DNA of 64,000 nt from Ignavibacteriales bacterium (GTDB taxonomy: Bacteria > Bacteroidota > Ignavibacteria > Ignavibacteriales > SURF-24): NCBI GenBank assembly GCA_026390815.1, contig JAPLFH010000006.1, positions 62,001 to 126,000 of the forward strand. Direction: 5' to 3'. Numbering within the stretch: the first letter of the stretch is position 1; each line of letters starts with the position of its first letter. The notes below the pieces were generated by a model. That model was given only the letters and a program-made list of their open reading frames with translations, did no database searches and was not told where the DNA came from. This document shows positions 1-64,000 of this stretch, one piece after another. The position numbers and the translations under genes are program-made.

Positions 1-174
1 GGATTAGCGGACCATCATTACGGTGTTGAAAAAATTCAAAACGAAGAACGAGTAACGAGTTCGATAAGGAAATTATCAAAAGAAGAAAGAGTTCGCGAAG
101 TTGCAAAACTTTTAAGCGGCGAAGAGATCACAACTGCAAGTCTTAAAAGCGCTAAAGAATTGATGGGAATATGA
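1..174 (+). CDS. recN: DNA repair protein RecN, C-terminal end (5' truncated by window)
   Basis: The reading frame is open from base 1 and stops with TGA at 172-174, giving the last 57 residues. The tail has a strand-forming stretch (HYGVEKIQNEERVTSSIRKL) followed by EERVREVAKLLSGEEITTASLKSAKELM. This matches the usual end of RecN, where an EERVEEIARMLGG-like helix follows the D-loop/H-loop ATPase core. RecN is an SMC-like ATPase that acts at double-strand breaks and is commonly under SOS control. The ATP-binding core lies outside the window, so the assignment rests on the tail alone. Confidence 0.8.
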   Translation, partial: GLADHHYGVEKIQNEERVTSSIRKLSKEERVREVAKLLSGEEITTASLKSAKELMGI

Positions 175-412
175 GAAAATTTATCTTGAATCATTTAATA
201 TGAAACACCAATGTTAAAACCATCTACGAAGATGATATTCTTAATAATGATTTTTGTACACACAAAAAGGGAAGATTTAAGCTTAGTGTAAAAAAAGGGA
301 TCTGGATTACATATAACGTTTTTTGTTTAAGTGATTCTAACTAAACTATTTCCACTTTACGATATAGTATATTGCAATCTGCTTCCTGACAAAAATTCTA
401 AGGGAACTAATA

Positions 413-895
413 TTGAAGAAAATAAGTTGTGGAATTTTAATATATCGCATTGAATTGAAAAAATTGAAATTGTTTCTAGTTCACCCAGGCGGTCCATTCT
501 TTAAAAACAAGGATGATGGACATTGGGGAATTCCTAAAGGTGAAGTGCATGATGGTGAAGATTATTTGATCTGTGCTTTGCGCGAAGTAAAGGAAGAAAT
601 TGGAATTGATTTTAATGGCAGAGAATTTCTACCACTTGGATCAATCATTCAAAAAAATGGCAAAGTGGTTCATGCCTGGGCTTGTGAAGAAAATTCTGAT
701 TTTAAAGTTGATAATTCCGGAAGTATGGTGGAACTTCAATGGCCCCCGCTTTTTGGTAAAAAGATTCGATTCCCGGAGATTGATCAGGCACAGTTTTTCT
801 CAGTACAGGATGCAAGGAAAAAAATAAAAGCTGCACAAATAAAATTGATTGAGAGGTTGGAACTTCATTTACAGAATCTCGGATTGTTGGAGTGA
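413..895 (+). CDS. Nudix family hydrolase
   Basis: This 160-residue protein has a complete Nudix box at residues 43-65: G43, five residues, E49, seven residues, then REVKEEIGI at 57-65. The glutamates of REVKEE bind the catalytic Mg2+ that hydrolyses nucleoside-diphosphate-linked substrates. The segment GILIYRIELKKLKLFLVHPGGP is the usual first strand pair, and FSVQDARKKIKAAQIKLIERL is the closing helix. The start is TTG at 413, with AGGGA about eight bases upstream; no in-frame ATG precedes the conserved region. The substrate cannot be read from sequence. The gene stands alone between recN and hemW with spacers on both sides. Confidence 0.88.
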   Translation: MKKISCGILIYRIELKKLKLFLVHPGGPFFKNKDDGHWGIPKGEVHDGEDYLICALREVKEEIGIDFNGREFLPLGSIIQKNGKVVHAWACEENSDFKVDNSGSMVELQWPPLFGKKIRFPEIDQAQFFSVQDARKKIKAAQIKLIERLELHLQNLGLLE

Positions 896-1062
896 TGGAA
901 AGATTAGTTTCTTGAAAAACTAAATTATACTTCATTCATTCAATAAAAATTGAATCGGAAATAAAAAGATCAAGATCAAGAGCAGAGTTATTTCTTAGTT
1001 AGCATAAGTTCGTTTGTTTACTGTTTATTTGTACTAATTTCTGATTATAGAGAGGAAATTTT

Positions 1063-2193
1063 TTGAAAGAATCCGCCTTATATGTACATATTCCATTCTG
1101 CGACCATAAATGTATTTACTGCGATTTTTATTCTATTGTTACAAAAGATAATGTTGCAAATTATCTTGGTGCAATTACAAAAGAGATAATAAATTATTCT
1201 AATGAATTTCAGAAAGGAAGAAATTTTACTTCAATATTTTTCGGCGGTGGAACACCATCGCTGATGGAACCTGATTATTTAGGTGATTTAATTTCCTGTC
1301 TTAAAAATTATTATCCTGTTTCAGATGATGCCGAAATTACTCTTGAAACTAATCCCGGTACAGTTGATAAATCAAAACTTAAAAAAATTAAGGAAGTTGG
1401 ATTTAATAGAATTAGTATTGGTGTGCAATCCTTTAATGATGATGAATTAAAATTTCTAACAAGAATACACGACAGACAATTAGCTTTAACAACAATCAAC
1501 GATGCTTCGGAAGTCGGCTTCGAAAATATTAGTATCGATTTGATTTTTAATATCCCGGGGCAAACTAAGGATATGTGGCTTAGAAATCTGGAAACAGCAG
1601 TTTCTCTGCCCATCAAACACATCTCCGCTTACAGCTTAATCCTGGAAAAAGGAACGATCTTAAATAAAATGGTTCTTGATGGTAAAGTAGAATTGCAGGA
1701 TTCTGATTATGAAGGAGAGATTTATCATTTAACTATGGATTACCTGAATAAAAAAGGATTTATCCAGTACGAAGTTTCTAATTATGCAAAAACAGGTTAT
1801 GAATGCAGACACAATAATTCTTATTGGCATTACAAAGATTATCTTTCCTTTGGTACTTCTGCGCATTCATTTATAAACGGTAAAAGATGGTGGAATTTCT
1901 CCAGCTTGAAGCATTATCTTTTAAGCATCGATGAAAAAGGTAAGGCAATGGCAAACTCAGAAATATTAACCGAAGAGCAAATGTTAAGCGAATATGTAAT
2001 GCTTGCGCTGCGCAGCGATGGACTGAATCTTAATGGGTTGAAAGAGAAATTTGGCGATAAATGGTTGAATGAAAGTATGACAAACATAAAATCACTTGAA
2101 AGAAAAGGTTTGCTTCATATTAAAAAGGATATGATAACACTTACACAAAAAGGTTACGCTTTATGTGATAAGATTCTGGAAAAGATTTTATAA
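1063..2193 (+). CDS. hemW: Radical SAM family heme chaperone HemW
   Basis: The N-terminus YVHIPFCDHKCIYCDFYS holds the HemW cluster motif C13-x3-C17-x2-C20-x-F22, which coordinates the 4Fe-4S cluster and SAM. FFGGGTPS (SAM contact), ISIGVQSFNDDELKFL and IDLIFNIPGQT follow in the order seen in the HemW/HemN superfamily. The C-terminal HemW domain is present (NSYWHYKDYLSFGTSAHSF). At 376 residues it is the HemW length, shorter than true HemN coproporphyrinogen dehydrogenases (about 450) and lacking their longer N-terminus. HemW is a cytoplasmic heme-binding insertase, long misannotated as an oxidase. The start is TTG at 1063, preceded by AGAGGAAA. Confidence 0.9.
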   Translation: MKESALYVHIPFCDHKCIYCDFYSIVTKDNVANYLGAITKEIINYSNEFQKGRNFTSIFFGGGTPSLMEPDYLGDLISCLKNYYPVSDDAEITLETNPGTVDKSKLKKIKEVGFNRISIGVQSFNDDELKFLTRIHDRQLALTTINDASEVGFENISIDLIFNIPGQTKDMWLRNLETAVSLPIKHISAYSLILEKGTILNKMVLDGKVELQDSDYEGEIYHLTMDYLNKKGFIQYEVSNYAKTGYECRHNNSYWHYKDYLSFGTSAHSFINGKRWWNFSSLKHYLLSIDEKGKAMANSEILTEEQMLSEYVMLALRSDGLNLNGLKEKFGDKWLNESMTNIKSLERKGLLHIKKDMITLTQKGYALCDKILEKIL

Positions 2194-2265
2194 GAACTAA
2201 GAGTTTAAAATTATTACCATTTACTATATTTTTGAAACTAATTTGATGCATTTATTTGTTTTGAT

Positions 2266-2279
2266 TTTGTATTTACAAA
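2266..2279. promoter_or_regulatory. Inverted repeat upstream of osmC-like gene, possible operator
   Basis: TTTGTA and TACAAA are separated by two bases, a 14-bp perfect palindrome, 22 bases before the ATG of the OsmC-family gene. Its placement near the expected promoter is suggestive of a stress-regulator site. It does not match a consensus I can name, and short AT-rich palindromes arise by chance in this DNA. Confidence 0.3.
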
Positions 2280-2301
2280 CAAAATAATTTGGAGGATCTT
2301 A

Positions 2302-2730
2302 ATGCCTATTCGTAAAGCAACAGCAATTTGGAATGGTGACTTGTTAAAAGGTGATGGCACTTTAAAAACTGAAACAGGCACCGTTAATAGTAAATATTCA
2401 TTCACTTCAAGATTTGAAGAAGGAGTTGGTACTAATCCGGAAGAACTGATTGCAGCAGCACACGCGGGATGTTTTTCTATGGCACTATCCGGTGGATTAG
2501 CAAAAGCAGGGTTTACTGAAATAAAAATTACTACTGAAGATAAAGTGTACATTGAAAAGGGAAGTGATGGATTTTCCATTACAAAGATAGAAGTTTTTAC
2601 TGAAGTAGAAGCACAAGGAATTGATGAAGCTAAATTCCAGGAAATTGCGGATGCAACAAAAAAAAGCTGTCCGGTTTCCAGGGTGTTGACTGGTACAGAA
2701 ATAATACTTCATGCAAAATTAAAAGTATAA
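2302..2730 (+). CDS. OsmC family peroxiredoxin
   Basis: This 142-residue protein carries the two redox cysteines of the OsmC/Ohr superfamily: C57 in AAAHAGCFSMAL and C123 in KKSCPVSR. It opens with KATAIWNGDLLKGDGTL, typical of the OsmC subgroup rather than Ohr. These small dimeric enzymes reduce organic hydroperoxides in the cytoplasm. The ATG is preceded by TTTGGAGGATCTTA, a strong ribosome binding site. A perfect TTTGTA-TT-TACAAA inverted repeat lies just upstream at 2266-2279 and could be an operator (inference). The gene is convergent with the kynurenine monooxygenase-like gene and shares a terminator hairpin with it. Confidence 0.9.
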   Translation: MPIRKATAIWNGDLLKGDGTLKTETGTVNSKYSFTSRFEEGVGTNPEELIAAAHAGCFSMALSGGLAKAGFTEIKITTEDKVYIEKGSDGFSITKIEVFTEVEAQGIDEAKFQEIADATKKSCPVSRVLTGTEIILHAKLKV

Positions 2731-2740
2731 ACTATTGTTA

Positions 2741-2761
2741 GGGCGAATCAATTATTCGCCC
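2741..2761. terminator. Bidirectional terminator hairpin between convergent genes
   Basis: GGGCGAAT, a five-base loop CAATT, then ATTCGCCC form a perfect 8-bp GC-rich stem, the only GC-rich patch in the spacer. It sits between the stop of the OsmC-family gene and the stop of the minus-strand monooxygenase gene, six bases from the latter. A/T-rich runs flank it on both sides, but neither side has a long U tract, so it may be a weak or bidirectional terminator. Confidence 0.65.
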
Positions 2762-2766
2762 ATACT

Positions 2767-4158
2767 TTAAGTTACTACTTCAACCGGAGATAATTCTGAT
2801 AAGTAATTTTCAATCGTTTCCTTTAGGCAATTGCCGGATAAGTTAGCAATATTATCATGGGACCGGACAATGTCATCCAAAATTTTATCCTGTCTTTCTT
2901 TTATCTTAATAACTTTTGCCAGCGGTGTATGTGTAAAAGCAATTAGCACATAGGATGGTGTCCACTTTCCAGTGAACAGTTCCCAAATTTTTCTTTCTAA
3001 TTCCCACTTCAACTGATAAGTATGATCCGGACTGGCTCCGATGCTGTTAAAGTTGTTAAATGATAATTCTGCCATCGCATCTGTATCTGGCTTTCTAAGC
3101 GGACTGTACATTTCAAAAGTTCTGGTGAAATCAAGGTTATTCTTTTTTAACAAATTTATAAAAAAAGTACAATCTTCAAAACCAATGTTCATTCCCATTC
3201 CATAAAAAGGAAGAATTGCATGACTTGCATCCCCTATTAGTAGAACTTTGTCTTTATAATTCCAGGGTGAGCCATTTACTGTTGTTAATGTAGAAGCAGG
3301 ATTCTTGAAATAATCCTCCTTCAAATTTGGCATAAGAGGAATGACATCCGGAAAATTTGAATTAAAATACTGCATTAAAGTTGCCTCACTGTTTATTGCT
3401 GCAAGTGAGTTTTCACCATCTAACGGCAGGAATAATGTACAGACAAATTCTTTTTCTATAGTTGGGAATGCAACAAGAACTCCATCTTTTCTGGGCCAGG
3501 AATGAAGCGAATTACCATGAAGTGCAAAATCACCTAATTGATTAGCAGGTATTTGTAATTCCTTATAACCATAAGAAAGAGTTGTTCGTGTAAAGTTTAA
3601 CAGACCCTTATTAGTAAGCAATTCGCATACATTTGAGAAAATACCATCAGTACCAAAAATTCTTGTATAATTTTTTTGGATTGATTGATCAGTTTTAATA
3701 TCCTTTAAAAAAATATCACCGGTATCTGGATTTAAATTAACACATTCATGCTCAAAATAAATGTTCACCTTTCCGGTTGCCATTGCAGCATTAATAAGAG
3801 TAATGTTAAGATATTTTCTATTTATGGTATTGATGGCTTGCGTGCCATCTCCATACTTGTATGTTTGTATTGTCCCATCACATAAATGAACCATTCGACT
3901 ATGTTTTGGATTTGCATTTTTCCTTACCTCATCATAAATCCCAGCCTGTTTTAATGCTTTCCAACCTCTTGCAGAAATAGACATTGCTATAGTTCTACCG
4001 CGTGTTAGAGTATCTTGTCTTGGATCTTTTCTTTTATCAAAAATATCAATGTCAAATCCAAGTTGAGTTAAAAGAATTGATAGTAAAGAACCAACCAAGC
4101 CGGAGCCAACTATGCAAATCTTTTCTTTACCATTATTATGGAATTCGTCAGTAACCAT
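2767..4158 (-). CDS. kmo: FAD-dependent monooxygenase, kynurenine 3-monooxygenase-like
   Basis: This 463-residue flavoprotein monooxygenase has the Rossmann dinucleotide motif ICIVGSGLVGSLLSILL at residues 14-30. RGRTIAMSISARGWKAL corresponds to the AGRSINLALSxRGxxAL signature that marks kynurenine 3-monooxygenase among class A flavin hydroxylases. The second FAD motif LLIGDASHAILPFYGMGMN lies in the C-terminal half, and the segment ending near SFNNFNSIG fits the KMO tail. KMO converts L-kynurenine to 3-hydroxykynurenine with NADPH and O2. The start is the ATG at 4158, seven bases after GAGGG; an upstream in-frame extension has no ribosome binding site. No other kynurenine-pathway gene is in the window. 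It is one of only two minus-strand genes. Confidence 0.78.
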   Translation of the reverse strand: MVTDEFHNNGKEKICIVGSGLVGSLLSILLTQLGFDIDIFDKRKDPRQDTLTRGRTIAMSISARGWKALKQAGIYDEVRKNANPKHSRMVHLCDGTIQTYKYGDGTQAINTINRKYLNITLINAAMATGKVNIYFEHECVNLNPDTGDIFLKDIKTDQSIQKNYTRIFGTDGIFSNVCELLTNKGLLNFTRTTLSYGYKELQIPANQLGDFALHGNSLHSWPRKDGVLVAFPTIEKEFVCTLFLPLDGENSLAAINSEATLMQYFNSNFPDVIPLMPNLKEDYFKNPASTLTTVNGSPWNYKDKVLLIGDASHAILPFYGMGMNIGFEDCTFFINLLKKNNLDFTRTFEMYSPLRKPDTDAMAELSFNNFNSIGASPDHTYQLKWELERKIWELFTGKWTPSYVLIAFTHTPLAKVIKIKERQDKILDDIVRSHDNIANLSGNCLKETIENYLSELSPVEVVT

Positions 4159-4494
4159 TTTCATCCCTCGCTTTATATATCCGTTTAAACTGTTTGATCT
4201 TTTAAAAGTTAAATAAAATTTCACGATGCGTGTTTCATTGCCCTTTACTTAAAATATAATAGTATCAGGTAGAAAAGCAAAATATTTTAATAGTTTGATT
4301 CTTGATTTTACAGTTTTGTGATTTTTACCACTTTTGTCTGAAACGATGAAGTTATTTACTCAAAATAATTGTTTCGTTTTTCCAACCCGGTTGTAGTGGT
4401 GGCTTTTAAGATTAAGAACTGAATCATAATATTTGTATTTTAGCATTGCCTTTTAATACTGTAATGTTTTAATGAAGTTCATTAAGGAAGTTTT
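4159..4494. other. Divergent intergenic region, 336 bp
   Basis: This AT-rich spacer separates the divergent monooxygenase and propeller-protein genes and must hold both promoters. No convincing -35/-10 pair was found. An imperfect hairpin can form near 4335-4375 (GAAAC...GTTTC with inner TTATT/AATAA), but it is weak. No small ORF with a ribosome binding site was seen. Confidence 0.5.
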
Positions 4495-5442
4495 ATGAAA
4501 CAAATAATCGCACTTTTTTTACTTTTCCATACACTGGAAGTTTTCGCTCAAACAATAACCCCGATTGGACAGCCCCAATTGCTTTTTTCCAATAACGGGG
4601 AAACTTTTATTTCACCAAAATTTTCTGTTGATGGAAAGAATTTAGCATTTACTAAAGAAAATTTCCTCGGAATTTATGTTTATAATTTTCAAAATAAATC
4701 AACTAAACAAATAACTGATGAACCAGCCGCCGGTTACGGATATTCCTGGTCAGCAGATTCCAAATCAATATTAGCGAGAGTTAGCAGATTTGAGGATAAG
4801 AAAGAAATTAGTGCTGTTAAACTCTTCCAAATTGATGAAATGGTTGAAAAAATACTAATAGATTATCGTTCTTCTACTTCAGGTTTACCAAGATTCATTT
4901 CCTCTGATAGACAAATTATGTTCCCTGGCAAAAATAAAATGGAAATTATTAACACTGGAATCAAAAATTCCAACCTGGGAAAATCAATTTTCCCAGATAA
5001 AGAATTATGGCAGGAAGGCACAGAAATATATTACGGTAATCCTTTAACAAATGAATTTGTAAAACTTGATCCAATTCCTGGTGCTCAATACATTAATCTC
5101 GTTTTATCACCCGATAAAACAAAAGCTGCATTTGAGGTTTATGGCGGGAATATGTTTTCAATGAATATTTCTGGAATCGGTTTAATTGATTTAGGAAAAG
5201 GAGAAAGACCACAATGGTCGCCGGAAAGCAATTATTTAGTTTATATGAATACACAAGATGATGGTCACCAGTTTTTAGCTTCAGATATATTTACAATAAA
5301 GAGCGATGGAACGGAAAAAACTCAAATCACTTTTTCTGATGATATGATCGAGATGAATCCTTGCTGGGCTCCGGATGGAAGAAGGATTGCTTTTAATGAT
5401 ATGAAAAGCGGCTCGATTTATCTAATTGAAATTACCAGATAA
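4495..5442 (+). CDS. Secreted TolB-like beta-propeller protein (PD40 repeats)
   Basis: A signal peptide (MKQIIALFLLFHTLEVFAQ) is followed by about 295 residues containing PD40/TolB-type blades: FSVDGKNLAFTKEN, YSWSADSKSILARVS, LSPDKTKAAFEVYGG, PQWSPESNYLVYMN and CWAPDGRRIAFNDM. The repeated (S/A)(P/A)DG(R/K)-x-(I/L)AF pattern marks this fold. It should be periplasmic or surface-exposed. It is not TolB itself, since no TolA, TolR or Pal gene is nearby. The next gene, a secreted cell-wall amidase, starts 20 bases downstream, so the two are probably co-transcribed. GGAAG precedes the ATG. Exact function unknown. Confidence 0.78.
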   Translation: MKQIIALFLLFHTLEVFAQTITPIGQPQLLFSNNGETFISPKFSVDGKNLAFTKENFLGIYVYNFQNKSTKQITDEPAAGYGYSWSADSKSILARVSRFEDKKEISAVKLFQIDEMVEKILIDYRSSTSGLPRFISSDRQIMFPGKNKMEIINTGIKNSNLGKSIFPDKELWQEGTEIYYGNPLTNEFVKLDPIPGAQYINLVLSPDKTKAAFEVYGGNMFSMNISGIGLIDLGKGERPQWSPESNYLVYMNTQDDGHQFLASDIFTIKSDGTEKTQITFSDDMIEMNPCWAPDGRRIAFNDMKSGSIYLIEITR

Positions 5443-5462
5443 CTTACTTAAGGAATATTGAA

Positions 5463-7952
5463 ATGAAGTTTTTATATAAATTATTGTTTATCAAATTTGT
5501 TCTGATTAGTTCCTTATTTGCACAGGTAACAGGTTTGAGCGGCTGGAATATCTTTTTGGATCCTGGACACAGCCAGAATGAAAATATGGGTGTTTATAAT
5601 CTTTCGGAAGCAAAAAAGAATCTTAGAGTGGCGATTTATCTCCGCGATTTATTATTAAATACAACTGATATTGACACAGTTTATTTATCGCGCACAAACG
5701 ATCAGGAGAGTGTTGGTTTAAGTCAAAGATCAAGCTTAGCAAATCAGCTAAATACACAATGGTACCATTCAATCCATAGCGATGCAGGAGATCCTAATTC
5801 TACAAATACACTTTTATTATGGGGCATGTATTACAACGGAACGGAAAAAGTTCCTAATGGTGGAATGGCAATGAGTGATATTATGGTAAAACTACTTACA
5901 GATGCCATGCGATGTAAAACATCCGGTTCGATTGGTGATTGTCATTTTTATGGTGCGTGTACACAAGATTGGATTGGTCCATATCTCCACGTAAACAGAG
6001 AAACAATCATGCCTTCGGAATTAAGTGAAGCCGGTTATCATACAAATCCAGGGCAGAACCAACTTAATATGAATGCTGAATACAAGAAACTTCAAGCTTA
6101 TTCTTTGTACTGGTCAATCCTTGATTACCATAAAATAGCCCGTCCACAAGTGGGCATCTGTGCTGGAATAATTTCTGACCTTGAATCAGGATTGGCAATA
6201 AACGGTGCCGTTATAAAGATTGGCGATAAAATTTACACAACTGATACCTACGAATCGGTTTTTAAAAATTATAGTAATGATCCAACTCAATTAAGAAATG
6301 GTTTTTACTTTGTTGAAAGTTTGCCAAACGATTCAGTTCTGGTAGAAGTTCAGGCAGATGGTTACATTAATTCTTCTACAAAAGTTTATATCAAAAACGA
6401 TTTTTTTACCTTCAAAGATATCAAGCTGGTATCATTCACTCCACCTGTGGTTTTATCGGTTATACCTGCGGCTGACTCAATCTACCCCGGTAAGGATAAC
6501 ATAATAATTCAATTTAGTCGCCCAATGAACACATCATCTGTTGAAAGCAGTTTAACGATGCAGCCTTCTGGTTTCATTTCATTTGTATGGAGCGATGGAG
6601 ATAAAAAATTAACAATTAAAACTGACAGTCTGAAATACAATTTAAACTATTCGTTTACTGTTTCTGGAAATTCTACTGATAAATATGATCATCCTTTTGA
6701 TGGAAACATTGATGGAATAGGTGGAGATGATTTTTCATTTTCGGTTACAACAAAAGTTCAGGATAGTTTTCCACCAGTAATTATTGATGTTCGACCAGCA
6801 TCCACCGATATGGAAATTGAAGCACAACCGATCATTTCCGTTTCTTTTAATGAACCACTTAGTACAGCAGGATTATCCGGCAAGATAAAAATTGTTAAAA
6901 GTTCCGATCAATCAACAGTAGCCGGAGTGTTAAAATATTTCGTGGTTGGCGAAAAAAGTGTGCTTCAATTTTTCCCGACTTCCGAATTACTACGGGGTGA
7001 AGCTTATGAAATAATCGTTTCTCCAAATGTTAGTGATGTATATGGAAATGAAATTCAGAGTGAAAGTAAATTTATTTTTAAACCTGCCTGGTATTTTATG
7101 GGTTCAACAATAATTGAAAACTTTGACGGTGCTTTTCTTACAAATTGGTGGCAGCCTCAGCAAAGCGGCACCACAAGTGGAATTCTAACATCGGAAACTA
7201 ACTTCAATGCCGATAAAAAAATATTTAACTATGTAACCAAAAGTACCCAAAGCATGTGCTTTAATTATGGATGGGACACTTCTGCAAATGAATGGATAAT
7301 CCGTGAATATCTATCTGGTGGGACACCTAAAAGTGTTCAATTCGATTCGTTCGGCAATTTCTTACAGGTTTATGTTTTTGGTGATGGAAATGGAAATAAA
7401 GTTAGATTTTGCGTGAATGATAATGTTGGTGGCGCAACCAGTACATATGAAGTTAGCAAATGGTACAAAGTTGATTGGATCGGCTGGAAATTAATCCAAT
7501 GGAATTTAACTCAGGATTCTCTGGGAACCTGGATTGGCAACGGTAGTTTGGATGGAAAGTTGAGGTTTGATAGTTTCCAAATGACTTATACTCCAGGCAG
7601 CACAAATACCGGCACATATTATTTTGATGATTTGAGAATAGTAAAAAAGGCATGGACAGGTGTTGATGATAATGAATTAGCTTTACCATCAAAATTTTTA
7701 TTAAAGCAGAATTATCCAAATCCATTTAATCCAACTACGATTATCAGGTATCAGCTGCCGGAAAATTCATTTATAACATTAAAGATTTTCGACGTATTGG
7801 GGAGGGAAGTATCAACTTTGGTTGAAGGAAATAAGCAAGCAGGAAGTTATAGTATTAGCTTTGAAGCTAATTCGTTACCGAGTGGAATTTACATTTATCA
7901 ATTGAAGGCGGAAAAATTTTCTGATAGTAAAAAAATGTTGTTGATCCGGTAA
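5463..7952 (+). CDS. T9SS-exported N-acetylmuramoyl-L-alanine amidase, multidomain
   Basis: This 829-residue protein has a signal peptide (1-20) and an amidase_3 catalytic domain (about 25-225) with Zn ligands H36 (DPGH), E49 (SEAKKN) and H105 (HSIHSDAG). A catalytic glutamate lies in PSELSEAGYHTN at about 185-193. A carboxypeptidase-regulatory-like fold (GVCAG-type start near 230), two SbsA/Big_5-like Ig domains (SVIPAADS and DVRPAST starts) and a jelly-roll-like segment follow. The end is a T9SS type A sorting domain (LLKQNYPNPFNPTTIIRYQL to the final MLLIR). The family cleaves the amide between MurNAc and L-Ala of peptidoglycan. The sorting tail implies export across the outer membrane, so the target may be other cells or shed wall (inference). 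Confidence 0.88.
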   Translation: MKFLYKLLFIKFVLISSLFAQVTGLSGWNIFLDPGHSQNENMGVYNLSEAKKNLRVAIYLRDLLLNTTDIDTVYLSRTNDQESVGLSQRSSLANQLNTQWYHSIHSDAGDPNSTNTLLLWGMYYNGTEKVPNGGMAMSDIMVKLLTDAMRCKTSGSIGDCHFYGACTQDWIGPYLHVNRETIMPSELSEAGYHTNPGQNQLNMNAEYKKLQAYSLYWSILDYHKIARPQVGICAGIISDLESGLAINGAVIKIGDKIYTTDTYESVFKNYSNDPTQLRNGFYFVESLPNDSVLVEVQADGYINSSTKVYIKNDFFTFKDIKLVSFTPPVVLSVIPAADSIYPGKDNIIIQFSRPMNTSSVESSLTMQPSGFISFVWSDGDKKLTIKTDSLKYNLNYSFTVSGNSTDKYDHPFDGNIDGIGGDDFSFSVTTKVQDSFPPVIIDVRPASTDMEIEAQPIISVSFNEPLSTAGLSGKIKIVKSSDQSTVAGVLKYFVVGEKSVLQFFPTSELLRGEAYEIIVSPNVSDVYGNEIQSESKFIFKPAWYFMGSTIIENFDGAFLTNWWQPQQSGTTSGILTSETNFNADKKIFNYVTKSTQSMCFNYGWDTSANEWIIREYLSGGTPKSVQFDSFGNFLQVYVFGDGNGNKVRFCVNDNVGGATSTYEVSKWYKVDWIGWKLIQWNLTQDSLGTWIGNGSLDGKLRFDSFQMTYTPGSTNTGTYYFDDLRIVKKAWTGVDDNELALPSKFLLKQNYPNPFNPTTIIRYQLPENSFITLKIFDVLGREVSTLVEGNKQAGSYSISFEANSLPSGIYIYQLKAEKFSDSKKMLLIR

Positions 7953-8258
7953 TAAGTATACAAATACCTTGCTAATCGAAATAATTATTTATCGTTTATA
8001 AATTACAATTATTTTGCGATAATAAAATTGTAATTGATTCAGGTAGATTGGCAAACAGAAAATATTTTTATACATCAACAACGGAGATTTTAATAAAATT
8101 AATAAATTCAATTTAAATACTTCTTTAAATGCTGCAAATATGAATTTTAAGTATATAAATAACAATCTTCTTTAATAACTATCCAAGATTTTTATTAAAT
8201 TTGTCTCCGCTTAAATCAAAGTTATAAACCAGTGTCATTTTTAAAGTAGAATTATTTT
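7953..8258. other. Intergenic region, 306 bp, with a 10-bp inverted repeat
   Basis: This is an AT-rich spacer between two T9SS substrate genes. AATTACAATT at 8001-8010 and AATTGTAATT at 8026-8035 form a perfect 10-bp stem around a 15-base loop, about 50 bases after the amidase stop. It may act as a 3' end structure, but no U tract follows. No ORF or clear promoter motif was recognised. Confidence 0.45.
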
Positions 8259-11200
8259 ATGAAAAAAATCTTATCAGTTCAAACATTCTTTGTCCTTTTA
8301 CTTGTAAATATATTTGTAATAGCACAAAGCAGTTATTATAATAGCATCAACACCTCCGATCCTGCTTTTATTTCGCAATTACATAATTTAATAAATCCTC
8401 ACACCGTTATATCATATGACCAATTTGATGAAACCAACATCGCGAATTTTGCTTCGAGAGATACAACTGGTGGAAAGAAAGTTGTAACCTGTGTTTACAG
8501 TGGTGAAAACTATGTTTATACTCCACCATTTACGTGGTCTACTTATAGTCGAGAACATACCTGGTGCCAGAGCTGGATGCCAACTGGAGGGGCTGGTACA
8601 CCACAATATTCTGATCAGCATCATCTGTTCCCAACAAATCAGAATAAAGCGAATGGCGTTAGAAATAACTATCCATTGGGAATTGTAGTGACAGTAACAT
8701 CCTTTTATTTGGAAGCTAAATTTGGCAAAGATGCATTGGGAAACACTGTTTATGAACCAAGAAATTCGCATAAGGGAGATGCTGCACGTGCATTAATGTA
8801 TATGGCAGTTTGTTATAACTGGCAATTACCTTCTTTTCAGGATCAAACAGTTTTGAAACAATGGAATCAACAGGATCCTCCGGATGCCTGGGAACTTGCA
8901 AGAAACAATTATGTTTATTCAATTCAAAATAATCGTAATCCTTTTGTAGATCATCCCGAATATGCAGCTTATATAAACTTTAGTAATCTTACTTATATAA
9001 GTGGTGGGCAAACTCTTGCTATAGAACCGACTAATTATATAACAAATTTTTCTACAGGATCAATAACTGATAATTCAATTTCTTTATCCTGGACGGATGC
9101 TCTAACCGGAGATCAAGTTCCTTCAGGTTATCTTATTTTTGCAAGTAACACTAATACTTTTACTTCTCCAGTTGATGGTTTTCCTTATTCAGATGACACA
9201 AATTTATCTGATGGATCTGCAACAATAAATGTTTCTTATTCTGGTGCGGATAATTATACTTTTAGTTTACTTACTCCCGGAGTTCCATATTATTTTAGGA
9301 TATATTCTTATAATGGAACTGGTTCACAAATCAATTATAAAACTGATGTTCCAATTCCATCTGCAACCGCAACAACAACCGGTGGAATTATCTTAGCTGC
9401 CGAACCATCCAATTATGCAACTGGTTTTTCAACTAATGCTGTTACAACTAATTCCATTTCAGTTTCTTGGAGTGATGCTTTAGCAGGCGGACAAGTTCCT
9501 TCCGGATATCTTTTAATAGGTAAATGTCAAAGTTCATTTAGTGCGCCAGTTGATGGTACAACTTATTCTGACGATGTAAATCTTGCGGATGGTAATGCCA
9601 TAATAAATATTAGCTATGCAGCAGCGGACAATTATACTTTTCTAAATCTTCCACAAAATACACCATATTATTTCCGACTATATTCTTATAATGGATCAGG
9701 TACTCAAATCAATTATAAGTCTGATGGAACAACTCCTTCAACAAACGGATTAACTTCTGGTGGTGGTGGTGCAATTACTGTTCTACTTAGCCAAGACTGG
9801 ACAAATACAGGAATGATATCTACCAATAATGATTGGTCAGGTGTTTCTGGAATAGTTGGTTATAAAGGGAATGGTTTAACAGCAACTACTGGAGTTGATC
9901 CACAGACTATCCTGGTTGATGGTACCACAACTGATATAAATCTTTGGGCAAATCAAACCAATCCAAATACTTATACTTCTGGTGGTATTGCAGAATTTGA
10001 AAATTCAAATCCTACAATAGCTTTAAATGGTTCTGGAAGTGCTAATGCCCCGTTCCTTCTATTAAATGTAACGACAACTGGTTATTCAGGAATTACTATT
10101 ACATATAATGCAAGAGATTTAGATGGTTCTGCTGATAATGCGATTCAACAGGTTGCATTACATTATAGGATTGGAAATACAGGTAATTTCATAAATTTAC
10201 CGGCTGGTTACATTCCTGATGCTTCCACAGGACCGAGTCTGGCAACCTTAGTAACGCCAATAAATGTTACCTTACCCGCAGATGCTGAGAATAAGTCTTT
10301 AGTTCAATTTAGAATTATAACAACAAATGCTGCCGGTAGCGATGAATGGATTGGTATAGATGACATTGTTGTAACTGGAATATTTCAACAGGCAATTGCT
10401 ACCGAACCAACAAATTATGTTACAGCATTTAGTGCATTATCATTTACAGATCATGCGATTAATCTTGGTTGGACTGATGCGGCATTTGGCAGCCAGGTAC
10501 CTTCCGGCTACATGATTGTTGCAAATATTACAAATGTATTTTCAGATCCGGTAGATGGAACATTATATACAAATGACCTTAATCTTTCTGATGGATCTGC
10601 CATTGTTAATATAAATTATAATGATCCGGATACTTATTCTTTTTCCGGACTTTCTATAACAACAGACTATTATTTCAAAATATTTTCTTATAACGATGTT
10701 GGTGGAACCATCAATTATAAAATCGATGGAACCGTACCCCAAGTTACAGTAAAAACAACTGTACCTGTTGAGCTGGCATCTTTCAAAGCTAATTTTACAG
10801 ACAACAAGGTTGCGCTAAACTGGATTACAACAACTGAAACAAATAATCTTGGATTTGATATTGAACGATCAACTACAATTGATCAACAAACTACTTCCAC
10901 AAATAGCAATTGGCAGAAAATTGGTTTTGTAAATGGGAAAGGAAGTTCAACTAATATTTCGCATTATCAATTTTTAGATAAAAATTTAAGTGATGGAAAG
11001 TATTCTTACCGACTTAAACAAATCGATTTTAATGGATCATATAATTATTCATCGTATGTAGAGGTTGAAGTAAAAACAGAAATGCAATATTCGTTGCAGC
11101 AGAATTTCCCTAATCCATTTAATCCAACAACAGCAATTGCTTATACAATTCCCCAGCAAACTTATGTTAAACTATCTATTGTTAATACGCTTGGGGAAAC

Positions 11201-11345
11201 TGTTAAATCAATTGTAAATGAGATTCAGGAAGCTGGGAAACATCATATTTCAGTTGATGGGAGCGATTTAAGCAGCGGAGTTTATTTTTATAAGTTGGAA
11301 GCGGGTAATTATTTGAGTATTAAAAAAATGGTACTATTAAGGTAA
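8259..11345 (+). CDS. T9SS-exported endonuclease I family nuclease with Ig-like repeats
   Basis: This 1028-residue protein has a signal peptide (1-23) and an EndA/NucM-type endonuclease I domain to about residue 235. Key motifs are YSREHTW (98-102) and DQHHLFPTNQNKANGVRNNYPLG (119-141), which carry the family's catalytic His and the metal-binding Asn/Arg. Three homologous Ig/FN3-like repeats begin near residues 255, 381 and 715; each starts EP(T/S)NY and ends YNxxGxxINYK(T/S/I)D. A jelly-roll-like domain (about 510-705, beginning SQDWTNTG) separates repeats 2 and 3. The C-terminus is a T9SS sorting domain (QQNFPNPFNPTTAIAYTIP). It probably degrades extracellular DNA for nutrition or biofilm turnover (inference). 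Confidence 0.88.
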   Translation: MKKILSVQTFFVLLLVNIFVIAQSSYYNSINTSDPAFISQLHNLINPHTVISYDQFDETNIANFASRDTTGGKKVVTCVYSGENYVYTPPFTWSTYSREHTWCQSWMPTGGAGTPQYSDQHHLFPTNQNKANGVRNNYPLGIVVTVTSFYLEAKFGKDALGNTVYEPRNSHKGDAARALMYMAVCYNWQLPSFQDQTVLKQWNQQDPPDAWELARNNYVYSIQNNRNPFVDHPEYAAYINFSNLTYISGGQTLAIEPTNYITNFSTGSITDNSISLSWTDALTGDQVPSGYLIFASNTNTFTSPVDGFPYSDDTNLSDGSATINVSYSGADNYTFSLLTPGVPYYFRIYSYNGTGSQINYKTDVPIPSATATTTGGIILAAEPSNYATGFSTNAVTTNSISVSWSDALAGGQVPSGYLLIGKCQSSFSAPVDGTTYSDDVNLADGNAIINISYAAADNYTFLNLPQNTPYYFRLYSYNGSGTQINYKSDGTTPSTNGLTSGGGGAITVLLSQDWTNTGMISTNNDWSGVSGIVGYKGNGLTATTGVDPQTILVDGTTTDINLWANQTNPNTYTSGGIAEFENSNPTIALNGSGSANAPFLLLNVTTTGYSGITITYNARDLDGSADNAIQQVALHYRIGNTGNFINLPAGYIPDASTGPSLATLVTPINVTLPADAENKSLVQFRIITTNAAGSDEWIGIDDIVVTGIFQQAIATEPTNYVTAFSALSFTDHAINLGWTDAAFGSQVPSGYMIVANITNVFSDPVDGTLYTNDLNLSDGSAIVNINYNDPDTYSFSGLSITTDYYFKIFSYNDVGGTINYKIDGTVPQVTVKTTVPVELASFKANFTDNKVALNWITTTETNNLGFDIERSTTIDQQTTSTNSNWQKIGFVNGKGSSTNISHYQFLDKNLSDGKYSYRLKQIDFNGSYNYSSYVEVEVKTEMQYSLQQNFPNPFNPTTAIAYTIPQQTYVKLSIVNTLGETVKSIVNEIQEAGKHHISVDGSDLSSGVYFYKLEAGNYLSIKKMVLLR

Positions 11346-11476
11346 ATTTAGTTGTGTCAAATCAAAAATAAATTTTATTTTGTTTTGGAGAATTTTATTA
11401 CAATCAGAATTTGATGAAAGACACACTTAGGTTAATTTGTTTTATTCATGTTTGCATAAGAGAAAATGAGAATTAA

Positions 11477-11629
11477 ATGTTCGGATTTATAAAATCGGGT
11501 AATAATATTAGCTTAGGTGGCGAAATATTTCAGGAAAGAAAAAGATCGAAAAGAATTTTCTTAATAATTCTTGGAATTCTCTCCTTTATTGTTTTGAATA
11601 TCATTCTTTACTATTTAACCAATGTTTGA
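11477..11629 (+). CDS. Small single-pass membrane protein, 50 residues
   Basis: An ATG-initiated frame encodes MFGFIKSGNNISLGGEIFQE, then a basic patch RKRSKR, then a hydrophobic helix IFLIILGILSFIVLNIILYY, ending LTNV. The layout, a short soluble head, an arginine/lysine cluster and one membrane span of about 20 residues, is that expected of an inner-membrane small protein with a cytoplasmic N-terminus. The ribosome binding site is weak (GAGAATTAA). It lies alone between the nuclease gene and miaB. No family recognised. The sharply organised charge and hydrophobicity argue against a random frame, but expression is unproven. Confidence 0.5.
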   Translation: MFGFIKSGNNISLGGEIFQERKRSKRIFLIILGILSFIVLNIILYYLTNV

Positions 11630-11717
11630 TTTTTTACCAATCTGTTAACTTCTAATAAAAATCTGAATTGTAAAGCAATTTTCTAATCTTTATATTTTTA
11701 TCATCAAAAGAAAGGAA

Positions 11718-13070
11718 GTGTTGGATAAGAATAATGTTTATATAGAAACCTACGGCTGCCAGATGAATGTTGCTGACACGGAAATTGTAATGGGCATCCT
11801 TAAAAATTTCGGCTATCAAATTACAAAAGATGCAAATGAAGCAAATGTTGTTTTATTAAATACTTGCAGTGTACGCGATAATGCTGAACAAAGAATTTAT
11901 GGCAGATTGGGAAGTTTTAAACAACTTAAAGATAGTAAACCAGGATTAGTGGTTGGAATATTAGGTTGTATGGCAGAACGTCTTCGTAAAGATTTGATTG
12001 AAGATAAAAAAATAGTTGATTTGGTAGTCGGTCCCGATGAATATCGTCGTCTGCCGGAATATATTGACGTTGCTTTTAATGGAGAAAAAGGAATTGGCGT
12101 TCGTCTTTCCAGAACGGAAACTTATGATGATATTATTCCGTACAGAGAAGATGGATTGCAAGCATGGATTTCTGTTATGCGTGGCTGCGACAAGTTTTGT
12201 TCATTTTGTGTAGTACCATTTACTCGCGGTCGGGAAAGAAGCCGTTCAATGCATTCAATTATTGAAGAGATAAAAGAGCTTTCAACCCGCCGGTTTAGAG
12301 AAGTTACGCTTCTTGGTCAGAATGTAAATTCATACCTGGATAATGAAAATGATTTTGCTGATCTGCTTTCCGCTTGCTCTTTAGTTGATCCATCGTTAAG
12401 AATCCGGTTTACTACTTCACATCCACAGGATCTTTCTGATAAATTACTTCACTCAATTGCTGTGAATAAAAATATTTGCAATTACATCCATCTACCGGTT
12501 CAATCTGGATCAAACAGAATTCTTGATTTGATGAATAGAACTTACACGATTGAGCATTATCTTAATCTAATTGAAAAGGCAAAGCAGATTATTCCGGGTG
12601 TAAGCTTTTCTACAGATATTATTTCCGGCTTTCCTACTGAAACAGAGGAAGATCATCAGATGACTTTGGAAGTTATTCAACAGGTCCGCTATGATGGAGC
12701 TTATATGTTCAAATATTCTCCCCGCGAAGGAACTAAAGCATTCAAACTTGAAGATGATGTTCCCGAAGAAATAAAAGGAAGACGTTTGAGTGAGATTATC
12801 GATCTGCAGCAAAAAATTTCTTTCGAGATTAATCAATCGTTAATTGGAAAAGAAGAATTGATATTGGTTGAAGGATTTAGTAAGAAATCCGATTTATTCT
12901 TAGCGGGCAGAACTGATTCCAACAAGGTTGTTATTTTTCCGTATGACGATAAAATTAAAGAAGGTGATTACGTTCAGGTGAAAATAAATCGAGCAACTTC
13001 CGGAACTCTTTTTGGAAATTTGATTGATATAGTTCTTGCCAGGGAAGAAATAATTCCAATAACTGCTTAG
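11718..13070 (+). CDS. miaB: tRNA-2-methylthio-N6-dimethylallyladenosine synthase MiaB
   Basis: This radical SAM methylthiotransferase of 450 residues has all expected clusters. The N-terminal UPF0004 domain has C14 (YGCQMN), C50 (NTCSVRDNA) and C84 (LGCMAER), which bind the auxiliary 4Fe-4S cluster. The radical SAM motif is C157-x3-C161-x2-C164 in MRGCDKFCSFC. FTRGRERSRS and a C-terminal TRAM domain follow. NTCSVR and GCMAER separate MiaB from RimO and MtaB. It adds the ms2 group to i6A37 of tRNAs reading UNN codons. Annotated here from GTG at 11718; the TTG at 11721 has better spacing from AAGGA and is probably the real start. The SPOR-domain gene follows 10 bases on. Confidence 0.93.
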   Translation: MLDKNNVYIETYGCQMNVADTEIVMGILKNFGYQITKDANEANVVLLNTCSVRDNAEQRIYGRLGSFKQLKDSKPGLVVGILGCMAERLRKDLIEDKKIVDLVVGPDEYRRLPEYIDVAFNGEKGIGVRLSRTETYDDIIPYREDGLQAWISVMRGCDKFCSFCVVPFTRGRERSRSMHSIIEEIKELSTRRFREVTLLGQNVNSYLDNENDFADLLSACSLVDPSLRIRFTTSHPQDLSDKLLHSIAVNKNICNYIHLPVQSGSNRILDLMNRTYTIEHYLNLIEKAKQIIPGVSFSTDIISGFPTETEEDHQMTLEVIQQVRYDGAYMFKYSPREGTKAFKLEDDVPEEIKGRRLSEIIDLQQKISFEINQSLIGKEELILVEGFSKKSDLFLAGRTDSNKVVIFPYDDKIKEGDYVQVKINRATSGTLFGNLIDIVLAREEIIPITA

Positions 13071-13080
13071 GAATAGGATA

Positions 13081-13803
13081 ATGAATGCAGTAAAAACAGA
13101 TTTATTCTTATTGTTTTTTTTCCTCATTGCTGTTTCATCTTTTGCGCAGGAAATAAATATTGAAAAACAACTGAAAGAAGTTGAATCCGGTGATTTCAAT
13201 ACCGCTGCCGCTGATTTAGAAACTCTTAAGCAACAATATCCAGACAATCCCTCTGTAATGTATCTGGATGCTTTGTTAACAAAGGATGGAAAGACAGCCA
13301 CAGAAAAGTACAAATCTATTTGGGGAAAATATCCTACGAGCAAATATGCCGATGCAGTCCTTTTCCAGATTTATTCCTATTATTTTGCTTTTGGAAATTA
13401 TACAACTGCAAATAATTATTTAGAAAAATTACAAACAAATTTTCCTTCTTCTTCCTATCTGAAAGCAATCGATAATAGAAATGTTGATGAAAAATTAACC
13501 ATCAGTAATAAAAATGAAAAAGATGAAAATACTAACACGCCTAAATTATTAATAACCAAAAAGGAAGTTTATAAATTCACAGTACAGGCAGGAGCATTTT
13601 TAGTACAGGATAATGCTGAAAAACTGAAGAAGACATTTTTGGATAATGGATTTACTTCGGAAGTAAAAGAAAAAAAAATTGGTGGAAGCAACTTCTTTAT
13701 TGTTAATGTTGGAAAATTTACAACCAACGAGGAAGCAAAAACTTTTCTTTTAGATTTAAGAAAGAATGCTAAAATTGATGGCAGAATTGTTAGCTTAGAA
13801 TAA
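13081..13803 (+). CDS. Secreted SPOR-domain protein with TPR-like N-terminal half
   Basis: A signal peptide (MNAVKTDLFLLFFFLIAVSSFAQ) precedes a helical TPR-like region: ESGDFNTAAADLETLKQQYPDNPSVMYLDALL and a second unit ending FGNYTTANNYLEKLQTNFPSSSY. The last 78 residues are a SPOR fold: YKFTVQAGAFLVQDNAEKLKKTF, then GGSNFFIVNVGKFTTNEEAKTFLLDL. SPOR domains bind septal, stem-peptide-free peptidoglycan strands, so the protein is probably a periplasmic cell-envelope factor. The gene follows miaB by 10 bases and is probably co-transcribed with it. It is the last normal gene before the toxin-antitoxin island. Confidence 0.8.
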   Translation: MNAVKTDLFLLFFFLIAVSSFAQEINIEKQLKEVESGDFNTAAADLETLKQQYPDNPSVMYLDALLTKDGKTATEKYKSIWGKYPTSKYADAVLFQIYSYYFAFGNYTTANNYLEKLQTNFPSSSYLKAIDNRNVDEKLTISNKNEKDENTNTPKLLITKKEVYKFTVQAGAFLVQDNAEKLKKTFLDNGFTSEVKEKKIGGSNFFIVNVGKFTTNEEAKTFLLDLRKNAKIDGRIVSLE

Positions 13804-13874
13804 AATTATATCCCAATACAGTTCATTGCAACACTAACAGTGCAAACATGAACTCACCTTAGCGTAAGCGATAA

Positions 13875-13971
13875 GTTTGCAATAATCAACAACTGAAATT
13901 CAAAAACAATCAATTATAAATGCCTTCAGAAATTTTATTCGTTGGAACAGGATCAGGCAAAACCTCACTTG
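13875..13971 (+). pseudogene. Duplicated 5' end of the downstream metallo-hydrolase gene (remnant)
   Basis: These 97 bases align without gaps to 15647-15743, with 8 mismatches by eye, and include the leader and first codons of the metallo-hydrolase gene. Here ATG at 13920 begins MPSEILFVGTGSGKTSL, the same N-terminus as the intact gene (MSLEILFVGTGSGKTSL). Identity then ends abruptly and the frame stops after 33 residues. It is a broken copy, not a functional gene. The pair bounds both toxin-antitoxin modules. Confidence 0.8.
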
Positions 13972-13972
13972 C

Positions 13973-13996
13973 TTCCTGCTCGTCACGAATCATTTC
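13973..13996 (+). repeat. 24-bp direct repeat, left copy, flanking yefM-yoeB
   Basis: TTCCTGCTCGTCACGAATCA and four more bases match 14678-14701 at 22 of 24 positions. The left copy begins two bases after the duplicated metallo-hydrolase fragment ends. The right copy lies 14 bases after the yoeB stop codon. Together they bracket the YefM-YoeB module. Confidence 0.7.
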
Positions 13997-14078
13997 ATAT
14001 TTGGGCGCCCTTAGTTGGTAACGGTGTTATATTACCAAATGCTTTAGATAAAATCTATTGGAAAAGTTGGTTTTTAAA

Positions 14079-14097
14079 TGTACATTGTATCTGTACA
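14079..14097. promoter_or_regulatory. Probable YefM operator: paired TGTACA motifs
   Basis: TGTACA occurs at 14079-14084 and again at 14092-14097, centres 13 bp apart, just upstream of the antitoxin gene. The Escherichia coli yefM-yoeB operator is known to use closely spaced TGTACA core palindromes bound by YefM and YefM-YoeB. The match in motif and position supports conditional autoregulation of this operon. Confidence 0.7.
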
Positions 14098-14114
14098 ATA
14101 GGAAAGTCTTAAAA

Positions 14115-14396
14115 ATGTCAATTAGTTTAACATATACACAAGCACGCGCTAATCTTGCAAAATTATTAGATGAGGTTTCACTTAATAAAGAAGTTGTAAT
14201 TATTAATCGGAAAAATGCTGAGAATGTAGCATTGGTTTCGGAAAGTGAATTATCTGGTATTTTAGAAACAGCGCATCTGCTTCGTTCACCAAAAAATGCC
14301 CGCAGATTATTAAATGCATTATTGAAAGTTCAAGAGGATAGCGAAACTCCGCAGTCACTTGAAGAACTTAAACAGGAATTTGGTCTTGAAAAATAA
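14115..14396 (+). CDS. yefM: Type II antitoxin YefM (Phd/YefM family)
   Basis: This 93-residue protein starts SISLTYTQARANLAKLLDEV and continues EVVIINRKNAENVALVSESELSGILETAHLL, the standard Phd/YefM N-terminal DNA-binding and dimerisation domain. The C-terminal tail (TPQSLEELKQEFGLEK) is the disordered toxin-wrapping part. The start is ATG 14115, with GGAAAG eight bases upstream; a longer in-frame opening would run through the TGTACA operator and is rejected. The gene overlaps the toxin gene. Free antitoxin is normally protease-sensitive and represses its own promoter together with the toxin. Confidence 0.88.
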   Translation: MSISLTYTQARANLAKLLDEVSLNKEVVIINRKNAENVALVSESELSGILETAHLLRSPKNARRLLNALLKVQEDSETPQSLEELKQEFGLEK

Positions 14397-14664
14397 AACC
14401 CCGAAAGAACGCCTAAGTATATTTCACACCGAATTCAGAGAAGACCTGGCATATTGGATAAAAGTTGATCGTAAAGTTGCATTGAGAATATTAACGATGG
14501 TAGAAGCAATATTACGAAATCCTTTTGAAGGAATTGGCAAGCCAGAGTCTCTTCGCTATTTGAGTAGTGGTGTATGGTCTCGAAGAATTACGCAAGAACA
14601 TCGCATTGTTTATGTTGTAAGCGATGAAAAAATTAACTTTATCCAATGCAAATATCATTATTAA
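14386..14664 (+). CDS. yoeB: Type II toxin YoeB, mRNA interferase
   Basis: The 92-residue product has the YoeB pattern: EFREDLAYWIKVDRKVALRIL, NPFEGIGKPESLRY, GVWSRRITQEHRIVYVV and the diagnostic C-terminal IQCKYHY. By family knowledge the catalytic residues are the Glu of PFEG, the Arg of WSRRI and the final His-Tyr; all are present, so it should be active. YoeB cleaves mRNA in the ribosomal A site. The preferred start is TTG at 14386, eight bases after AGGA and inside the antitoxin's last codons. In-frame TTGs at 14359 and 14380 are alternatives. Confidence 0.88.
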   Translation: MKNKTPKERLSIFHTEFREDLAYWIKVDRKVALRILTMVEAILRNPFEGIGKPESLRYLSSGVWSRRITQEHRIVYVVSDEKINFIQCKYHY

Positions 14665-14677
14665 AGGCAATATAACG

Positions 14678-14705
14678 TTCCTGCTCGTCACGGATCATTC
14701 CGTGA
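14678..14705. repeat. Right copy of the 24-bp repeat with a perfect hairpin
   Basis: Bases 14678-14701 repeat 13973-13996. This copy also contains TCACGGA, a TCAT loop and TCCGTGA (14688-14705), a perfect 7-bp stem; in the left copy the stem is degenerate. It follows the yoeB stop by 14 bases and has no U tract, so it looks more like a palindromic repeat unit than a terminator. Confidence 0.6.
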
Positions 14706-14776
14706 TGTGTTAACACAATGATAATAAAAAGGGTAATATAAACACGCCAATGAGGGAAGAAAAAATATAACTGATT

Positions 14777-14814
14777 GTAGTTTCTTTTTCGCAACTACAA
14801 CTGTAGTTAACTTC
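14777..14814 (+). repeat. 38-bp direct repeat, left copy, flanking second TA module
   Basis: It starts GTAGTTTCTTTTTCGCAACT and matches 15578-15615 at 32 of 38 positions. It contains an inverted repeat, GTAGTT and AACTAC around a 10-base T-rich loop, which the other copy keeps as GTAGT/ACTAC. The two copies bracket the RelE/ParE-type toxin-antitoxin pair. Confidence 0.65.
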
Positions 14815-15044
14815 CTGAATATATTAAGAGATAGTGATGCTTGTGATAATTAAGTGAAGATAAGAATAGTTATAAAATTGTTATTCACAGGATTTCAGTC
14901 CAGGCAGGTCTTCTAGCTTTGTTTGGTATTTATGAATTAACAACGATAAAAAGCAATACTATTCAGCAATTAACATTATTTAAGATTTGTTAGGTGATTG
15001 TATTAAAAAAAAATTGATTAATTTGTAATAAAAAGATTGGAAAG

Positions 15045-15248
15045 ATGGAAGCAATAAAAAAGAAATATATAGTTGATGAAAGCAACAATAAAATTGCAGT
15101 TCAGATCGATATTGATTCTTTTAGAAAACTTGAAGAAATTTTAGAGAATTATGCTTTAGTGCAGTTGATGAAAGAAGAAGTTGATAATGAAAAGTTTGAA
15201 ATTCGGGAGGCTAAAGAACTCTATAAAAACCTGCCGAAAGAAAAGTGA
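15045..15248 (+). CDS. Putative antitoxin paired with RelE/ParE-type toxin
   Basis: This 67-residue acidic/basic protein reads KKYIVDESNNKIAVQIDIDSFRKLEEILENYALVQLM. That pattern (Y-I-V-D-E, a strand AVQIDID, then a KLEEILEN helix) is common in small Phd/RelB-like antitoxins. The stop overlaps the toxin start by four bases (GTGA), a layout typical of coupled type II pairs. GGAAAG sits very close to the ATG. The family name is uncertain; the role is inferred from size, motif and partner. Confidence 0.7.
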   Translation: MEAIKKKYIVDESNNKIAVQIDIDSFRKLEEILENYALVQLMKEEVDNEKFEIREAKELYKNLPKEK

Positions 15249-15511
15249 AAATTATTTACAAAAAGAGGGCACTAAAGGAACTTGCGATTATCCCTTCCGA
15301 ATTAAGAATTCCAATTGAGGAATTTATCTTTGATGTGCTTCCTGGATTAAATAATATTTATAAAAGTAAAAAGATAGAACAGTTGAAAGGTTACCATAAT
15401 TTCTTCAAAGTACTGATTGGTAATTATAGGATCGGTCTAAGAAAGGAAGGGGAAAATATTATTCTTGAGAGAATATTACATCGCAAGGAGATTTATAAAT
15501 ATTTTCCTTGA
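15245..15511 (+). CDS. RelE/ParE superfamily toxin
   Basis: This 88-residue protein has the core pattern IYKKRALKELAIIPSELRIPI, IEQLKGYHNFFKVLIGNYRIGLRKEGE, and the ending ILERILHRKEIYKYFP. The YRI strand with downstream R-x-x-IY is the RelE/ParE fold signature. It is uncertain whether it is a ribosome-dependent RNase or a gyrase inhibitor; the charged ending HRKEIYKYF is closer to RelE. It starts with GTG, overlapping the antitoxin stop, so translation is coupled. Confidence 0.78.
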   Translation: MKIIYKKRALKELAIIPSELRIPIEEFIFDVLPGLNNIYKSKKIEQLKGYHNFFKVLIGNYRIGLRKEGENIILERILHRKEIYKYFP

Positions 15512-15544
15512 TTAAATTAATTATTCAATATTTACTGTCTCAAG

Positions 15545-15564
15545 CCTGCCTGCCGGTAGGCAGG
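15545..15564. repeat. REP-like GC-rich palindrome
   Basis: CCTGCCTGCCGGTAGGCAGG forms a 7-bp stem (CCTGCCT/AGGCAGG) around GCCGGT. It is strikingly GC-rich for this AT-rich DNA and lies in the spacer after the second toxin gene. From memory, similar palindromes recur in genomes of this lineage and others; I cannot verify copy number here. Confidence 0.6.
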
Positions 15565-15577
15565 GTTTGACATTACA

Positions 15578-15615
15578 GTAGTTCCTTTTTCGTTACTACA
15601 ACTGAAATTAGCTTC
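15578..15615 (+). repeat. 38-bp direct repeat, right copy
   Basis: It starts GTAGTTCCTTTTTCGTTACT and pairs with 14777-14814 (32 of 38 identical). It lies between the GC-rich palindrome and the right copy of the 97-bp duplication. Confidence 0.65.
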
Positions 15616-15691
15616 ATTAGTATTAATGTGTAAGCAGAAGTGCTGCGTTTGCAATAATCAACAACTGAAATTCAAGAATAGCAAATTAAAA

Positions 15692-16486
15692 ATGTCTTTA
15701 GAAATTTTATTCGTTGGAACAGGATCAGGCAAAACCTCACTTGTTAGAAATCATTCTTCCATTTTGATTTCATTCAACAACCACAAATTATTAATTGATG
15801 CCGGTGATGGAATTTCCAAAGCATTGTTAATTAATGGTGTGGATTATTGTGCTATTGATTCAATCCTGTTTTCTCATTTCCACCCAGATCATCTTTCCGG
15901 TATTTCTTCTCTCCTTAACCAGATGAAAATGGAAGGTAGGACAAGTGGCTTAAATATATTTCTTAGCAAAAATTTAGTTGAGCATTTCATAAAATTTTTA
16001 GAAACCAGTTATATATTTCTTTCCCGGCTCGGATTTGAAGTTAACCTGCTTCCGATTATTGAAAATCATTTTGTTGAAGTAATAAAAGATTTTAATTTCA
16101 AACCAAGACTAAATTCGCATTTGGCAAAACTATCCAAGGAATTAGTAATTGATAATTCATTGCTCAGTTCTTTTTCTTTTCTTTTTTCAATTGGAAAAAT
16201 AAACCTTTTTTATTCCGGAGATGTTGGAAGTGTTGATGACTTATTTCTTTTCAACCAGGAACAGGTTGATTTGTTAATTACTGAAGTAACACATATTTCC
16301 GAACAGGGAATTCTGGATGCTTATCAAAAATTTCTTCCACAAAAAATAATTTTAACTCATATTTCTGATGAAGATGAATCCAAACTAATTTGGTGGCATC
16401 AAAATTTGAATGAAATAGAAAAAAATAAAATCGTATTAGCTTATGATGGATTTAAAATGATTGTGAATTCATTTTCTCCCAAATGA
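15692..16486 (+). CDS. MBL-fold metallo-hydrolase (RNase Z-like)
   Basis: This 264-residue protein begins LEILFVGTGSG, the usual first strand of RNase Z-like metallo-beta-lactamases. It has the metal motif SHFHPDH at residues 61-67, a later YSGDVG supplying the bridging aspartate, and a final ILTHIS histidine. The middle-domain histidine is less clear (NSHLAKLS). The family hydrolyses phosphoesters or similar bonds with two Zn ions; the substrate here is unknown. The start is ATG 15692; a longer in-frame opening lacks a ribosome binding site. Its leader and first 17 codons lie within the right copy of the 97-bp duplication (15647-15743). Confidence 0.82.
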   Translation: MSLEILFVGTGSGKTSLVRNHSSILISFNNHKLLIDAGDGISKALLINGVDYCAIDSILFSHFHPDHLSGISSLLNQMKMEGRTSGLNIFLSKNLVEHFIKFLETSYIFLSRLGFEVNLLPIIENHFVEVIKDFNFKPRLNSHLAKLSKELVIDNSLLSSFSFLFSIGKINLFYSGDVGSVDDLFLFNQEQVDLLITEVTHISEQGILDAYQKFLPQKIILTHISDEDESKLIWWHQNLNEIEKNKIVLAYDGFKMIVNSFSPK

Positions 16487-16573
16487 CAAAATCAACAAAC
16501 GGAATATGTGCATTCATTATAAATAAAAAATTGTGTAATTTAGAACAGTAAATTTTTTGTAAACAAAAGAACA

Positions 16574-17671
16574 ATGACCCGCAAAGAGTTTCAAAAAGAA
16601 TTCGGTTTAATCGGCAAGTCTAAAGAAATCCAGGACCTCGTTGATATTTTAATGCAGGTTGCTCCTTCAGAAATTTCAATATTACTTTATGGCGAGAGCG
16701 GAGTTGGCAAAGAGGTTTTTGCACGGGCTATTCATAACTTCAGCAATCGGAAAGATAAACAATTGGTTAGCGTAAATTGTGGTGCAATACCGGAAGGTAT
16801 TCTGGAAAGTGAACTTTTTGGACATAAAAAAGGATCTTTTACAGGCGCCATTGAAGGAAGAAAAGGATACTTTGAAATTGCTGATGACGGAACATTATTT
16901 CTTGACGAAATTGCAGAGATGCCGCTGACAACTCAAGTTAAACTTCTTCGGGCAATTGAGAATAAGGAATTTATGCGGCTTGGTAGTGAGACCGTTACAA
17001 AAGTTGATGTTAGAATTATTGCTGCTACCAATAAAGACCTTCAGAAGGAAGTTGACAGCAGGAGGTTTAGAGAAGACCTTTACTTTAGGCTAAAAGCAGT
17101 TACACTCAATATTCCGCCATTAAGAAAAAGGAAGGAAGACATTCCCGAATTAGTTTTTAATTTTATTGAGAGTTATTCTAAAAATAATAATATTCCTCTT
17201 CCAACTATTACAAATGAAGCTCTTGATTTCTTAACCAGCTATAACTGGCCTGGAAATATTAGGGAATTAAAAAATTCTGTTGAAACTGCAATTGCGTTGA
17301 ACCGAACAAGTACATTAGATGTCGATTCATTTCTACATATCAAGCAGGATATTGCGGATCAGCAAGTGCGGAATTTGCCAATCCCGCTTAACAAATCATC
17401 TGAAGATTTAGATCGAGAGATGATTTACCGTGCATTGTTCGAAATTAAAAAAGATCTGGTTGAATTAAAACAAATATTACATCATAACAAGGAAATCTAT
17501 CAGGATTCAAATTCGGTTAGAATTGATGAAGTTGTTTCTTTGGATGTTTTACAGAAGGAAGCAATCAAAAATACTCTGCTATATACAAAGGGCAATAAAA
17601 GAAAAGCAGCTAATTTGTTAAAAATAAGTGAAAGAACATTATACAGGAAGATCCAGGAGTATGATTTATAA
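16574..17671 (+). CDS. Sigma-54-dependent transcriptional activator without receiver domain
   Basis: The 365-residue protein begins almost directly with the AAA+ domain: Walker A GESGVGKE (40-47), the sigma-54 contact loop GSFTGA (87-92), Walker B GTLFLDE (106-112), and RFREDLYFRL with the arginine fingers. A Fis-type helix-turn-helix ends the protein (KRKAANLLKISERTLYRKI). There is no N-terminal receiver, GAF or PAS domain, so control must come through expression or a partner, as in PspF. GSFTGA replaces the usual GAFTGA, a substitution seen in some functional activators. The lptE gene overlaps its 3' end, linking it to envelope functions. Confidence 0.9.
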   Translation: MTRKEFQKEFGLIGKSKEIQDLVDILMQVAPSEISILLYGESGVGKEVFARAIHNFSNRKDKQLVSVNCGAIPEGILESELFGHKKGSFTGAIEGRKGYFEIADDGTLFLDEIAEMPLTTQVKLLRAIENKEFMRLGSETVTKVDVRIIAATNKDLQKEVDSRRFREDLYFRLKAVTLNIPPLRKRKEDIPELVFNFIESYSKNNNIPLPTITNEALDFLTSYNWPGNIRELKNSVETAIALNRTSTLDVDSFLHIKQDIADQQVRNLPIPLNKSSEDLDREMIYRALFEIKKDLVELKQILHHNKEIYQDSNSVRIDEVVSLDVLQKEAIKNTLLYTKGNKRKAANLLKISERTLYRKIQEYDL

Positions 17672-18188
17672 ACTTAAGAACCTAACATATAGCTTGTTTG
17701 TTATACTGCTGGTAGTTAATTTTACCGGGTGCTTTTATTCCTTTACCGGAGCTTCAGTTGCACCGCATTTAAAATCTGTTGCTATTCCGGTATTTGAAGA
17801 TAAGAGTGGCTCAGGTGAACCGAATTTAAGAGAAACTTTTACTCAGAAACAGATTCAAAAGTTTATTGATGATAATACTCTTCAAGTAGCAGAAAAAGTT
17901 AATGCCGATGCAGTACTTGAATGCGCAATAATTTCAATGAATGATGCTCCAAACGTTGTAACTTCGGTAGAAAGAAATGAAACTGTATCTTCGCGAAGGA
18001 TAAATATTACGGTTAAGGTTGTGTTTAAAGATTTAGTTCAGAAGAAAATTATTTCCGATAAAAAATATACTAACTATGGCGATTACGATACTAAAGATAA
18101 TGTGGTTGAAGCAAGGCGGCAGGCAATAGAATCTGCTATTAATAAATTAACCGACGATATTTTGTTGGGGACTGTTTCTAATTGGTAA
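17661..18188 (+). CDS. lptE: LPS-assembly lipoprotein LptE
   Basis: The 175-residue product starts MIYKLKNLTYSLFVILLVVNFTGC, a lipoprotein signal with the lipobox ending at cysteine 24. The body has GASVAPHLKSVAIPVFEDKSG, then LRETFTQKQIQKFIDDNTLQV and ADAVLECAIISMNDAP, the arrangement of the LptE family in Bacteroidota relatives. LptE plugs the LptD barrel and guides LPS to the cell surface. The start is ATG 17661, overlapping the activator stop by 11 bases; AGGAAG and AGGAG lie just upstream. No LptD gene is in the window. Confidence 0.78.
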   Translation: MIYKLKNLTYSLFVILLVVNFTGCFYSFTGASVAPHLKSVAIPVFEDKSGSGEPNLRETFTQKQIQKFIDDNTLQVAEKVNADAVLECAIISMNDAPNVVTSVERNETVSSRRINITVKVVFKDLVQKKIISDKKYTNYGDYDTKDNVVEARRQAIESAINKLTDDILLGTVSNW

Positions 18189-18211
18189 GTTAAATAATAA
18201 AAGGATCCTTT

Positions 18212-19663
18212 ATGGATGACATAGTACTGATATCATACTTCATTTCACTTTCTATACTTCTTGTTTTTGGCAGCCACGGATTTATTATGATCTACTATCA
18301 TAACAAATACAAAAAAAATAATCCCATTGCAAATAAAGATTTTCTGCCTGATAAAAAAGTTACTATTCAGCTTCCACTTTATAATGAATTGTTTGTTGTA
18401 GATCGACTCATTGCTTCAGTTTGTGAGATGGAATATCCAAAAGAATTGTTGGAAATACAGGTGCTTGATGATTCTACTGACGAAACGACTGAATTAGTAG
18501 CCAAACTTGTTAAAGCAAAACAGGATGAAGGATTCGATATTCAGCATATTAGAAGAGGATCGCGGGAAGGATTTAAAGCAGGTGCCTTAAAAGAAGGGTT
18601 GAAAATTGCTAAGGGAGATTTTGTTGCAATTTTTGATGCTGACTTTGTTCCTAAAAAAGATTTTCTTCCAAGAACCCTAAAATATTTTAATAAGCCAAAT
18701 GTTGGAATGGTTCAATCCCGCTGGGAACATATGAATGGTGATTATTCCATTCTTACAAAAGTTCAAGCATTGGCTCTCGATGGTCATTTTGTAATTGAAC
18801 AATCTGTTCGTAACAAAGCCGGTTTCTTTATTAACTTTAACGGCACTGGTGGTATCTGGAAAAAAGAATGTATTATGGATGCAGGCAATTGGCAAGCTGA
18901 TACTCTTACTGAAGATTTAGACTTAAGCTACCGTGCTCAATTAAGAGGATGGAAATTTGTTTTTCTTAAGGACTTTACAACGCCGGCAGAATTACCATTT
19001 GAAATTAATGCTCTTAAAGCACAACAATTCAGATGGACAAAAGGTGCAATAGAAACAGCTAAGAAAATTCTTCCTTTAGTCTGGAAATCTGATATCCCAT
19101 TGCGGGTTAAATTACAATCAACTTTCCATCTTACAAATAATTTTGTCTTTCCATTCATTCTGCTTGCAGGAATTTTGAATGTACCACTAATTTTTATTAA
19201 GAATAGCGGACCGCACGATACATTCTTTAATTTTATGGCAATATTTGTTTTAGCTTTCTTCAGTTCATTTCTATTTTATCTTTATTCACAAAAAGATATT
19301 CACGCTGATTGGAGAAAGAAGATAGCATTGTTCCCATTGTTTATGGCTGGAAGTATGGGTTTTGCATTAAACAACTCCCGCGCTGTAATGGAAGGACTTA
19401 TGAATCGTAAAAGTGAATTTGTTAGAACGCCAAAGTATAAAGCCGGAAGTAAAACTGATGTTTTAAATTCCTTAAAATATGTTAATAAAAAAATACAGCT
19501 TTCTGTTTACGTGGAATTAATTTTAGCAGTTTACTGCTTTATTGGTGTGGCAGCTTCCATTTATTTTATGGAACTCGCTTCACTTCCGTTTCAATTAATG
19601 TTTTTTATTGGATTTGCATTTGTTTCATATACATCATTAAAAAGTGCTCATGCAAAAAGATAA
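18212..19663 (+). CDS. Membrane family 2 glycosyltransferase (CslA/processive type)
   Basis: The 483-residue protein has an N-terminal membrane helix, then a GT2 domain: TIQLPLYNE, LDDSTDET, the DxD motif AIFDADFVP, TEDLDLSYR, and QQFRW (the Q-x-x-R-W of processive enzymes). It ends with four or so membrane helices. This domain order is that of cellulose/mannan-synthase-like transferases, which elongate and export a beta-glycan at the inner membrane. The sugar is not predictable. It follows lptE by 23 bases, with AAGGATCC before the ATG, and a strong terminator follows. Confidence 0.85.
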   Translation: MDDIVLISYFISLSILLVFGSHGFIMIYYHNKYKKNNPIANKDFLPDKKVTIQLPLYNELFVVDRLIASVCEMEYPKELLEIQVLDDSTDETTELVAKLVKAKQDEGFDIQHIRRGSREGFKAGALKEGLKIAKGDFVAIFDADFVPKKDFLPRTLKYFNKPNVGMVQSRWEHMNGDYSILTKVQALALDGHFVIEQSVRNKAGFFINFNGTGGIWKKECIMDAGNWQADTLTEDLDLSYRAQLRGWKFVFLKDFTTPAELPFEINALKAQQFRWTKGAIETAKKILPLVWKSDIPLRVKLQSTFHLTNNFVFPFILLAGILNVPLIFIKNSGPHDTFFNFMAIFVLAFFSSFLFYLYSQKDIHADWRKKIALFPLFMAGSMGFALNNSRAVMEGLMNRKSEFVRTPKYKAGSKTDVLNSLKYVNKKIQLSVYVELILAVYCFIGVAASIYFMELASLPFQLMFFIGFAFVSYTSLKSAHAKR

Positions 19664-19692
19664 CGGAAACCTAAAATAGATTTTTTACATAA

Positions 19693-19724
19693 AGGACGAC
19701 CTGAATGGTCGTCCTACGTTTTTT
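19693..19724 (+). terminator. Rho-independent terminator after the glycosyltransferase gene
   Basis: AGGACGACC (19693-19701), loop TGAAT, GGTCGTCCT (19707-19715) form a perfect 9-bp GC-rich stem. ACG and six Ts follow. It lies 30 bases after the stop codon and separates this operon from the TPR gene. Confidence 0.88.
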
Positions 19725-19762
19725 AAACTAAATTCATATTCAAATTAAACAGTGGAATAAAT

Positions 19763-20488
19763 GTGTTGGACGAAAAAGTTGCATTGATTTACGAATACAA
19801 TAAAAACTCAGCACTATTTACAAGAGCGGCAGATTTAGAAATTAAAAAAAATAATTTGGAAACCGCTTTGGAAATTCTGATTGATGGAATTAAAAAATTT
19901 CCTGCTTATCCAACTGCATACTTGCTCCTTGGTAAAGTGTTAGAGTTGCAAGGTGAATATGAACAGGCTGAAAAAGCTTTTGTAAAAGGTGCCGATTTAT
20001 TAAAATGCAAATCCACATTAAACTTTTATATAAATGAAATGGAAAACCAGCGTTCTGTAGATTCCCACTTTTCGGTTAGCAGGCGAGTTTCATTTTTAAA
20101 TGATGATATAAAAAATTTGTTTACCGAAAAAGAAATTGCATCTTCTGTAATCACCCCGGTAAACAAATCCCTGAATGATTTTGAGGAATTGGAAAAGGAT
20201 ATTGAAAACATAAGGTTAGACGACAGGCTTGATGACCTTGCCAGGAAAATCAATTCGGCTAAGATAATTATTGATGATAAGCATCCGTTCCCAGAGCGAA
20301 ATGATGAAAAAAAATCTGGTGGACAGGAAATTATATCAGAAACAATTGCTAAAATTTATTCTTCTCAGGGAAAATTTAAAGAAGCAATAAACGTCTTTGA
20401 AAAGTTAAAACTAAAATTCCCTTATCGTAAACAAGAGTTTCAAATACAAATAGATGAAATAAAAAATCAAGTTCCCGATATCAATTGA
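19763..20488 (+). CDS. Tetratricopeptide-repeat protein
   Basis: This 241-residue soluble protein has two TPR units near the N-terminus (EIKKNNLETALEILIDGIKKFPAYPTAYLLLG and LELQGEYEQAEKAFVKGADLL) and another near the C-terminus (AKIYSSQGKFKEAINVFEKLKLKFPYRKQEFQ). The middle is low in hydrophobics and probably a flexible linker. No signal peptide is seen, so it is probably a cytoplasmic adaptor. The start is GTG 19763 (or TTG 19766). An ATG at 19761 is out of frame. Partner unknown. Confidence 0.7.
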   Translation: MLDEKVALIYEYNKNSALFTRAADLEIKKNNLETALEILIDGIKKFPAYPTAYLLLGKVLELQGEYEQAEKAFVKGADLLKCKSTLNFYINEMENQRSVDSHFSVSRRVSFLNDDIKNLFTEKEIASSVITPVNKSLNDFEELEKDIENIRLDDRLDDLARKINSAKIIIDDKHPFPERNDEKKSGGQEIISETIAKIYSSQGKFKEAINVFEKLKLKFPYRKQEFQIQIDEIKNQVPDIN

Positions 20489-20520
20489 TGAAATGAATTG
20501 TTAATTCTCTTTCTAAAAAA

Positions 20521-21135
20521 ATGTCTTCTTTAAATCCAGTGCAAAAACTCACCAAAAAATTTTATGACCAAGATGTTTTAACCGTTGCCAGGAATTTGTT
20601 AGGCAAAATCCTGATAAGGAAAGATAAAGTATATAATTATTCTGGTAAAATTGTGGAAGTGGAAGCCTATGATGGTTTTATAGACGAAGCTTCGCATTCA
20701 TTTAAAGGTAAAACAAAAAGAAATGAAATTATGTTTGGCAATGGCGGCTATTTATATGTTTATTTTACATACGGAATGTATTTTTGTTGTAATGTTGTTT
20801 CTGGAAAGCAAGGGGAAGGTAAGGCAGTTCTCATCAGGGCAGTGGAACCACTTGAAGGAATTGAAAAAATGGCAATCAATCGCTTTGGGAAAAATTTTTT
20901 AAATGAAAAGGAATTTCTTAATTTAACAAGTGGTCCTGGTAAAATTTGTAAAGCTTTTAACATTTCAAATAAAGATAATGGCATTGATTTACTTGGTGAT
21001 GAAATTTACATTCAAAACGCTAAAAAGATCCGGGAAGAAAAAATTGTTGTTACCAAAAGAATTGGAATAACAAAATCTACTGAGTTGTTATGGAGGTTTT
21101 ATATTAAAGATAATCCATTTGTATCTAAGAAATGA
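20521..21135 (+). CDS. mpg: 3-methyladenine DNA glycosylase (AAG/MPG family)
   Basis: The 204-residue protein matches the MPG fold: VARNLLGKIL, GKIVEVEAYDGFIDEASHSF, RNEIMFGNGGYLYVYFTYGMYFCCNVV, AVLIRAVEPLEGIE, LTSGPGKICKAFNI. The Glu of VEVEAY is the catalytic base, and the tyrosine of YFTYGM intercalates to flip the damaged base. It excises alkylated purines to start base-excision repair. ATG start. Its stop overlaps the next start by four bases (ATGA), so it is co-translated with the glycosyltransferase gene. Confidence 0.9.
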   Translation: MSSLNPVQKLTKKFYDQDVLTVARNLLGKILIRKDKVYNYSGKIVEVEAYDGFIDEASHSFKGKTKRNEIMFGNGGYLYVYFTYGMYFCCNVVSGKQGEGKAVLIRAVEPLEGIEKMAINRFGKNFLNEKEFLNLTSGPGKICKAFNISNKDNGIDLLGDEIYIQNAKKIREEKIVVTKRIGITKSTELLWRFYIKDNPFVSKK

Positions 21136-22160
21136 TTGAACCAAAGAATCTTTTAATTGTAAGGACTGATAGAATTGGCGATGTTGTTTTGTCTTTGCCA
21201 ATGGCTGGAATTGTAAAAAAGCATTTCCCAAAATGTAAAATTACTTTCCTTACACGTGAGTACACAAAAAGCCTTGTTATTAATCATCCTCAAATAGATA
21301 ATTCTTTCCAGCTGATTGAAAACAAAAACAAAATATTATTGTGGACTAATGTTAAGGTAATTAGAAAGTTTAAATTTGATTCATGCATCATTGTTTATCC
21401 ATCTTTCACAATTGCGTTAATAATTTTTCTTTCTGGAATAAGGAATCGTATTGGAACTGGGTTTAGATGGTACTCCTTTCTTTTTAATATTCGTTCATTT
21501 GAACATCGAAAATATGCCGAACGGCATGAACTTGAATACAACCTAAATCTTCTTCGATTTTTTAATATTGTTGAAACTCCGGACAAGAAAAATATAAATT
21601 TTAATCTTCCAGTTAGCAAAAAAAGTGAACTAAAAGTTGAACAGTTGTTGTTGCAAAACGAAGTGAAGTTAAACCTATCAATTATTATTTTTCATCCAGG
21701 TAGTGGCGGTAGCGCCGTTGATTTGCCTTTTTCTAAAATGAAAAACCTTATAACACGGGCGGCACAGGAATTGGGTGTAAATATTATCTTAACAGGTAAT
21801 GAGGCAGAAAAAAAATTGTGCGAAGATTTATCTGTTAATAGCAAAATAAAAAATCTGGCTGGAATATTTAATCTGGAAGAACTGATAGCGTTGATAAATA
21901 AATCAGAAATGCTGATTGCAAATTCAACTGGTCCAATTCATATAGCGGCAGCTTTGGGAAAACATGTTGTAGGTTTTTATCCAAAGATTAAAGCTTGTTC
22001 GCCGGAAAGATGGGGACCATATTCAGAAAAAAGTTTTATATTTCAACCAACGATTGATTGTAAGAATTGTAATCGAGAACAATGTGAGCGCCTGAACTGT
22101 ATGGATTCAATTGACATTGATAAGGTTTTTGGAAAAATTAAATCTATGCTGCATATTTAA
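21132..22160 (+). CDS. Glycosyltransferase family 9 (ADP-heptose:LPS heptosyltransferase-like)
   Basis: The 342-residue protein begins NLLIVRTDRIGDVVLSLPMAGIVKKHFP, the GT9 signature N-terminus. Later motifs are FHPGSGGSAVDLPFSKM (donor site), NIILTGNEAEK and IANSTGPIHIAAALGKHVVGFYP (the conserved STGPxH segment). A C-terminal cysteine cluster (CKNCNREQCERLNC) is also common in this family. It probably adds a heptose or similar sugar to the LPS core. The rfaE1/rfaE2 genes at 56-57 kb would supply ADP-heptose. It overlaps the glycosylase gene by four bases. Confidence 0.85.
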   Translation: MIEPKNLLIVRTDRIGDVVLSLPMAGIVKKHFPKCKITFLTREYTKSLVINHPQIDNSFQLIENKNKILLWTNVKVIRKFKFDSCIIVYPSFTIALIIFLSGIRNRIGTGFRWYSFLFNIRSFEHRKYAERHELEYNLNLLRFFNIVETPDKKNINFNLPVSKKSELKVEQLLLQNEVKLNLSIIIFHPGSGGSAVDLPFSKMKNLITRAAQELGVNIILTGNEAEKKLCEDLSVNSKIKNLAGIFNLEELIALINKSEMLIANSTGPIHIAAALGKHVVGFYPKIKACSPERWGPYSEKSFIFQPTIDCKNCNREQCERLNCMDSIDIDKVFGKIKSMLHI

Positions 22161-22176
22161 TGAAACGGAGATTTTC

Positions 22177-22986
22177 ATGTTCAAATTTAGAATAATGATT
22201 TTTTTAATAACAGGAATTTTATTTTTAACAATTCCAACAACTTCTAAAGTTTTTGGAGAAAACCCTGAATCAGAATTCCGGAAGGTAACAAACAACGCAT
22301 TTAGAGCTGGCGAGAAGTTTACATTTGATGTTAAATATGGTTTTGTTACCGCGGGTATTGCAACCTGGGAAATTCCAAAAATTAAAAAAATTTCTGGACG
22401 CGATGCTTATCATATTGTTTTCCTGGTTAATTCCTTACCGAGTTTTGATTGGTTCTTTAAAGTCCGTGATCGATACGAAACTTACCTGGATGTAGAAGGG
22501 CTTTTTCCCTGGCGATTTGAACAGCATATTCGCGAAGGAAAATACTCCAGGGATTTTTCCGCTTTTTTTGATCAACGCAAGAGTAAAGCTAAAACAACGG
22601 AAGGCGAATACAACATTTCTAAATATGCAAACGATATTGTCTCGGCACTTTACTATGTAAGAACTTATGATTTTTCCAATTTCAAAAAAGGTCAAAAGAT
22701 TCACTTAGAAAATTTCTATAAAGATAAAATTTATCCACTTGATGTAGTTTACCATGGCAAAGAAAGAATTAGTGTTGGCGCCGGTACTTTTAATTGTTTT
22801 TTGGTAGAACCATTAGTAATGGAAGGTGGATTATTTAAAAGTGAAGGAAGTATTTTAGTATGGTTGACTGATGATCAATTGAAAATCCCAATCAAAGTAA
22901 AAACCAAAATAATCATTGGCTCTATTGATGCTGAATTAACTTCCTACCAGGGTTTAGCTGGTAAGCTTGAATCAAAAGTAAAATGA
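22177..22986 (+). CDS. DUF3108 domain protein, secreted
   Basis: This 269-residue protein has a signal peptide (MFKFRIMIFLITGILFLTIPTTSKVFG) and then the DUF3108 pattern: FRAGEKFTFDVKYGFVTAGIATWEI, DRYETYLDVEGLFPWRFEQHIREG, and VGAGTFNCFLVEPLVMEGGLF, with KVKTKIIIGSIDAELT at the end. DUF3108 proteins are predicted outer-membrane or periplasmic beta-rich proteins of unknown function. The start is ATG 22177 with ACGGAG upstream; a longer frame reaching into the preceding gene is unlikely. It follows the LPS glycosyltransferase gene by 16 bases, which fits an envelope role. Confidence 0.82.
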   Translation: MFKFRIMIFLITGILFLTIPTTSKVFGENPESEFRKVTNNAFRAGEKFTFDVKYGFVTAGIATWEIPKIKKISGRDAYHIVFLVNSLPSFDWFFKVRDRYETYLDVEGLFPWRFEQHIREGKYSRDFSAFFDQRKSKAKTTEGEYNISKYANDIVSALYYVRTYDFSNFKKGQKIHLENFYKDKIYPLDVVYHGKERISVGAGTFNCFLVEPLVMEGGLFKSEGSILVWLTDDQLKIPIKVKTKIIIGSIDAELTSYQGLAGKLESKVK

Positions 22987-23081
22987 TTTAAGCTCATTTT
23001 ATTTATGAACTTTGAATTTGATTACAATAGAATTAAATTAGAGGAGAATGTAATTAACCATTTTCCACCTAATTTAAGTTT

Positions 23082-24056
23082 ATGACTGATAATCAATTAA
23101 ATAATCAGGTGAGTCTTCCAAATGCTAATGATGGGGATGAAGAAAAGCGAGGGAATAAACCGAAGATAACTCCCGTAGCTGCTGCTTATTTTGGATTGAT
23201 TTTAGTCTTCATTTTGTATCAGTTTGGTGGAAGTCTTTTAACAATAACAATTTTTGGACTTAATTTAAAAGATGTTGATGTTACTTCGTTAAGATTGTTA
23301 ACTACTGCCGGTCAAATTCTTTTTATATTACTTCCCGCATTGGTTTTTTCTAAATATGTTTATGAAAATGTATCAACAATTATTAGATTCAAAGCACCGA
23401 AAGCAGCCGAAATTCTCCTTTTCTCTTTAGGATTAATTCTTTTAGCCGGGTTACTTCAAAATTATCTTTACATACAAAATTATTTCATTATCAAAATAGC
23501 AGATGCATTTCCTGTTGTTAACAAAGCAAAATTGTTTTTAGATCAAATTGATAAAATAGTTGAAGAATCGTACGCAGGCTTACTTCGGTTTCATTCCATT
23601 TCTGAAGCATCCTTTATTGTTTTTGTAGTAGCGGTAGTGCCGGCTGTTTGTGAAGAAACTTTTTTCCGAGGATTTATTCAGAAAAGTTTTGAACATAAAT
23701 ATAAACCGTTTATCAGTGCATTAATTACAGCTATATTTTTTGGAATTTATCATTTTCATCCATACCAGGTTCTGCCGCTAATTTTATTGGGACTTTACTT
23801 TGGTTATGCGGCTTACAAAAGTGAATCGATCTTTTTACCAATTTCACTTCATTTCTTAAATAACTTCATTGCTGTGATATTGTATTTTGTTTTTGGAATG
23901 AACCAAATATCCACACCAATGAGTGTTTCTTTTCCTGAAGTTAAAATTTCAGTATTTTCATTTTTAGGTTTATCTATTTTATTTTTGTTAGTGATTTATT
24001 ATATCAATCGTACTTATTATAAACCTAAACTTTCAGAGGATTCCAGGTTATATTAG
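23082..24056 (+). CDS. CPBP family intramembrane metalloprotease
   Basis: The 324-residue, multi-helix membrane protein has the CPBP (CAAX protease/bacteriocin processing) motifs: VCEETFFRGF (EExxxR), FFGIYHFHP (FxxxH) and LPISLHFLNN (HxxxN). These residues form the metal site inside the membrane. The family includes Rce1-like proteases and many bacterial members of unknown substrate. A charged N-terminal tail precedes the first helix. ATG start; the upstream AGGAGAATG lies too far away to be the ribosome binding site, and none is obvious. Followed by a small zinc-ribbon gene. Confidence 0.85.
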   Translation: MTDNQLNNQVSLPNANDGDEEKRGNKPKITPVAAAYFGLILVFILYQFGGSLLTITIFGLNLKDVDVTSLRLLTTAGQILFILLPALVFSKYVYENVSTIIRFKAPKAAEILLFSLGLILLAGLLQNYLYIQNYFIIKIADAFPVVNKAKLFLDQIDKIVEESYAGLLRFHSISEASFIVFVVAVVPAVCEETFFRGFIQKSFEHKYKPFISALITAIFFGIYHFHPYQVLPLILLGLYFGYAAYKSESIFLPISLHFLNNFIAVILYFVFGMNQISTPMSVSFPEVKISVFSFLGLSILFLLVIYYINRTYYKPKLSEDSRLY

Positions 24057-24093
24057 TTAATGAGCGTTAACGAAATAATTTTAAGGAGGATTT

Positions 24094-24444
24094 ATGCCAA
24101 TATGTCCCAAATGTGAATATGAATATATCGAGGGAGTTTCAGTTTGTCCTGATTGTGGATATGAACTTGTTAATGAGAAGGAATTTAAAGAACATCTGAT
24201 AAATCCAGAAGATTGGGAAATCATTTATACTTGCAGCGAAGAGTATAAAGCTGAAATGATCAAAGCAAATCTTGAAGGTGCGGGAATTCAATCTCAAATC
24301 GTTTCTCAAAACGACAGAAATTTTCCGGCAATTGGAGATTTTTCCATTGTTAAGCTGCTGGTAAAGAAAGATGATATTGAATCCGCAAAAATGATTATTC
24401 AGGACATAGATTCATCAAAATCAAACGAGGAAACTGAAGAATAA
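24094..24444 (+). CDS. Zinc-ribbon plus DUF2007 protein
   Basis: The 116-residue protein opens with a zinc ribbon, CPKCEYEYIEGVSVCPDCGYEL (two CxxC pairs). It continues with a DUF2007 fold: WEIIYTCSEEYKAEMIKANLEGAGIQSQIV and FSIVKLLVKKDDIESAKMII. DUF2007 is a small ferredoxin-like domain proposed to be a signal-transducing or binding module; its function is not established. The ribosome binding site TTAAGGAGGATTT is among the strongest in the window. It lies four bases before cdsA, so the two are co-transcribed. Confidence 0.82.
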   Translation: MPICPKCEYEYIEGVSVCPDCGYELVNEKEFKEHLINPEDWEIIYTCSEEYKAEMIKANLEGAGIQSQIVSQNDRNFPAIGDFSIVKLLVKKDDIESAKMIIQDIDSSKSNEETEE

Positions 24445-24448
24445 ATTT

Positions 24449-25261
24449 ATGACTTTAGGAAATACCGTTACCCGAATTCTCGTTGCACTTGTTACAATGC
24501 CTCTTATCCTTTTAGTATGCTACCTTGGAGGTTGGTTCTTTGTATCTTTCATTTTATTGATTGGACTACTCTCATTATATGAATTTTATCAACTTGCCGC
24601 TAAGAAATTTGCTTTTTCAAATTATATTATTGGTTCTCTTGCATCTGCGGTTTTGATTATTAATTCTTTTTCCAATTTACTGGATTACCAACACCTGATT
24701 ATAATTATTGTTGTACTTTTAGTTTTAATTGAATTGTTCAGAAATAAAGAATCGGCAATTTTAAATCTTGGTGTTTCACTGCTTGGAATATTTTACATCG
24801 GCTTGTTTTTCAGTTCGGTTGTAATGTTAAGAGAATTCTTTAAGGAAGAATATTACTTTGGTGGATACTTAATTATTTCAATTTTTATAACTATCTGGAT
24901 TTGTGATTCAGCCGCATTTTTCTTTGGTTCGGCATTTGGAAAACATAAACTATTCTTGCGGGTTAGCCCAAAGAAAAGTTGGGAAGGTGCAATTGCGGGC
25001 TTTATTTTTGCCATCATTACAATGGTTGGATTTAAGTATTTATTCCTTAATTTATTTTCAATAATAGATGCGGTAGTCGTTGGAACCATAATCGGTTCCA
25101 TTGGTCAAATAGGTGATTTGGTTGAATCACTTATAAAAAGGGATTCTGGTGTAAAAGATTCCTCTAATATAATTCCCGGACATGGTGGCGTCTTTGATAG
25201 GTTCGATTCTCTGTTACTAAGTTCACCAGTAATTTATTTATATATCTCATTTTTAAAGTAA
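24449..25261 (+). CDS. cdsA: Phosphatidate cytidylyltransferase CdsA
   Basis: The 270-residue polytopic protein has the CDP-diglyceride synthase signature near its end: SPKKSWEGAIAGF, then GDLVESLIKRDSGVKDSS and PGHGGVFDRFDSLLLS. The aspartates in DLVESLIKRD and FDRFDS bind the catalytic metals. It makes CDP-diacylglycerol from phosphatidate and CTP at the inner membrane, the entry to all phospholipids. Size and helix count are normal. rimO follows 29 bases on. Confidence 0.92.
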   Translation: MTLGNTVTRILVALVTMPLILLVCYLGGWFFVSFILLIGLLSLYEFYQLAAKKFAFSNYIIGSLASAVLIINSFSNLLDYQHLIIIIVVLLVLIELFRNKESAILNLGVSLLGIFYIGLFFSSVVMLREFFKEEYYFGGYLIISIFITIWICDSAAFFFGSAFGKHKLFLRVSPKKSWEGAIAGFIFAIITMVGFKYLFLNLFSIIDAVVVGTIIGSIGQIGDLVESLIKRDSGVKDSSNIIPGHGGVFDRFDSLLLSSPVIYLYISFLK

Positions 25262-25290
25262 ACTAATGGCTTTGGCGGAAAGATAATTTA

Positions 25291-26592
25291 ATGATTCGTA
25301 AACACAAGATCGGTGTGGTGACTTTAGGATGTTCTAAAAATACAGTTGATTCGGAAAGACTTATGAATCAACTAAAGGTAAATAATTTCAATCTGGTGGA
25401 AGATCCGAATAATGCGGATACTGTAATTATAAATACTTGTGGATTTATAGAATCTGCAAAAGAAGAATCAATAAACACAATCCTTGAAGCGATAGAATTA
25501 AAAAAAGCTGGTAAGATTAAAAAGGTAATTGTTGCTGGTTGTTTATCCCAAAGATACAAAGATGATTTACTTAACGATATTTCAGAGGTCGATGGTTATT
25601 TCGGTACAGAAAATTATGCGCAAATTCTAAAATATCTTGGCGGTGAATTAAAATATGAACTGCTTGGTGAAAGACTTATTACAACTCCAAGCCATTATGC
25701 ATACCTGAAAATTTCTGAAGGATGCAGTAATCCTTGTTCATTCTGCGCTATTCCTTTAATGCGGGGAAAACATAATTCCAGACCTATGAAAAGCTTATTA
25801 GAAGAAGCAACTTTCCTTGCTAAAAATAATGTGAAAGAATTAATTATTATTGGGCAAGATACTACTGATTATGGGGTAGATTTATATGAGAAAAGAAATC
25901 TTGCTGAACTTTTAACAAAGCTAAGTGAAATTAATGGAATCGAATGGATAAGATTGCTTTATGCTTATCCATCTCATTTTCCAAAAGATGTTATAAATGT
26001 GATTGCTGAAAATCCGAAAATTATTAAGTACATAGATATTCCGCTTCAACATATTTCGGATGAAGTGTTAAAATCAATGCGTCGCGGAATTACATCCAGA
26101 AGAACAAGAGAATTACTTTTCAATCTGAAAGAAAGAATCCCCGGTTTAACATTAAGAACAACATTTATTGTTGGGTACCCAAACGAAAGTGAAAAATGTT
26201 TTAATGAGCTGTGCGAGTTTGTGAAAGAAGTTGAGTTTGATAAACTTGGGGTTTTCACATATTCAATCGAAGAAAATACTCCCAGTTACATTCTTGGAGA
26301 TCCTATTCCGGAGGCAAAAAAAGAAGAAAGAAAAGCTATTTTGATGGAAATCCAAAAAGAAATTTCACTTAAGAAAAATAAAAATTTTGTTGGAAAAACT
26401 TTACGAGTAATCGTTGATGATTTTGAAGGAAAAGCTAAAGGTGGATTTTATGTTGCTCGCTCTTACCGCGATGCACCGGAAGTTGATGGTGAAATTCTAA
26501 TTCCTTCTATTTATAATTTGGAAGTTGGAAATTTTTACAATGTAGCGATTTATGATTTTAATGAATATGATTTATTTGGTAAACTGAGGTAG
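25291..26592 (+). CDS. rimO: Ribosomal protein S12 methylthiotransferase RimO
   Basis: The 433-residue radical SAM methylthiotransferase has C14 (TLGCSKNTVDSE), C50 (NTCGFIESAKEES) and C84 (AGCLSQRY) for the auxiliary cluster. C145-x3-C149-x2-C152 (SEGCSNPCSFC) serves the SAM cluster. TLGCSKN and NTCGFI are specific to RimO, against MiaB's YGCQMN and NTCSVR. A TRAM domain ends the protein. It modifies Asp88 of ribosomal protein S12. With miaB the window holds both classic methylthiotransferases. Confidence 0.93.
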   Translation: MIRKHKIGVVTLGCSKNTVDSERLMNQLKVNNFNLVEDPNNADTVIINTCGFIESAKEESINTILEAIELKKAGKIKKVIVAGCLSQRYKDDLLNDISEVDGYFGTENYAQILKYLGGELKYELLGERLITTPSHYAYLKISEGCSNPCSFCAIPLMRGKHNSRPMKSLLEEATFLAKNNVKELIIIGQDTTDYGVDLYEKRNLAELLTKLSEINGIEWIRLLYAYPSHFPKDVINVIAENPKIIKYIDIPLQHISDEVLKSMRRGITSRRTRELLFNLKERIPGLTLRTTFIVGYPNESEKCFNELCEFVKEVEFDKLGVFTYSIEENTPSYILGDPIPEAKKEERKAILMEIQKEISLKKNKNFVGKTLRVIVDDFEGKAKGGFYVARSYRDAPEVDGEILIPSIYNLEVGNFYNVAIYDFNEYDLFGKLR

Positions 26593-26800
26593 ATTTTAAT
26601 TTATTTTATTTAATTAAGTTGAACGGAAAAATAGTTTAAAAGCGATGAAAGAAACTTTGGTAAAATTAGAAAGATGAAAATGGAAACCTATTTCTCCAAA
26701 ACATCGTTTTAAAAGTAAAAGAAGTTCTAATACGAAATTTTTTTGTGCTCAGATTCATGAAAATGATTAGTTAAAAATTGTTCATAACCAGGAAATTAAA

Positions 26801-28069
26801 ATGAAATCATTATTAATTTTGCTTTTGGTTCTAAGTCTTCCAGTAATTGCGCAAGTAGAAAATTCTAAAAAAGGTGTGGGGCTGCTGCCAATTTTTTATT
26901 ATGATGCATTGAACTTCCGCAGCGCTCAAACCGGAAAAACCAGAATGGATGTTTACGTGGAAGTACCCTACAAAGTAATTCAATTTGTTAAATCAATAGA
27001 TGGTTTTAAAGCTGGTTATTCGGTTACAATTTCCATCCTGGATGAAGCTAATGAAAAACTAATTACTGAAAAAACCTGGAATGAATCGGTTAGCTCTAAA
27101 AATTTTTCAACTACAGAATCCCAGAATAATTATTTCATAAGTACAAAATCATTTGATCTATCACCAAACAATTATACTATCCGCACCGAAGTTGAGGACC
27201 AGGATTCTAAAAAAAATTATGTAAGGACAGATAAATTTACTTTAAGAGATTTGGCTGGAACAATTGCCATAAGCGATTTAATTCTAATCTTAAACAAAGT
27301 TGAAGTTAATGGTAAAAAACAAATAGTGCCTAACATTGCCAGAAACGTTGCCGCTCAAAAAGAAGGATTGAGCTTATACTTTGAAATTTATTCCGATACT
27401 GTACGTAATCTTCAGGTTGAATATTTAATTTCTGATAAACAGGGTGAAAAAATTTTTTCTGCAAAAGTGACGCAGAATTTACATTCCGGCGTTAATAATA
27501 TTGACTACACATTAAAAAATCCAGAGTTAAGTATGGGTGAGTATAAACTTAATGTGAATATATTTGATAGCAATGATAAGTTAATTACAACCGCAGTAAA
27601 ATCTTTCTTTTCAAAATGGATTGGAATTCCAGGTTCAGTTAGAGACCTAGATAAAGCTGTTGACCAGATGATGTATATTTCCAGAGAATCGGAACTGGAT
27701 TTTATTAAAGATGCTCCAAATAAGGATGAAAAACTGAAACGATATTTAGATTATTGGCGTGCAAAAGATCCAACACCGCAGACCGATGAAAATGAAATTT
27801 TTGAAGAGTACTACAGAAGGATAGAATATTCCACTGAGCATTTTAAGCATTACATTGAAGGATGGAAAACTGATATGGGAATGATTTATACTACTCTTGG
27901 TCCACCAAATAATGTGGAACGACATCCGTTTGAGTATGATTCCAAACCTTATGAAGTATGGGACTATTACGATATTAGCCGACAGTTTATTTTTGTTGAT
28001 GAAACTGGTTTTGGAGATTATAGATTAATAACTCCGGTTTATGGCAGTTGGTGGAAATATAGACCATAA
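26801..28069 (+). CDS. GWxTD domain-containing protein, secreted
   Basis: This 422-residue protein has a signal peptide (MKSLLILLLVLSLPVIAQ), two Ig-like stretches, and the C-terminal GWxTD domain. That domain has EYYRRIEYSTEHF, then GWKTDMGMIYTTLGPPNNVERHPF and a closing YEVWDYY. The domain (TIGR04514) is found in Bacteroidota/Chlorobi relatives, Acidobacteriota and others; its function is unknown. Export to the periplasm or cell surface is expected. CAGGAAATTAAA precedes the ATG. Confidence 0.85.
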   Translation: MKSLLILLLVLSLPVIAQVENSKKGVGLLPIFYYDALNFRSAQTGKTRMDVYVEVPYKVIQFVKSIDGFKAGYSVTISILDEANEKLITEKTWNESVSSKNFSTTESQNNYFISTKSFDLSPNNYTIRTEVEDQDSKKNYVRTDKFTLRDLAGTIAISDLILILNKVEVNGKKQIVPNIARNVAAQKEGLSLYFEIYSDTVRNLQVEYLISDKQGEKIFSAKVTQNLHSGVNNIDYTLKNPELSMGEYKLNVNIFDSNDKLITTAVKSFFSKWIGIPGSVRDLDKAVDQMMYISRESELDFIKDAPNKDEKLKRYLDYWRAKDPTPQTDENEIFEEYYRRIEYSTEHFKHYIEGWKTDMGMIYTTLGPPNNVERHPFEYDSKPYEVWDYYDISRQFIFVDETGFGDYRLITPVYGSWWKYRP

Positions 28070-28088
28070 GTTTACTACGTTATTTTCA

Positions 28089-28151
28089 GGATTCTGAATA
28101 TTAAATTTCGGTCTGCAATCCGAGATTCTTAATCAACAATCAAATAATGCT
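28089..28151. repeat. Heptad-periodic repeat DNA
   Basis: Read in sevens from 28089, the units are GGATTCT, GAATATT, AAATTTC, GGTCTGC, AATCCGA, GATTCTT, AATCAAC, AATCAAA and TAATGCT. Most follow a GATT/AATC-centred pattern. The array lies in the spacer before the PfkB kinase gene. A similar and clearer array lies at 54721-54797. It is noncoding and resembles degenerate heptanucleotide repeats. Confidence 0.5.
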
Positions 28152-28175
28152 TTTAGTAATATTGTAACAAAATAA

Positions 28176-29129
28176 ATGATTCTTACAATAACTCTCAACC
28201 CGCTATTGGAGCGCCGACTCGTTTTTCCTGCAATTCAGTTGGGGGCTTCACAGAAAGCTGAAAAAGAATTTTACACTGCCGGAGGCAAAGGAATTAATGT
28301 TAGCAGGGAGTTAGACCTTCTAAGCATAAAAAATCTTGCATTTACTTTTCTTGGCGGCAACAATGGTAGAATAATGAAAAATCTTTTGGCACAAGAGCAT
28401 ATCAACTTTACCTCAATTCAAACTAAAAATGAAACCCGTGAAGCAACTTTGGTTATTGAAGAAAATGAAATCCGCATTACAACTTTCTTTGGTCCGAATG
28501 CACAAATTACAAATGAAGAAGTCGATGAATTCAAAATTAAATTAAAAAAGATGATTGAGAATTGTGAGATTGTTGTCTTTTCCGGAAGCTCACCTTGTGA
28601 AAAAACAGATAGTATTTTTCCTTTCGGTATTGAAGCAGCAAACGAGTTCGACAAAATTTCAATATGCGATACATACGGAAAGCATTTGCAAAATTGTATT
28701 GAGAAAAGCCCGACAATCATTCACAACAATTTACAGGAAATTAAAAGCTCACTTAATATCAGATTATCTGAAGAAAAAGAAATCCTGGAGTATCTCCAGA
28801 ATCTTTACAATAAGAATATAAAACAAGTTTACTTAACGAATGGAAGCAGCCCGGTTTATGCCAGCAATTTCGATTTTAATTTCAAAGCAGAAACTCCAAT
28901 CATAAATGAAGTTGATTCAACAGGCAGTGGCGATGCATTTGTAGCAGGAATTATTTACGGAACTCATCAATCGCTTACTTTTGAAGAAACTTTGAAAACC
29001 GCAATTTCATTGGGAACTATAAATGCAGCAAGATGGGATGTATGTAACATCAAATTAGAGGATGTTGCTTTGTTAAAAGATGAAATAAAAATTGAAACTA
29101 TTGGGAAGAAAATGAGAATTGAGGATTAA
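28176..29129 (+). CDS. PfkB family sugar kinase (1-phosphofructokinase-like)
   Basis: The 317-residue protein starts MILTITLNPLLERRL, the N-terminus of the FruK/LacC/PfkB hexose-kinase branch. It has FYTAGGKGINVSREL (substrate loop) and ends with the catalytic motif EVDSTGSGDAFVAGII, whose aspartate is the general base. It transfers phosphate from ATP to a phosphorylated hexose, probably fructose-1-phosphate or -6-phosphate. The exact substrate is not clear. No sugar-transport genes are adjacent. It lies between the GWxTD gene and the Omp85 gene with spacers on both sides. Confidence 0.82.
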   Translation: MILTITLNPLLERRLVFPAIQLGASQKAEKEFYTAGGKGINVSRELDLLSIKNLAFTFLGGNNGRIMKNLLAQEHINFTSIQTKNETREATLVIEENEIRITTFFGPNAQITNEEVDEFKIKLKKMIENCEIVVFSGSSPCEKTDSIFPFGIEAANEFDKISICDTYGKHLQNCIEKSPTIIHNNLQEIKSSLNIRLSEEKEILEYLQNLYNKNIKQVYLTNGSSPVYASNFDFNFKAETPIINEVDSTGSGDAFVAGIIYGTHQSLTFEETLKTAISLGTINAARWDVCNIKLEDVALLKDEIKIETIGKKMRIED

Positions 29130-29226
29130 GTAACTATTGATAGTAAAAATTTTACCAGCTTTTTCTGTTTCCTTTCAATTCAAAATCCATTATGTTTTAT
29201 CCTACTTTTCAAAAAGAATTATTTAA

Positions 29227-30984
29227 ATGCCAACTTATCTTAAAATCATATTCATCATTATTTTTGCACTGAATTTATCAGCACAAATAATTGATAAAAT
29301 TGATGTGGTTGGCAATAAGAATTTTACGCGCAGCGATTACATTAGTTGGGCGAAAATTAGTTCTGGCAATAAAGTGTTTCCTTCTGTTGTTGATTCAATT
29401 AAAAAAAGAATTACTGAGAATTTAATTCTAAACGGTTATTATAATTCAGATCTCGCAGAATCAAAACTTATTATTCAACCAGATTCACAGAAAGCAAATC
29501 TCTTTATCAAAATAGAAGAAGGTGAGCCAACATTTCTAAAGAATATTTTTCTTTCTGGTATTGCTGCTGATTCAAATATTTTCTTGCAAGATTTTGATTT
29601 TTTGAAAGATAAAATTTTTATCAAATCAGAGTTAGAGAACAGCATTTCCAATATTCTAAATTATTACGAAGAGAATGGTTTTCCGTTTTCCAAAGTTAAA
29701 ATTACATCAGCAAACTTTTTTATCGATTCACTTGAAAACAAGCATTATGCTGATGTTTACCTAAAGATTGATACTGGCAAAGTTAGCAGGATTGACAAAG
29801 TTGAAATAAAGGGAAATACAAAAACAAAGGACTATGTTATTATTCGGGATACCAGAATTTCCAAAGGCACACTTTACTCGCAAAAACAAATTGAAGAAAT
29901 TCCGAATAAACTGAATCGACTTCGTTTCTTTGATCCAGTTGAAACACCATCATTCTTTTTTAATTCCAAAAATGAAGGAGTGCTCCTTATTCAATTAAAG
30001 GAAAAGGAAACAAATAATTTTGATGGACTTATCGGTTACGTTCCGGGAAATCAGAAAGAACAAAAAGGATACATAACCGGACTTGTAAATGTTAGTCTGC
30101 GTAACTTATTTGGAACTGGTAGGGCAGCAGCTTTTAAGTGGCAGAGAATCGATAGATATTCACAAGAGCTGGAGGTGAAATTTCTTGAGCCCTGGGTGTT
30201 AGGTTTTCCTTTTAATCTCAATGCTGGCTTCCTTCAACAAAAGCAGGATACTTCATACGTCCAGAGAAAATTTGAAGGAGCAGTAGAATTTCTTGCATCG
30301 GAAGATTTATCTGCTTCCGTTACTATTGCAGCAGAATCTGTAATTCCAACTGAATCCGACTACTCTGTTTTTACAGTTTACAATTCATCTTCATTAACTA
30401 CTGGATTGAGTGTTAAGATCGACTCCCGCGATGATTATTATTCACCAACAAAAGGAATATACTTTCTTAATAGCTATTCCTTTAGCCAAAAAAAAATAAA
30501 CGGACCGGAGAAATATTTTACTTCAACTTTAATACGCAACATAAATCTTCAACGCTTTGCTATTGATTTTCAATTATACCAGGAGATTATTAAAAGACAG
30601 GTTGTTGCAATTGGAATCCATGGTAGAGAAATGCAAGGGACTTTTTTTGAAGTCAGCGATTTATTTAAACTTGGTGGTACAAATACATTACGCGGTTATA
30701 GAGAAAATCAATTTCTTGGGAATCGTTTACTTTGGTCGAATCTTGAGAATCGTTTTCTTCTTTCCAAAAGAACATATGCCTTTTTATTTTTCGATTCTGG
30801 GTATTATCTTCGTAATGCCGATTCTAAAACAACTGTTCCGAAAATTTCATCTATAAAATTGGGATATGGTTTGGGATTAAATATAGAAACCGGATTAGGA
30901 GTTCTTTCAGTTAGTTATGCTCTTGCAAATGGAGATTCATTCGGACAAGGGAAAATACATTTTGGTTTGATAAATGAATTCTAA
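29227..30984 (+). CDS. Omp85-family outer membrane protein (TamA/BamA-like)
   Basis: This 585-residue protein has a signal peptide and two to three POTRA domains (IIDKIDVVGNKNFTRSDYI; ISRIDKVEIKGNTKTKDYVIIRDT). The C-terminal barrel carries the Omp85 strand pattern (LGGTNTLRGYRENQFLGN, corresponding to the VRGY motif of lid loop 6) and ends in an aromatic-rich strand. It is shorter than the true BamA at 45256. TamA has three POTRAs and about 577 residues, so this is the better match. The TamB gene lies far away at 57490. It probably inserts or transports outer-membrane components. Confidence 0.8.
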   Translation: MPTYLKIIFIIIFALNLSAQIIDKIDVVGNKNFTRSDYISWAKISSGNKVFPSVVDSIKKRITENLILNGYYNSDLAESKLIIQPDSQKANLFIKIEEGEPTFLKNIFLSGIAADSNIFLQDFDFLKDKIFIKSELENSISNILNYYEENGFPFSKVKITSANFFIDSLENKHYADVYLKIDTGKVSRIDKVEIKGNTKTKDYVIIRDTRISKGTLYSQKQIEEIPNKLNRLRFFDPVETPSFFFNSKNEGVLLIQLKEKETNNFDGLIGYVPGNQKEQKGYITGLVNVSLRNLFGTGRAAAFKWQRIDRYSQELEVKFLEPWVLGFPFNLNAGFLQQKQDTSYVQRKFEGAVEFLASEDLSASVTIAAESVIPTESDYSVFTVYNSSSLTTGLSVKIDSRDDYYSPTKGIYFLNSYSFSQKKINGPEKYFTSTLIRNINLQRFAIDFQLYQEIIKRQVVAIGIHGREMQGTFFEVSDLFKLGGTNTLRGYRENQFLGNRLLWSNLENRFLLSKRTYAFLFFDSGYYLRNADSKTTVPKISSIKLGYGLGLNIETGLGVLSVSYALANGDSFGQGKIHFGLINEF

Positions 30985-31828
30985 TTTAATATTTCAAAAA
31001 ATTGTAAGCGTTTTTAAAATAGTTCGTCCTTTAAACTTTTTAATTACTTTCCTTTCAATAATGGTTGCCGGGGTAATTTGCTCAGAAGATGTAATGCTTT
31101 TCCCCAACATTATTTTGGCTGCGCTGGCAGGGTCTCTAGTCGGGTCAGCAGGTAATGTTGTGAATGATCTTTTTGATATTGAAATTGATAGAATAAACAG
31201 ACCGGATAGAGTTTTGCCTAAGGGATTGATTTCAAAACAACAAGCCTGGATTTTGTTTTACATTTTGAATGTGTTGGCAATACTGTTTACAATTCTGATA
31301 AATTATTTTGCAATTATGATAGTGATCTGCTCAATCATTTTAGTGTTTCTGTATTCTTATCGTCTAAAAAAAATTCCTTTAGTCGGAAATATAACAGTCA
31401 GTTTTATGACAGGATTAGCTTTTATTTTTGGAAGTGTTTCTGTTGGTAATATCAATGGCAGTTTTATTCCTGCTGTATTTGCGTTCCTCATTAATCTTAT
31501 CCGCGAAATTATAAAAGATATGGAAGATATTGAAGGTGACAAGATAAATAATGTCCAAACTTTTCCAATCAAGTATGGATTCAATACCTCAAAAAATCTT
31601 GTTATTGTTTTTGCAATTTTCTTAATTCTGTTTACTTTAGTTCCGTTCATTTTAAAGTTATACAGGATTGAATATTTTATAATGGTTATGATAACAGTAA
31701 ATACAATTTTGGTTTACTTTATCAAAATGCTAATTAACAGTACAAGTAAGAAAAATTTAGGCAGACTTAGTTCGATCTTAAAATTAGATATGGCACTAGG
31801 GTTAATTGCAATTTATCTAGGCAAATAA
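30974..31828 (+). CDS. UbiA-family prenyltransferase
   Basis: The 284-residue protein has eight or so membrane helices and both UbiA aspartate motifs: NVVNDLFDIEIDRINRPDR (NDxxDxxxD) and REIIKDMEDIEGDK (DxxxD). These bind the Mg2+-diphosphate of the prenyl donor. Sequence style (NRPDRVLPKG, SAGNVVND) is that of the geranylgeranylglycerol-phosphate synthase or digeranylgeranyl-type branch; the acceptor is not predictable. Its start overlaps the Omp85 gene by 11 bases. It is followed by rnhB. Confidence 0.8.
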   Translation: MNSNLIFQKIVSVFKIVRPLNFLITFLSIMVAGVICSEDVMLFPNIILAALAGSLVGSAGNVVNDLFDIEIDRINRPDRVLPKGLISKQQAWILFYILNVLAILFTILINYFAIMIVICSIILVFLYSYRLKKIPLVGNITVSFMTGLAFIFGSVSVGNINGSFIPAVFAFLINLIREIIKDMEDIEGDKINNVQTFPIKYGFNTSKNLVIVFAIFLILFTLVPFILKLYRIEYFIMVMITVNTILVYFIKMLINSTSKKNLGRLSSILKLDMALGLIAIYLGK

Positions 31829-31834
31829 ATTAAA

Positions 31835-32455
31835 ATGATGAAAAATTTTGATAATTCATTTCTTAGTGATAAGATAAATTTAATTGCTGGTATAGACGAA
31901 GCTGGCAGGGGACCGCTTGCCGGGCCAGTGGTTGCTGCATCTGTCATTTTTAAGAATGACATTTTTATCCCACGTGTGAACGATTCGAAAAAATTATCTT
32001 CTAAAGTAAGAGAAGAACTTTTTTATGAAATTAAAAGCAAAGCTCTGGCTTGGTCATTTTGTATTATAAACCAGCAACAAATTGATAGGATTAATATTTT
32101 GCAGGCAACTCTTAAAGCGATGAAAAAATCTTTTGAAAAATTAAAAGTAAAACCAGATTTGATTTTAATAGATGGTAACAAATCCTTTTATTCAAAAATA
32201 CCAACGCTGGCAATTGTTGATGGTGATGAAAAATCATTCTGCATTGCTGCAGCTTCAATTATAGCTAAAGTAACACGAGACAAAATTATGACCGCACTCT
32301 CAAAAAAATATCCGCAATATTTTTGGGAACAAAATAAAGGTTATGGTACAAAAGCTCATATCGGGGCTTTGAAGAAGTTTGGACCTTGCATTCTCCATCG
32401 AAAAACTTTTTTAAAAAATATTATTGGTGTGCAAAATGAATTTGAGTTCAAGTAA
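31835..32455 (+). CDS. rnhB: Ribonuclease HII
   Basis: The 206-residue protein has the RNase HII core: IAGIDEAGRGPLAGPVVAAS (catalytic Asp, Glu), NDSKKLSSKVREELF, LILIDGNK (Asp) and a later catalytic Asp in VTRDKIM. GRG near the N-terminus is the RNase HII recognition motif for the RNA-DNA junction. It removes single ribonucleotides and RNA primers. The yraN gene overlaps its 3' end by 20 bases, a common pairing. Confidence 0.92.
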   Translation: MMKNFDNSFLSDKINLIAGIDEAGRGPLAGPVVAASVIFKNDIFIPRVNDSKKLSSKVREELFYEIKSKALAWSFCIINQQQIDRINILQATLKAMKKSFEKLKVKPDLILIDGNKSFYSKIPTLAIVDGDEKSFCIAAASIIAKVTRDKIMTALSKKYPQYFWEQNKGYGTKAHIGALKKFGPCILHRKTFLKNIIGVQNEFEFK

Positions 32456-32798
32456 AGTTGGAAATGAAGGAGAAGATTTAGCCTGTGATTTTCTTTTGAA
32501 GAAAGGCTTCAAAATTATAGAACGAAATTATCGTTATGGAAAGACAGGTGAAATTGATATTATTGCAAAAGATGGCGAAACGCTGGTTTTTGCTGAAGTA
32601 AAGTACAGAAAGAATCTGGAATTTGGCGAGCCCGAATATGGAATTACTAAGAATAAAATGAATCAGCTTAGAAAACTGGCAAACACATATCTATTTGATA
32701 AAAATATAAATGAAGTTACTTGCCGATTTGATGTTGTGGCTATTCTGGAATTAACCAAAGGAAAACCAGTTATCAATTATTACGCAGATGCTTTTTAG
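32436..32798 (+). CDS. yraN: YraN family protein (UPF0102)
   Basis: The 120-residue protein has the UPF0102 pattern: GNEGEDLACDFLLKKGFKIIERNYRY, GEIDIIAKDGETLVFAEVKYRKN (a PD-(D/E)xK-like D...ExK motif) and ITKNKMNQLRKLANTYL. The family is predicted to be nuclease-like, with unclear biology, and is very often beside rnhB. The ATG at 32436 is preferred; TTG and GTG upstream are in frame but have no better ribosome binding site. It overlaps rnhB. Confidence 0.88.
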   Translation: MNLSSSKVGNEGEDLACDFLLKKGFKIIERNYRYGKTGEIDIIAKDGETLVFAEVKYRKNLEFGEPEYGITKNKMNQLRKLANTYLFDKNINEVTCRFDVVAILELTKGKPVINYYADAF

Positions 32799-32878
32799 TA
32801 CTAATTCAATTATCAAAATTTTAACTTATTTTTTTATTTGCTATCTTTACATCAAAATCAAATTGTTTTTAAGTAATA

Positions 32879-33679
32879 ATGCCTGCAGAAAAAATCTCTA
32901 ATAAAAATACTTTGACAAAGAATAAATTAAATGAATTCTTTGATACAATTGGTGGATTAACGGCTTTCTCTATCCTGTTTTTTAAAAATCTTTTTATTCC
33001 TCCGTTTGATGTTGCAGAAATTAAAAAGCATATGGATGAACTTGGAGTTAAAACACTTCCGATAGTTAGTATAACTGGTTTTATAATTGGTCTCGTTCTT
33101 ACAATGCAAAGCCAGCCAGTTATGATTCGTTTTGGAGCTGAAGCTTTTTTACCTGGAATGGTAGCTCTATCTGTTGTTAGAGAATTGGGACCTGTTCTTA
33201 CCGCACTTATTTTTGCTGGCAGAGTCAGCTCTGGTATTGGTGCCGAACTTGGTTCTATGCGCGTAACTGAACAAATTGATGCTATGGAAGTTTCTGCTAT
33301 CAATCCATTTAAGTTTTTGGTTGTTACGCGTGTAATTGCTTGCACAATGATTCTTCCAATATTAACAGTTTATGTTATTTTCATTGCAGTTATTGGAGGC
33401 TATCTTGCACTCATAATTACTCAAAGTGTAAACTTCAATTATTATATTGATTCGGTTTTAAAAGCAATTCAGTTCGGAGATGTTATTCCCGGAATTGCCA
33501 AGACTTTTGTCTTTGGGTACATTGTTGGAATTGTTGGAGCTTACAAAGGCTTTACCGCCAGCAGTGGAACGGAAGGTGTTGGACGTGCTTCAACAACTTC
33601 TGTTGTAGTTTCATCTCTTTTAATTCTTTTATTCGATACTATTTTAGTAAAAATTTCTTTGTGGTTATGGCCGACTTAA
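32879..33679 (+). CDS. mlaE: MlaE-family lipid ABC transporter permease
   Basis: The 266-residue membrane protein has the MlaE core: VLTMQSQPVMIRFGAEAFLP, ELGPVLTALIFAGRVSSGIGAELGSMRVTEQIDAMEVSAINPF, and EGVGRASTTSVVVSSLLILL. Five to six helices are predicted. MlaE is the inner-membrane permease of the Mla lipid-trafficking system between inner and outer membranes. It is followed by the ATPase (overlapping) and an MCE protein, making the complete MlaE-F-D core. A second permease is encoded at 39541. Confidence 0.88.
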   Translation: MPAEKISNKNTLTKNKLNEFFDTIGGLTAFSILFFKNLFIPPFDVAEIKKHMDELGVKTLPIVSITGFIIGLVLTMQSQPVMIRFGAEAFLPGMVALSVVRELGPVLTALIFAGRVSSGIGAELGSMRVTEQIDAMEVSAINPFKFLVVTRVIACTMILPILTVYVIFIAVIGGYLALIITQSVNFNYYIDSVLKAIQFGDVIPGIAKTFVFGYIVGIVGAYKGFTASSGTEGVGRASTTSVVVSSLLILLFDTILVKISLWLWPT

Positions 33680-34413
33680 TTGTAAAAATAAATAATCTAT
33701 CCAAAGGATTTGATAGTAATAAAGTTCTTGATGACATTTCACTAAATGTTGATGTAGGAGAAAACTTAGTTGTTTTTGGTAGAAGCGGAACAGGTAAAAG
33801 TGTTTTATTAAAGTGTATGATTGGATTGATGATTCCGGAAGATGGAGAAATTTTTATTGATGGTAGAAATGTTCTTAAATTAAAAATTAATGAGCTTAAT
33901 GAAGTTCGGAAACAAATTGGATTTCTCTTTCAAAGTGGGGCTCTTTACGATTCGATGTCAGTCAGGGAAAACTTAGCGTTTCCACTTATTCGTAATTTTA
34001 ATTTTTCCGCAAAAGAAATTGAGGAAAAAGTAATTAATGCTTTGCATATGGTTTCGCTTGAAGATGCGATTGGCAAGATGCCTTCAGAGCTATCTGGTGG
34101 AATGCGAAAAAGAGTTGCGCTTGCCAGATCAATTATTACTGAACCAAAGTTGATGCTTTACGATGAACCGACAACTGGACTTGATCCTTTAACTACAAAA
34201 GAAATTAGTGAGTTGATTTTAGAACTTCAAAAAAAATTAAATATGACTTCAATTGCTGTTACTCACGATTTGATTTGTGCAAACATTATTGCAGATAGAG
34301 CAATCTTTTTAATAGAAGGTAAAATAAAATACCAGGGCACAATACAGGAACTAACAAGCTCTGAGGATATTTTCCTTAGAAATTTTTTCAGTAAAGAAAC
34401 AATTATATCTTGA
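33667..34413 (+). CDS. mlaF: MlaF-family lipid ABC transporter ATPase
   Basis: The 248-residue ABC ATPase has Walker A FGRSGTGKSVLLK, Q-loop FLFQSGALYDSMSV, signature LSGGMRKRVALARSI, Walker B LMLYDEPTTGLDP and the H-loop histidine in VTHDL. LSGGMRKR with QSGALYDSM is characteristic of MlaF-type ATPases. The start is ATG 33667, overlapping the last codons of mlaE; a GTG six bases earlier is in frame. It powers lipid transfer through MlaE. Confidence 0.9.
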   Translation: MADLIVKINNLSKGFDSNKVLDDISLNVDVGENLVVFGRSGTGKSVLLKCMIGLMIPEDGEIFIDGRNVLKLKINELNEVRKQIGFLFQSGALYDSMSVRENLAFPLIRNFNFSAKEIEEKVINALHMVSLEDAIGKMPSELSGGMRKRVALARSIITEPKLMLYDEPTTGLDPLTTKEISELILELQKKLNMTSIAVTHDLICANIIADRAIFLIEGKIKYQGTIQELTSSEDIFLRNFFSKETIIS

Positions 34414-34425
34414 CAGGAGATTTTA

Positions 34426-35466
34426 ATGTTTAAACATTTAACAGGTGCCAGATTAGGATTATTTGTTTTTCTGGGCACCATACTTTTAGTGATTGCCATT
34501 TTTTTAGTTGGAAATAAGGAATCACTTTTTACACCAACTTTTACTGCAAAAGCGATGTTCAATAACATTGAAGGCTTGCGTGTTGGCGCGGCTGTTAGAA
34601 TGAGCGGTATTGATGTTGGAAGTGTAAGCGATATTGAAATTGCAAAGGATACCACAGGAAAAGTAATAGTTTCTATGCGGATTCAATCTGAAGTTAGAAA
34701 TTTTATTCGTATCGATTCCAAAGCATCAATTGAAACAGAAGGTTTAGTTGGGAATAAAATTGTCGTTTTAACTGTCGGAAGCACAAGCGCCAAAGTTGTA
34801 GCCGAAGGCGGTTTTATTACTTCAAAATCACCATTAAGCATTGCTCAAATTATTGAAGAAAGCCAGGGAACCTTGAATTATATAAAGGAGATAAGCAAAG
34901 ATTTTTCTGAAATAGTTAATAAGATTAATCGTGGTGATGGAACAATCGGAAAACTTATTAATGATGATCAATTGTATAATTCAACCAACCAGCTTACTGT
35001 TTCTGCCGATAAAAGTTTAAGTTCTATAACCTCACGAATGAACCAAATTGGTGATGCTATTGTTGGAGTAACTGCTGATTTTCAAAATATTGTTACTGGA
35101 ATTGATAGCATTGTTAAAAAAATTGATGGTATTGTTGCCACAGTTAAGGAGGGGAAAGGTGTTTTAGGTTCTTTAGTTTCAGAAAAAAGTAGTTACAATG
35201 ATTCTGTTACTGTAATTGTGCGTAATTTATTATCAATGACTGATGGAATAAAAACTGGCGCAACTAAGTTTGCAGAAAATATGGAAGCTTTAAAACACAA
35301 CTGGTTGTTCAAAAGCTATTTTGAAGAGCGCGGTTATTGGGATATTGGCGAATATGAAAAAAGTGTGGATAGTAAAATTCAAGAGTTGAAAGATAGAACA
35401 AGAACTTTAGATGAAAGGATAAAACAGTTGCAGGAGATTGAAAGACGAACAGGTGGAAGTAAGTAG
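34426..35466 (+). CDS. mlaD: MlaD/MCE-domain protein
   Basis: The 346-residue protein has one N-terminal membrane anchor (GLFVFLGTILLVIAIFLVG) and an MCE domain: FTAKAMFNNIEGLRVGAAVRMSGIDVGSV, then ASIETEGLVGNKIVVLTVGS. A long helical C-terminal region follows, with repeats such as GDGTIGKLINDDQLYN and KEGKGVLGSLVSEKSS. The coiled C-terminus may form the needle-like tunnel or oligomerise. It binds lipids in the periplasm. GACAGGAG precedes the ATG. No mlaC or mlaA is in the window. Confidence 0.87.
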   Translation: MFKHLTGARLGLFVFLGTILLVIAIFLVGNKESLFTPTFTAKAMFNNIEGLRVGAAVRMSGIDVGSVSDIEIAKDTTGKVIVSMRIQSEVRNFIRIDSKASIETEGLVGNKIVVLTVGSTSAKVVAEGGFITSKSPLSIAQIIEESQGTLNYIKEISKDFSEIVNKINRGDGTIGKLINDDQLYNSTNQLTVSADKSLSSITSRMNQIGDAIVGVTADFQNIVTGIDSIVKKIDGIVATVKEGKGVLGSLVSEKSSYNDSVTVIVRNLLSMTDGIKTGATKFAENMEALKHNWLFKSYFEERGYWDIGEYEKSVDSKIQELKDRTRTLDERIKQLQEIERRTGGSK

Positions 35467-35569
35467 ATTTAAATCAATAGTGCTCAGTAATTGCATTTCA
35501 CTTTTACTTTAATCAGGCATTCCAATTTTTAATATCAAAAACTACGTTTAAAAGAGTTGATAGTTTTGT

Positions 35570-38347
35570 ATGGCAAAAAAAGAAATTTATTCCAGAGATA
35601 AAATAATTGTTAAAGGTGCACGCCAGCATAATCTTAAAAACATCGATATAGAAATTCCAAGAAATAAATTAGTTGTTTTTACAGGTGTAAGCGGAAGTGG
35701 AAAATCATCTTTGGTGTTTGATACAATTTATGCTGAAGGACAACGCCGATATGTTGAAAGCCTTTCATCTTATGCACGCCAGTTTCTGGAAAGAATAAAC
35801 AAACCTGATGTTGATTTCATTTATGGCATTTGTCCTGCAGTTGCCATCGAACAAAAAACTGGTACCAGAAATACCCGTTCAACTGTTGGAACAACAACCG
35901 AGGTTTATGATTACCTCAGGCTTCTTTTTGCAAGAATAGGAAAAACATATTGTATCAACTGCGGAAATGTTGTAAAGAAGGATACAGTTGGTACTGTATC
36001 CGATTGGCTTGAAACACAATCAGAGGAGGAAAGATTTTATCTTGGGTTCCCAATTCACCCACACGCCGGAAGAACTGTAAAGGAAGAATTCGAACTGTTA
36101 AAAAAACGGGGATTTTTCAGAGTCTTTATTAAAAACGCGATAATAGACTTGAATGAAGATTATAAACTTCCCAAGAAGAAAGAAAATATTTTTGTTGTAG
36201 TTGATCGCTTTAAAATAAAAAAAGGACAAGTAAGGGAAACACTTTCCGAATCAATTGAAACCAGTTTTAAAGAAGGCGAAGGTAGAAATTGTGTTATAAA
36301 TGCCGGAACAAATGAAGTAAAACATTTTAATAAATTTTATGAGTGTTGTGGTATTCGCTATGAAGAACCTGAACCAAGGTTCTTTTCATTTAACAATCCA
36401 TTTGGAGCTTGTCCGGTTTGCCAGGGCTTTGGCAGAACAGTTGGAATTGATATGGACCTTGTTGTACCGGAACCAAACTTAACAATATTGGATGGTGCAA
36501 TTGCACCCTGGCGCTCTGTAAAATTCAGTAAGCACTTAAGAGATTTGGTAAGAACAGCAAAAGAAAATAATATCCCAATCAACATCCCTTTCAAAAATTT
36601 AACTGAAGAACAAATTAATTTAATTAAAAAAGGTTATAAGGGATTTCATGGGATTGAAGGATTTTTTGAAGAATTAGAACGACATACATATAAAATGCAC
36701 ATTCGGGTTTTACTTAGCCGGTACCGTGGTTGTACTTTGTGTAGTGCCTGCAAGGGTTCCCGCTTACGAAGAGAAACTTACCAGGTAAAGATTGAAGGTA
36801 AAGCTATACAGGATTTGATTTCACTTTCAATTGAAAATGTTTTGAACTTTTTCAAATCCATTAAATTATCAGAATACGATTTGGCAGTTGGTGATAGGTT
36901 ATTAAAAGAAATAATCAAGCGATTAACTTTTTTAAATGATGTAGGATTAGGATACCTTACAATTGATAGAATGAGCAGCACTCTTTCCGGCGGAGAAACG
37001 CAAAGAATAAATCTTGCTACTGCATTAGGTTCTTCGCTAATTGGAACTCTATATGTCTTGGATGAACCGAGCATTGGATTACATCCGAGAGATAATTCAA
37101 GATTGATCAACATACTAAAATCATTAAGAGATATTGGCAACACAGTTTTAGTTGTAGAGCACGATCCTGAGATGATGAAAGAAGCTGATGTACTTGTTGA
37201 TATGGGACCGCGCGCTGGAATCAATGGTGGAGAAATAGTTGCAATTGGAAGTTATGACGAAGTATTAAGAAATGAAAATTCACTAACTGCAAAATATCTT
37301 TCAGGAAAATTATCTATTCCAATTCCAGAGCATAGAAAAGTTGAAGAAACAAAAGTTATTACTATTAAAGGCGCTCGGGAAAATAATCTAAAAAATATTG
37401 ATGTTGAAATTCCGTTGAATAAATTTGTTGTTATTACCGGTGTAAGTGGATCTGGTAAAAGTACATTAATACACGATTGCTTATATGGCGGAGTTGTAAA
37501 AACCAAAGGAGGCAACCCGGCAAAGATTGGCAGGTTTGATGATATCAGCGGAGTTAAATATATAAATGCAATTGAAATTGTCGATCAATCTCCGATAGGT
37601 AAATCTCCGCGGTCAAATCCTATCAGTTATGTTAAGGCGTTTGAGCACATCCGGGAGTTGTTTGCCTCGACTCACCAGGCAAAGGCTAAAGGATATAAAC
37701 CCGGCTATTTTTCTTTTAATGTCCCCGGTGGCAGATGCGAAACTTGCCAAGGTGAAGGTTACGTGAAAGTTGAAATGCAGTTTTTGGCTGATATATATTT
37801 GGAATGTGAGGATTGCAAAGGAACACGATTTAAAAAAGAAATTAGAGAAATTACATTTAAAGGAAAGAACCTTGTTGATGTACTGGAAATGTCAGTTGAT
37901 GTTGCTCTTGAGTTTTTTAGTGGCACAAAAAAAATTGAAAGTTATCTTCAGGTTCTTTCTGATGTAGGATTGGGCTACATTAAACTTGGTCAGCCATCCA
38001 ATACACTTTCCGGTGGTGAGGCACAGCGTGTTAAATTGGCGGCTCATCTTGTTACTCAACGGCAATCAGATAATACACTTTTTATTTTTGATGAACCAAC
38101 AACCGGACTTCACTTTGATGATATCAGAAAATTGTTGAATTGTTTTTTTATGCTTTTAAAAAATAATAATTCAGTTGTAATCATTGAGCATAATATGGAA
38201 ATTATTAAATGTGCTGATTTTATAATTGATCTTGGTCCCGATGCTGGTGAAAGGGGCGGAAATATTGTTGCAACAGGAACACCGGAAGAAATTGCAAAAG
38301 TGCAACAATCATTTACCGGACAATTTCTAAAGAAAATGCTGAATTAA
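35570..38347 (+). CDS. uvrA: UvrABC system protein A (excinuclease ATPase)
   Basis: The 925-residue protein has two ABC modules: [17 protein letters not shown] (first Walker A), a second at [17 protein letters not shown], and two signatures ([13 protein letters not shown] and [13 protein letters not shown]). Three zinc-binding elements are visible: [17 protein letters not shown] and CETCQGEGY with CEDCKGTRF. UvrA scans DNA for helix-distorting damage and loads UvrB. It stands alone here. Length and domain order are standard. Confidence 0.95.
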
Positions 38348-38656
38348 TAATTAATTTAGTTTCTCTTGATTATTCATATTCAAAAGAAAATTATTTCTAT
38401 AAAAATGAATTTGAGATCATATAAAAAAGTTTTATCTTATTAAAAGACCACGACTCCGATTTGTAGGACAAAACCTTACATTACTTTCAGTCAAACGCCT
38501 ATACCTCACAAATTTACTTAATACTATGTTTCATTCAGTTATTTGAAGTTCTTATAAATACTGATTGATCCCATAATAAAAATTTTCAGTGAAAAAATTA
38601 AAAGTATCACATTCAATAAAAGAATTTAACATTAGAGGGAAGAAACAAAATCTGAA

Positions 38657-38691
38657 AGGCAAGAATAATTAATGGGCACATTAACTTGCCT
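38657..38691 (+). ncRNA. Candidate structured RNA or leader element
   Basis: AGGCAAG (38657-38663) pairs with CTTGCCT (38685-38691). After a five-base bulge (AATAA), TTAATG pairs with CATTAA around a GGCA tetraloop, directly stacked on the outer stem. All 13 pairs are Watson-Crick. It is followed by the terminator-like hairpin 14 bases later. The pair may be an independent small RNA or an attenuator for the downstream gene. No known RNA family was recognised. Confidence 0.45.
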
Positions 38692-38704
38692 CAACAGTAA
38701 CTAA

Positions 38705-38758
38705 GGGGAGTAATTTAGAATCAGAAATTACTCCTCATCAAGTTTTTAATTTTTTAAT
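38705..38758 (+). terminator. Strong hairpin with T-rich tail upstream of 38780 gene
   Basis: GGGGAGTAATTT (38705-38716), loop AGAATCAG, AAATTACTCCTC (38725-38736) form a 12-bp stem with one G-U pair. ATCAAG, five Ts and then AATTTTTTAA follow. It ends 44 bases before the ATG of the next gene, so as a terminator it would control that gene or close a small RNA. Confidence 0.7.
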
Positions 38759-38779
38759 AATAAATATAAGAGGGCAGCT

Positions 38780-39463
38780 ATGAGCGACAATGAAAAAAAC
38801 AAACTATCAATGTACCAGACAGTCATCTCCTATCTAAATGAAAACAGAGATATAATTTCCACAAATCGTTCGTTTTACTATGCAATTTCCAAGCTGCGTA
38901 AAGCGATGGATGAAATAAAAGTAAGAGATAAAGAATTATCTTCTGATGCATTGGAAAAAACCATCACAACATATAATGCAAAGGATGAGTTGCTTTTTTC
39001 TCTTGTTCCTATTACAACTGCATTATTTACCTTTGCCAGAGAATCAGGGAATATTGAATTGAAAGAAAAAACGCGCATATCTCACAGTCATTTGATAAGA
39101 CTTAGAGATAGTGAACTTGCAAATAAAGCTTTTGCAATTCTTCAATATGCAATGAGTAATCTTTCCAAGTTAAATAAATATGGAGTTCTAAAAAGTACAT
39201 TGCAAGAACTTAATTTGAAGATTGAAAGTTTTAGGGATGCTCTTGATAGTAAAATTATCACATTTGTTTCCAGCACTGCGGCTTTGTCTTTAAACGCTTC
39301 TTTTCAAGAGGCAGAAAATATTCTAAATAATCAGTTAGATAAATTAGTAGAGCCACTTAACCTGGAATATGAAGAGTTTTATGATGATTATCTTTCAATC
39401 AGAGCGATGGAATCTTTTGAAGAAACTGAAGAAGATGACCTGATTTTGGAAGGGCAAGACTAA
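38780..39463 (+). CDS. Hypothetical helical protein, acidic C-terminus
   Basis: This 227-residue soluble protein is not recognised. It is almost entirely helical in composition, with many charged residues and heptad-like spacing (ISKLRKAMDEIKVRDKELSSDALEKTITTY; LQELNLKIESFRDALDSKI). It has no signal peptide or membrane helix and ends in an acidic tail (EEFYDDYL, EETEEDDLILEGQD). A helical coiled-coil bundle with a structural or adaptor role is plausible, but no function can be assigned. AGAGGG lies before the ATG. The gene is isolated, bounded upstream by the structured leader and downstream by a terminator. Confidence 0.65.
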   Translation: MSDNEKNKLSMYQTVISYLNENRDIISTNRSFYYAISKLRKAMDEIKVRDKELSSDALEKTITTYNAKDELLFSLVPITTALFTFARESGNIELKEKTRISHSHLIRLRDSELANKAFAILQYAMSNLSKLNKYGVLKSTLQELNLKIESFRDALDSKIITFVSSTAALSLNASFQEAENILNNQLDKLVEPLNLEYEEFYDDYLSIRAMESFEETEEDDLILEGQD

Positions 39464-39490
39464 GAAATATTTTAGTAATATTCCAAATTT

Positions 39491-39519
39491 AAAAAGGTGC
39501 AGGATGACTACACCTTTTT
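39491..39519. terminator. Bidirectional terminator between convergent genes
   Basis: AAAAAGGTG (39491-39499), an 11-base loop, and CACCTTTTT (39511-39519) form a 9-bp stem whose outer A/T runs give a U tract in both directions. It lies between the unknown helical gene (+) and the second mlaE gene (-). Confidence 0.85.
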
Positions 39520-39540
39520 ATTTTTAAATCCTATAAACTT

Positions 39541-40314
39541 TTAAAACATCAGTGTCCATAAGATATAATCAAGAATTAAAATTAATGCAGAAGAAAGAAC
39601 AAAGGATCGGATTGTAGAATTTCCTACTCCTTCTGCCCCACCTTCAGTTTTAAATCCAATATGACACCCCAGTAGTGAAGTAACTCCGCCAAAAAAAACA
39701 GCTTTAACCAAACCGAAAACAAAATCCCCAAATAGAAAGAATCTTTTTACAGAAAGGAAATATACTGTGAAAGAAATTCCCAAAAACAGGTTTGAAATTA
39801 CAAATGCACCAATGATAGAAATAATATTTGCAAAAATAACAAGTATAGGCATCATTACAATAGAGGCAAAAAATCGGGGCATAGCCAGGTAACGTACTGG
39901 GCTTATTGCCATTGTTTCAAGAGCATCAATTTGTTCTGTAACTTTCATAGATCCAAGCTCTGCTGCAATTGAGGCTCCGACCCTACCCGCAATTACTATA
40001 GCAGTTAGGACAGGACCAAGTTCAGTAATAATAGCTCGGCTTGTTGCAGTACCCATAAAAGATAATGGAGCAAGACCTTTTAATTGATAAGCGGCTTGCC
40101 ATGCAGAAACTGCCCCAGTAAAAGTTGCAATAATTAAAACTAAAGGAAGGGAATTAACTCCGATGTGTTCCATCTGGAAAAGAACAAGATTCCTGCTTCG
40201 AATGATTGATGGAAAGTATCGAACAATTGATATTAACAGATTTGCAACCTGCCCAAGTTCTTCCAGGAAGTCTAATGTTTTTTTACCAGTTGCAGTTAAA
40301 AATCTTTTTAACAA
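39541..40314 (-). CDS. Second MlaE-family permease, without adjacent ATPase
   Basis: The 257-residue membrane protein has the MlaE core (TELGPVLTAIVIAGRVGASIAAELGSMKVTEQIDALETMAISP) and the tail GAEGVGNSTIRSFVLSS. It is clearly paralogous to the permease at 32879 but differs in the N-terminal half and has no linked ATPase or MCE gene here. It may use the MlaF at 33667 or partners elsewhere. The start is TTG on the minus strand at 40314, with only a weak ribosome binding site. Confidence 0.85.
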   Translation of the reverse strand: MLKRFLTATGKKTLDFLEELGQVANLLISIVRYFPSIIRSRNLVLFQMEHIGVNSLPLVLIIATFTGAVSAWQAAYQLKGLAPLSFMGTATSRAIITELGPVLTAIVIAGRVGASIAAELGSMKVTEQIDALETMAISPVRYLAMPRFFASIVMMPILVIFANIISIIGAFVISNLFLGISFTVYFLSVKRFFLFGDFVFGLVKAVFFGGVTSLLGCHIGFKTEGGAEGVGNSTIRSFVLSSALILILDYILWTLMF

Positions 40315-40531
40315 ATCAGTTTCTACTAATTTTTGTTTGTTAATTTACCTAAAATCAATCTTAAAGAAAAATGATATGAGTTAAATAAAAAGTTTTTAAA
40401 ACTTAGTTTTTGATTATGGTAGTAATGTTATCTTCCACAATTTCATTTTTAAATTTGATTTTTTTTCCTTAACATGATATTGAAAATTTTGAGCAATTTA
40501 ATAAGATCTTTTAACAACTTGTGGTGTTTGT

Positions 40532-41596
40532 ATGCAAAAAATAAACTATCAGATAAGTAACCATACTGATACTCTCCAACTTCCAGAAAAATTGGAATTT
40601 GGTAAAATATTTACGGACCATCTTTTTGAGATGAATTATGTTGATGGAAAAGGTTGGACTGAGCCGACAATTAAGAAATATGAAAATCTATCTCTTGATC
40701 CTGCCACAATGGTTTTTCATTACGGACAAGCTATTTTTGAAGGATTGAAAGCATTTAAAACCTTATCCGGAAAAATTGCATTGTTCCGCCCTGATAAACA
40801 TTTAGAACGATTGAACAATTCTGCAAGACGTTTATGTATTCCGGAAGTAGATAAAACTTTTGTATTGGAAGCCCTGAAAGAATTAATCCGAATTGATAAA
40901 GATTGGGTTCCCGATGGCAATGGAAATTCACTTTATATCCGTCCTTTTATTTTTGGATCAGATCCACAGCTTGGTGTCAAATCATCTAAAAGTTATAAAT
41001 TATTAATAATTCTATCACCAGTTGGAGCTTATTATTCAGAAGGATTTAAGCCGGTAAAAATACTTGCGCAGGATGATTATGTGCGTGCTGTAAGAAAAGG
41101 TTTGGGTGATTGTAAGACATCTGCAAATTATGCTGCAAGTCTTTTAGCTGGACAGGAAGCAGCAAAAAAAGGATTCGCACAGGTGCTTTGGCTTGATGGA
41201 GTGGAATTAAAATATATCGATGAAGTTGGAGCAATGAATATTTTTATTGCATTAAAAAATGAAATTGTAACTCCTGCTTTAACCGGAAGTATTCTACCAG
41301 GAATTACAAGGTTAACCGTAATCCAACTATTAAAGGAATGGGGAGAAAACATTACAGAAAGACTGATAAGTCTTGAAGAATTGATTTCTGAATATGATAA
41401 AGGTAATGTGAAGTGCGTTTTTGGAACCGGAACTGCAGCAGTTATTTCTTCTGTAGAATCTCTGACGTTCAAAGAAAGGGTTTTGAAATTTAATAATGGA
41501 GAACCGAACGAACTTGAACTAAAATTGTTTGAGAAAATATCGTCAATTCAATACGGAATGAAACCTGACACCTATAACTGGTTAAGTTATATTTAG
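40532..41596 (+). CDS. ilvE: Branched-chain amino acid aminotransferase
   Basis: The 354-residue protein is a class IV PLP aminotransferase of the BCAT (human-like) branch: FHYGQAIFEGLKAFK, LFRPDKHLERLNNSARRLCIP, YIRPFIFGSDPQLGV, GLGDCKTSANYAASLLAG (PLP lysine region) and EVGAMNIFIALKN. It performs the last step of leucine, isoleucine and valine synthesis, or the first of their breakdown. It stands alone with a 217-base upstream spacer. The start is ATG 40532; no strong ribosome binding site is seen. Confidence 0.92.
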   Translation: MQKINYQISNHTDTLQLPEKLEFGKIFTDHLFEMNYVDGKGWTEPTIKKYENLSLDPATMVFHYGQAIFEGLKAFKTLSGKIALFRPDKHLERLNNSARRLCIPEVDKTFVLEALKELIRIDKDWVPDGNGNSLYIRPFIFGSDPQLGVKSSKSYKLLIILSPVGAYYSEGFKPVKILAQDDYVRAVRKGLGDCKTSANYAASLLAGQEAAKKGFAQVLWLDGVELKYIDEVGAMNIFIALKNEIVTPALTGSILPGITRLTVIQLLKEWGENITERLISLEELISEYDKGNVKCVFGTGTAAVISSVESLTFKERVLKFNNGEPNELELKLFEKISSIQYGMKPDTYNWLSYI

Positions 41597-41611
41597 TGAA
41601 AAGCGAAATAG

Positions 41612-42754
41612 ATGTTAATGTTGTGTTCAAATAAATTTTTTCGATTAGTTTTTTTATTTTTAATCCTATTTCCATCAAACAGAATTTTTTCTGAGAATGG
41701 CAAAAAGCCAAAAAATATAATCATAATGATTGGTGATGGAATGGGGCTAAATTATATCACTGCTTCCATTCTAAACGATGATAAAAATCCTTTCAAGGAA
41801 TTTAATTCAATTGGACTTTCCATAACCTGTTCTGCCGATAATTTAATTACAGATTCTGCTGCCGGTGCTACAGCCTTAGCTTCGGGATATAAAACTAACA
41901 ATAAATATATCGGTGTAGATTCTGCAAAAATTCCACTCCTAAATATTTTTGAATTTGCAAAGAAACATAAATTATCTACGGGAGTTGTGGTTACAAGTTC
42001 TATTACTAACGCAACACCTGCCTGCTTTGTTGCACATATTGATAACCGTGCACGGGAATTTGAGATTGCAAAGCAATATGTTGAAAGTGGAATTGATATT
42101 GCCATCGGTGGAGGATTAAAATTTTTTCTTACTCAGTCCAAAGGAGGGGGAAGAAGTGATGGATTGGATTTGGTTGATTCACTAAAGACAAAAGGATATT
42201 TATTTTACAAAGACTCGGATGAATTGAAAACCTACAATGGCACAAAAAAGTTATTTGCTTTATTGGATGACGATGGATTAAAACCAGTTGGTCAAAGAAA
42301 TATTTCATTAAGCGAATTAACTACATCATCACTTAAACATCTTGAACAAAATAAAAATGGATTTGTATTGATGATTGAAGGTTCTCAAATTGATTGGGCG
42401 GCTCATGCTAATAATCAAAAGCAGATTATGCTTGAACTTACTGAGTTTGAAAGAACAATTGAATCAGTTTTAACTTTTGCAAAAAAAGATGGCAATACTC
42501 TTGTTGTAATAACTTCGGATCATGAAACTGGTGGTGCTTCAATTGTCTCTGGTAAAAATGATGGTTCAGATATAAAATTTGGCTTTCTTACATTTGGTCA
42601 TACAGCAAATTGTGTTGGAATTTTTGCTTATGGACCTGGAGAAGAAAACTTTCGAGGTATTATGAACATTAATCAGATTGGAAAAAATTTCTTTAAACTA
42701 ATTAATCCTACTAGAAATTCTAAACCAATTGTCTCTCGTACTACAACAAAATAA
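41612..42754 (+). CDS. phoA: Alkaline phosphatase (PhoA family), secreted
   Basis: The 380-residue protein has a signal peptide (hydrophobic FRLVFLFLILFPSN) and the alkaline phosphatase signatures: IIIMIGDGMGLNYI (metal Asp), LITDSAAGATALASG (nucleophilic Ser), MIEGSQIDWAAHAN, TSDHETGGAS and FGHTANCVGIF. All metal-binding positions visible in the family are kept. It removes phosphate from organic phosphoesters in the periplasm. At 380 residues it is shorter than the E. coli enzyme, lacking the crown domain. It follows ilvE by 15 bases, but the two functions are unrelated. Confidence 0.9.
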   Translation: MLMLCSNKFFRLVFLFLILFPSNRIFSENGKKPKNIIIMIGDGMGLNYITASILNDDKNPFKEFNSIGLSITCSADNLITDSAAGATALASGYKTNNKYIGVDSAKIPLLNIFEFAKKHKLSTGVVVTSSITNATPACFVAHIDNRAREFEIAKQYVESGIDIAIGGGLKFFLTQSKGGGRSDGLDLVDSLKTKGYLFYKDSDELKTYNGTKKLFALLDDDGLKPVGQRNISLSELTTSSLKHLEQNKNGFVLMIEGSQIDWAAHANNQKQIMLELTEFERTIESVLTFAKKDGNTLVVITSDHETGGASIVSGKNDGSDIKFGFLTFGHTANCVGIFAYGPGEENFRGIMNINQIGKNFFKLINPTRNSKPIVSRTTTK

Positions 42755-42815
42755 ACTTCTATTAAATCTCTCCTTTCCCTAAAATAAAAAAAATTAAAAA
42801 AAAATGCTCAGGGTA

Positions 42816-42844
42816 TTGACAAGTGCACATTTGTTTACTATTAT
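42816..42844 (+). promoter_or_regulatory. lexA promoter, sigma-70-like
   Basis: TTGACA at 42816-42821, a 17-base spacer and TATTAT at 42839-42844 give a near-consensus sigma-70 promoter. Transcription should start near 42851, leaving a leader of under 20 bases before the lexA ATG. Two palindromes overlap and follow it. Confidence 0.8.
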
Positions 42845-42865
42845 TGTAGTGAACAATTGAGCACT
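42822..42865. promoter_or_regulatory. Paired 18-bp palindromic operators at the lexA promoter
   Basis: Site 1 AGTGCACATTTGTTTACT (42822-42839) fills the -35/-10 spacer. Site 2 AGTGAACAATTGAGCACT (42848-42865) sits on the transcription start. Both fit AGTG-N2-CA(A/T)TTG-N2-(C/T)ACT, palindromic about the central base pair, with centres 26 bp apart. They probably bind LexA for autorepression. The motif differs from the E. coli (CTGT-N8-ACAG) and Bacillus (GAAC-N4-GTTC) SOS boxes. Confidence 0.7.
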
Positions 42866-42868
42866 ATA

Positions 42869-43513
42869 ATGAAAAATGAATTAACAGAAAGACAAGAAGA
42901 AGTTTTGAACTTTATTAAAGAGCATCTTAATGAAAAAGGTTATCCACCTACTTTAAGAGAAATTGGAAAGCGATTTAATATTGTTTCAACATTTGGAGTT
43001 AAAAGGCATTTAGATGCCTTAGGTAAAAAAGGTAAAATTAATGTCGACTCTAATATTAGTAGATCAATTACAATTGTAAATTTGAATCAACTAAAGGCAA
43101 AAGAAGAAAAGGAATTACAAAGAAGTCCAAATGAAATTCCGATAGTTGGTAGGGTTGCTGCTGGCTTGCCTATTTTAGCAGTTGAAAATATTGATGGTTA
43201 CTTAACAATTGATCAAAGGATAGTTAAAAATTCTAAAAATTGTTTTGCCTTAAAAGTTAAAGGTGATAGTATGATCAACGCCGGACTTTTTGAAGATGAT
43301 ATTGTTGTTGTGTCACCTCAAAAATATGCTTCTAATGGAGAAATCATCATCGCATTACTTGGAGATGATGCAACAGTAAAAAGGTTTGAAGTAAGAGGTT
43401 ATGAAACTTTTCTGGTACCGGAAAACGTTAAGTATACAGCTATACAAGTAAATGATAGAGAAGACTTTTCTATAATTGGGAAGGTTGTTGGTGTTATCAG
43501 GTGGTATAATTAA
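42869..43513 (+). CDS. lexA: LexA repressor (SOS regulator)
   Basis: The 214-residue protein has the LexA N-terminal winged helix (LTERQEEVLNFIKEHLNEKGYPPTLREIGKRFNI) and a C-terminal S24 domain. The autocleavage site is A98-G99 in RVAAGLP; the catalytic dyad is Ser134 (GDSM) and Lys171 (ATVKRF). RecA-stimulated self-cleavage relieves repression of DNA-repair genes. The start is ATG 42869; an upstream in-frame TTG lies inside the operator and is rejected. The ribosome binding site is not visible, consistent with an operator occupying the leader. Two small genes follow within 12 bases each, so lexA heads an operon. Confidence 0.92.
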   Translation: MKNELTERQEEVLNFIKEHLNEKGYPPTLREIGKRFNIVSTFGVKRHLDALGKKGKINVDSNISRSITIVNLNQLKAKEEKELQRSPNEIPIVGRVAAGLPILAVENIDGYLTIDQRIVKNSKNCFALKVKGDSMINAGLFEDDIVVVSPQKYASNGEIIIALLGDDATVKRFEVRGYETFLVPENVKYTAIQVNDREDFSIIGKVVGVIRWYN

Positions 43514-43525
43514 AAAGGAGTTAAT

Positions 43526-43774
43526 ATGAAATCTGAAATATTTTATAGCGCTATAAATAATAGAAGGAAAATAAGATTCCTTTACGGGATGGAAGAAATT
43601 ACGCTGGAACCTTACTTCATTTCGCATGATAAAACAGGTCAAAAGGTAATTTATGGACGACCGGATTTTTCAAGTTATGTTAAAAAATTTGAATACAAAA
43701 GAATTGCTAATATTAAAGTGCTTAGCAATTTAAGATTTTCTCCAATAATTCCTATTATTTCTCTTGTTAACTAA
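43526..43774 (+). CDS. Small WYL-like domain protein in lexA operon
   Basis: This 82-residue protein resembles a stand-alone WYL domain: FYSAINNRRKIRFLYGMEEITLEPYFISHD (strand pair with the conserved P), GQKVIYGRPDFS (the W-Y-L position is replaced by VIY) and KKFEYKRIANIKVL (matching the R-F-x-x-x-RI motif). WYL domains bind nucleic acids or nucleotides and regulate defence and DNA-repair systems. It has a strong ribosome binding site (AAAGGAG) and starts 12 bases after lexA. Assignment by pattern only. Confidence 0.65.
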   Translation: MKSEIFYSAINNRRKIRFLYGMEEITLEPYFISHDKTGQKVIYGRPDFSSYVKKFEYKRIANIKVLSNLRFSPIIPIISLVN

Positions 43775-43785
43775 GGAGTGATGAA

Positions 43786-44220
43786 ATGACAACTACATCG
43801 GTTCGTGAAAATATTGATGAATTGATTAAACATTTTTGGATGAATGGATATATGACTGTTAGGAGAAAGTTTGGTACATATTTACCAGAACCAACACCCA
43901 TTGGCAAATATGATGTTGATGCTGTGGGCAGATTTAAAAAAAGATTTGCCCTGGGAGTGGTATTAACTGATGAAGAGCTAAATGACAGTAAAATAAATGC
44001 AAAACTTGAGTTCCTTGCAACAAGACAAACCAAATATTCCAACAAGCGTGTTATTTTGTTTGTTGGAATTCATCCTGAAAATTTTTCCAGAGCAAGGATA
44101 GCAGTAGAAAGTTTAAGCCTTGATGCTTCTAGAAATATTAAACTTGTTATCCTAAATGAAAAATTACCTTCCACCACTAATACAGCTAAAGAGGACCATA
44201 TTCCCAATAATTTTTCATAA
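43786..44220 (+). CDS. Unknown protein, third gene of the lexA operon
   Basis: This 144-residue protein is not recognised. It reads ELIKHFWMNGYMTVRRKFGTYLPEPTPIGKYDVDAVGR, then FALGVVLTDEELNDSKINAKLEFLATRQTKYSNKRVILFVGIHP. The order (GTYLPEPxPxGxYDVDAVG, then a hydrophobic strand, a KLxFLATRQ helix and an ILFVGI strand) recalls a restriction-endonuclease-like alpha/beta fold, but the ExK motif is absent. It has its own strong ribosome binding site (TAAGGAG) 11 bases after the WYL gene. Its co-transcription with lexA suggests a role in DNA damage (inference). Confidence 0.6.
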   Translation: MTTTSVRENIDELIKHFWMNGYMTVRRKFGTYLPEPTPIGKYDVDAVGRFKKRFALGVVLTDEELNDSKINAKLEFLATRQTKYSNKRVILFVGIHPENFSRARIAVESLSLDASRNIKLVILNEKLPSTTNTAKEDHIPNNFS

Positions 44221-44407
44221 ACCCAAAATTAGTTTTCAAAAATATTTTTCCTACTTACTTTATTTCATAATATCAACTTATCTTTAAATGCAGAAACAAA
44301 ATAGGTTTTGAATTGTCAAACAATCTGCGTTTATTCATCTAAATTGAGCTGTTCAAATTAAATAGTCTTGGTAAAATTGAAGATAATTTATAATGAATTC
44401 TATTACC

Positions 44408-44442
44408 TTGACATTTTAGGGTGGTTCAAGTATTTTTTGAAC
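44408..44442 (+). promoter_or_regulatory. Promoter for the uppS-bamA outer membrane cluster
   Basis: TTGACA at 44408-44413, a 17-base spacer and TATTTT at 44431-44436 form a good sigma-70-like promoter. An inverted repeat, GTTCAA (44424-44429) and TTGAAC (44437-44442), straddles the -10. A repressor site is possible. The TTG start of uppS lies about 25 bases after the predicted start of transcription. Confidence 0.7.
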
Positions 44443-44467
44443 TCAAATTGATTCTAAAGAGAGACAA

Positions 44468-45244
44468 TTGGGTAAGCCATACAAGGACTCTAAAATTAAA
44501 ACAGATTCATTAAAAAGCTCTGGAAATATCCCCAACCACATTGCTATTATTATGGATGGTAACGGTAGATGGGCTAAAAGAAGAGGATTACCACGAGTAG
44601 CCGGTCATCAAAAAGGTGTAGAAACTGTTAGACAAATTGTGGAAGCTTGCGTGGAAGTTGGTGTAAAGTATTTAACTCTATACACATTTTCCACGGAAAA
44701 CTGGAAAAGACCTAAAGATGAAGTTTCTACACTAATGAGATTAATAGTTAAGAGTTTGCATAAGGAAACTAAGGAACTTCATTCGAACAATATTAGACTT
44801 ACGACTATAGGCGATTTTGAATCTTTGCCAACAATTGTGCAGAAAGAACTAAACGATGCAATTAAAATGACTTCAAAAAATACTAAGATGGTTCTGAATC
44901 TTGCTTTAAGTTACAGTGGCAGGTGGGAATTAGTTGAAGCATTTAAGCGTGTTGCACATCTTACTTACGTTGATGAATTAAAAATTGATGATATAAATGA
45001 AAAAATAATTTCACAAAACTTAACCACCGCAGAAATGCCTGACCCGGATTTAGTTATACGGAGTGGCGGTGAGTTTAGAATAAGTAATTTTCTACTTTGG
45101 CAGATTGCTTACTCAGAAGTTTATATTACAGATGTTCTTTGGCCTGAATTTAATCGTAATCATTTATTTGATGCGATTAAAGATTTTAAGAAAAGAGAAC
45201 GTAGGTTTGGTTTAGTCAGCGAACAAATATCCATGAAGAATTAA
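44468..45244 (+). CDS. uppS: Isoprenyl transferase (undecaprenyl diphosphate synthase)
   Basis: The 258-residue protein has the cis-prenyltransferase core: HIAIIMDGNGRWAKRRGLPRVAGHQKG (catalytic Asp in MDGNGRW), LTLYTFSTENWKRP, and near the end DLVIRSGGEFRISNFLLWQIAYSEVY. It builds the C55 lipid carrier for peptidoglycan and LPS precursors. It starts with TTG 44468; AAAGAGAGACAA precedes it. It leads the outer-membrane cluster and is followed by bamA after 11 bases, a conserved arrangement. Confidence 0.92.
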   Translation: MGKPYKDSKIKTDSLKSSGNIPNHIAIIMDGNGRWAKRRGLPRVAGHQKGVETVRQIVEACVEVGVKYLTLYTFSTENWKRPKDEVSTLMRLIVKSLHKETKELHSNNIRLTTIGDFESLPTIVQKELNDAIKMTSKNTKMVLNLALSYSGRWELVEAFKRVAHLTYVDELKIDDINEKIISQNLTTAEMPDPDLVIRSGGEFRISNFLLWQIAYSEVYITDVLWPEFNRNHLFDAIKDFKKRERRFGLVSEQISMKN

Positions 45245-45255
45245 GGTAAAAACTG

Positions 45256-47754
45256 ATGCTTAAAACTCTCCGCGCAATATCTCTAGGACTTATTTTATTA
45301 ATTATTATAAGTTCATCATCCTATTCACAAACTGCAAGAACACAGTATCAAATTCTTGGTATATCAGTTCAGGGCAGCAAGTCTGCTGATGCAACAACTA
45401 TTATAGCAAATACAGGTCTTAAAGTAGGGGATGAGATTGAAATTCCTGGTGATCAAACAATGAACGCAATACGCCAGTTATGGGCATTAAATATTTTTTC
45501 TGATGTTCAAATTTTAATAGACAAAAAAATTGATCGCGGTGTTTTTCTTTTAATAAAAGTTACAGAATACCAGAGAATAGAAAAATATGTTATTGAAGGA
45601 AACGATGATAAAAGCACAAAGGATATTGAAGCGAAAATCAATCTGGTTCGTGGACAAATTCTTAAAACACAAGAACTTTATAATATCAAAACAAAAATTA
45701 AAGGATTGTACGAGGAAGATGGTTTACTTAATGCTGTAATTGAACCAATTAAGTATTCTTTTTTTTCGGCAGATACTATTGATGAAGAAATTGAAGTTAC
45801 CTGGCAAAATACATTGGACCTTTCCGATGAATATAAAACCACGTATAACATTAAGGAAAATTCTAATAATTTTATTTCTAAAATTAAAGATAGAATTTTG
45901 GTAAAATTCAAAATAAATGAAGGTGATAAAGTTGTTGTTAGAATAATTGAGTTTAATGGAAACAAGGCATTTGATGATGATGATTTGAAAAGCGAGTTTG
46001 AAGAGACCAAAGAAGCAAAATGGTGGAAATTTTGGAGCAGTGCAAAATTAAATAAGAAAAAATTTGAAGACGATAAAAAACTTCTTACAACGTTCTTTCG
46101 TAAAAAAGGTTTTCGCGATTTTGAAATCCTTTCCGATTCTTTAATTTATTTTAACGATAAAAAAGACGTTAAAATTGTTCTTAACATTTATGAAGGAGCA
46201 CAGTACAAAATCAGAAATATTATCTGGGAAGGAAATACTGTTTATAAAGAAGACGTTTTAAATTCCAGACTCGATTTTAGGAAAGGCGACATTTACGATT
46301 ACGACAAATTTCAAAAGAATCTGCGTGGACCAAACGAAAAACAAAACGATGTTGCTGCTCTATATGTAGATAATGGTTATTTGGGTTCGCGATTCAATTC
46401 TTCAGAAAAGAAAGTTGCAGATGATTCTCTCGATATTATTATCCAGGTAGTTGAAAACAATCAATTCAAAGTTGGCAGAGTCGAAATTCAAGGAAACGAC
46501 AAAACTAAGGATAAGGTTATACGCCGCGAACTTTATACAGTGCCAAATGATTATTTTAGCCGAAGTGCTATTTTCACAAGTTTGCAGCAGCTGGCTAATA
46601 CTCAATATTTTAATGTGGAGAAACTATATCAGGAAGGAGTTGATTATTTTCCTGTAAATGATAGTACTGTTAATGTAACTTACAAAGTAGAAGAAAAATC
46701 GAGCGACTATTTAAATGCATCAGTTGGCTACAGCGGTAGTTTTGGATTTAGTGGTGCTGTAGGTGTAACATTAAATAATTTTTCAATCGGTGAACCGTTC
46801 CAGTTAGGTGGAGGACAAATTTTAAACTTCAACTGGCAGTTTGGTGTTGGGAATTATTATAGAACTTTTACCGTCGGCTTTACTGAGCCATGGTTTATGG
46901 ATACCCCAACATTGCTCGGTTTCGAAGTATTTGATACCCGTCAGCAATACATTTATGATCTTAGTCAGTATGGTGGTACAGTCCGTGTTGGAAGAAGATT
47001 AACCTGGCCAGATATGTATTCAAACATTCAAGGATTCTTCAAATATCAAAACTACGATGTTAAAGAAGGTGGCATTTACTATCCCGAAGGTAAACGGCAA
47101 CAATATACACTTGGAACAACTTTAAGCAGAAGAAATATCGATAATCCGATTTTTCCTTCTCAAGGTTCTTCTGTATCTTTAGATGCCGAAATTTCCGGCG
47201 GTCCGTTCTTACCAGGTGATGTTAATTATTATAAACTTCAGTTCAAAGCTGAGTGGTATAAAAGACTTTTTAATACAAACAGAATTGCTTTGTATTCTGT
47301 AGCAGAATTAGGTTATTTGCACGAACTTGATTTTAAATCACAATCGCTTATAAATCCATTCGAAAGATTTTGGATGGGTGGAAATGGTTTGGTAATTGCT
47401 ACTGTACCGCTAAGAGGTTATGAGGATAGAACAATCGGTCCTGTAACAACTGAAAATAAAAACCTTGGCGGTAATGTAATGACACGTTACACCGTTGAAG
47501 TTCGGGCGGCGCTTGCTTTGGAGCCAATTCCAATTTACATTTTGGCTTTTGCTGAAGCTGGTAATGTTTTTAGGGAAATTAACACTGATGCTAACTTCTT
47601 TGATCTTAAACGTTCTGCTGGTATTGGTGCAAGATTGCTTATTAACCCAATTGGATTAATAGGATTCGATTTTGGTTACGGATTCGACAGGAAAAGTGTT
47701 GATGGGAAAGACCCTGCGTGGCTTTTCCATTTTCAATTTGGGAAGGGATTTTAG
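45256..47754 (+). CDS. bamA: Outer membrane protein assembly factor BamA
   Basis: The 832-residue Omp85 protein has a signal peptide ending SSYSQ, five POTRA domains (for example YQILGISVQGSKSADATTI, VRIIEFNGNKAFDDDDL, KIRNIIWEGNTVYKEDV-like, FKVGRVEIQGNDKTKDKVIRREL) and the 16-strand barrel, with the lid motif (PLRGYEDRTIG). It is the essential channel that folds beta-barrel proteins. It lies between uppS and two skp-like chaperones, the classic outer-membrane operon order. A shorter paralogue is encoded at 29227. Confidence 0.93.
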   Translation: MLKTLRAISLGLILLIIISSSSYSQTARTQYQILGISVQGSKSADATTIIANTGLKVGDEIEIPGDQTMNAIRQLWALNIFSDVQILIDKKIDRGVFLLIKVTEYQRIEKYVIEGNDDKSTKDIEAKINLVRGQILKTQELYNIKTKIKGLYEEDGLLNAVIEPIKYSFFSADTIDEEIEVTWQNTLDLSDEYKTTYNIKENSNNFISKIKDRILVKFKINEGDKVVVRIIEFNGNKAFDDDDLKSEFEETKEAKWWKFWSSAKLNKKKFEDDKKLLTTFFRKKGFRDFEILSDSLIYFNDKKDVKIVLNIYEGAQYKIRNIIWEGNTVYKEDVLNSRLDFRKGDIYDYDKFQKNLRGPNEKQNDVAALYVDNGYLGSRFNSSEKKVADDSLDIIIQVVENNQFKVGRVEIQGNDKTKDKVIRRELYTVPNDYFSRSAIFTSLQQLANTQYFNVEKLYQEGVDYFPVNDSTVNVTYKVEEKSSDYLNASVGYSGSFGFSGAVGVTLNNFSIGEPFQLGGGQILNFNWQFGVGNYYRTFTVGFTEPWFMDTPTLLGFEVFDTRQQYIYDLSQYGGTVRVGRRLTWPDMYSNIQGFFKYQNYDVKEGGIYYPEGKRQQYTLGTTLSRRNIDNPIFPSQGSSVSLDAEISGGPFLPGDVNYYKLQFKAEWYKRLFNTNRIALYSVAELGYLHELDFKSQSLINPFERFWMGGNGLVIATVPLRGYEDRTIGPVTTENKNLGGNVMTRYTVEVRAALALEPIPIYILAFAEAGNVFREINTDANFFDLKRSAGIGARLLINPIGLIGFDFGYGFDRKSVDGKDPAWLFHFQFGKGF

Positions 47755-47772
47755 TTAAATAATAGTTTTATC

Positions 47773-47812
47773 GAATAATGTTGTTTGACATTATTCAAAT
47801 TATCCTTATATG
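47773..47812 (+). promoter_or_regulatory. Putative internal promoter and hairpin before first skp-like gene
   Basis: GAATAATG (47773-47780) and CATTATTC (47789-47796) form an 8-bp stem around TTGTTTGA. The overlapping TTGACA (47785-47790), a 16-base spacer and TATATG (47807-47812) could be a promoter. Either reading is weak; the spacer between bamA and the chaperone gene is 96 bases, unusually long for this cluster. Confidence 0.4.
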
Positions 47813-47850
47813 AATAGCAGTTTTTTTAATAAAATAATTTCGAGGTAAAC

Positions 47851-48381
47851 GTGAAAAAATTTCTTTTAATTGCAGCTCTTGTTATTCTTGCAATATCAAT
47901 GACTAATGCTCAAACTCAATTACAACAAAAAATAGGTTTTGTGGATTCACAAGTTATGTTGAATACTTTACCAGAAGCAATAAAAGCTCAGGGTGATTTA
48001 GATAAAATAGCAAAAGGATGGTACGCCAAAGCAGATAGTATGACAGCTAATTTACAAACTGATTATGCAACCTATCAGAAACAACAGGGAACAATGAGTC
48101 CTGAAAAATTAAAGGATGCTCAGCAAGTTATTGTAAATAAAGAGCAGGAATTAAATCAGTACAAACAAGCAAAGTTTGCGCAAGGTGGAGAATTATATAA
48201 AAAGCAGGAAGAACTTTTTGCTCCCGTTAAAGAAAAAATTATGAAAGGGATTCAGGAAGTTGCTAAAGAAGAAGCGATGAATTTTATTTTCGATAAAAGC
48301 GGCGATATTCTTTTACTTTACGCAGATGTTCAGTTCGATATTACTTATAAAGTTTTAGATAAATTGAAACGTGGAAAATAG
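47851..48381 (+). CDS. OmpH/Skp-family periplasmic chaperone (copy 1)
   Basis: The 176-residue protein has a signal peptide ending TNAQ, KIGFVDSQVMLNTLPEA (the Skp opening strand and helix) and long charged helices: NLQTDYATYQKQQGTMSPEKLKDAQQVIVNKEQELNQYKQAKFAQGGELYKKQEEL. These form the tentacles of the trimeric chaperone. It ends FIFDKSGDILLLYADVQFDITYKVLDKL. Skp carries unfolded outer-membrane proteins to BamA. It starts with GTG 47851 after CGAGGTAAAC. A close paralogue follows after a terminator. Confidence 0.88.
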   Translation: MKKFLLIAALVILAISMTNAQTQLQQKIGFVDSQVMLNTLPEAIKAQGDLDKIAKGWYAKADSMTANLQTDYATYQKQQGTMSPEKLKDAQQVIVNKEQELNQYKQAKFAQGGELYKKQEELFAPVKEKIMKGIQEVAKEEAMNFIFDKSGDILLLYADVQFDITYKVLDKLKRGK

Positions 48382-48478
48382 TTTTATTTAAAATGTGAGA
48401 ACTGTTTAATTTATTGATTTTGAATCTAATAAAAATTAAACTTTCATTTGAAATTTAATCCTGCTTAACAGATTTTTC

Positions 48479-48511
48479 CCCCAACAAAATTGTTGGGGCT
48501 GTTTATTTTTT
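48479..48511 (+). terminator. Rho-independent terminator between the two skp-like genes
   Basis: CCCCAACA (48479-48486), loop AAAT, TGTTGGGG (48491-48498), followed by CTGTTTATTTTTTG. The 8-bp GC-rich stem and T tract are convincing. It lies 97 bases after the first chaperone stop and implies that the second chaperone and the lpx genes need their own promoter or read-through. Confidence 0.88.
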
Positions 48512-48586
48512 GATATTGTATAAACTAATTTGGTAATGGATGATTTAATATCTACTTTTTTTTATAAAACATCCTAAGGTGCAAGA

Positions 48587-49099
48587 ATGAAAAAATATTT
48601 TTTTATCATCGCTCTAATAATTTACGGTATTTCCGGCTCGCTTAACGCGCAATTAAAAATTGGTTATGTTGATTCCGACACTATAATGGATAAACTACCA
48701 GATGCTCAAGACGCTCAGCAGAAACTTGATGTAATTATCAAGGATTGGCAAACCGAGCTTAATAAACTTGAAAAGAACTGGAAAGATAAATATGATGATT
48801 ATGAAAAACGTAAATTGATAATGAGCGACCAAACCCGCGCCGAAGTTGAAGGCGAATTGGTTAAGTTAGAAGAAAAAATGAATGATTACCGTCAAAAAAA
48901 ATTTGGTGCAAACGGTGAATTATTTCAGAAACAGGATGAGGTTATGAAACCGATTCAGAACCGGGTTTTCGATGCGATTAAAAAAGTTGCAATTGATGAG
49001 GACCTGGATTTTGTTTTCGATAGAAGCGGGGATGTTCTATTTTTGTATGCCAAGGAGAAATATGACATTACAAATATTGTTCTTGAAAAATTAAAATAA
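48587..49099 (+). CDS. OmpH/Skp-family periplasmic chaperone (copy 2)
   Basis: The 170-residue protein has a signal peptide (MKKYFFIIALIIYGISGSLNAQ), LKIGYVDSDTIMDKLPDAQDAQQKLD, helical arms and the tail LDFVFDRSGDVLFLYAKEKYDITNIVLEKL. It aligns end to end with copy 1 (shared LPxAxxAQxxLD, KFxxxGELxxKQxE and DxSGDxLxLYA), so it is a tandem duplicate. AAGGTGCAAGA lies before the ATG. lpxD follows six bases later. Confidence 0.88.
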   Translation: MKKYFFIIALIIYGISGSLNAQLKIGYVDSDTIMDKLPDAQDAQQKLDVIIKDWQTELNKLEKNWKDKYDDYEKRKLIMSDQTRAEVEGELVKLEEKMNDYRQKKFGANGELFQKQDEVMKPIQNRVFDAIKKVAIDEDLDFVFDRSGDVLFLYAKEKYDITNIVLEKLK

Positions 49100-49105
49100 T
49101 GCTAA

Positions 49106-50143
49106 ATGAAGCTAAGTCTAAAAGAAATTGCGGAACTAATTGACGGCAAAATTTTTGGCGATGAAAATATTTTAATTGAAAATATTTCTAAGATTGAGGA
49201 AGCCAAGCAAGGTGATTTAACATTCTTATATCTTCCGGCTTACGAAAAATATTTTCTGGATACTAAAGCTACTGCCATTCTTATCAAACCGGATTTTATT
49301 AAATCCAGAACTGATATTACATACATCGAAGTTCAAAATCCCAATACCGCTTTTTTTAAGATAATTGAAAAATATTTTAAACCGGAGTTTAATCTTATTG
49401 GATTGGATTCAACATCGTTTATAGATAGCACTGCAACAATTGGACAAAATGTTTCACTCGGAAAAAATGTTGTCGTTTCAGCGGGATGCTCAATTGGTAA
49501 TAATGTTAAAATTTATCACAATACAGTTTTGCTAAACGATGTTGAAATTGATGATGACGTATTAATATTTCCGAATGTAACCATAAGAGAAAAATGTAAA
49601 ATTGGAAAACGAGTAATTATTCATTCTGGTACCGTTATCGGTTCTGATGGTTTTGGATACAATCCGGATGCAAACGGAGTCTATCATAAAATTCCCCAGA
49701 TAGGAAATGTTATAATTGAAGATGATGTAGAAATTGGATCTAATGTTTCGGTGGACCGTGCTTCTTTTGGTTCAACGGTAATTAAGAAGGGTGTAAAAAT
49801 AGATAATCTGGTACAGGTAGCGCACAACGTGGTGATAGGTGAAAACACTGTGGTTGTTGCTCAAAGTGGAATTTCCGGCAGCACGAAGATTGGGAAAAAT
49901 TGTATTCTTGCCGGACAAACCGGAATAGTGGGCCATATCGAATTGGCAGACAGAGTAATAATCGGTGCTCAGTCCGGGGTTTCCAAATCAATTAGTAAAT
50001 CCGGACAATATCGTGGTTCACCTGTTCAGGATTATAGAACTGCATTAAAATCGGAAGCCCTTGTTAGAAACTTACCAGCATTTATTGATAGAATAAAAGA
50101 GCTTGAAAAAGAAGTTCAAGCATTGAAAGAAAAAGCAAAATAA
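49106..50143 (+). CDS. lpxD: UDP-3-O-acylglucosamine N-acyltransferase LpxD
   Basis: The 345-residue protein has the LpxD N-terminal domain ([23 protein letters not shown]), a long left-handed beta-helix of hexapeptide repeats ([19 protein letters not shown]), then [19 protein letters not shown] with the catalytic His, and a C-terminal helix that trimerises. It adds the second acyl chain in lipid A synthesis. It is followed by the fused lpxC-fabZ gene after 21 bases. Confidence 0.93.
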
Positions 50144-50164
50144 TGATGAAAGGAAATTTTAATA

Positions 50165-51571
50165 ATGCTTGAACTACAAAGAACAATTGTTAATCCCGTT
50201 TCAATCTCTGGAGTGGGTTTACATACTGGTACATCTTGTACTATGACCTTCAAACCAGCAGCGGAAAATTATGGGATAAGATTTGTTAGAACTGATTTGG
50301 GTGGTAATCCGGAAATTCCAGCTATTGCAGATAATGTTGTTGATATTTCGCGCGGGACTACTCTGGCAATTGGAGAAGCAAAAGTTTACACAGTTGAACA
50401 TGTGCTTGCTGCCGTAGCAGGTTTGCAAATTGATAACATCATAATTGAATTGGACGGAATAGAACCACCGGTTGGTGATGGAAGTGCGTTGCCTTATGTT
50501 AATATTTTGCTTGAAGCCGGATTCCGGCAGCAGGAAGCTCCTAAAGATTATTTGGTTATTGATGAAACAGTGCAATACCACAGCGACGAAGGACAGGTTG
50601 ATATAGTTGCATTGCCGCTTGATGGATTTAGAGTAACGGCTATGGTCGATTATCAAAATCCTTCTTTAGGTAGCCAGCATTCAGGTTTATTCGATTTGGA
50701 AAAGGAGTTTGTTACCGAGTTTGCACCTGCAAGAACTTTTAGCTTTTTAAGCGAAATTGAAATGCTCGCTGACCGTGGCTTGATAAAAGGTGGTAACCTT
50801 GATAACGCTGTTGTCATCATTGATAAAACCGTTGATGAAGACGAAGCTAATATGTTAAAACAAAAGCTTGGACTTGATTTTGAAATTTATATTGGAACAA
50901 CCGGATATTTAAATAATAAAACTTTACGATTCAGGAATGAGCCCGTTCGCCACAAATTGCTTGATATGCTCGGCGATCTTGCATTAATTGGAGCACCAAT
51001 TAAAGCCCAAATATTAGCTGCACGCCCCGGTCATCGTTCTAATGTTGAATTCGCAAAACAAATCCGTAAACTTTACCAGCAGAAAAAATTTGTAAAGAAA
51101 TATCAGTTCATAAAAACTGAAGGCGTGGTTTTCGATACCGAAGCAGTTATGAGAATTTTACCTCATCGCTATCCCTTCCTTATGGTTGATAAAATAATTC
51201 ACCTTGAACTTGATAAAAAAATAATTGGTGTAAAATCAGTATCCATTAATGAACCATTTTTTCAAGGGCATTTCCCCGGGCATCCAGTATTTCCTGGTGT
51301 ATTAATAATTGAAGCAATGGCACAAACAGGTGGCATTTTGTTAGTTAATGCTTTCCCTAATAAGATCGCTTACTTTATGCAAATAAATAATGCCAAGTTT
51401 AGAAAACCGGTTCTTCCGGGTGATCAAATGATAATTAAAGCAGAATTGACTGGTAAGAAAAGTAAAGTTGCATCGTTTGCCGGTAAAGTTTATGTTGGAG
51501 ATGTTTTAGTTGCCGAAGCCGATTTTATGGCAGCAGTTGTTGATAGAGATATAAACCAAAATTCTAAGTAA
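50165..51571 (+). CDS. lpxC-fabZ: Bifunctional LpxC deacetylase / FabZ dehydratase fusion
   Basis: The 468-residue protein joins two enzymes. Residues 1 to about 310 are LpxC: VSGVGLHTG-like ISGVGLHTGTSC, VEHVLAAVAGLQIDN (Zn His, in the HVLAA motif) and VRHKLLDMLGDLALIG (HKxxDxxGD, Zn ligands). The rest is FabZ: LPHRYPFLMVDKI and FQGHFPGHPVFPGVLIIEAMAQTGG (hot-dog His and Glu). The fusion is characteristic of Bacteroidota and relatives. LpxC deacetylates UDP-3-O-acyl-GlcNAc, the committed step; FabZ dehydrates 3-hydroxyacyl-ACP. The fusion links lipid A and fatty-acid supply. Confidence 0.95.
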   Translation: MLELQRTIVNPVSISGVGLHTGTSCTMTFKPAAENYGIRFVRTDLGGNPEIPAIADNVVDISRGTTLAIGEAKVYTVEHVLAAVAGLQIDNIIIELDGIEPPVGDGSALPYVNILLEAGFRQQEAPKDYLVIDETVQYHSDEGQVDIVALPLDGFRVTAMVDYQNPSLGSQHSGLFDLEKEFVTEFAPARTFSFLSEIEMLADRGLIKGGNLDNAVVIIDKTVDEDEANMLKQKLGLDFEIYIGTTGYLNNKTLRFRNEPVRHKLLDMLGDLALIGAPIKAQILAARPGHRSNVEFAKQIRKLYQQKKFVKKYQFIKTEGVVFDTEAVMRILPHRYPFLMVDKIIHLELDKKIIGVKSVSINEPFFQGHFPGHPVFPGVLIIEAMAQTGGILLVNAFPNKIAYFMQINNAKFRKPVLPGDQMIIKAELTGKKSKVASFAGKVYVGDVLVAEADFMAAVVDRDINQNSK

Positions 51572-51580
51572 AAAAATATT

Positions 51581-52357
51581 ATGAACGAAATTCATCCTAC
51601 CGCGATCATAAATGAAAATGCAAAACTTGGTGATAATATTGTTGTAGGTCCCTATACTTTGATAAATGATAACGTTACTATTGATGATGGCTGCCATATT
51701 GGTCCACACGTTGTAATTTATGAAGGGGCAAGAATTGGCAAACAAGTTAATATTTACCAGGGTGCTTCCATTTCCCATGTTCCTCAGCATATGAAGTATA
51801 ATAATGAGCCTACACTATGTTATGTTGGTGATAATACAAACATTCACGAGTTTGCTACTATCCACCGAGGAACAGTGGATACGGGAAAAACTGTAGTTGG
51901 TAAAAATGTTTTAATGATGGCTTACTCTCATGTTGCACATGATTGCAGAATTGGCGATAACTGTATAATTGCCAACGCTGCACAGCTTGGCGGTTTTACT
52001 GAACTTGATGAGTGGGTAATAATTGGAGGTTCAGTTCCAGTACACCAATTTTGTAAAATTGGAAAACACGTTATGATTGGTACCGGTACTGGCGTAGGCA
52101 AAGATGTTCCACCATTCATTCTTGCTGCTGATGAACCTTTGAAGTACGCTGGATTGAATGTAGTTGGATTACGTAGACGTGGATTTACGACCGAACAATT
52201 AGATTCTCTTAAAAAAGTTTATCATATTCTTTATGATTCGCAGTTAAATGTTACTCAGGCAAAAGAAAAAATTACAAATGATTTTCCCAATGATCCTCTT
52301 GCAAAAGAAGTTCTGGATTTCATCAACAGAAGTCATAGAGGATTGTTAGGTAAGTAA
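51581..52357 (+). CDS. lpxA: UDP-N-acetylglucosamine O-acyltransferase LpxA (copy 1)
   Basis: The 258-residue protein has the hexapeptide beta-helix (IHPTAIINENAKLGDNIVVGPYTLI), the catalytic histidine in AYSHVAHDCRIGD, VHQFCKIGKHVMIGTGTGVGKDVPPF, and the helical C-terminus (LNVVGLRRRGFTTEQLDSLKKVY). It transfers a 3-hydroxyacyl chain to UDP-GlcNAc. At the position of E. coli His144 it has Phe (LGGFTELDEW) instead of His. It follows lpxC-fabZ by nine bases. A paralogue is next to it. Confidence 0.88.
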   Translation: MNEIHPTAIINENAKLGDNIVVGPYTLINDNVTIDDGCHIGPHVVIYEGARIGKQVNIYQGASISHVPQHMKYNNEPTLCYVGDNTNIHEFATIHRGTVDTGKTVVGKNVLMMAYSHVAHDCRIGDNCIIANAAQLGGFTELDEWVIIGGSVPVHQFCKIGKHVMIGTGTGVGKDVPPFILAADEPLKYAGLNVVGLRRRGFTTEQLDSLKKVYHILYDSQLNVTQAKEKITNDFPNDPLAKEVLDFINRSHRGLLGK

Positions 52358-52375
52358 AACTGCGAATATAAATTT

Positions 52376-53152
52376 ATGGTAAATATACATCCGACCGCAA
52401 TCGTAAGTAAAAAAGCAAGGCTGGGGGAAAATGTAACTGTTTCTCCTTTCGCAATTATCCATGATGATGTTGAAATTGGTGATGATACATTCATTGGTCC
52501 AAGAAGTGTCATCTATGATTATGCTCGGATTGGTAGCCGTGTAAAAATTTATCATTCTGCCTCTATCGCACATATACCACAGGATTTGAAATTCAAAGGT
52601 GAAGTTACATATTGTTTTATTGGTGATGATTCAACGCTACATGAATATAATACAATTCATCGTGGTACTGCAGCCACTAATAAAACGGTTATTGGAAAAA
52701 AAGTTTATCTAATGTCTTATACGCATATCGCTCACGATTGCATTCTCGAAGATAATGTAACCATTGCCAATTGCACACATTTAGGAGGACACGTACAAAT
52801 TCACCATAACGCGGTGATAGGCGGGTTGGTTAAGATTCATCAGTTCTGCAGGATCGGGAAATTTTGTATGGTGCAGGGTTTAAGAAAAGTTTCTAAAGAT
52901 GTTCCACCGTTTATCTTAGCTGGCGGTGCTGAATTAAGTTATGGTGGACTAAATAAAATTGGTTTGCGCAGAAATGGTTTTACAATTGAAAATGTTTTTA
53001 AGATAAAAGAGATTTACAACTACTTGTTTAATTCTCATTTAAATGTTACACAAGCAAAGGAAAAAATTCAAGCTGAATTTGGGGACGAAACTTTTACAAA
53101 AGATATTCTCGAATTCTTAAATTCAAGTGAAAGGGGAATAATAGGAAATTGA
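52376..53152 (+). CDS. LpxA-family acyltransferase (copy 2)
   Basis: The 258-residue protein aligns throughout with copy 1 and has the same length. It keeps the catalytic His (SYTHIAHDCILED), KIHQFCRIGKF and the C-terminal helices (LNKIGLRRNGFTIENVFKIKEIYNYLF, LNVTQAKEKI). At the E. coli His144 position it has His (LGGHVQIHHN), unlike copy 1. It may use a different acyl chain or sugar nucleotide. It follows copy 1 by 18 bases and overlaps the next gene by four. Confidence 0.85.
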   Translation: MVNIHPTAIVSKKARLGENVTVSPFAIIHDDVEIGDDTFIGPRSVIYDYARIGSRVKIYHSASIAHIPQDLKFKGEVTYCFIGDDSTLHEYNTIHRGTAATNKTVIGKKVYLMSYTHIAHDCILEDNVTIANCTHLGGHVQIHHNAVIGGLVKIHQFCRIGKFCMVQGLRKVSKDVPPFILAGGAELSYGGLNKIGLRRNGFTIENVFKIKEIYNYLFNSHLNVTQAKEKIQAEFGDETFTKDILEFLNSSERGIIGN

Positions 53153-53889
53153 ATTGGCAATTTATAAACTCTGGAGAAAATACCGGAGATTACAATATGG
53201 CATTCGATATAAACCTTGCCAAAACTTGTTCACAAGATCAAGCATATTTTCGCTTGTATCAGTGGAAACCATTCTGCATTTCTCTTGGTGCTAATCAAAA
53301 GTTTGAAGATATTAATTTAGAGAAAGTTTCATCCGATGGAATTGATGTTGTAAAACGTCCTACCGGTGGAAGAGCTATTTTACACGCCGAAGAAATTACG
53401 TATTCAGTTGTATATCCGCTTAATGGTGGACTAACCCCAACTGATATTTATAAAAAAATTAGCCTTGCGCTGGTCAGTGGTTTAGTTTCATATGATGCTA
53501 AATTAAATGAAGTAGAGCTTGAAAATATTCAACCGGATTTTGCTGAACTTCTGAAAGATCCTAAAGGCGTTGCTTGCTTTGCCAGCTCTGCAAAAAGTGA
53601 AGTTAAATGGAAAAGCAAAAAACTTATTGGAAGTGCTCAGCGGAAGATGGACAAAGTAGTTCTTCAGCATGGATCAATTCTTTGTGGAGATTTTCATTTA
53701 AAAATAATTGATTATTTGAATCTTCCTGAAACTGAAGTTCATATTATCAAAGAACATCTTTCTGAAAAAACAATCGATCTAAATTCAATCTTAAAATACT
53801 CTGTTGGTTACGAAAAATTATCTTTAGCTTTAGTTGAAGGTTTTGAAAAAGAATGGGAAATTAAACTAATAGAAAAAGTTGATATTTAA
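53149..53889 (+). CDS. Lipoate/octanoyl transferase family protein (LipM-like)
   Basis: The 246-residue protein matches the LplA/LipB superfamily: [51 protein letters not shown] (the RRxTGGGAVxH-like motif) and [25 protein letters not shown] with LQHGSI. The cysteine in ACFASS sits where LipM has its catalytic cysteine, so octanoyl-ACP:protein transferase is more likely than lipoate ligase. It starts with TTG 53149, overlapping the previous stop, with TAGGAAA nearby. Confidence 0.8.
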
Positions 53890-53897
53890 GGTGGACT

Positions 53898-54713
53898 ATG
53901 AGTACACATACTGATTTTAGAAAAATTACAACCAAAACATTATACCTATCAAAGCAGAAGGGAATTAAGATTACCGCATTAACTGCGTACGATTTTATTA
54001 CTGCAAATCTTTTAAATCAAGCTGGTATAGATTTGATTTTGGTTGGCGATTCTCTCAGCAATGTATTCCAGGGAAATGAAACAACATTACCAGTTACAAT
54101 GGATGAAATGATCTATCACACTAAAGCTGTTTGTAAAGGAGTTGATAGAGCGATGGTTGTGGTAGACATGCCATTTATGTCTTATCAAACAAACATAGAT
54201 GAAGCATTTAGAAATGCTGGCAGAATAATGAAAGAGACCCCGGCAGGTGGAGTTAAATTAGAAGGCGGCGAGCGAGTTGCGCTAACTATAAAAAAAATTA
54301 CTGACGCCGGCATACCCGTAATGGGACATATCGGTTTAACCCCGCAAAGTATTCATCAATTTGGCAGCTATAAAGCACGTGGAACTGACACACAGGAAGC
54401 AGAAATTCTTTTAAAGGATGCTAAAATTTTGGAAGAAGCCGGAGCGTTTTCAATTGTGCTGGAAAAAATTCCCGCTGATCTGGCAAAAAGAATAACGGAA
54501 CATATTTCCATCCCAACGATTGGAATTGGAGCCGGAATATATTGTGATGGACAGATTCTTGTTACACCAGATATGCTTGGTCTAAATGTTGATTTCCATC
54601 CACGTTTTGTTAGACACTATGCAGAGCTTGCAAACAACATTGTTGAAGCAGTAAAAAACTATGTAAAAGATATAAAAGAAAAACAATTCCCATCAGAAAA
54701 AGAAAGCTACTGA
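53898..54713 (+). CDS. panB: 3-methyl-2-oxobutanoate hydroxymethyltransferase PanB
   Basis: The 271-residue protein has the PanB TIM barrel motifs: [91 protein letters not shown] and [15 protein letters not shown]. It adds a hydroxymethyl group from methylene-THF to 2-oxoisovalerate, the first step to pantothenate. GGTGG precedes the ATG. ilvE in this window acts on the same keto acid pool. Confidence 0.95.
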
Positions 54714-54720
54714 TTAATTT

Positions 54721-54797
54721 AAGATTGCTGATTGCAGATTTCAGAAAGATAAAAAATTTTTTAATCGGCATTTAGCATTCCACAATTCGAAATACAT
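54721..54797. repeat. Heptad-periodic DNA in phase with the next start codon
   Basis: In sevens from 54721 the units are AAGATTG, CTGATTG, CAGATTT, CAGAAAG, ATAAAAA, ATTTTTT, AATCGGC, ATTTAGC, ATTCCAC, AATTCGA and AATACAT; the ATG of the propeller gene follows exactly. The first four carry GATT and the last five carry its inverse, AATC-like, so the array can fold on itself. No ribosome binding site separates it from the ATG. Confidence 0.6.
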
Positions 54798-55880
54798 ATG
54801 AATAAATTATTAATAATATTGACGATTATTTTTATTACAACAACTTCAGTTTGTTCGCAGGATAAAACTGCAATTGAATCTTTTCTGAATGGCGCTTCAA
54901 TCTCTGGTATAGTTGGAAACGATTCCGAAACTTGGGTGGCGACTTATGGTAAGGGAATTTATTGTTACCTTAAAAAAGAAAATAAATGGATAAATTATTC
55001 TACATCCAGTGGAAATTTACAGCAAGATTTTTTTTATTGCATAACCATTAGTAAAGATTTTGTCTGGGCTGGTTCAAGCGATGGGTTGTTTACATTTAAT
55101 AAAAAGAGAAATAACTGGCAGAAAAGAAAGTTTGGACTTGGCGGCGAATTAGGAAACTGGATACGTGCCATTGCATATGATAACTTTCAGGATGTTTTAT
55201 GGATTGGGCGTTTTAAATATCTAACAAAACTTGATATTGGAAAACAAAAATTCAGCGATTATGATTTAACAATTAACAACGATGTAAAAACTAACAACAT
55301 TAAAAGTATTAAACTGGATGGCGATTCTTTAGTATGGTTTGGAACTGAAGCTGGAATTCATAAATACGATAAGAAAAAAGATATTGAAGATAAAACTTCG
55401 TTAGAATTTTTATCCAGCAAGAATGGCAATTTTAATAGCGAAGGAGATGGTGTTTCTATTGCAGATATCCTTTTTGAAAAAAATAATATTTGGTTTGCTC
55501 TGGATGAATTTGTAACCGATCAAAGACCAAATTTTAATATTGGAGGAATTTACCAGTATAACAGAAAAGCTATTTGGGAAAGAATAGATCAAACTTATGG
55601 ACTTAAAGGCAATGGTATATTTTGTATGGAGCGTACTGGGAATTTAATATGGGCAAGTTTATACCAGTTTGATAAAACAAATAAAGAGCAGGTTGGGCAA
55701 GGAATTGCGCTTATTGATAGAATTACAAAAAGAGTTAGAATGATAAGCAAGGATGAATTGGAATTACGCACAGATAAAATTATTTGTATGTATTATGATA
55801 ATGAAAGTATGTGGATAGGTACAGAAGCGGGTTTATTAAAAATAAAAATAATGAATGAACTTGCGAGATGGAAAAAATAG
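54798..55880 (+). CDS. Secreted propeller protein (two-component-regulator-propeller-like)
   Basis: The 360-residue protein has a signal peptide (MNKLLIILTIIFITTTSVCSQ) and repeats of the Reg_prop/beta-propeller type: VWAGSSDGLFTFNKKRNNW, LWIGRFKYLTKLDIG, VWFGTEAGIHKYDKK, IWFALDEFV and MWIGTEAGLLKIKI. Each has the (L/V/M)W(A/I/F)G-x-x-x-G(L/I) pattern. It lacks a membrane-spanning sensor segment and a kinase domain, so it is probably a periplasmic or surface ligand-binding protein. The start is ATG 54798. Confidence 0.75.
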   Translation: MNKLLIILTIIFITTTSVCSQDKTAIESFLNGASISGIVGNDSETWVATYGKGIYCYLKKENKWINYSTSSGNLQQDFFYCITISKDFVWAGSSDGLFTFNKKRNNWQKRKFGLGGELGNWIRAIAYDNFQDVLWIGRFKYLTKLDIGKQKFSDYDLTINNDVKTNNIKSIKLDGDSLVWFGTEAGIHKYDKKKDIEDKTSLEFLSSKNGNFNSEGDGVSIADILFEKNNIWFALDEFVTDQRPNFNIGGIYQYNRKAIWERIDQTYGLKGNGIFCMERTGNLIWASLYQFDKTNKEQVGQGIALIDRITKRVRMISKDELELRTDKIICMYYDNESMWIGTEAGLLKIKIMNELARWKK

Positions 55881-55970
55881 AAAGTTTTTATTCAGCTTAT
55901 ATTATTTATGGAATATTATAGTTTAATCTTATCCTCAATTTTTAGCTATTAGAATTAACAGAGGCAAAAC

Positions 55971-56984
55971 ATGTTCAACATACCCAAAGAAAGATTAAAA
56001 GAATTAAAATCCGCATTCCAAGGATTACGAATTGCAGTAATTGGTGATATGATGCTCGATTGCTACTTTTGGGGTGATGTGAAAAGAATATCCCCGGAAG
56101 CGCCTGTTCCGGTAATTGAAGTTGATGATGAATTCTACCGTTTTGGTGGCGCTGCAAACGTTGCTTATAATATTTCAACACTTGGTGGAATACCAGTACC
56201 AGTTGGAATTATCGGGTACGATAATCATGGTTCAATTTTCAATTCACTAATGGAAGATGTTCACATTTCCAGTGAAGGTATTATAACAGATGACCAGAGA
56301 CCAACTACAACAAAAACCCGAGTTATTGCTGTCAATCAGCATATTGTTAGAATTGATCAAGAAAAGAAAAATTACATTGCCGAAAACATCGAAGGTAAGA
56401 TTCTTAATTATTTAAAAGAAAATATATCACAACTTGATGGAGTAATCCTTGAAGATTACAACAAAGGAGTTCTAACACCAAAGATCATCGATGAAGTAAT
56501 AAACTTATCAAAACAAAATAATGTTATAATTTCAGTAGATCCAAAGTTCAATAATTTTTTCAATTATAAGGATGTTACTGTATTTAAACCGAATCGAAAA
56601 GAAACCGAAGATGCATTTGGAATGAGAATACAATCTGATGAAGACATACTTAAAGCTGGAAATAAATTGTTGGAAAGATTGAATGCTAAATATGTTCTTC
56701 TTACTTTAGGAGAGAAAGGGATTGCAATTTTTGAAAAAGGTAATGATGTTGTTAGAATTCCAACCAAAGCAAGAAAAGTTGCAGATGTTTCCGGAGCAGG
56801 CGATACTGTTATTGCAACATTAACAATGGCATTAGCAGCTAAAGCCAATATACACGAGGCAGCTTACCTTGCTAATTATGCAGGTGGTTTAGTTTGTGAG
56901 GAAGTTGGCATTGTTCCAATTTTGGCTGAAAAACTTTTTGATGAAGTTGGATATGATATCGAACATCAAAACAATTTACTTTAA
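55971..56984 (+). CDS. rfaE1: D-glycero-beta-D-manno-heptose-7-phosphate kinase (RfaE1)
   Basis: The 337-residue PfkB-family kinase begins IAVIGDMMLDCYFWGDVKRISPEAPVPVI, the RfaE1/HldE N-terminal signature. It has GGAANVAYNI, VILEDYNKGVLTP and the catalytic ADVSGAGDTVIATLTMAL. It phosphorylates heptose 7-phosphate to the 1,7-bisphosphate for LPS core synthesis. The second half of HldE is a separate gene 26 bases downstream. GAGGCAAAAC precedes the ATG. Confidence 0.92.
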   Translation: MFNIPKERLKELKSAFQGLRIAVIGDMMLDCYFWGDVKRISPEAPVPVIEVDDEFYRFGGAANVAYNISTLGGIPVPVGIIGYDNHGSIFNSLMEDVHISSEGIITDDQRPTTTKTRVIAVNQHIVRIDQEKKNYIAENIEGKILNYLKENISQLDGVILEDYNKGVLTPKIIDEVINLSKQNNVIISVDPKFNNFFNYKDVTVFKPNRKETEDAFGMRIQSDEDILKAGNKLLERLNAKYVLLTLGEKGIAIFEKGNDVVRIPTKARKVADVSGAGDTVIATLTMALAAKANIHEAAYLANYAGGLVCEEVGIVPILAEKLFDEVGYDIEHQNNLL

Positions 56985-57010
56985 TAGAATATAAATCATC
57001 AAATTACACT

Positions 57011-57493
57011 ATGGAAAACACCCTGACTCGTGAAGAAATAATAAAAGTTCGTAAGCAGCATAAAACTGAAGGAAAAAAAGTAGTTTTCACAAATGGCTGC
57101 TTCGATATTCTACACGCCGGTCATGTTGATTATTTGAATAAAGCAAAAACTCTGGGCGATATTTTAATAGTTGGAATCAATAGTGATTCATCTATGAAAA
57201 TTATAAAAGGGGATAAGCGTCCAATCATTTGCCAGGAAGAGAGAGCAATTCTCGTTAGTAATCTTAAAGCTGTGGATTATGTTACTTTTTTTGATGAACC
57301 AACCCCAAAGGAAATAATTGATGAATTGATTCCTGATATTCTTGTTAAAGGTGCAGATTGGGCAATTGATAAGATTGTGGGAAGAGATATAGTTGAAGCT
57401 AACGGCGGTGAAGTTAAGACAATTACTTTTGTAAACGATCAATCAACTTCTAAAATAATAAAAACAATTTTAGAGCGTTACAAAGACGGATGA
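57011..57493 (+). CDS. rfaE2: D-glycero-beta-D-manno-heptose 1-phosphate adenylyltransferase (RfaE2)
   Basis: The 160-residue cytidylyltransferase-like protein has VVFTNGCFDILHAGHVDYLNKAKTLGDILIVGINSD, with the HxGH nucleotide-binding motif. DRPI-like KRPIICQEERAILVSNLKAVDYV and IVGRDIVEANGGEVKTI follow. It forms ADP-heptose. In many Proteobacteria it is fused to RfaE1 as HldE; here the two are separate genes. It overlaps tamB by four bases. Confidence 0.93.
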   Translation: MENTLTREEIIKVRKQHKTEGKKVVFTNGCFDILHAGHVDYLNKAKTLGDILIVGINSDSSMKIIKGDKRPIICQEERAILVSNLKAVDYVTFFDEPTPKEIIDELIPDILVKGADWAIDKIVGRDIVEANGGEVKTITFVNDQSTSKIIKTILERYKDG

Positions 57494-60400
57494 CAGAAAC
57501 TAAAGTAAAAAAGAATAGAACACTGTTTCATAAAATTGTAAATGTGTTTCTGGGTGTTTTTATTGGAATATTTATTCTGATTGTAATTTTTATCGGCTTC
57601 TCTCAAACTAAAACTTTCCGGAATCTTCTGCGGGATAATGTAATTGAAATTGTAAATGCTAACATAAATGGTAAACTTTATCTTGAAAAAATTGATGGAA
57701 CAATTCTTACTTCATTAATTCTTAGGAACACACTTCTTACGCTGGATAAAGACACAATCCTTATTGCAAAAAAAATTGAACTACAAACCTCACCGCTTAG
57801 AATTTTATTAAAACAGATACACATCCGAGACTTTTCTATAGAAGATGCAAAAATTGAATTGATGAAAGATTCTTCAGGGAAATACAATATAAGTCGTTTG
57901 GCAAAACCAACACCCAAAGATACTTCAAAATCTGAATTTCCGTTTTCAATTAGGATATCCGACCTTAACCTAAGAAATGTAAAATTTAAAAGTGCAACCT
58001 ATGAAAATAAAAATAGTATAAAGTCTTATCCATTTCTCAACCTTGATGATTTCCGGGTTGATAGTCTTTACCTTTCATTAAATGCTTTTATCAACATTTC
58101 AAAAAAAGATTTCTTACTTAACATTGATGGAATAAGTTGTTATACTAATCTCAGTAACTTTTCATTAAGAAATCTTTCAGGAAAGTTTGAGTTAACAGAA
58201 AATTATGCTAGAGTTAAAAATCTTGCTGTTAAAACAAGAGGCACAGATTTCGAGTTAGATGCTTCGCTGGATAATTTTCATTTATTTAAAAATTTTACTT
58301 ATGCAAAATTAAAAACCTCACCTCTTAAACTTAAGTTAACTACAAGAATATTTAATTTCTCAGAGCTTTCAAGTTTTGTTCCTGCTACTGATTTAATTAA
58401 AGGTATTGTTACTACAACATTGTATGCTTCCGGCACTTATGGCAATATAAAAATTGATAAAATAATGCTTGATTATTTGAATACGCATATTGAAGGAACT
58501 GCAACCTTATTGGACTTGCACAATCCCAAGAATCTTTTTATCAAAGCACATATTTCAAATTCTTATATCAACCAGCAGGATATTACAAAACTATTACCAA
58601 GTGTTCAGCTACATGAATTTCCTGATTTAAAAATAAAAAATATTGTAGCAGATTTTGAAGGAAAGCCGACAAATTTTAAAGCAAGTTTTAGTGCTGATTT
58701 ACCGCAGGGTAATATTAAATCGGATTTAAAATTAGATTTTACATCCGACAAGATAAAGTATGATGTTTCATTAAATACGACCGGTTTAAATTTATCACCG
58801 ATAATTAAATCATCAACCAACATTAACTTAAGAGCAATTATACAAGGCGAAGGAACTAATCCGCAAAATCTCACATCAAAAATAAAAATAAATTTGTCAC
58901 CATCTTCGTATGCAAAGTATTCAGTGGATTCACTAAAATTAAATACTGATGCTAAAGATGGTATTTTCGATTTTAAAATGGAAACTCTTGCTGATGGCGG
59001 CAGATTTAACTTAAATGGAAATATTGATTTTTATGATTCCAAAAATCCTGTATATGAGATTTTTGGAAATCTAACAAACCTGAATCTTGAAAAAATTCTA
59101 AAAAATCCTGCAATGAATTCCAACCTTAATCTTTCAATGGAATTAAGAGGCAAGAGTTTTGATCTCGACAGAATGAATAGCAAACTAATAGTTCGAATTG
59201 ATTCTTCCAAATACACTACAATAAATATTCACCCAACAGAATTTATCCTAAGCTATACCAGACCCAGTGCAGATTTACAGTTGATCAAATTGTCATCTGA
59301 TTTTTTTGACCTGAATATAAAAGGTAATTTTTCTTTAAAAGATGCGGCTAATGTAATCGGTTATGAAGTTGAAACAGTTTCCAACTTAGCTAAAAGAAAA
59401 GTAAATGAAATTAATCCATATGCGTTTTTCAGAGACTTAGGAAAAGCAAAAGAGTTTGATCTTCAATTAGCTAAAGAAGAAAAAATTCCTGACTTTGTGA
59501 AAAATAAATTTGCCATGAGTTACGATTTAGTAATAAAAGATTTAAGTAAGATTGCTGCATTAACCAACTTCAAAAACTTTGATTTAGAAGGCAAGATTTT
59601 TGGCAGTATAAAAAACGGAGATCGGCAATTTGAATTTTCAACTAATGCCATTTTCAATCACTTGAAGATGATCACTAATGATAATGTCGTTTATGTCTCA
59701 AACTTTAATTTAAGCTTTAATGGAAGCAGAGAAAACCAAGTTGCTGCCACAGATAATATTTTAGGAAATTTAATATTAACAACCGAAAGAGTATTTTCTG
59801 GAACTGATGTAAATAATTTTTCTTTGAAATTGAATTTAAACAAAAACGTTTTAGGCTATGATTTATCAGCTCAATTGGATACTACCATCAGCGCCGCTGT
59901 AACTGGTAAGGTAGATTTTTCCAATAATAATTTGAAATTATCTACCGATAAGTTTTATCTGGATTACAAAAAATTTATATGGGAGAACGATGGTGAGTTG
60001 AAGGCTTTTTATAACAAAGATTATTTTGAACTTCAGAAGTTTCTGTTAGTCAGGTACGGCTCTTCCATAGATTTATCCGGTAAAATATTTGGCAACGGTT
60101 TGGAAGAAATTTCGGCTAAGGTATCAAATCTTGATTTGGAAATGATAAACAATTTAGCTGAACTAAATCCTAATACTCTGTCAGGTAAAATAAATCTTAA
60201 TGCTCAGCTTAGTGGATTCTTACATCAGCCAATTATTAAACTTCAATTAAATGTTGATAATATTATTGCTAAAGGAATAAAGCTTGGTTCTTTAAGAGCA
60301 GGATTTAATTACAGTCAATTACTTCTTACATCAGACATAAAGTTTCTGGATACAACATTCAATCAGGATAATCCAAGTTTAGCAATCCTTGGTCAAATTC

Positions 60401-61941
60401 CAATTAATTTAGCATTTGTTGGAGCGAAGGAAAGATTATTAAAAGATCAAGCAGTTCAACTTTCTCTTAAATCCAAAGAGTTTGATCTAAGTGGATTTGG
60501 GAATTTCATTCCTGCTGTAAAAGATTTAGGAGGTAAACTGTTTGCCGATTTAATGATTGGTGGAACGTTGAATGACATCAATTTGAATGGAAACATGTAT
60601 CTTTCAAACGGAGCTTTTACGCCGCTTCAAAATAATCTGCCGTATGGTTTGGATATGAGTTTGTTGTTTCAAGGTAGTTCCATCATTCTAGAAAACTTTA
60701 ATTTAAGAAATACTGGCAAAACAGTTTTTAAAGGAAGAATGTTTGGGGGTGGAAAAATTAATTTTAATGAAAGTACAGCAGATATGAACATTCGTGGAGA
60801 TCTTGTTGTGTTGTCACCTGAATCAAAATCTGCTATGCCTTATTTTTATGGAGATCTTACAATTAAAACTGACGGTGATTGGTTGTTTACTTATAAAGAT
60901 GGCTTTAGTTTTTTTAAGGGAATTGTATTACTTAAAAATGCCAACATTACTATTCCACAAACCGAAACATCATACAGCACCGGTAGTGATTACGTTTATC
61001 GTTACGTAGTTGATTCATCCAAAATTGATGAAAAGCAAGATGAGTTTAAAGAAGTGATTGCTCTTTCTAAAAAGCATAATCCAATAAAAATTAATCGACC
61101 TAAAAAATCATCTAACTTTGGTTACGATGTACGAATTAGAACTGAAGAAGAAGCAATCTTAAATTTAATTTTAAACCAGGAAGCTAATCAAAAATTAAAA
61201 GCTGTCTTAAGCGGCGATTTACTTTTTGAAAGCGGCGGTATTGCACAAGGTGAATTTAAATTATTAGAAGGTTCTGAATTAACTTTCTTCAAAACTTTTA
61301 CAGCTGAAGGAAAAATTTATTTTGAGCGCGAACCCACAAATCCCAGGTTGGATATTGTAGCAACCTACCAAAGCGAACGCGGAGATACAGCTGTTGCTGT
61401 AAAAATAAGGCTTGAAGGTCCAGTGGATAAATTGGGAGAGAACCTTTCCAAAAGTTCTAAAAACATTGCCGTCTATGAGACCCAGACTAATATTGATCGG
61501 GACATTCCATCACCTGATAAAAGCGCTGCCGATGCAATATTTTTTATTTTAACTGGAGAGTTTGTAAGCGGGCAGACGGCTGGAAGTAAAGCTTCTATAA
61601 GTGGTTTATTTAATCCAAATGGATATGCAAACTCAGCATTAAGCGGAATTCTATCTTCCTTTGCAAACGAATATCTTGGTGACGTTGTTAGAAATATTGA
61701 ACTTGAGCAGCGGGGAAGTTCTCAAAGATTATCTGTCAGCGGCAAAATTCAAAAGTTGAAGTATTCTCTTGGAACTAAAACCGAAGAATTCCAGGACATT
61801 AGTAAAGCAAACTTAAAATTGGAATACCCGTTCAGCGATTACTTTCTTATCAGGTTTGAACGAAAAGATCCGATACTTGAGAATATGAATAACTCTGAAA
61901 AAATTAACGAAATTGCTATTAAATATAAGTTTGTATTTTAA
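57490..61941 (+). CDS. tamB: TamB (translocation and assembly module, DUF490)
   Basis: The 1483-residue protein has one N-terminal membrane anchor (VFLGVFIGIFILIVIFIGF), a very long beta-rich region and the C-terminal DUF490/TamB domain (about 1100-1483; landmarks are GGIAQGEFKLLEGSELTFFKTF, FEREPTNPRLDIVATYQ, and the ending INEIAIKYKFVF). AsmA-like proteins of this kind form a hydrophobic groove bridging the two membranes and move lipid or assist TamA. The partner TamA-like protein is at 29227. It overlaps rfaE2 by four bases, and its stop overlaps the RNase R start by one. Confidence 0.87.
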   Translation: MTETKVKKNRTLFHKIVNVFLGVFIGIFILIVIFIGFSQTKTFRNLLRDNVIEIVNANINGKLYLEKIDGTILTSLILRNTLLTLDKDTILIAKKIELQTSPLRILLKQIHIRDFSIEDAKIELMKDSSGKYNISRLAKPTPKDTSKSEFPFSIRISDLNLRNVKFKSATYENKNSIKSYPFLNLDDFRVDSLYLSLNAFINISKKDFLLNIDGISCYTNLSNFSLRNLSGKFELTENYARVKNLAVKTRGTDFELDASLDNFHLFKNFTYAKLKTSPLKLKLTTRIFNFSELSSFVPATDLIKGIVTTTLYASGTYGNIKIDKIMLDYLNTHIEGTATLLDLHNPKNLFIKAHISNSYINQQDITKLLPSVQLHEFPDLKIKNIVADFEGKPTNFKASFSADLPQGNIKSDLKLDFTSDKIKYDVSLNTTGLNLSPIIKSSTNINLRAIIQGEGTNPQNLTSKIKINLSPSSYAKYSVDSLKLNTDAKDGIFDFKMETLADGGRFNLNGNIDFYDSKNPVYEIFGNLTNLNLEKILKNPAMNSNLNLSMELRGKSFDLDRMNSKLIVRIDSSKYTTINIHPTEFILSYTRPSADLQLIKLSSDFFDLNIKGNFSLKDAANVIGYEVETVSNLAKRKVNEINPYAFFRDLGKAKEFDLQLAKEEKIPDFVKNKFAMSYDLVIKDLSKIAALTNFKNFDLEGKIFGSIKNGDRQFEFSTNAIFNHLKMITNDNVVYVSNFNLSFNGSRENQVAATDNILGNLILTTERVFSGTDVNNFSLKLNLNKNVLGYDLSAQLDTTISAAVTGKVDFSNNNLKLSTDKFYLDYKKFIWENDGELKAFYNKDYFELQKFLLVRYGSSIDLSGKIFGNGLEEISAKVSNLDLEMINNLAELNPNTLSGKINLNAQLSGFLHQPIIKLQLNVDNIIAKGIKLGSLRAGFNYSQLLLTSDIKFLDTTFNQDNPSLAILGQIPINLAFVGAKERLLKDQAVQLSLKSKEFDLSGFGNFIPAVKDLGGKLFADLMIGGTLNDINLNGNMYLSNGAFTPLQNNLPYGLDMSLLFQGSSIILENFNLRNTGKTVFKGRMFGGGKINFNESTADMNIRGDLVVLSPESKSAMPYFYGDLTIKTDGDWLFTYKDGFSFFKGIVLLKNANITIPQTETSYSTGSDYVYRYVVDSSKIDEKQDEFKEVIALSKKHNPIKINRPKKSSNFGYDVRIRTEEEAILNLILNQEANQKLKAVLSGDLLFESGGIAQGEFKLLEGSELTFFKTFTAEGKIYFEREPTNPRLDIVATYQSERGDTAVAVKIRLEGPVDKLGENLSKSSKNIAVYETQTNIDRDIPSPDKSAADAIFFILTGEFVSGQTAGSKASISGLFNPNGYANSALSGILSSFANEYLGDVVRNIELEQRGSSQRLSVSGKIQKLKYSLGTKTEEFQDISKANLKLEYPFSDYFLIRFERKDPILENMNNSEKINEIAIKYKFVF

Positions 61942-64000
61942 TGAAGAAAAAAATTATTGCGTACTTTAAGAAAAATCCAGGCGTTAACATCAAAACGAGT
62001 GAGCTTGCTAAGAAACTTCAAATGCAAGATGAGCACGAATATTCAGCTCTGAAATCAATGTTACACGACCTGGTTGAGGAGAATATTTTGATAAAAAAAG
62101 GCAAGCGGTTCAGGTACAATTCTGTAACTGAAGGAAAGTTAATTGGTACAATCAGCATAACCGAAGGAGGTTTTGGTTTTGTTACTTTAACTAAATCGGA
62201 AGCTGGTGATATTTTTATTGCATCAAGAAATTTAGGAACAGCTTTTAGCGGTGATACTGTTGAAGTATCTTTATTTGCGAAGCAAAAAGGTAAAAATCTT
62301 GAAGGCGAAATTGTAAATATTATCAAAAGAGGTAAAGAAGAAATTGTTGGCGACCTCCATAAGACAAAAGCATTTTACTTTGTTAAAAGCGATGACAGGA
62401 GCATTCACAGAGATATTTACATTGGCGAGAAAGATCTGAATGGTGCAAAGAGCGGGGATAAAGTTGTAGTTTCTAAAATTGATTGGAAATCATCAAATCT
62501 GAATCCAGAAGGTAAAGTAAAAGAAATTCTGGGGAAATCCGGTTCTTATGATACAGAAATTTCGGCTCTGGCAAGGGAATTCAACCTTCCATATGTTTTT
62601 CCAAAATCTGTTCTAAAAGAAGCTAATCATATCACTCTGGAAATTAAAGAAGAAGAAATAGCAAAGCGTTTGGATCTTAGAAGTAAAAATATTATTACAA
62701 TCGATCCCGAAGACGCAAAAGATTTAGATGATGCAGTTTCAATAGAAGTTTTGGAAAATGGTAATTACATGGTTGGTATTCACATTGCCGATGTAAGCCA
62801 TTTTGTTGATGATGGAACTAACCTGGACGTTGAAGCAAGCCAGCGTGGAAACAGCGTTTACTTTGTTGGTAAAGTTATACCAATGCTGCCGGAAAGAATT
62901 TCTAACGGTATCTGTTCTTTGGTTCCAAATGAAGATAGACTTACTTTTTCTGTACTTGCAGAAGCTACTAAGGATGGTAAACTAATTGATTATCAAATTC
63001 GGAAGACAATCATCAACAGTAAAAGAAGATTTACCTATAATGAAGCGCAGGAAGTTATTGAGAAAAAGGCTGGAGATTTTGCTAACGAACTTATTCTACT
63101 TAATGATCTTGCCAGAACTTTTCGGAACAAAAGGATGTCTAAGGGAAGTATAAACTTCATTAGTCCGGAGGTTAAATTTGTTCTTAATGAACTTGGTGTA
63201 CCGATTCAAATTGAAAAGAAAATAGTTAAAGAAAGCCATGAATTAATTGAAGAATATATGTTGCTTGCAAATCAAATTGTAGCTAAGCATATTGGTGGAG
63301 GTAAAGGTAAATCGGAAATGCAGTTTGTTTACCGTGTTCACGATTTACCGAATGAAGAAAAAATAAGAGAATTTGCAAATTTTGTAAAATCCTTGGGTTT
63401 TTCTTTTGATCCAAATTCAGCAAACAAAACTAAACAGTTCCAAAAATTGTTAGAAGAAGTAAAGGGCACCGAAGAAGAAGATTTGATAAACGATGTAGCA
63501 ATTAGAACTATGGCAAAAGCAATTTATTCCACAAAAAATATTGGTCATTATGGATTGGGCTTTAAGTTCTATAGTCATTTTACATCTCCGATTAGAAGGT
63601 ACTCAGATTTAATAACGCATCGGTTGCTTTTCAGTTATCTGGAAACGGGAATGCAAAAATATTTTCGTGGAGATGAACTTGAAGAAATTTGCGAACATAT
63701 TTCTGCAACAGAAAGAAAAGCGCTGGAGGCTGAAAGAACATCTGTTAAACATAAACAGGTTGAATATTTGTCTAATCACGTAGGTGAGGAATTCCATGGT
63801 GTGGTTTCCGGAATAACACACTTTGGTATGTTCATAGAATTAACGCAAAGCCTTGCCGAAGGATTGATAAGACTTAGAGACCTGGAGGACGATTATTATG
63901 TTTACGATGAAAAAAATTATTCGTTAATTGGACGTAGTACAAAAAAACGTTATCGGTTAGGAGATAAAATTACAGTAAAATTAATTCGCGTTGATAAAGA
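61941..64000 (+). CDS. rnr: Ribonuclease R, 3' truncated by window end
   Basis: A frame open to the last base encodes 686 residues. It starts MKKKIIAYFKKNPGVNIKTSELAKKLQ (winged-helix domain), then cold-shock OB folds (GTISITEGGFGFVTL) and the RNB domain with catalytic aspartates in TIDPEDAKDLDDAVS near residue 255. Later motifs are GIHIADVSHFV, VYRVHDLPNEEKI and FYSHFTSPIRRYSDLITHRLL. The start of the C-terminal S1 domain (EEFHGVVSGITHFGMFIEL) is visible. It degrades structured RNA 3' to 5'. It overlaps the tamB stop by one base (TAATG). Confidence 0.93.
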   Translation, partial: MKKKIIAYFKKNPGVNIKTSELAKKLQMQDEHEYSALKSMLHDLVEENILIKKGKRFRYNSVTEGKLIGTISITEGGFGFVTLTKSEAGDIFIASRNLGTAFSGDTVEVSLFAKQKGKNLEGEIVNIIKRGKEEIVGDLHKTKAFYFVKSDDRSIHRDIYIGEKDLNGAKSGDKVVVSKIDWKSSNLNPEGKVKEILGKSGSYDTEISALAREFNLPYVFPKSVLKEANHITLEIKEEEIAKRLDLRSKNIITIDPEDAKDLDDAVSIEVLENGNYMVGIHIADVSHFVDDGTNLDVEASQRGNSVYFVGKVIPMLPERISNGICSLVPNEDRLTFSVLAEATKDGKLIDYQIRKTIINSKRRFTYNEAQEVIEKKAGDFANELILLNDLARTFRNKRMSKGSINFISPEVKFVLNELGVPIQIEKKIVKESHELIEEYMLLANQIVAKHIGGGKGKSEMQFVYRVHDLPNEEKIREFANFVKSLGFSFDPNSANKTKQFQKLLEEVKGTEEEDLINDVAIRTMAKAIYSTKNIGHYGLGFKFYSHFTSPIRRYSDLITHRLLFSYLETGMQKYFRGDELEEICEHISATERKALEAERTSVKHKQVEYLSNHVGEEFHGVVSGITHFGMFIELTQSLAEGLIRLRDLEDDYYVYDEKNYSLIGRSTKKRYRLGDKITVKLIRVDK

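What the first reader, a model, noticed from the sequence alone, without database searches (positions are those of the whole stretch)
42869..44220. lexA operon with a stand-alone WYL protein and an unknown third gene
lexA, an 82-residue WYL-like protein and a 144-residue unknown protein are separated by 12 and 11 bases, with strong ribosome binding sites for the two small genes. WYL domains sense nucleic-acid ligands in defence and repair. The third protein has a nuclease-like layout without the ExK motif. The set could be a DNA-damage-inducible module not described before.
Basis: inference. Interest (0 to 1): 0.6.

Follow-up and report, generated by a model that had tools for sequence, protein, structure and literature searches.

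The report
Conserved three-gene DNA-damage-response operon
In nearly every sampled bacterium of the order Ignavibacteriales, the gene for the DNA-damage switch LexA is followed, apparently in one operon, by two small uncharacterised genes, one for a miniature nucleic-acid-sensor-like protein and one for a nuclease-shaped protein that lacks the usual catalytic residues, which points to an undescribed part of these bacteria's DNA-damage response.

Summary
lexA (42869-43513), an 82-aa ORF2 and a 144-aa ORF3 lie 12 and 11 bases apart with AAGGAG sites. The trio is a core operon-like block of the order Ignavibacteriales, in the same order and orientation in all 37 named genomes found by an ORF3 search and in nearly every genome of a wider survey. 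Genomes without this lexA also lack ORF2: 162 of 164 agree, and both exceptions lie at contig ends. Upstream is a strongly conserved double LexA-type operator, two AGTGNNCA-NN-TGNNCACT boxes, in 74 of 75 lexA promoters. The same box precedes half of a split, DnaE2-like polymerase in 8 species. DNA-damage control is well supported, though induction is untested. AlphaFold models: ORF2 is a bare WYL (Sm-like) barrel closest to DriD, PafBC, BrxR and CapW, but without the Trp-Tyr-Leu motif or a DNA-binding domain. ORF3 has a PD-(D/E)xK nuclease fold that keeps Asp45 but has an invariant Gly where the motif's acid is expected. Most likely both are SOS-induced nucleic-acid-binding accessory proteins acting at damaged DNA; their exact target is inferred, not shown. 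No description was found in the open literature searched. New variant of a known kind.

The parts
42816..42821 (+). -35 element TTGACA of the lexA operon promoter
   Evidence: 11/12 match to the sigma-70 consensus, 17-nt spacer; present in nearly all lexA promoters of the order
42822..42839 (+). LexA box A, AGTGCACATTTGTTTACT (one mismatch to AGTGNNCANNTGNNCACT)
42839..42844 (+). -10 element TATTAT, lying between the two boxes
42848..42865 (+). LexA box B, AGTGAACAATTGAGCACT (exact match), 26 bp after box A
   Evidence: 66 of 75 unique promoters have exactly the 26-bp spacing
42869..43513 (+). lexA, canonical LexA repressor with Ala-Gly cleavage site and Ser/Lys catalytic residues
43515..43520 (+). 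Shine-Dalgarno AAGGAG of ORF2
43526..43774 (+). ORF2, 82-aa stand-alone WYL-fold (Sm-like barrel) protein
   Evidence: AlphaFold pLDDT 88.7; PDB matches DriD Z 12.6, BrxR, PafBC, CapW; weak Pfam WYL in 14 of 28 family members; PADLOC WYL E 3e-4 for the window protein
43773..43778 (+). Shine-Dalgarno AAGGAG of ORF3, overlapping the ORF2 stop codon
43786..44220 (+). ORF3, 144-aa PD-(D/E)xK-fold protein without the (D/E)xK motif
   Evidence: AlphaFold pLDDT 86.8; fold matches mostly PD-(D/E)xK proteins; residue conservation

Best explanation
This is the core SOS operon of the order Ignavibacteriales. Supported by sequence: LexA represses its own operon through two adjacent boxes that flank the -10 element. 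Following from the known LexA mechanism: damage produces ssDNA, RecA filaments trigger LexA self-cleavage, and LexA, ORF2 and ORF3 rise together. Inferred: ORF2, a bare basic WYL/Sm-like barrel without a DNA-binding domain, binds single-stranded nucleic acid or a RecA/LexA-type partner. ORF3, a basic PD-(D/E)xK-fold protein without the canonical catalytic pair, binds branched or damaged DNA without cutting it. Together they act as accessory factors at damaged or stalled forks. The likeliest roles are tuning the RecA-LexA signal or helping the LexA-controlled split polymerase (DnaE2-like halves); I cannot choose between these two.
For: Trio contiguous in 37/37 named genomes and about 60 genome-search loci. 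ORF2 and this lexA co-occur in 162 of 164 order genomes, both exceptions at contig ends. Full-length lexA is absent from five genomes without ORF2. Double operator in 74 of 75 unique promoters; of 1500 shuffles none had 7 or fewer mismatches. The same box precedes the fingers half of a C-family polymerase in 8 species, with 22 exact sites versus 1 for the reversed control. Trio bounded by gaps of about 90-900 nt to uppS and usually 70-320 nt to ilvE, while most internal gaps are 5-25 nt. WYL fold. PD-(D/E)xK fold. Both small proteins are basic, median pI 9.9 and 9.7.
Against: No expression, binding or genetic data. ORF2 lacks the WYL tripeptide and some ssDNA-binding residues known from PafB. 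ORF3 can be missing while lexA-ORF2 stay (G035), or persist without them and without a LexA box (G062). The whole ilvE-lexA-ORF2-ORF3-uppS-bamA neighbourhood is syntenic across the order, so adjacency to lexA alone is weaker evidence than it looks. The ORF3 fold match is moderate (best Z 8.1).
Confidence: 0.55

Rival explanations
1. ORF2 is specifically a LexA/RecA co-regulator: it binds ssDNA or the RecA filament and sets the threshold of LexA cleavage, a feedback arm of the switch.
For: Presence matched to lexA in 162 of 164 genomes; adjacent within the autoregulated operon; WYL-fold neighbours are DNA-damage ssDNA sensors.
Against: No interaction data; the linkage may only reflect shared transcription; key PafB ssDNA-binding residues are not conserved.
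Confidence: 0.3
2. ORF2 and ORF3 are accessory factors of a translesion polymerase, standing in for ImuA/ImuB beside a split DnaE2-like enzyme.
For: The LexA box sits directly before the fingers/OB half of a split C-family polymerase in 8 species; the two halves align to DnaE1 9-588 and 584-1038.
Against: Unlinked to the polymerase genes; ImuA/ImuB were not searched for; no fold resemblance to either was seen.
Confidence: 0.25
3. ORF3 is an active nuclease with a migrated active site (for example Asp11, Asp45, Glu64, Lys73), acting as a damage-inducible repair enzyme.
For: Asp45 is invariant, Asp11 (99%) and the acid at 64 (99%) are nearly so, and Lys73 is basic in 97%; fold neighbours include repair nucleases NucS/EndoMS and Bax1.
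Against: No (D/E)xK anywhere in the strand after Asp45; Gly57 is invariant at the expected Glu position.
Confidence: 0.2
4. Passenger genes: ORF2 and ORF3 are merely co-transcribed housekeeping genes in a stable neighbourhood.
For: The neighbourhood from ilvE to bamA is syntenic across the order; ORF3 survives without lexA in G062.
Against: ORF2 is gone in all five genomes examined that lack this lexA; the trio is separated from both neighbours by much larger gaps.
Confidence: 0.12
5. An anti-phage or mobile-element module that is SOS-induced.
For: WYL proteins often regulate defence systems (PMC9122601, PMC9122588).
Against: Core, vertically inherited single-copy genes; no viral relatives of ORF2 or ORF3; no plasmid relatives of ORF2; no defence family for ORF3.
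Confidence: 0.04

Closest known systems
Canonical LexA/SOS operons (for example lexA operons with added SOS genes)
   Same: Self-cleaving LexA, palindromic operators over its own promoter, co-transcribed extra genes
   Different: Partners are a bare WYL-fold protein and a PD-(D/E)xK-fold protein; the AGTGNNCA-NN-TGNNCACT motif was not found in the papers read, and the Bacteroidetes LexA study names CTAA-N5-TTAG and GGA-N5-TCC and does not mention Ignavibacteria (PMC8565304); the Balneolaeota motif is a direct repeat (PMC7739468)
DriD and PafBC, ssDNA-activated WYL transcription factors
   Same: WYL Sm-like barrel fold, DNA-damage context (PMC11804915, PMC12340889)
   Different: ORF2 has no wHTH, no WCX domain and no W-Y-L motif, and it sits under LexA, whereas PafBC and DriD drive LexA-independent responses
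RspWYL1, accessory protein of Cas13d
   Same: WYL protein acting as a nucleic-acid-binding accessory of an effector rather than as a transcription factor (PMC6547453)
   Different: RspWYL1 has RHH and C-terminal dimerisation domains and is CRISPR-linked
PD-(D/E)xK fold proteins (NucS/EndoMS, SdaI, XisH, RecU, Bax1; FANCM-FAAP24)
   Same: Predicted topology helix-strand-strand-strand-helix-strand, with Asp at the start of the second strand
   Different: (D/E)xK absent, Gly57 invariant; long conserved RKxGtYLPePxxiG loop between strands 1 and 2; no sequence family matched

Membership tests
LexA repressor | LexA winged-helix DNA-binding domain plus S24 peptidase domain | tested here: met
   PF01726 2e-22, PF00717 1e-33; TIGR00498 above cut-off
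LexA repressor | Ala-Gly cleavage site and catalytic Ser/Lys | tested here: met
   Ala98-Gly99, Ser134 and Lys171 invariant in 75 sequences
LexA repressor | Autoregulatory palindromic operator | tested here: met
   Two boxes 26 bp apart around the -10; 74 of 75 promoters; met as a sequence feature, binding not tested
LexA repressor | RecA-stimulated self-cleavage and damage induction | not testable with these tools
   Needs experiment
WYL domain proteins (ORF2) | Sm-like WYL barrel fold | tested here: met
   Model pLDDT 88.7; DriD Z 12.6, BrxR 11.1, PafBC 11.1 cover most of the model; best Hfq row Z 9.0
WYL domain proteins (ORF2) | Match to the Pfam WYL model | tested here: inconclusive
   14 of 28 members match weakly (best E 9e-4), window protein not; PADLOC WYL 3e-4 for the window protein
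WYL domain proteins (ORF2) | Trp-Tyr-Leu motif | tested here: not met
   Position reads Lys40-Val41-Ile42, Lys40 invariant; placed by eye against E. coli YfjR TWYLVAE, since automatic alignment failed there
WYL domain proteins (ORF2) | Conserved Arg pair for ssDNA (PafB R211/R214) | tested here: not met
   By the same eye alignment the positions read Glu56 (acidic in 84%) and Arg/Lys59 (basic in 93%), so one of the two is lost (PMC11804915)
WYL transcription factors | N-terminal HTH DNA-binding domain | tested here: not met
   82 aa, only one helix and the barrel
PD-(D/E)xK nucleases (ORF3) | Core alpha-beta-beta-beta-alpha-beta fold | tested here: met
   Secondary structure order in the model; most top structural matches are of this fold, best Z 8.1, moderate
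PD-(D/E)xK nucleases (ORF3) | Catalytic Asp at the start of strand 2 | tested here: met
   Asp45 invariant in 75 sequences
PD-(D/E)xK nucleases (ORF3) | (D/E)xK on strand 3 | tested here: not met
   Strand 53-60 has invariant Gly57 and mostly Thr/Val/Ile at 59, no D/E-x-K
PD-(D/E)xK nucleases (ORF3) | Nuclease activity | not testable with these tools
   Needs assay
ImuA/ImuB/DnaE2 mutasome | imuA and imuB genes with dnaE2 | not tested
   Only the split DnaE2-like halves were seen; imuA/imuB not searched

The most novel reading that the evidence does not exclude
Two damage-sensing logics usually separate in bacteria, LexA/RecA and WYL ssDNA sensing, are joined in one autoregulated operon: a bare WYL protein senses ssDNA and directly tunes LexA cleavage or RecA, with a dead nuclease-fold protein as its DNA platform, across a whole bacterial order.
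Probability: 0.22. Interest if true: 0.82.

Novelty: new variant of a known kind. Interest (0 to 1): 0.6.

Why it matters
If true, the SOS response of a whole order of bacteria carries two proteins that no curated family model covers adequately, one of them the smallest form of a fold known as an ssDNA damage sensor, placed directly under LexA. It gives a testable case for whether LexA/RecA and WYL sensing interact. It also supplies an operator motif with which to map the SOS regulon of Ignavibacteriales, including a split translesion-type polymerase.

Tried and rejected
Family libraries gave no convincing hit for ORF3 (Pfam, NCBIfam, PADLOC). Sequence profiles of ORF2 and ORF3 against PDB gave nothing. 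Viral relatives: none. Plasmid relatives of ORF2: none. RNA families and tRNAs in the window: none. The first operator pattern (one wide palindrome) was replaced by two 18-bp boxes after aligning promoters. The all-member alignment A1 was too divergent for a pattern scan, so the narrower A3 was used. hhalign and MAFFT could not align ORF2 to E. coli YfjR sensibly, so the WYL motif position was placed by eye. Cell-division inhibitor (SulA-like) considered: both predicted folds are nucleic-acid-binding types and no SulA-like match was seen; not tested further. Own-genome search for other WYL proteins found none.

Full report
What is there. LexA is canonical: DNA-binding and S24 domains, NCBIfam equivalog TIGR00498, and Ala98-Gly99 cleavage site, Ser134 and Lys171 invariant in 75 relatives.

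Conservation. ORF2 was found in 91 and ORF3 in 90 of 96 relatives. In a phylum-wide sample of 296 genomes ORF3 was found only inside the same order. The 37 named genomes found with an ORF3 profile are labelled Ignavibacteriales (Ignavibacteriaceae and Melioribacteraceae among them) or only Ignavibacteria, Bacteroidetes or 'bacterium'; all carry lexA-ORF2-ORF3 in that order. In 164 genomes of the order, ORF2 was detected in 146 and this lexA (E below 1e-45) in 146. They disagree in two genomes only, G380 and G383, where the partner would lie beyond a contig end (my reading of the two tables). Five genomes lacking ORF2 (G005, G064, G082, G071, G062) have only short S24/UmuD-like or phage-repressor-like matches, no full lexA. 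G062 keeps ORF3 before uppS without lexA, ORF2 or a LexA box. G035 keeps lexA-ORF2 without ORF3. So ORF2 follows lexA more closely than ORF3 does. Incomplete genomes and shared ancestry mean these are few independent losses, not many.

Operon limits. The trio sits within a wider syntenic stretch, ilvE-lexA-ORF2-ORF3-uppS-bamA-ompH. Most internal gaps are about 5-25 nt (some larger, up to 87 nt; a few genes overlap), against 92-894 nt to uppS and 70-319 nt from ilvE, more where a phosphatase or other gene is inserted. That supports a three-gene unit; transcription was not measured.

Operator. Aligned lexA promoters show TTGAC-[AAGTGNNCANNTGTTCACT]-ATATTTG-[TAGTGAACAAATGAGCACT]-ATG. Scored as two AGTGNNCANNTGNNCACT boxes, 74 of 75 unique promoters carry the pair with at most 5 mismatches in 24 positions, 66 of them at exactly 26 bp. 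Of 1500 dinucleotide shuffles, 1492 had no pair and the other 8 had 8 mismatches. In 16 genomes the exact box occurs 22 times against 1 for the reversed control. Outside lexA, 8 of the 9 sites examined lie within 30 bp of the start of the same gene, the fingers-HhH-OB half of a C-family DNA polymerase. That makes an SOS regulon with an error-prone-type polymerase the natural reading.

ORF2. The AlphaFold model (pLDDT 88.7) is one helix plus a five-stranded barrel. The best PDB matches are DriD, BrxR, PafBC and CapW; Z is 12.6 for DriD and 9.0 for the best Hfq row, so WYL proteins stand above generic Sm folds. Sequence support is weak. The W-Y-L tripeptide is replaced by K-V-I with Lys40 invariant. 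Of the PafB arginines needed for ssDNA, one equivalent position is acidic. Other basic positions are strongly conserved (Lys2, Arg13, Arg45, Lys64), so nucleic-acid binding is plausible through a changed surface but not shown. It is the only WYL-type protein noticed in this genome: a Pfam WYL search found none, ORF2 itself being below that model's threshold.

ORF3. The model (pLDDT 86.8) has the PD-(D/E)xK order of elements. Structural matches are moderate but mostly of that fold, SdaI Z 8.1 and NucS/EndoMS Z 7.9. Asp45 is invariant; the following strand has invariant Gly57 and no (D/E)xK. The simplest reading is a non-cutting DNA-binding protein. A migrated active site using Asp11, Asp45, Glu64 and Lys73 is not excluded.

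How it most likely works. Shown by sequence: LexA-type control and order-wide linkage. From established SOS knowledge: RecA-ssDNA triggers LexA cleavage and derepression. Inferred: ORF2 and ORF3 then act on ssDNA or damaged forks, either tuning RecA-LexA or assisting the split polymerase. I put about 0.9 on LexA control, 0.6 on single-stranded nucleic-acid binding by ORF2, 0.6 on ORF3 being non-catalytic, and 0.3 or less on each specific role.

Literature. No paper in the open library held both 'lexA operon' and 'WYL domain'. The three papers with both LexA and Ignavibacteria are, by title and abstract, on other subjects; one was opened. The Bacteroidetes LexA study mentions neither Ignavibacteria nor WYL. 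Subscription papers were not searchable, so absence of description is provisional.

Noticed in passing
L139:3520-5211 (G000:C9 near 80.0 kb) and L159:721-2385 (G000:C9 near 38.7 kb): A second C-family polymerase is split into two genes about 41 kb apart: an N half (PHP + palm, motif PDVDLD) aligning to DnaE1 9-588 and a C half (fingers, HhH, OB) aligning to 584-1038; no intein-like ends seen by eye. An exact LexA box precedes the C half in 8 species; none was found before the N half in this genome.
   Followed up: partly
L131, L132 (G070, G035) and second lexA matches in many genomes: A second, more distant LexA paralogue occurs in many genomes; in the two loci read the neighbouring gene looks like a DUF72-type protein and the promoter holds a different palindrome (CATACAAATGTATG), suggesting a separate regulon.
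   Followed up: no
L150: In G001 a single LexA box lies between the split-polymerase C half and a divergent Y-family (dinB-like) polymerase gene.
   Followed up: no
window 42866-42868: LexA box B ends 3 bases before the lexA start codon, leaving no room for a Shine-Dalgarno; an SD-like motif was found before only 10 of 76 lexA starts versus 40 of 76 for ORF2 and 35 of 75 for ORF3.
   Followed up: no
window 41612-42754: An alkaline-phosphatase-like gene sits between ilvE and lexA here; it was seen in only 9 of the 37 named loci, an insertion into an otherwise stable neighbourhood.
   Followed up: no
L139:2538-3217: A gene pair that looks like HEPN plus minimal nucleotidyltransferase (toxin-antitoxin-like) lies just upstream of the split-polymerase C half; by eye from the translation, no family search run.
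   Followed up: no
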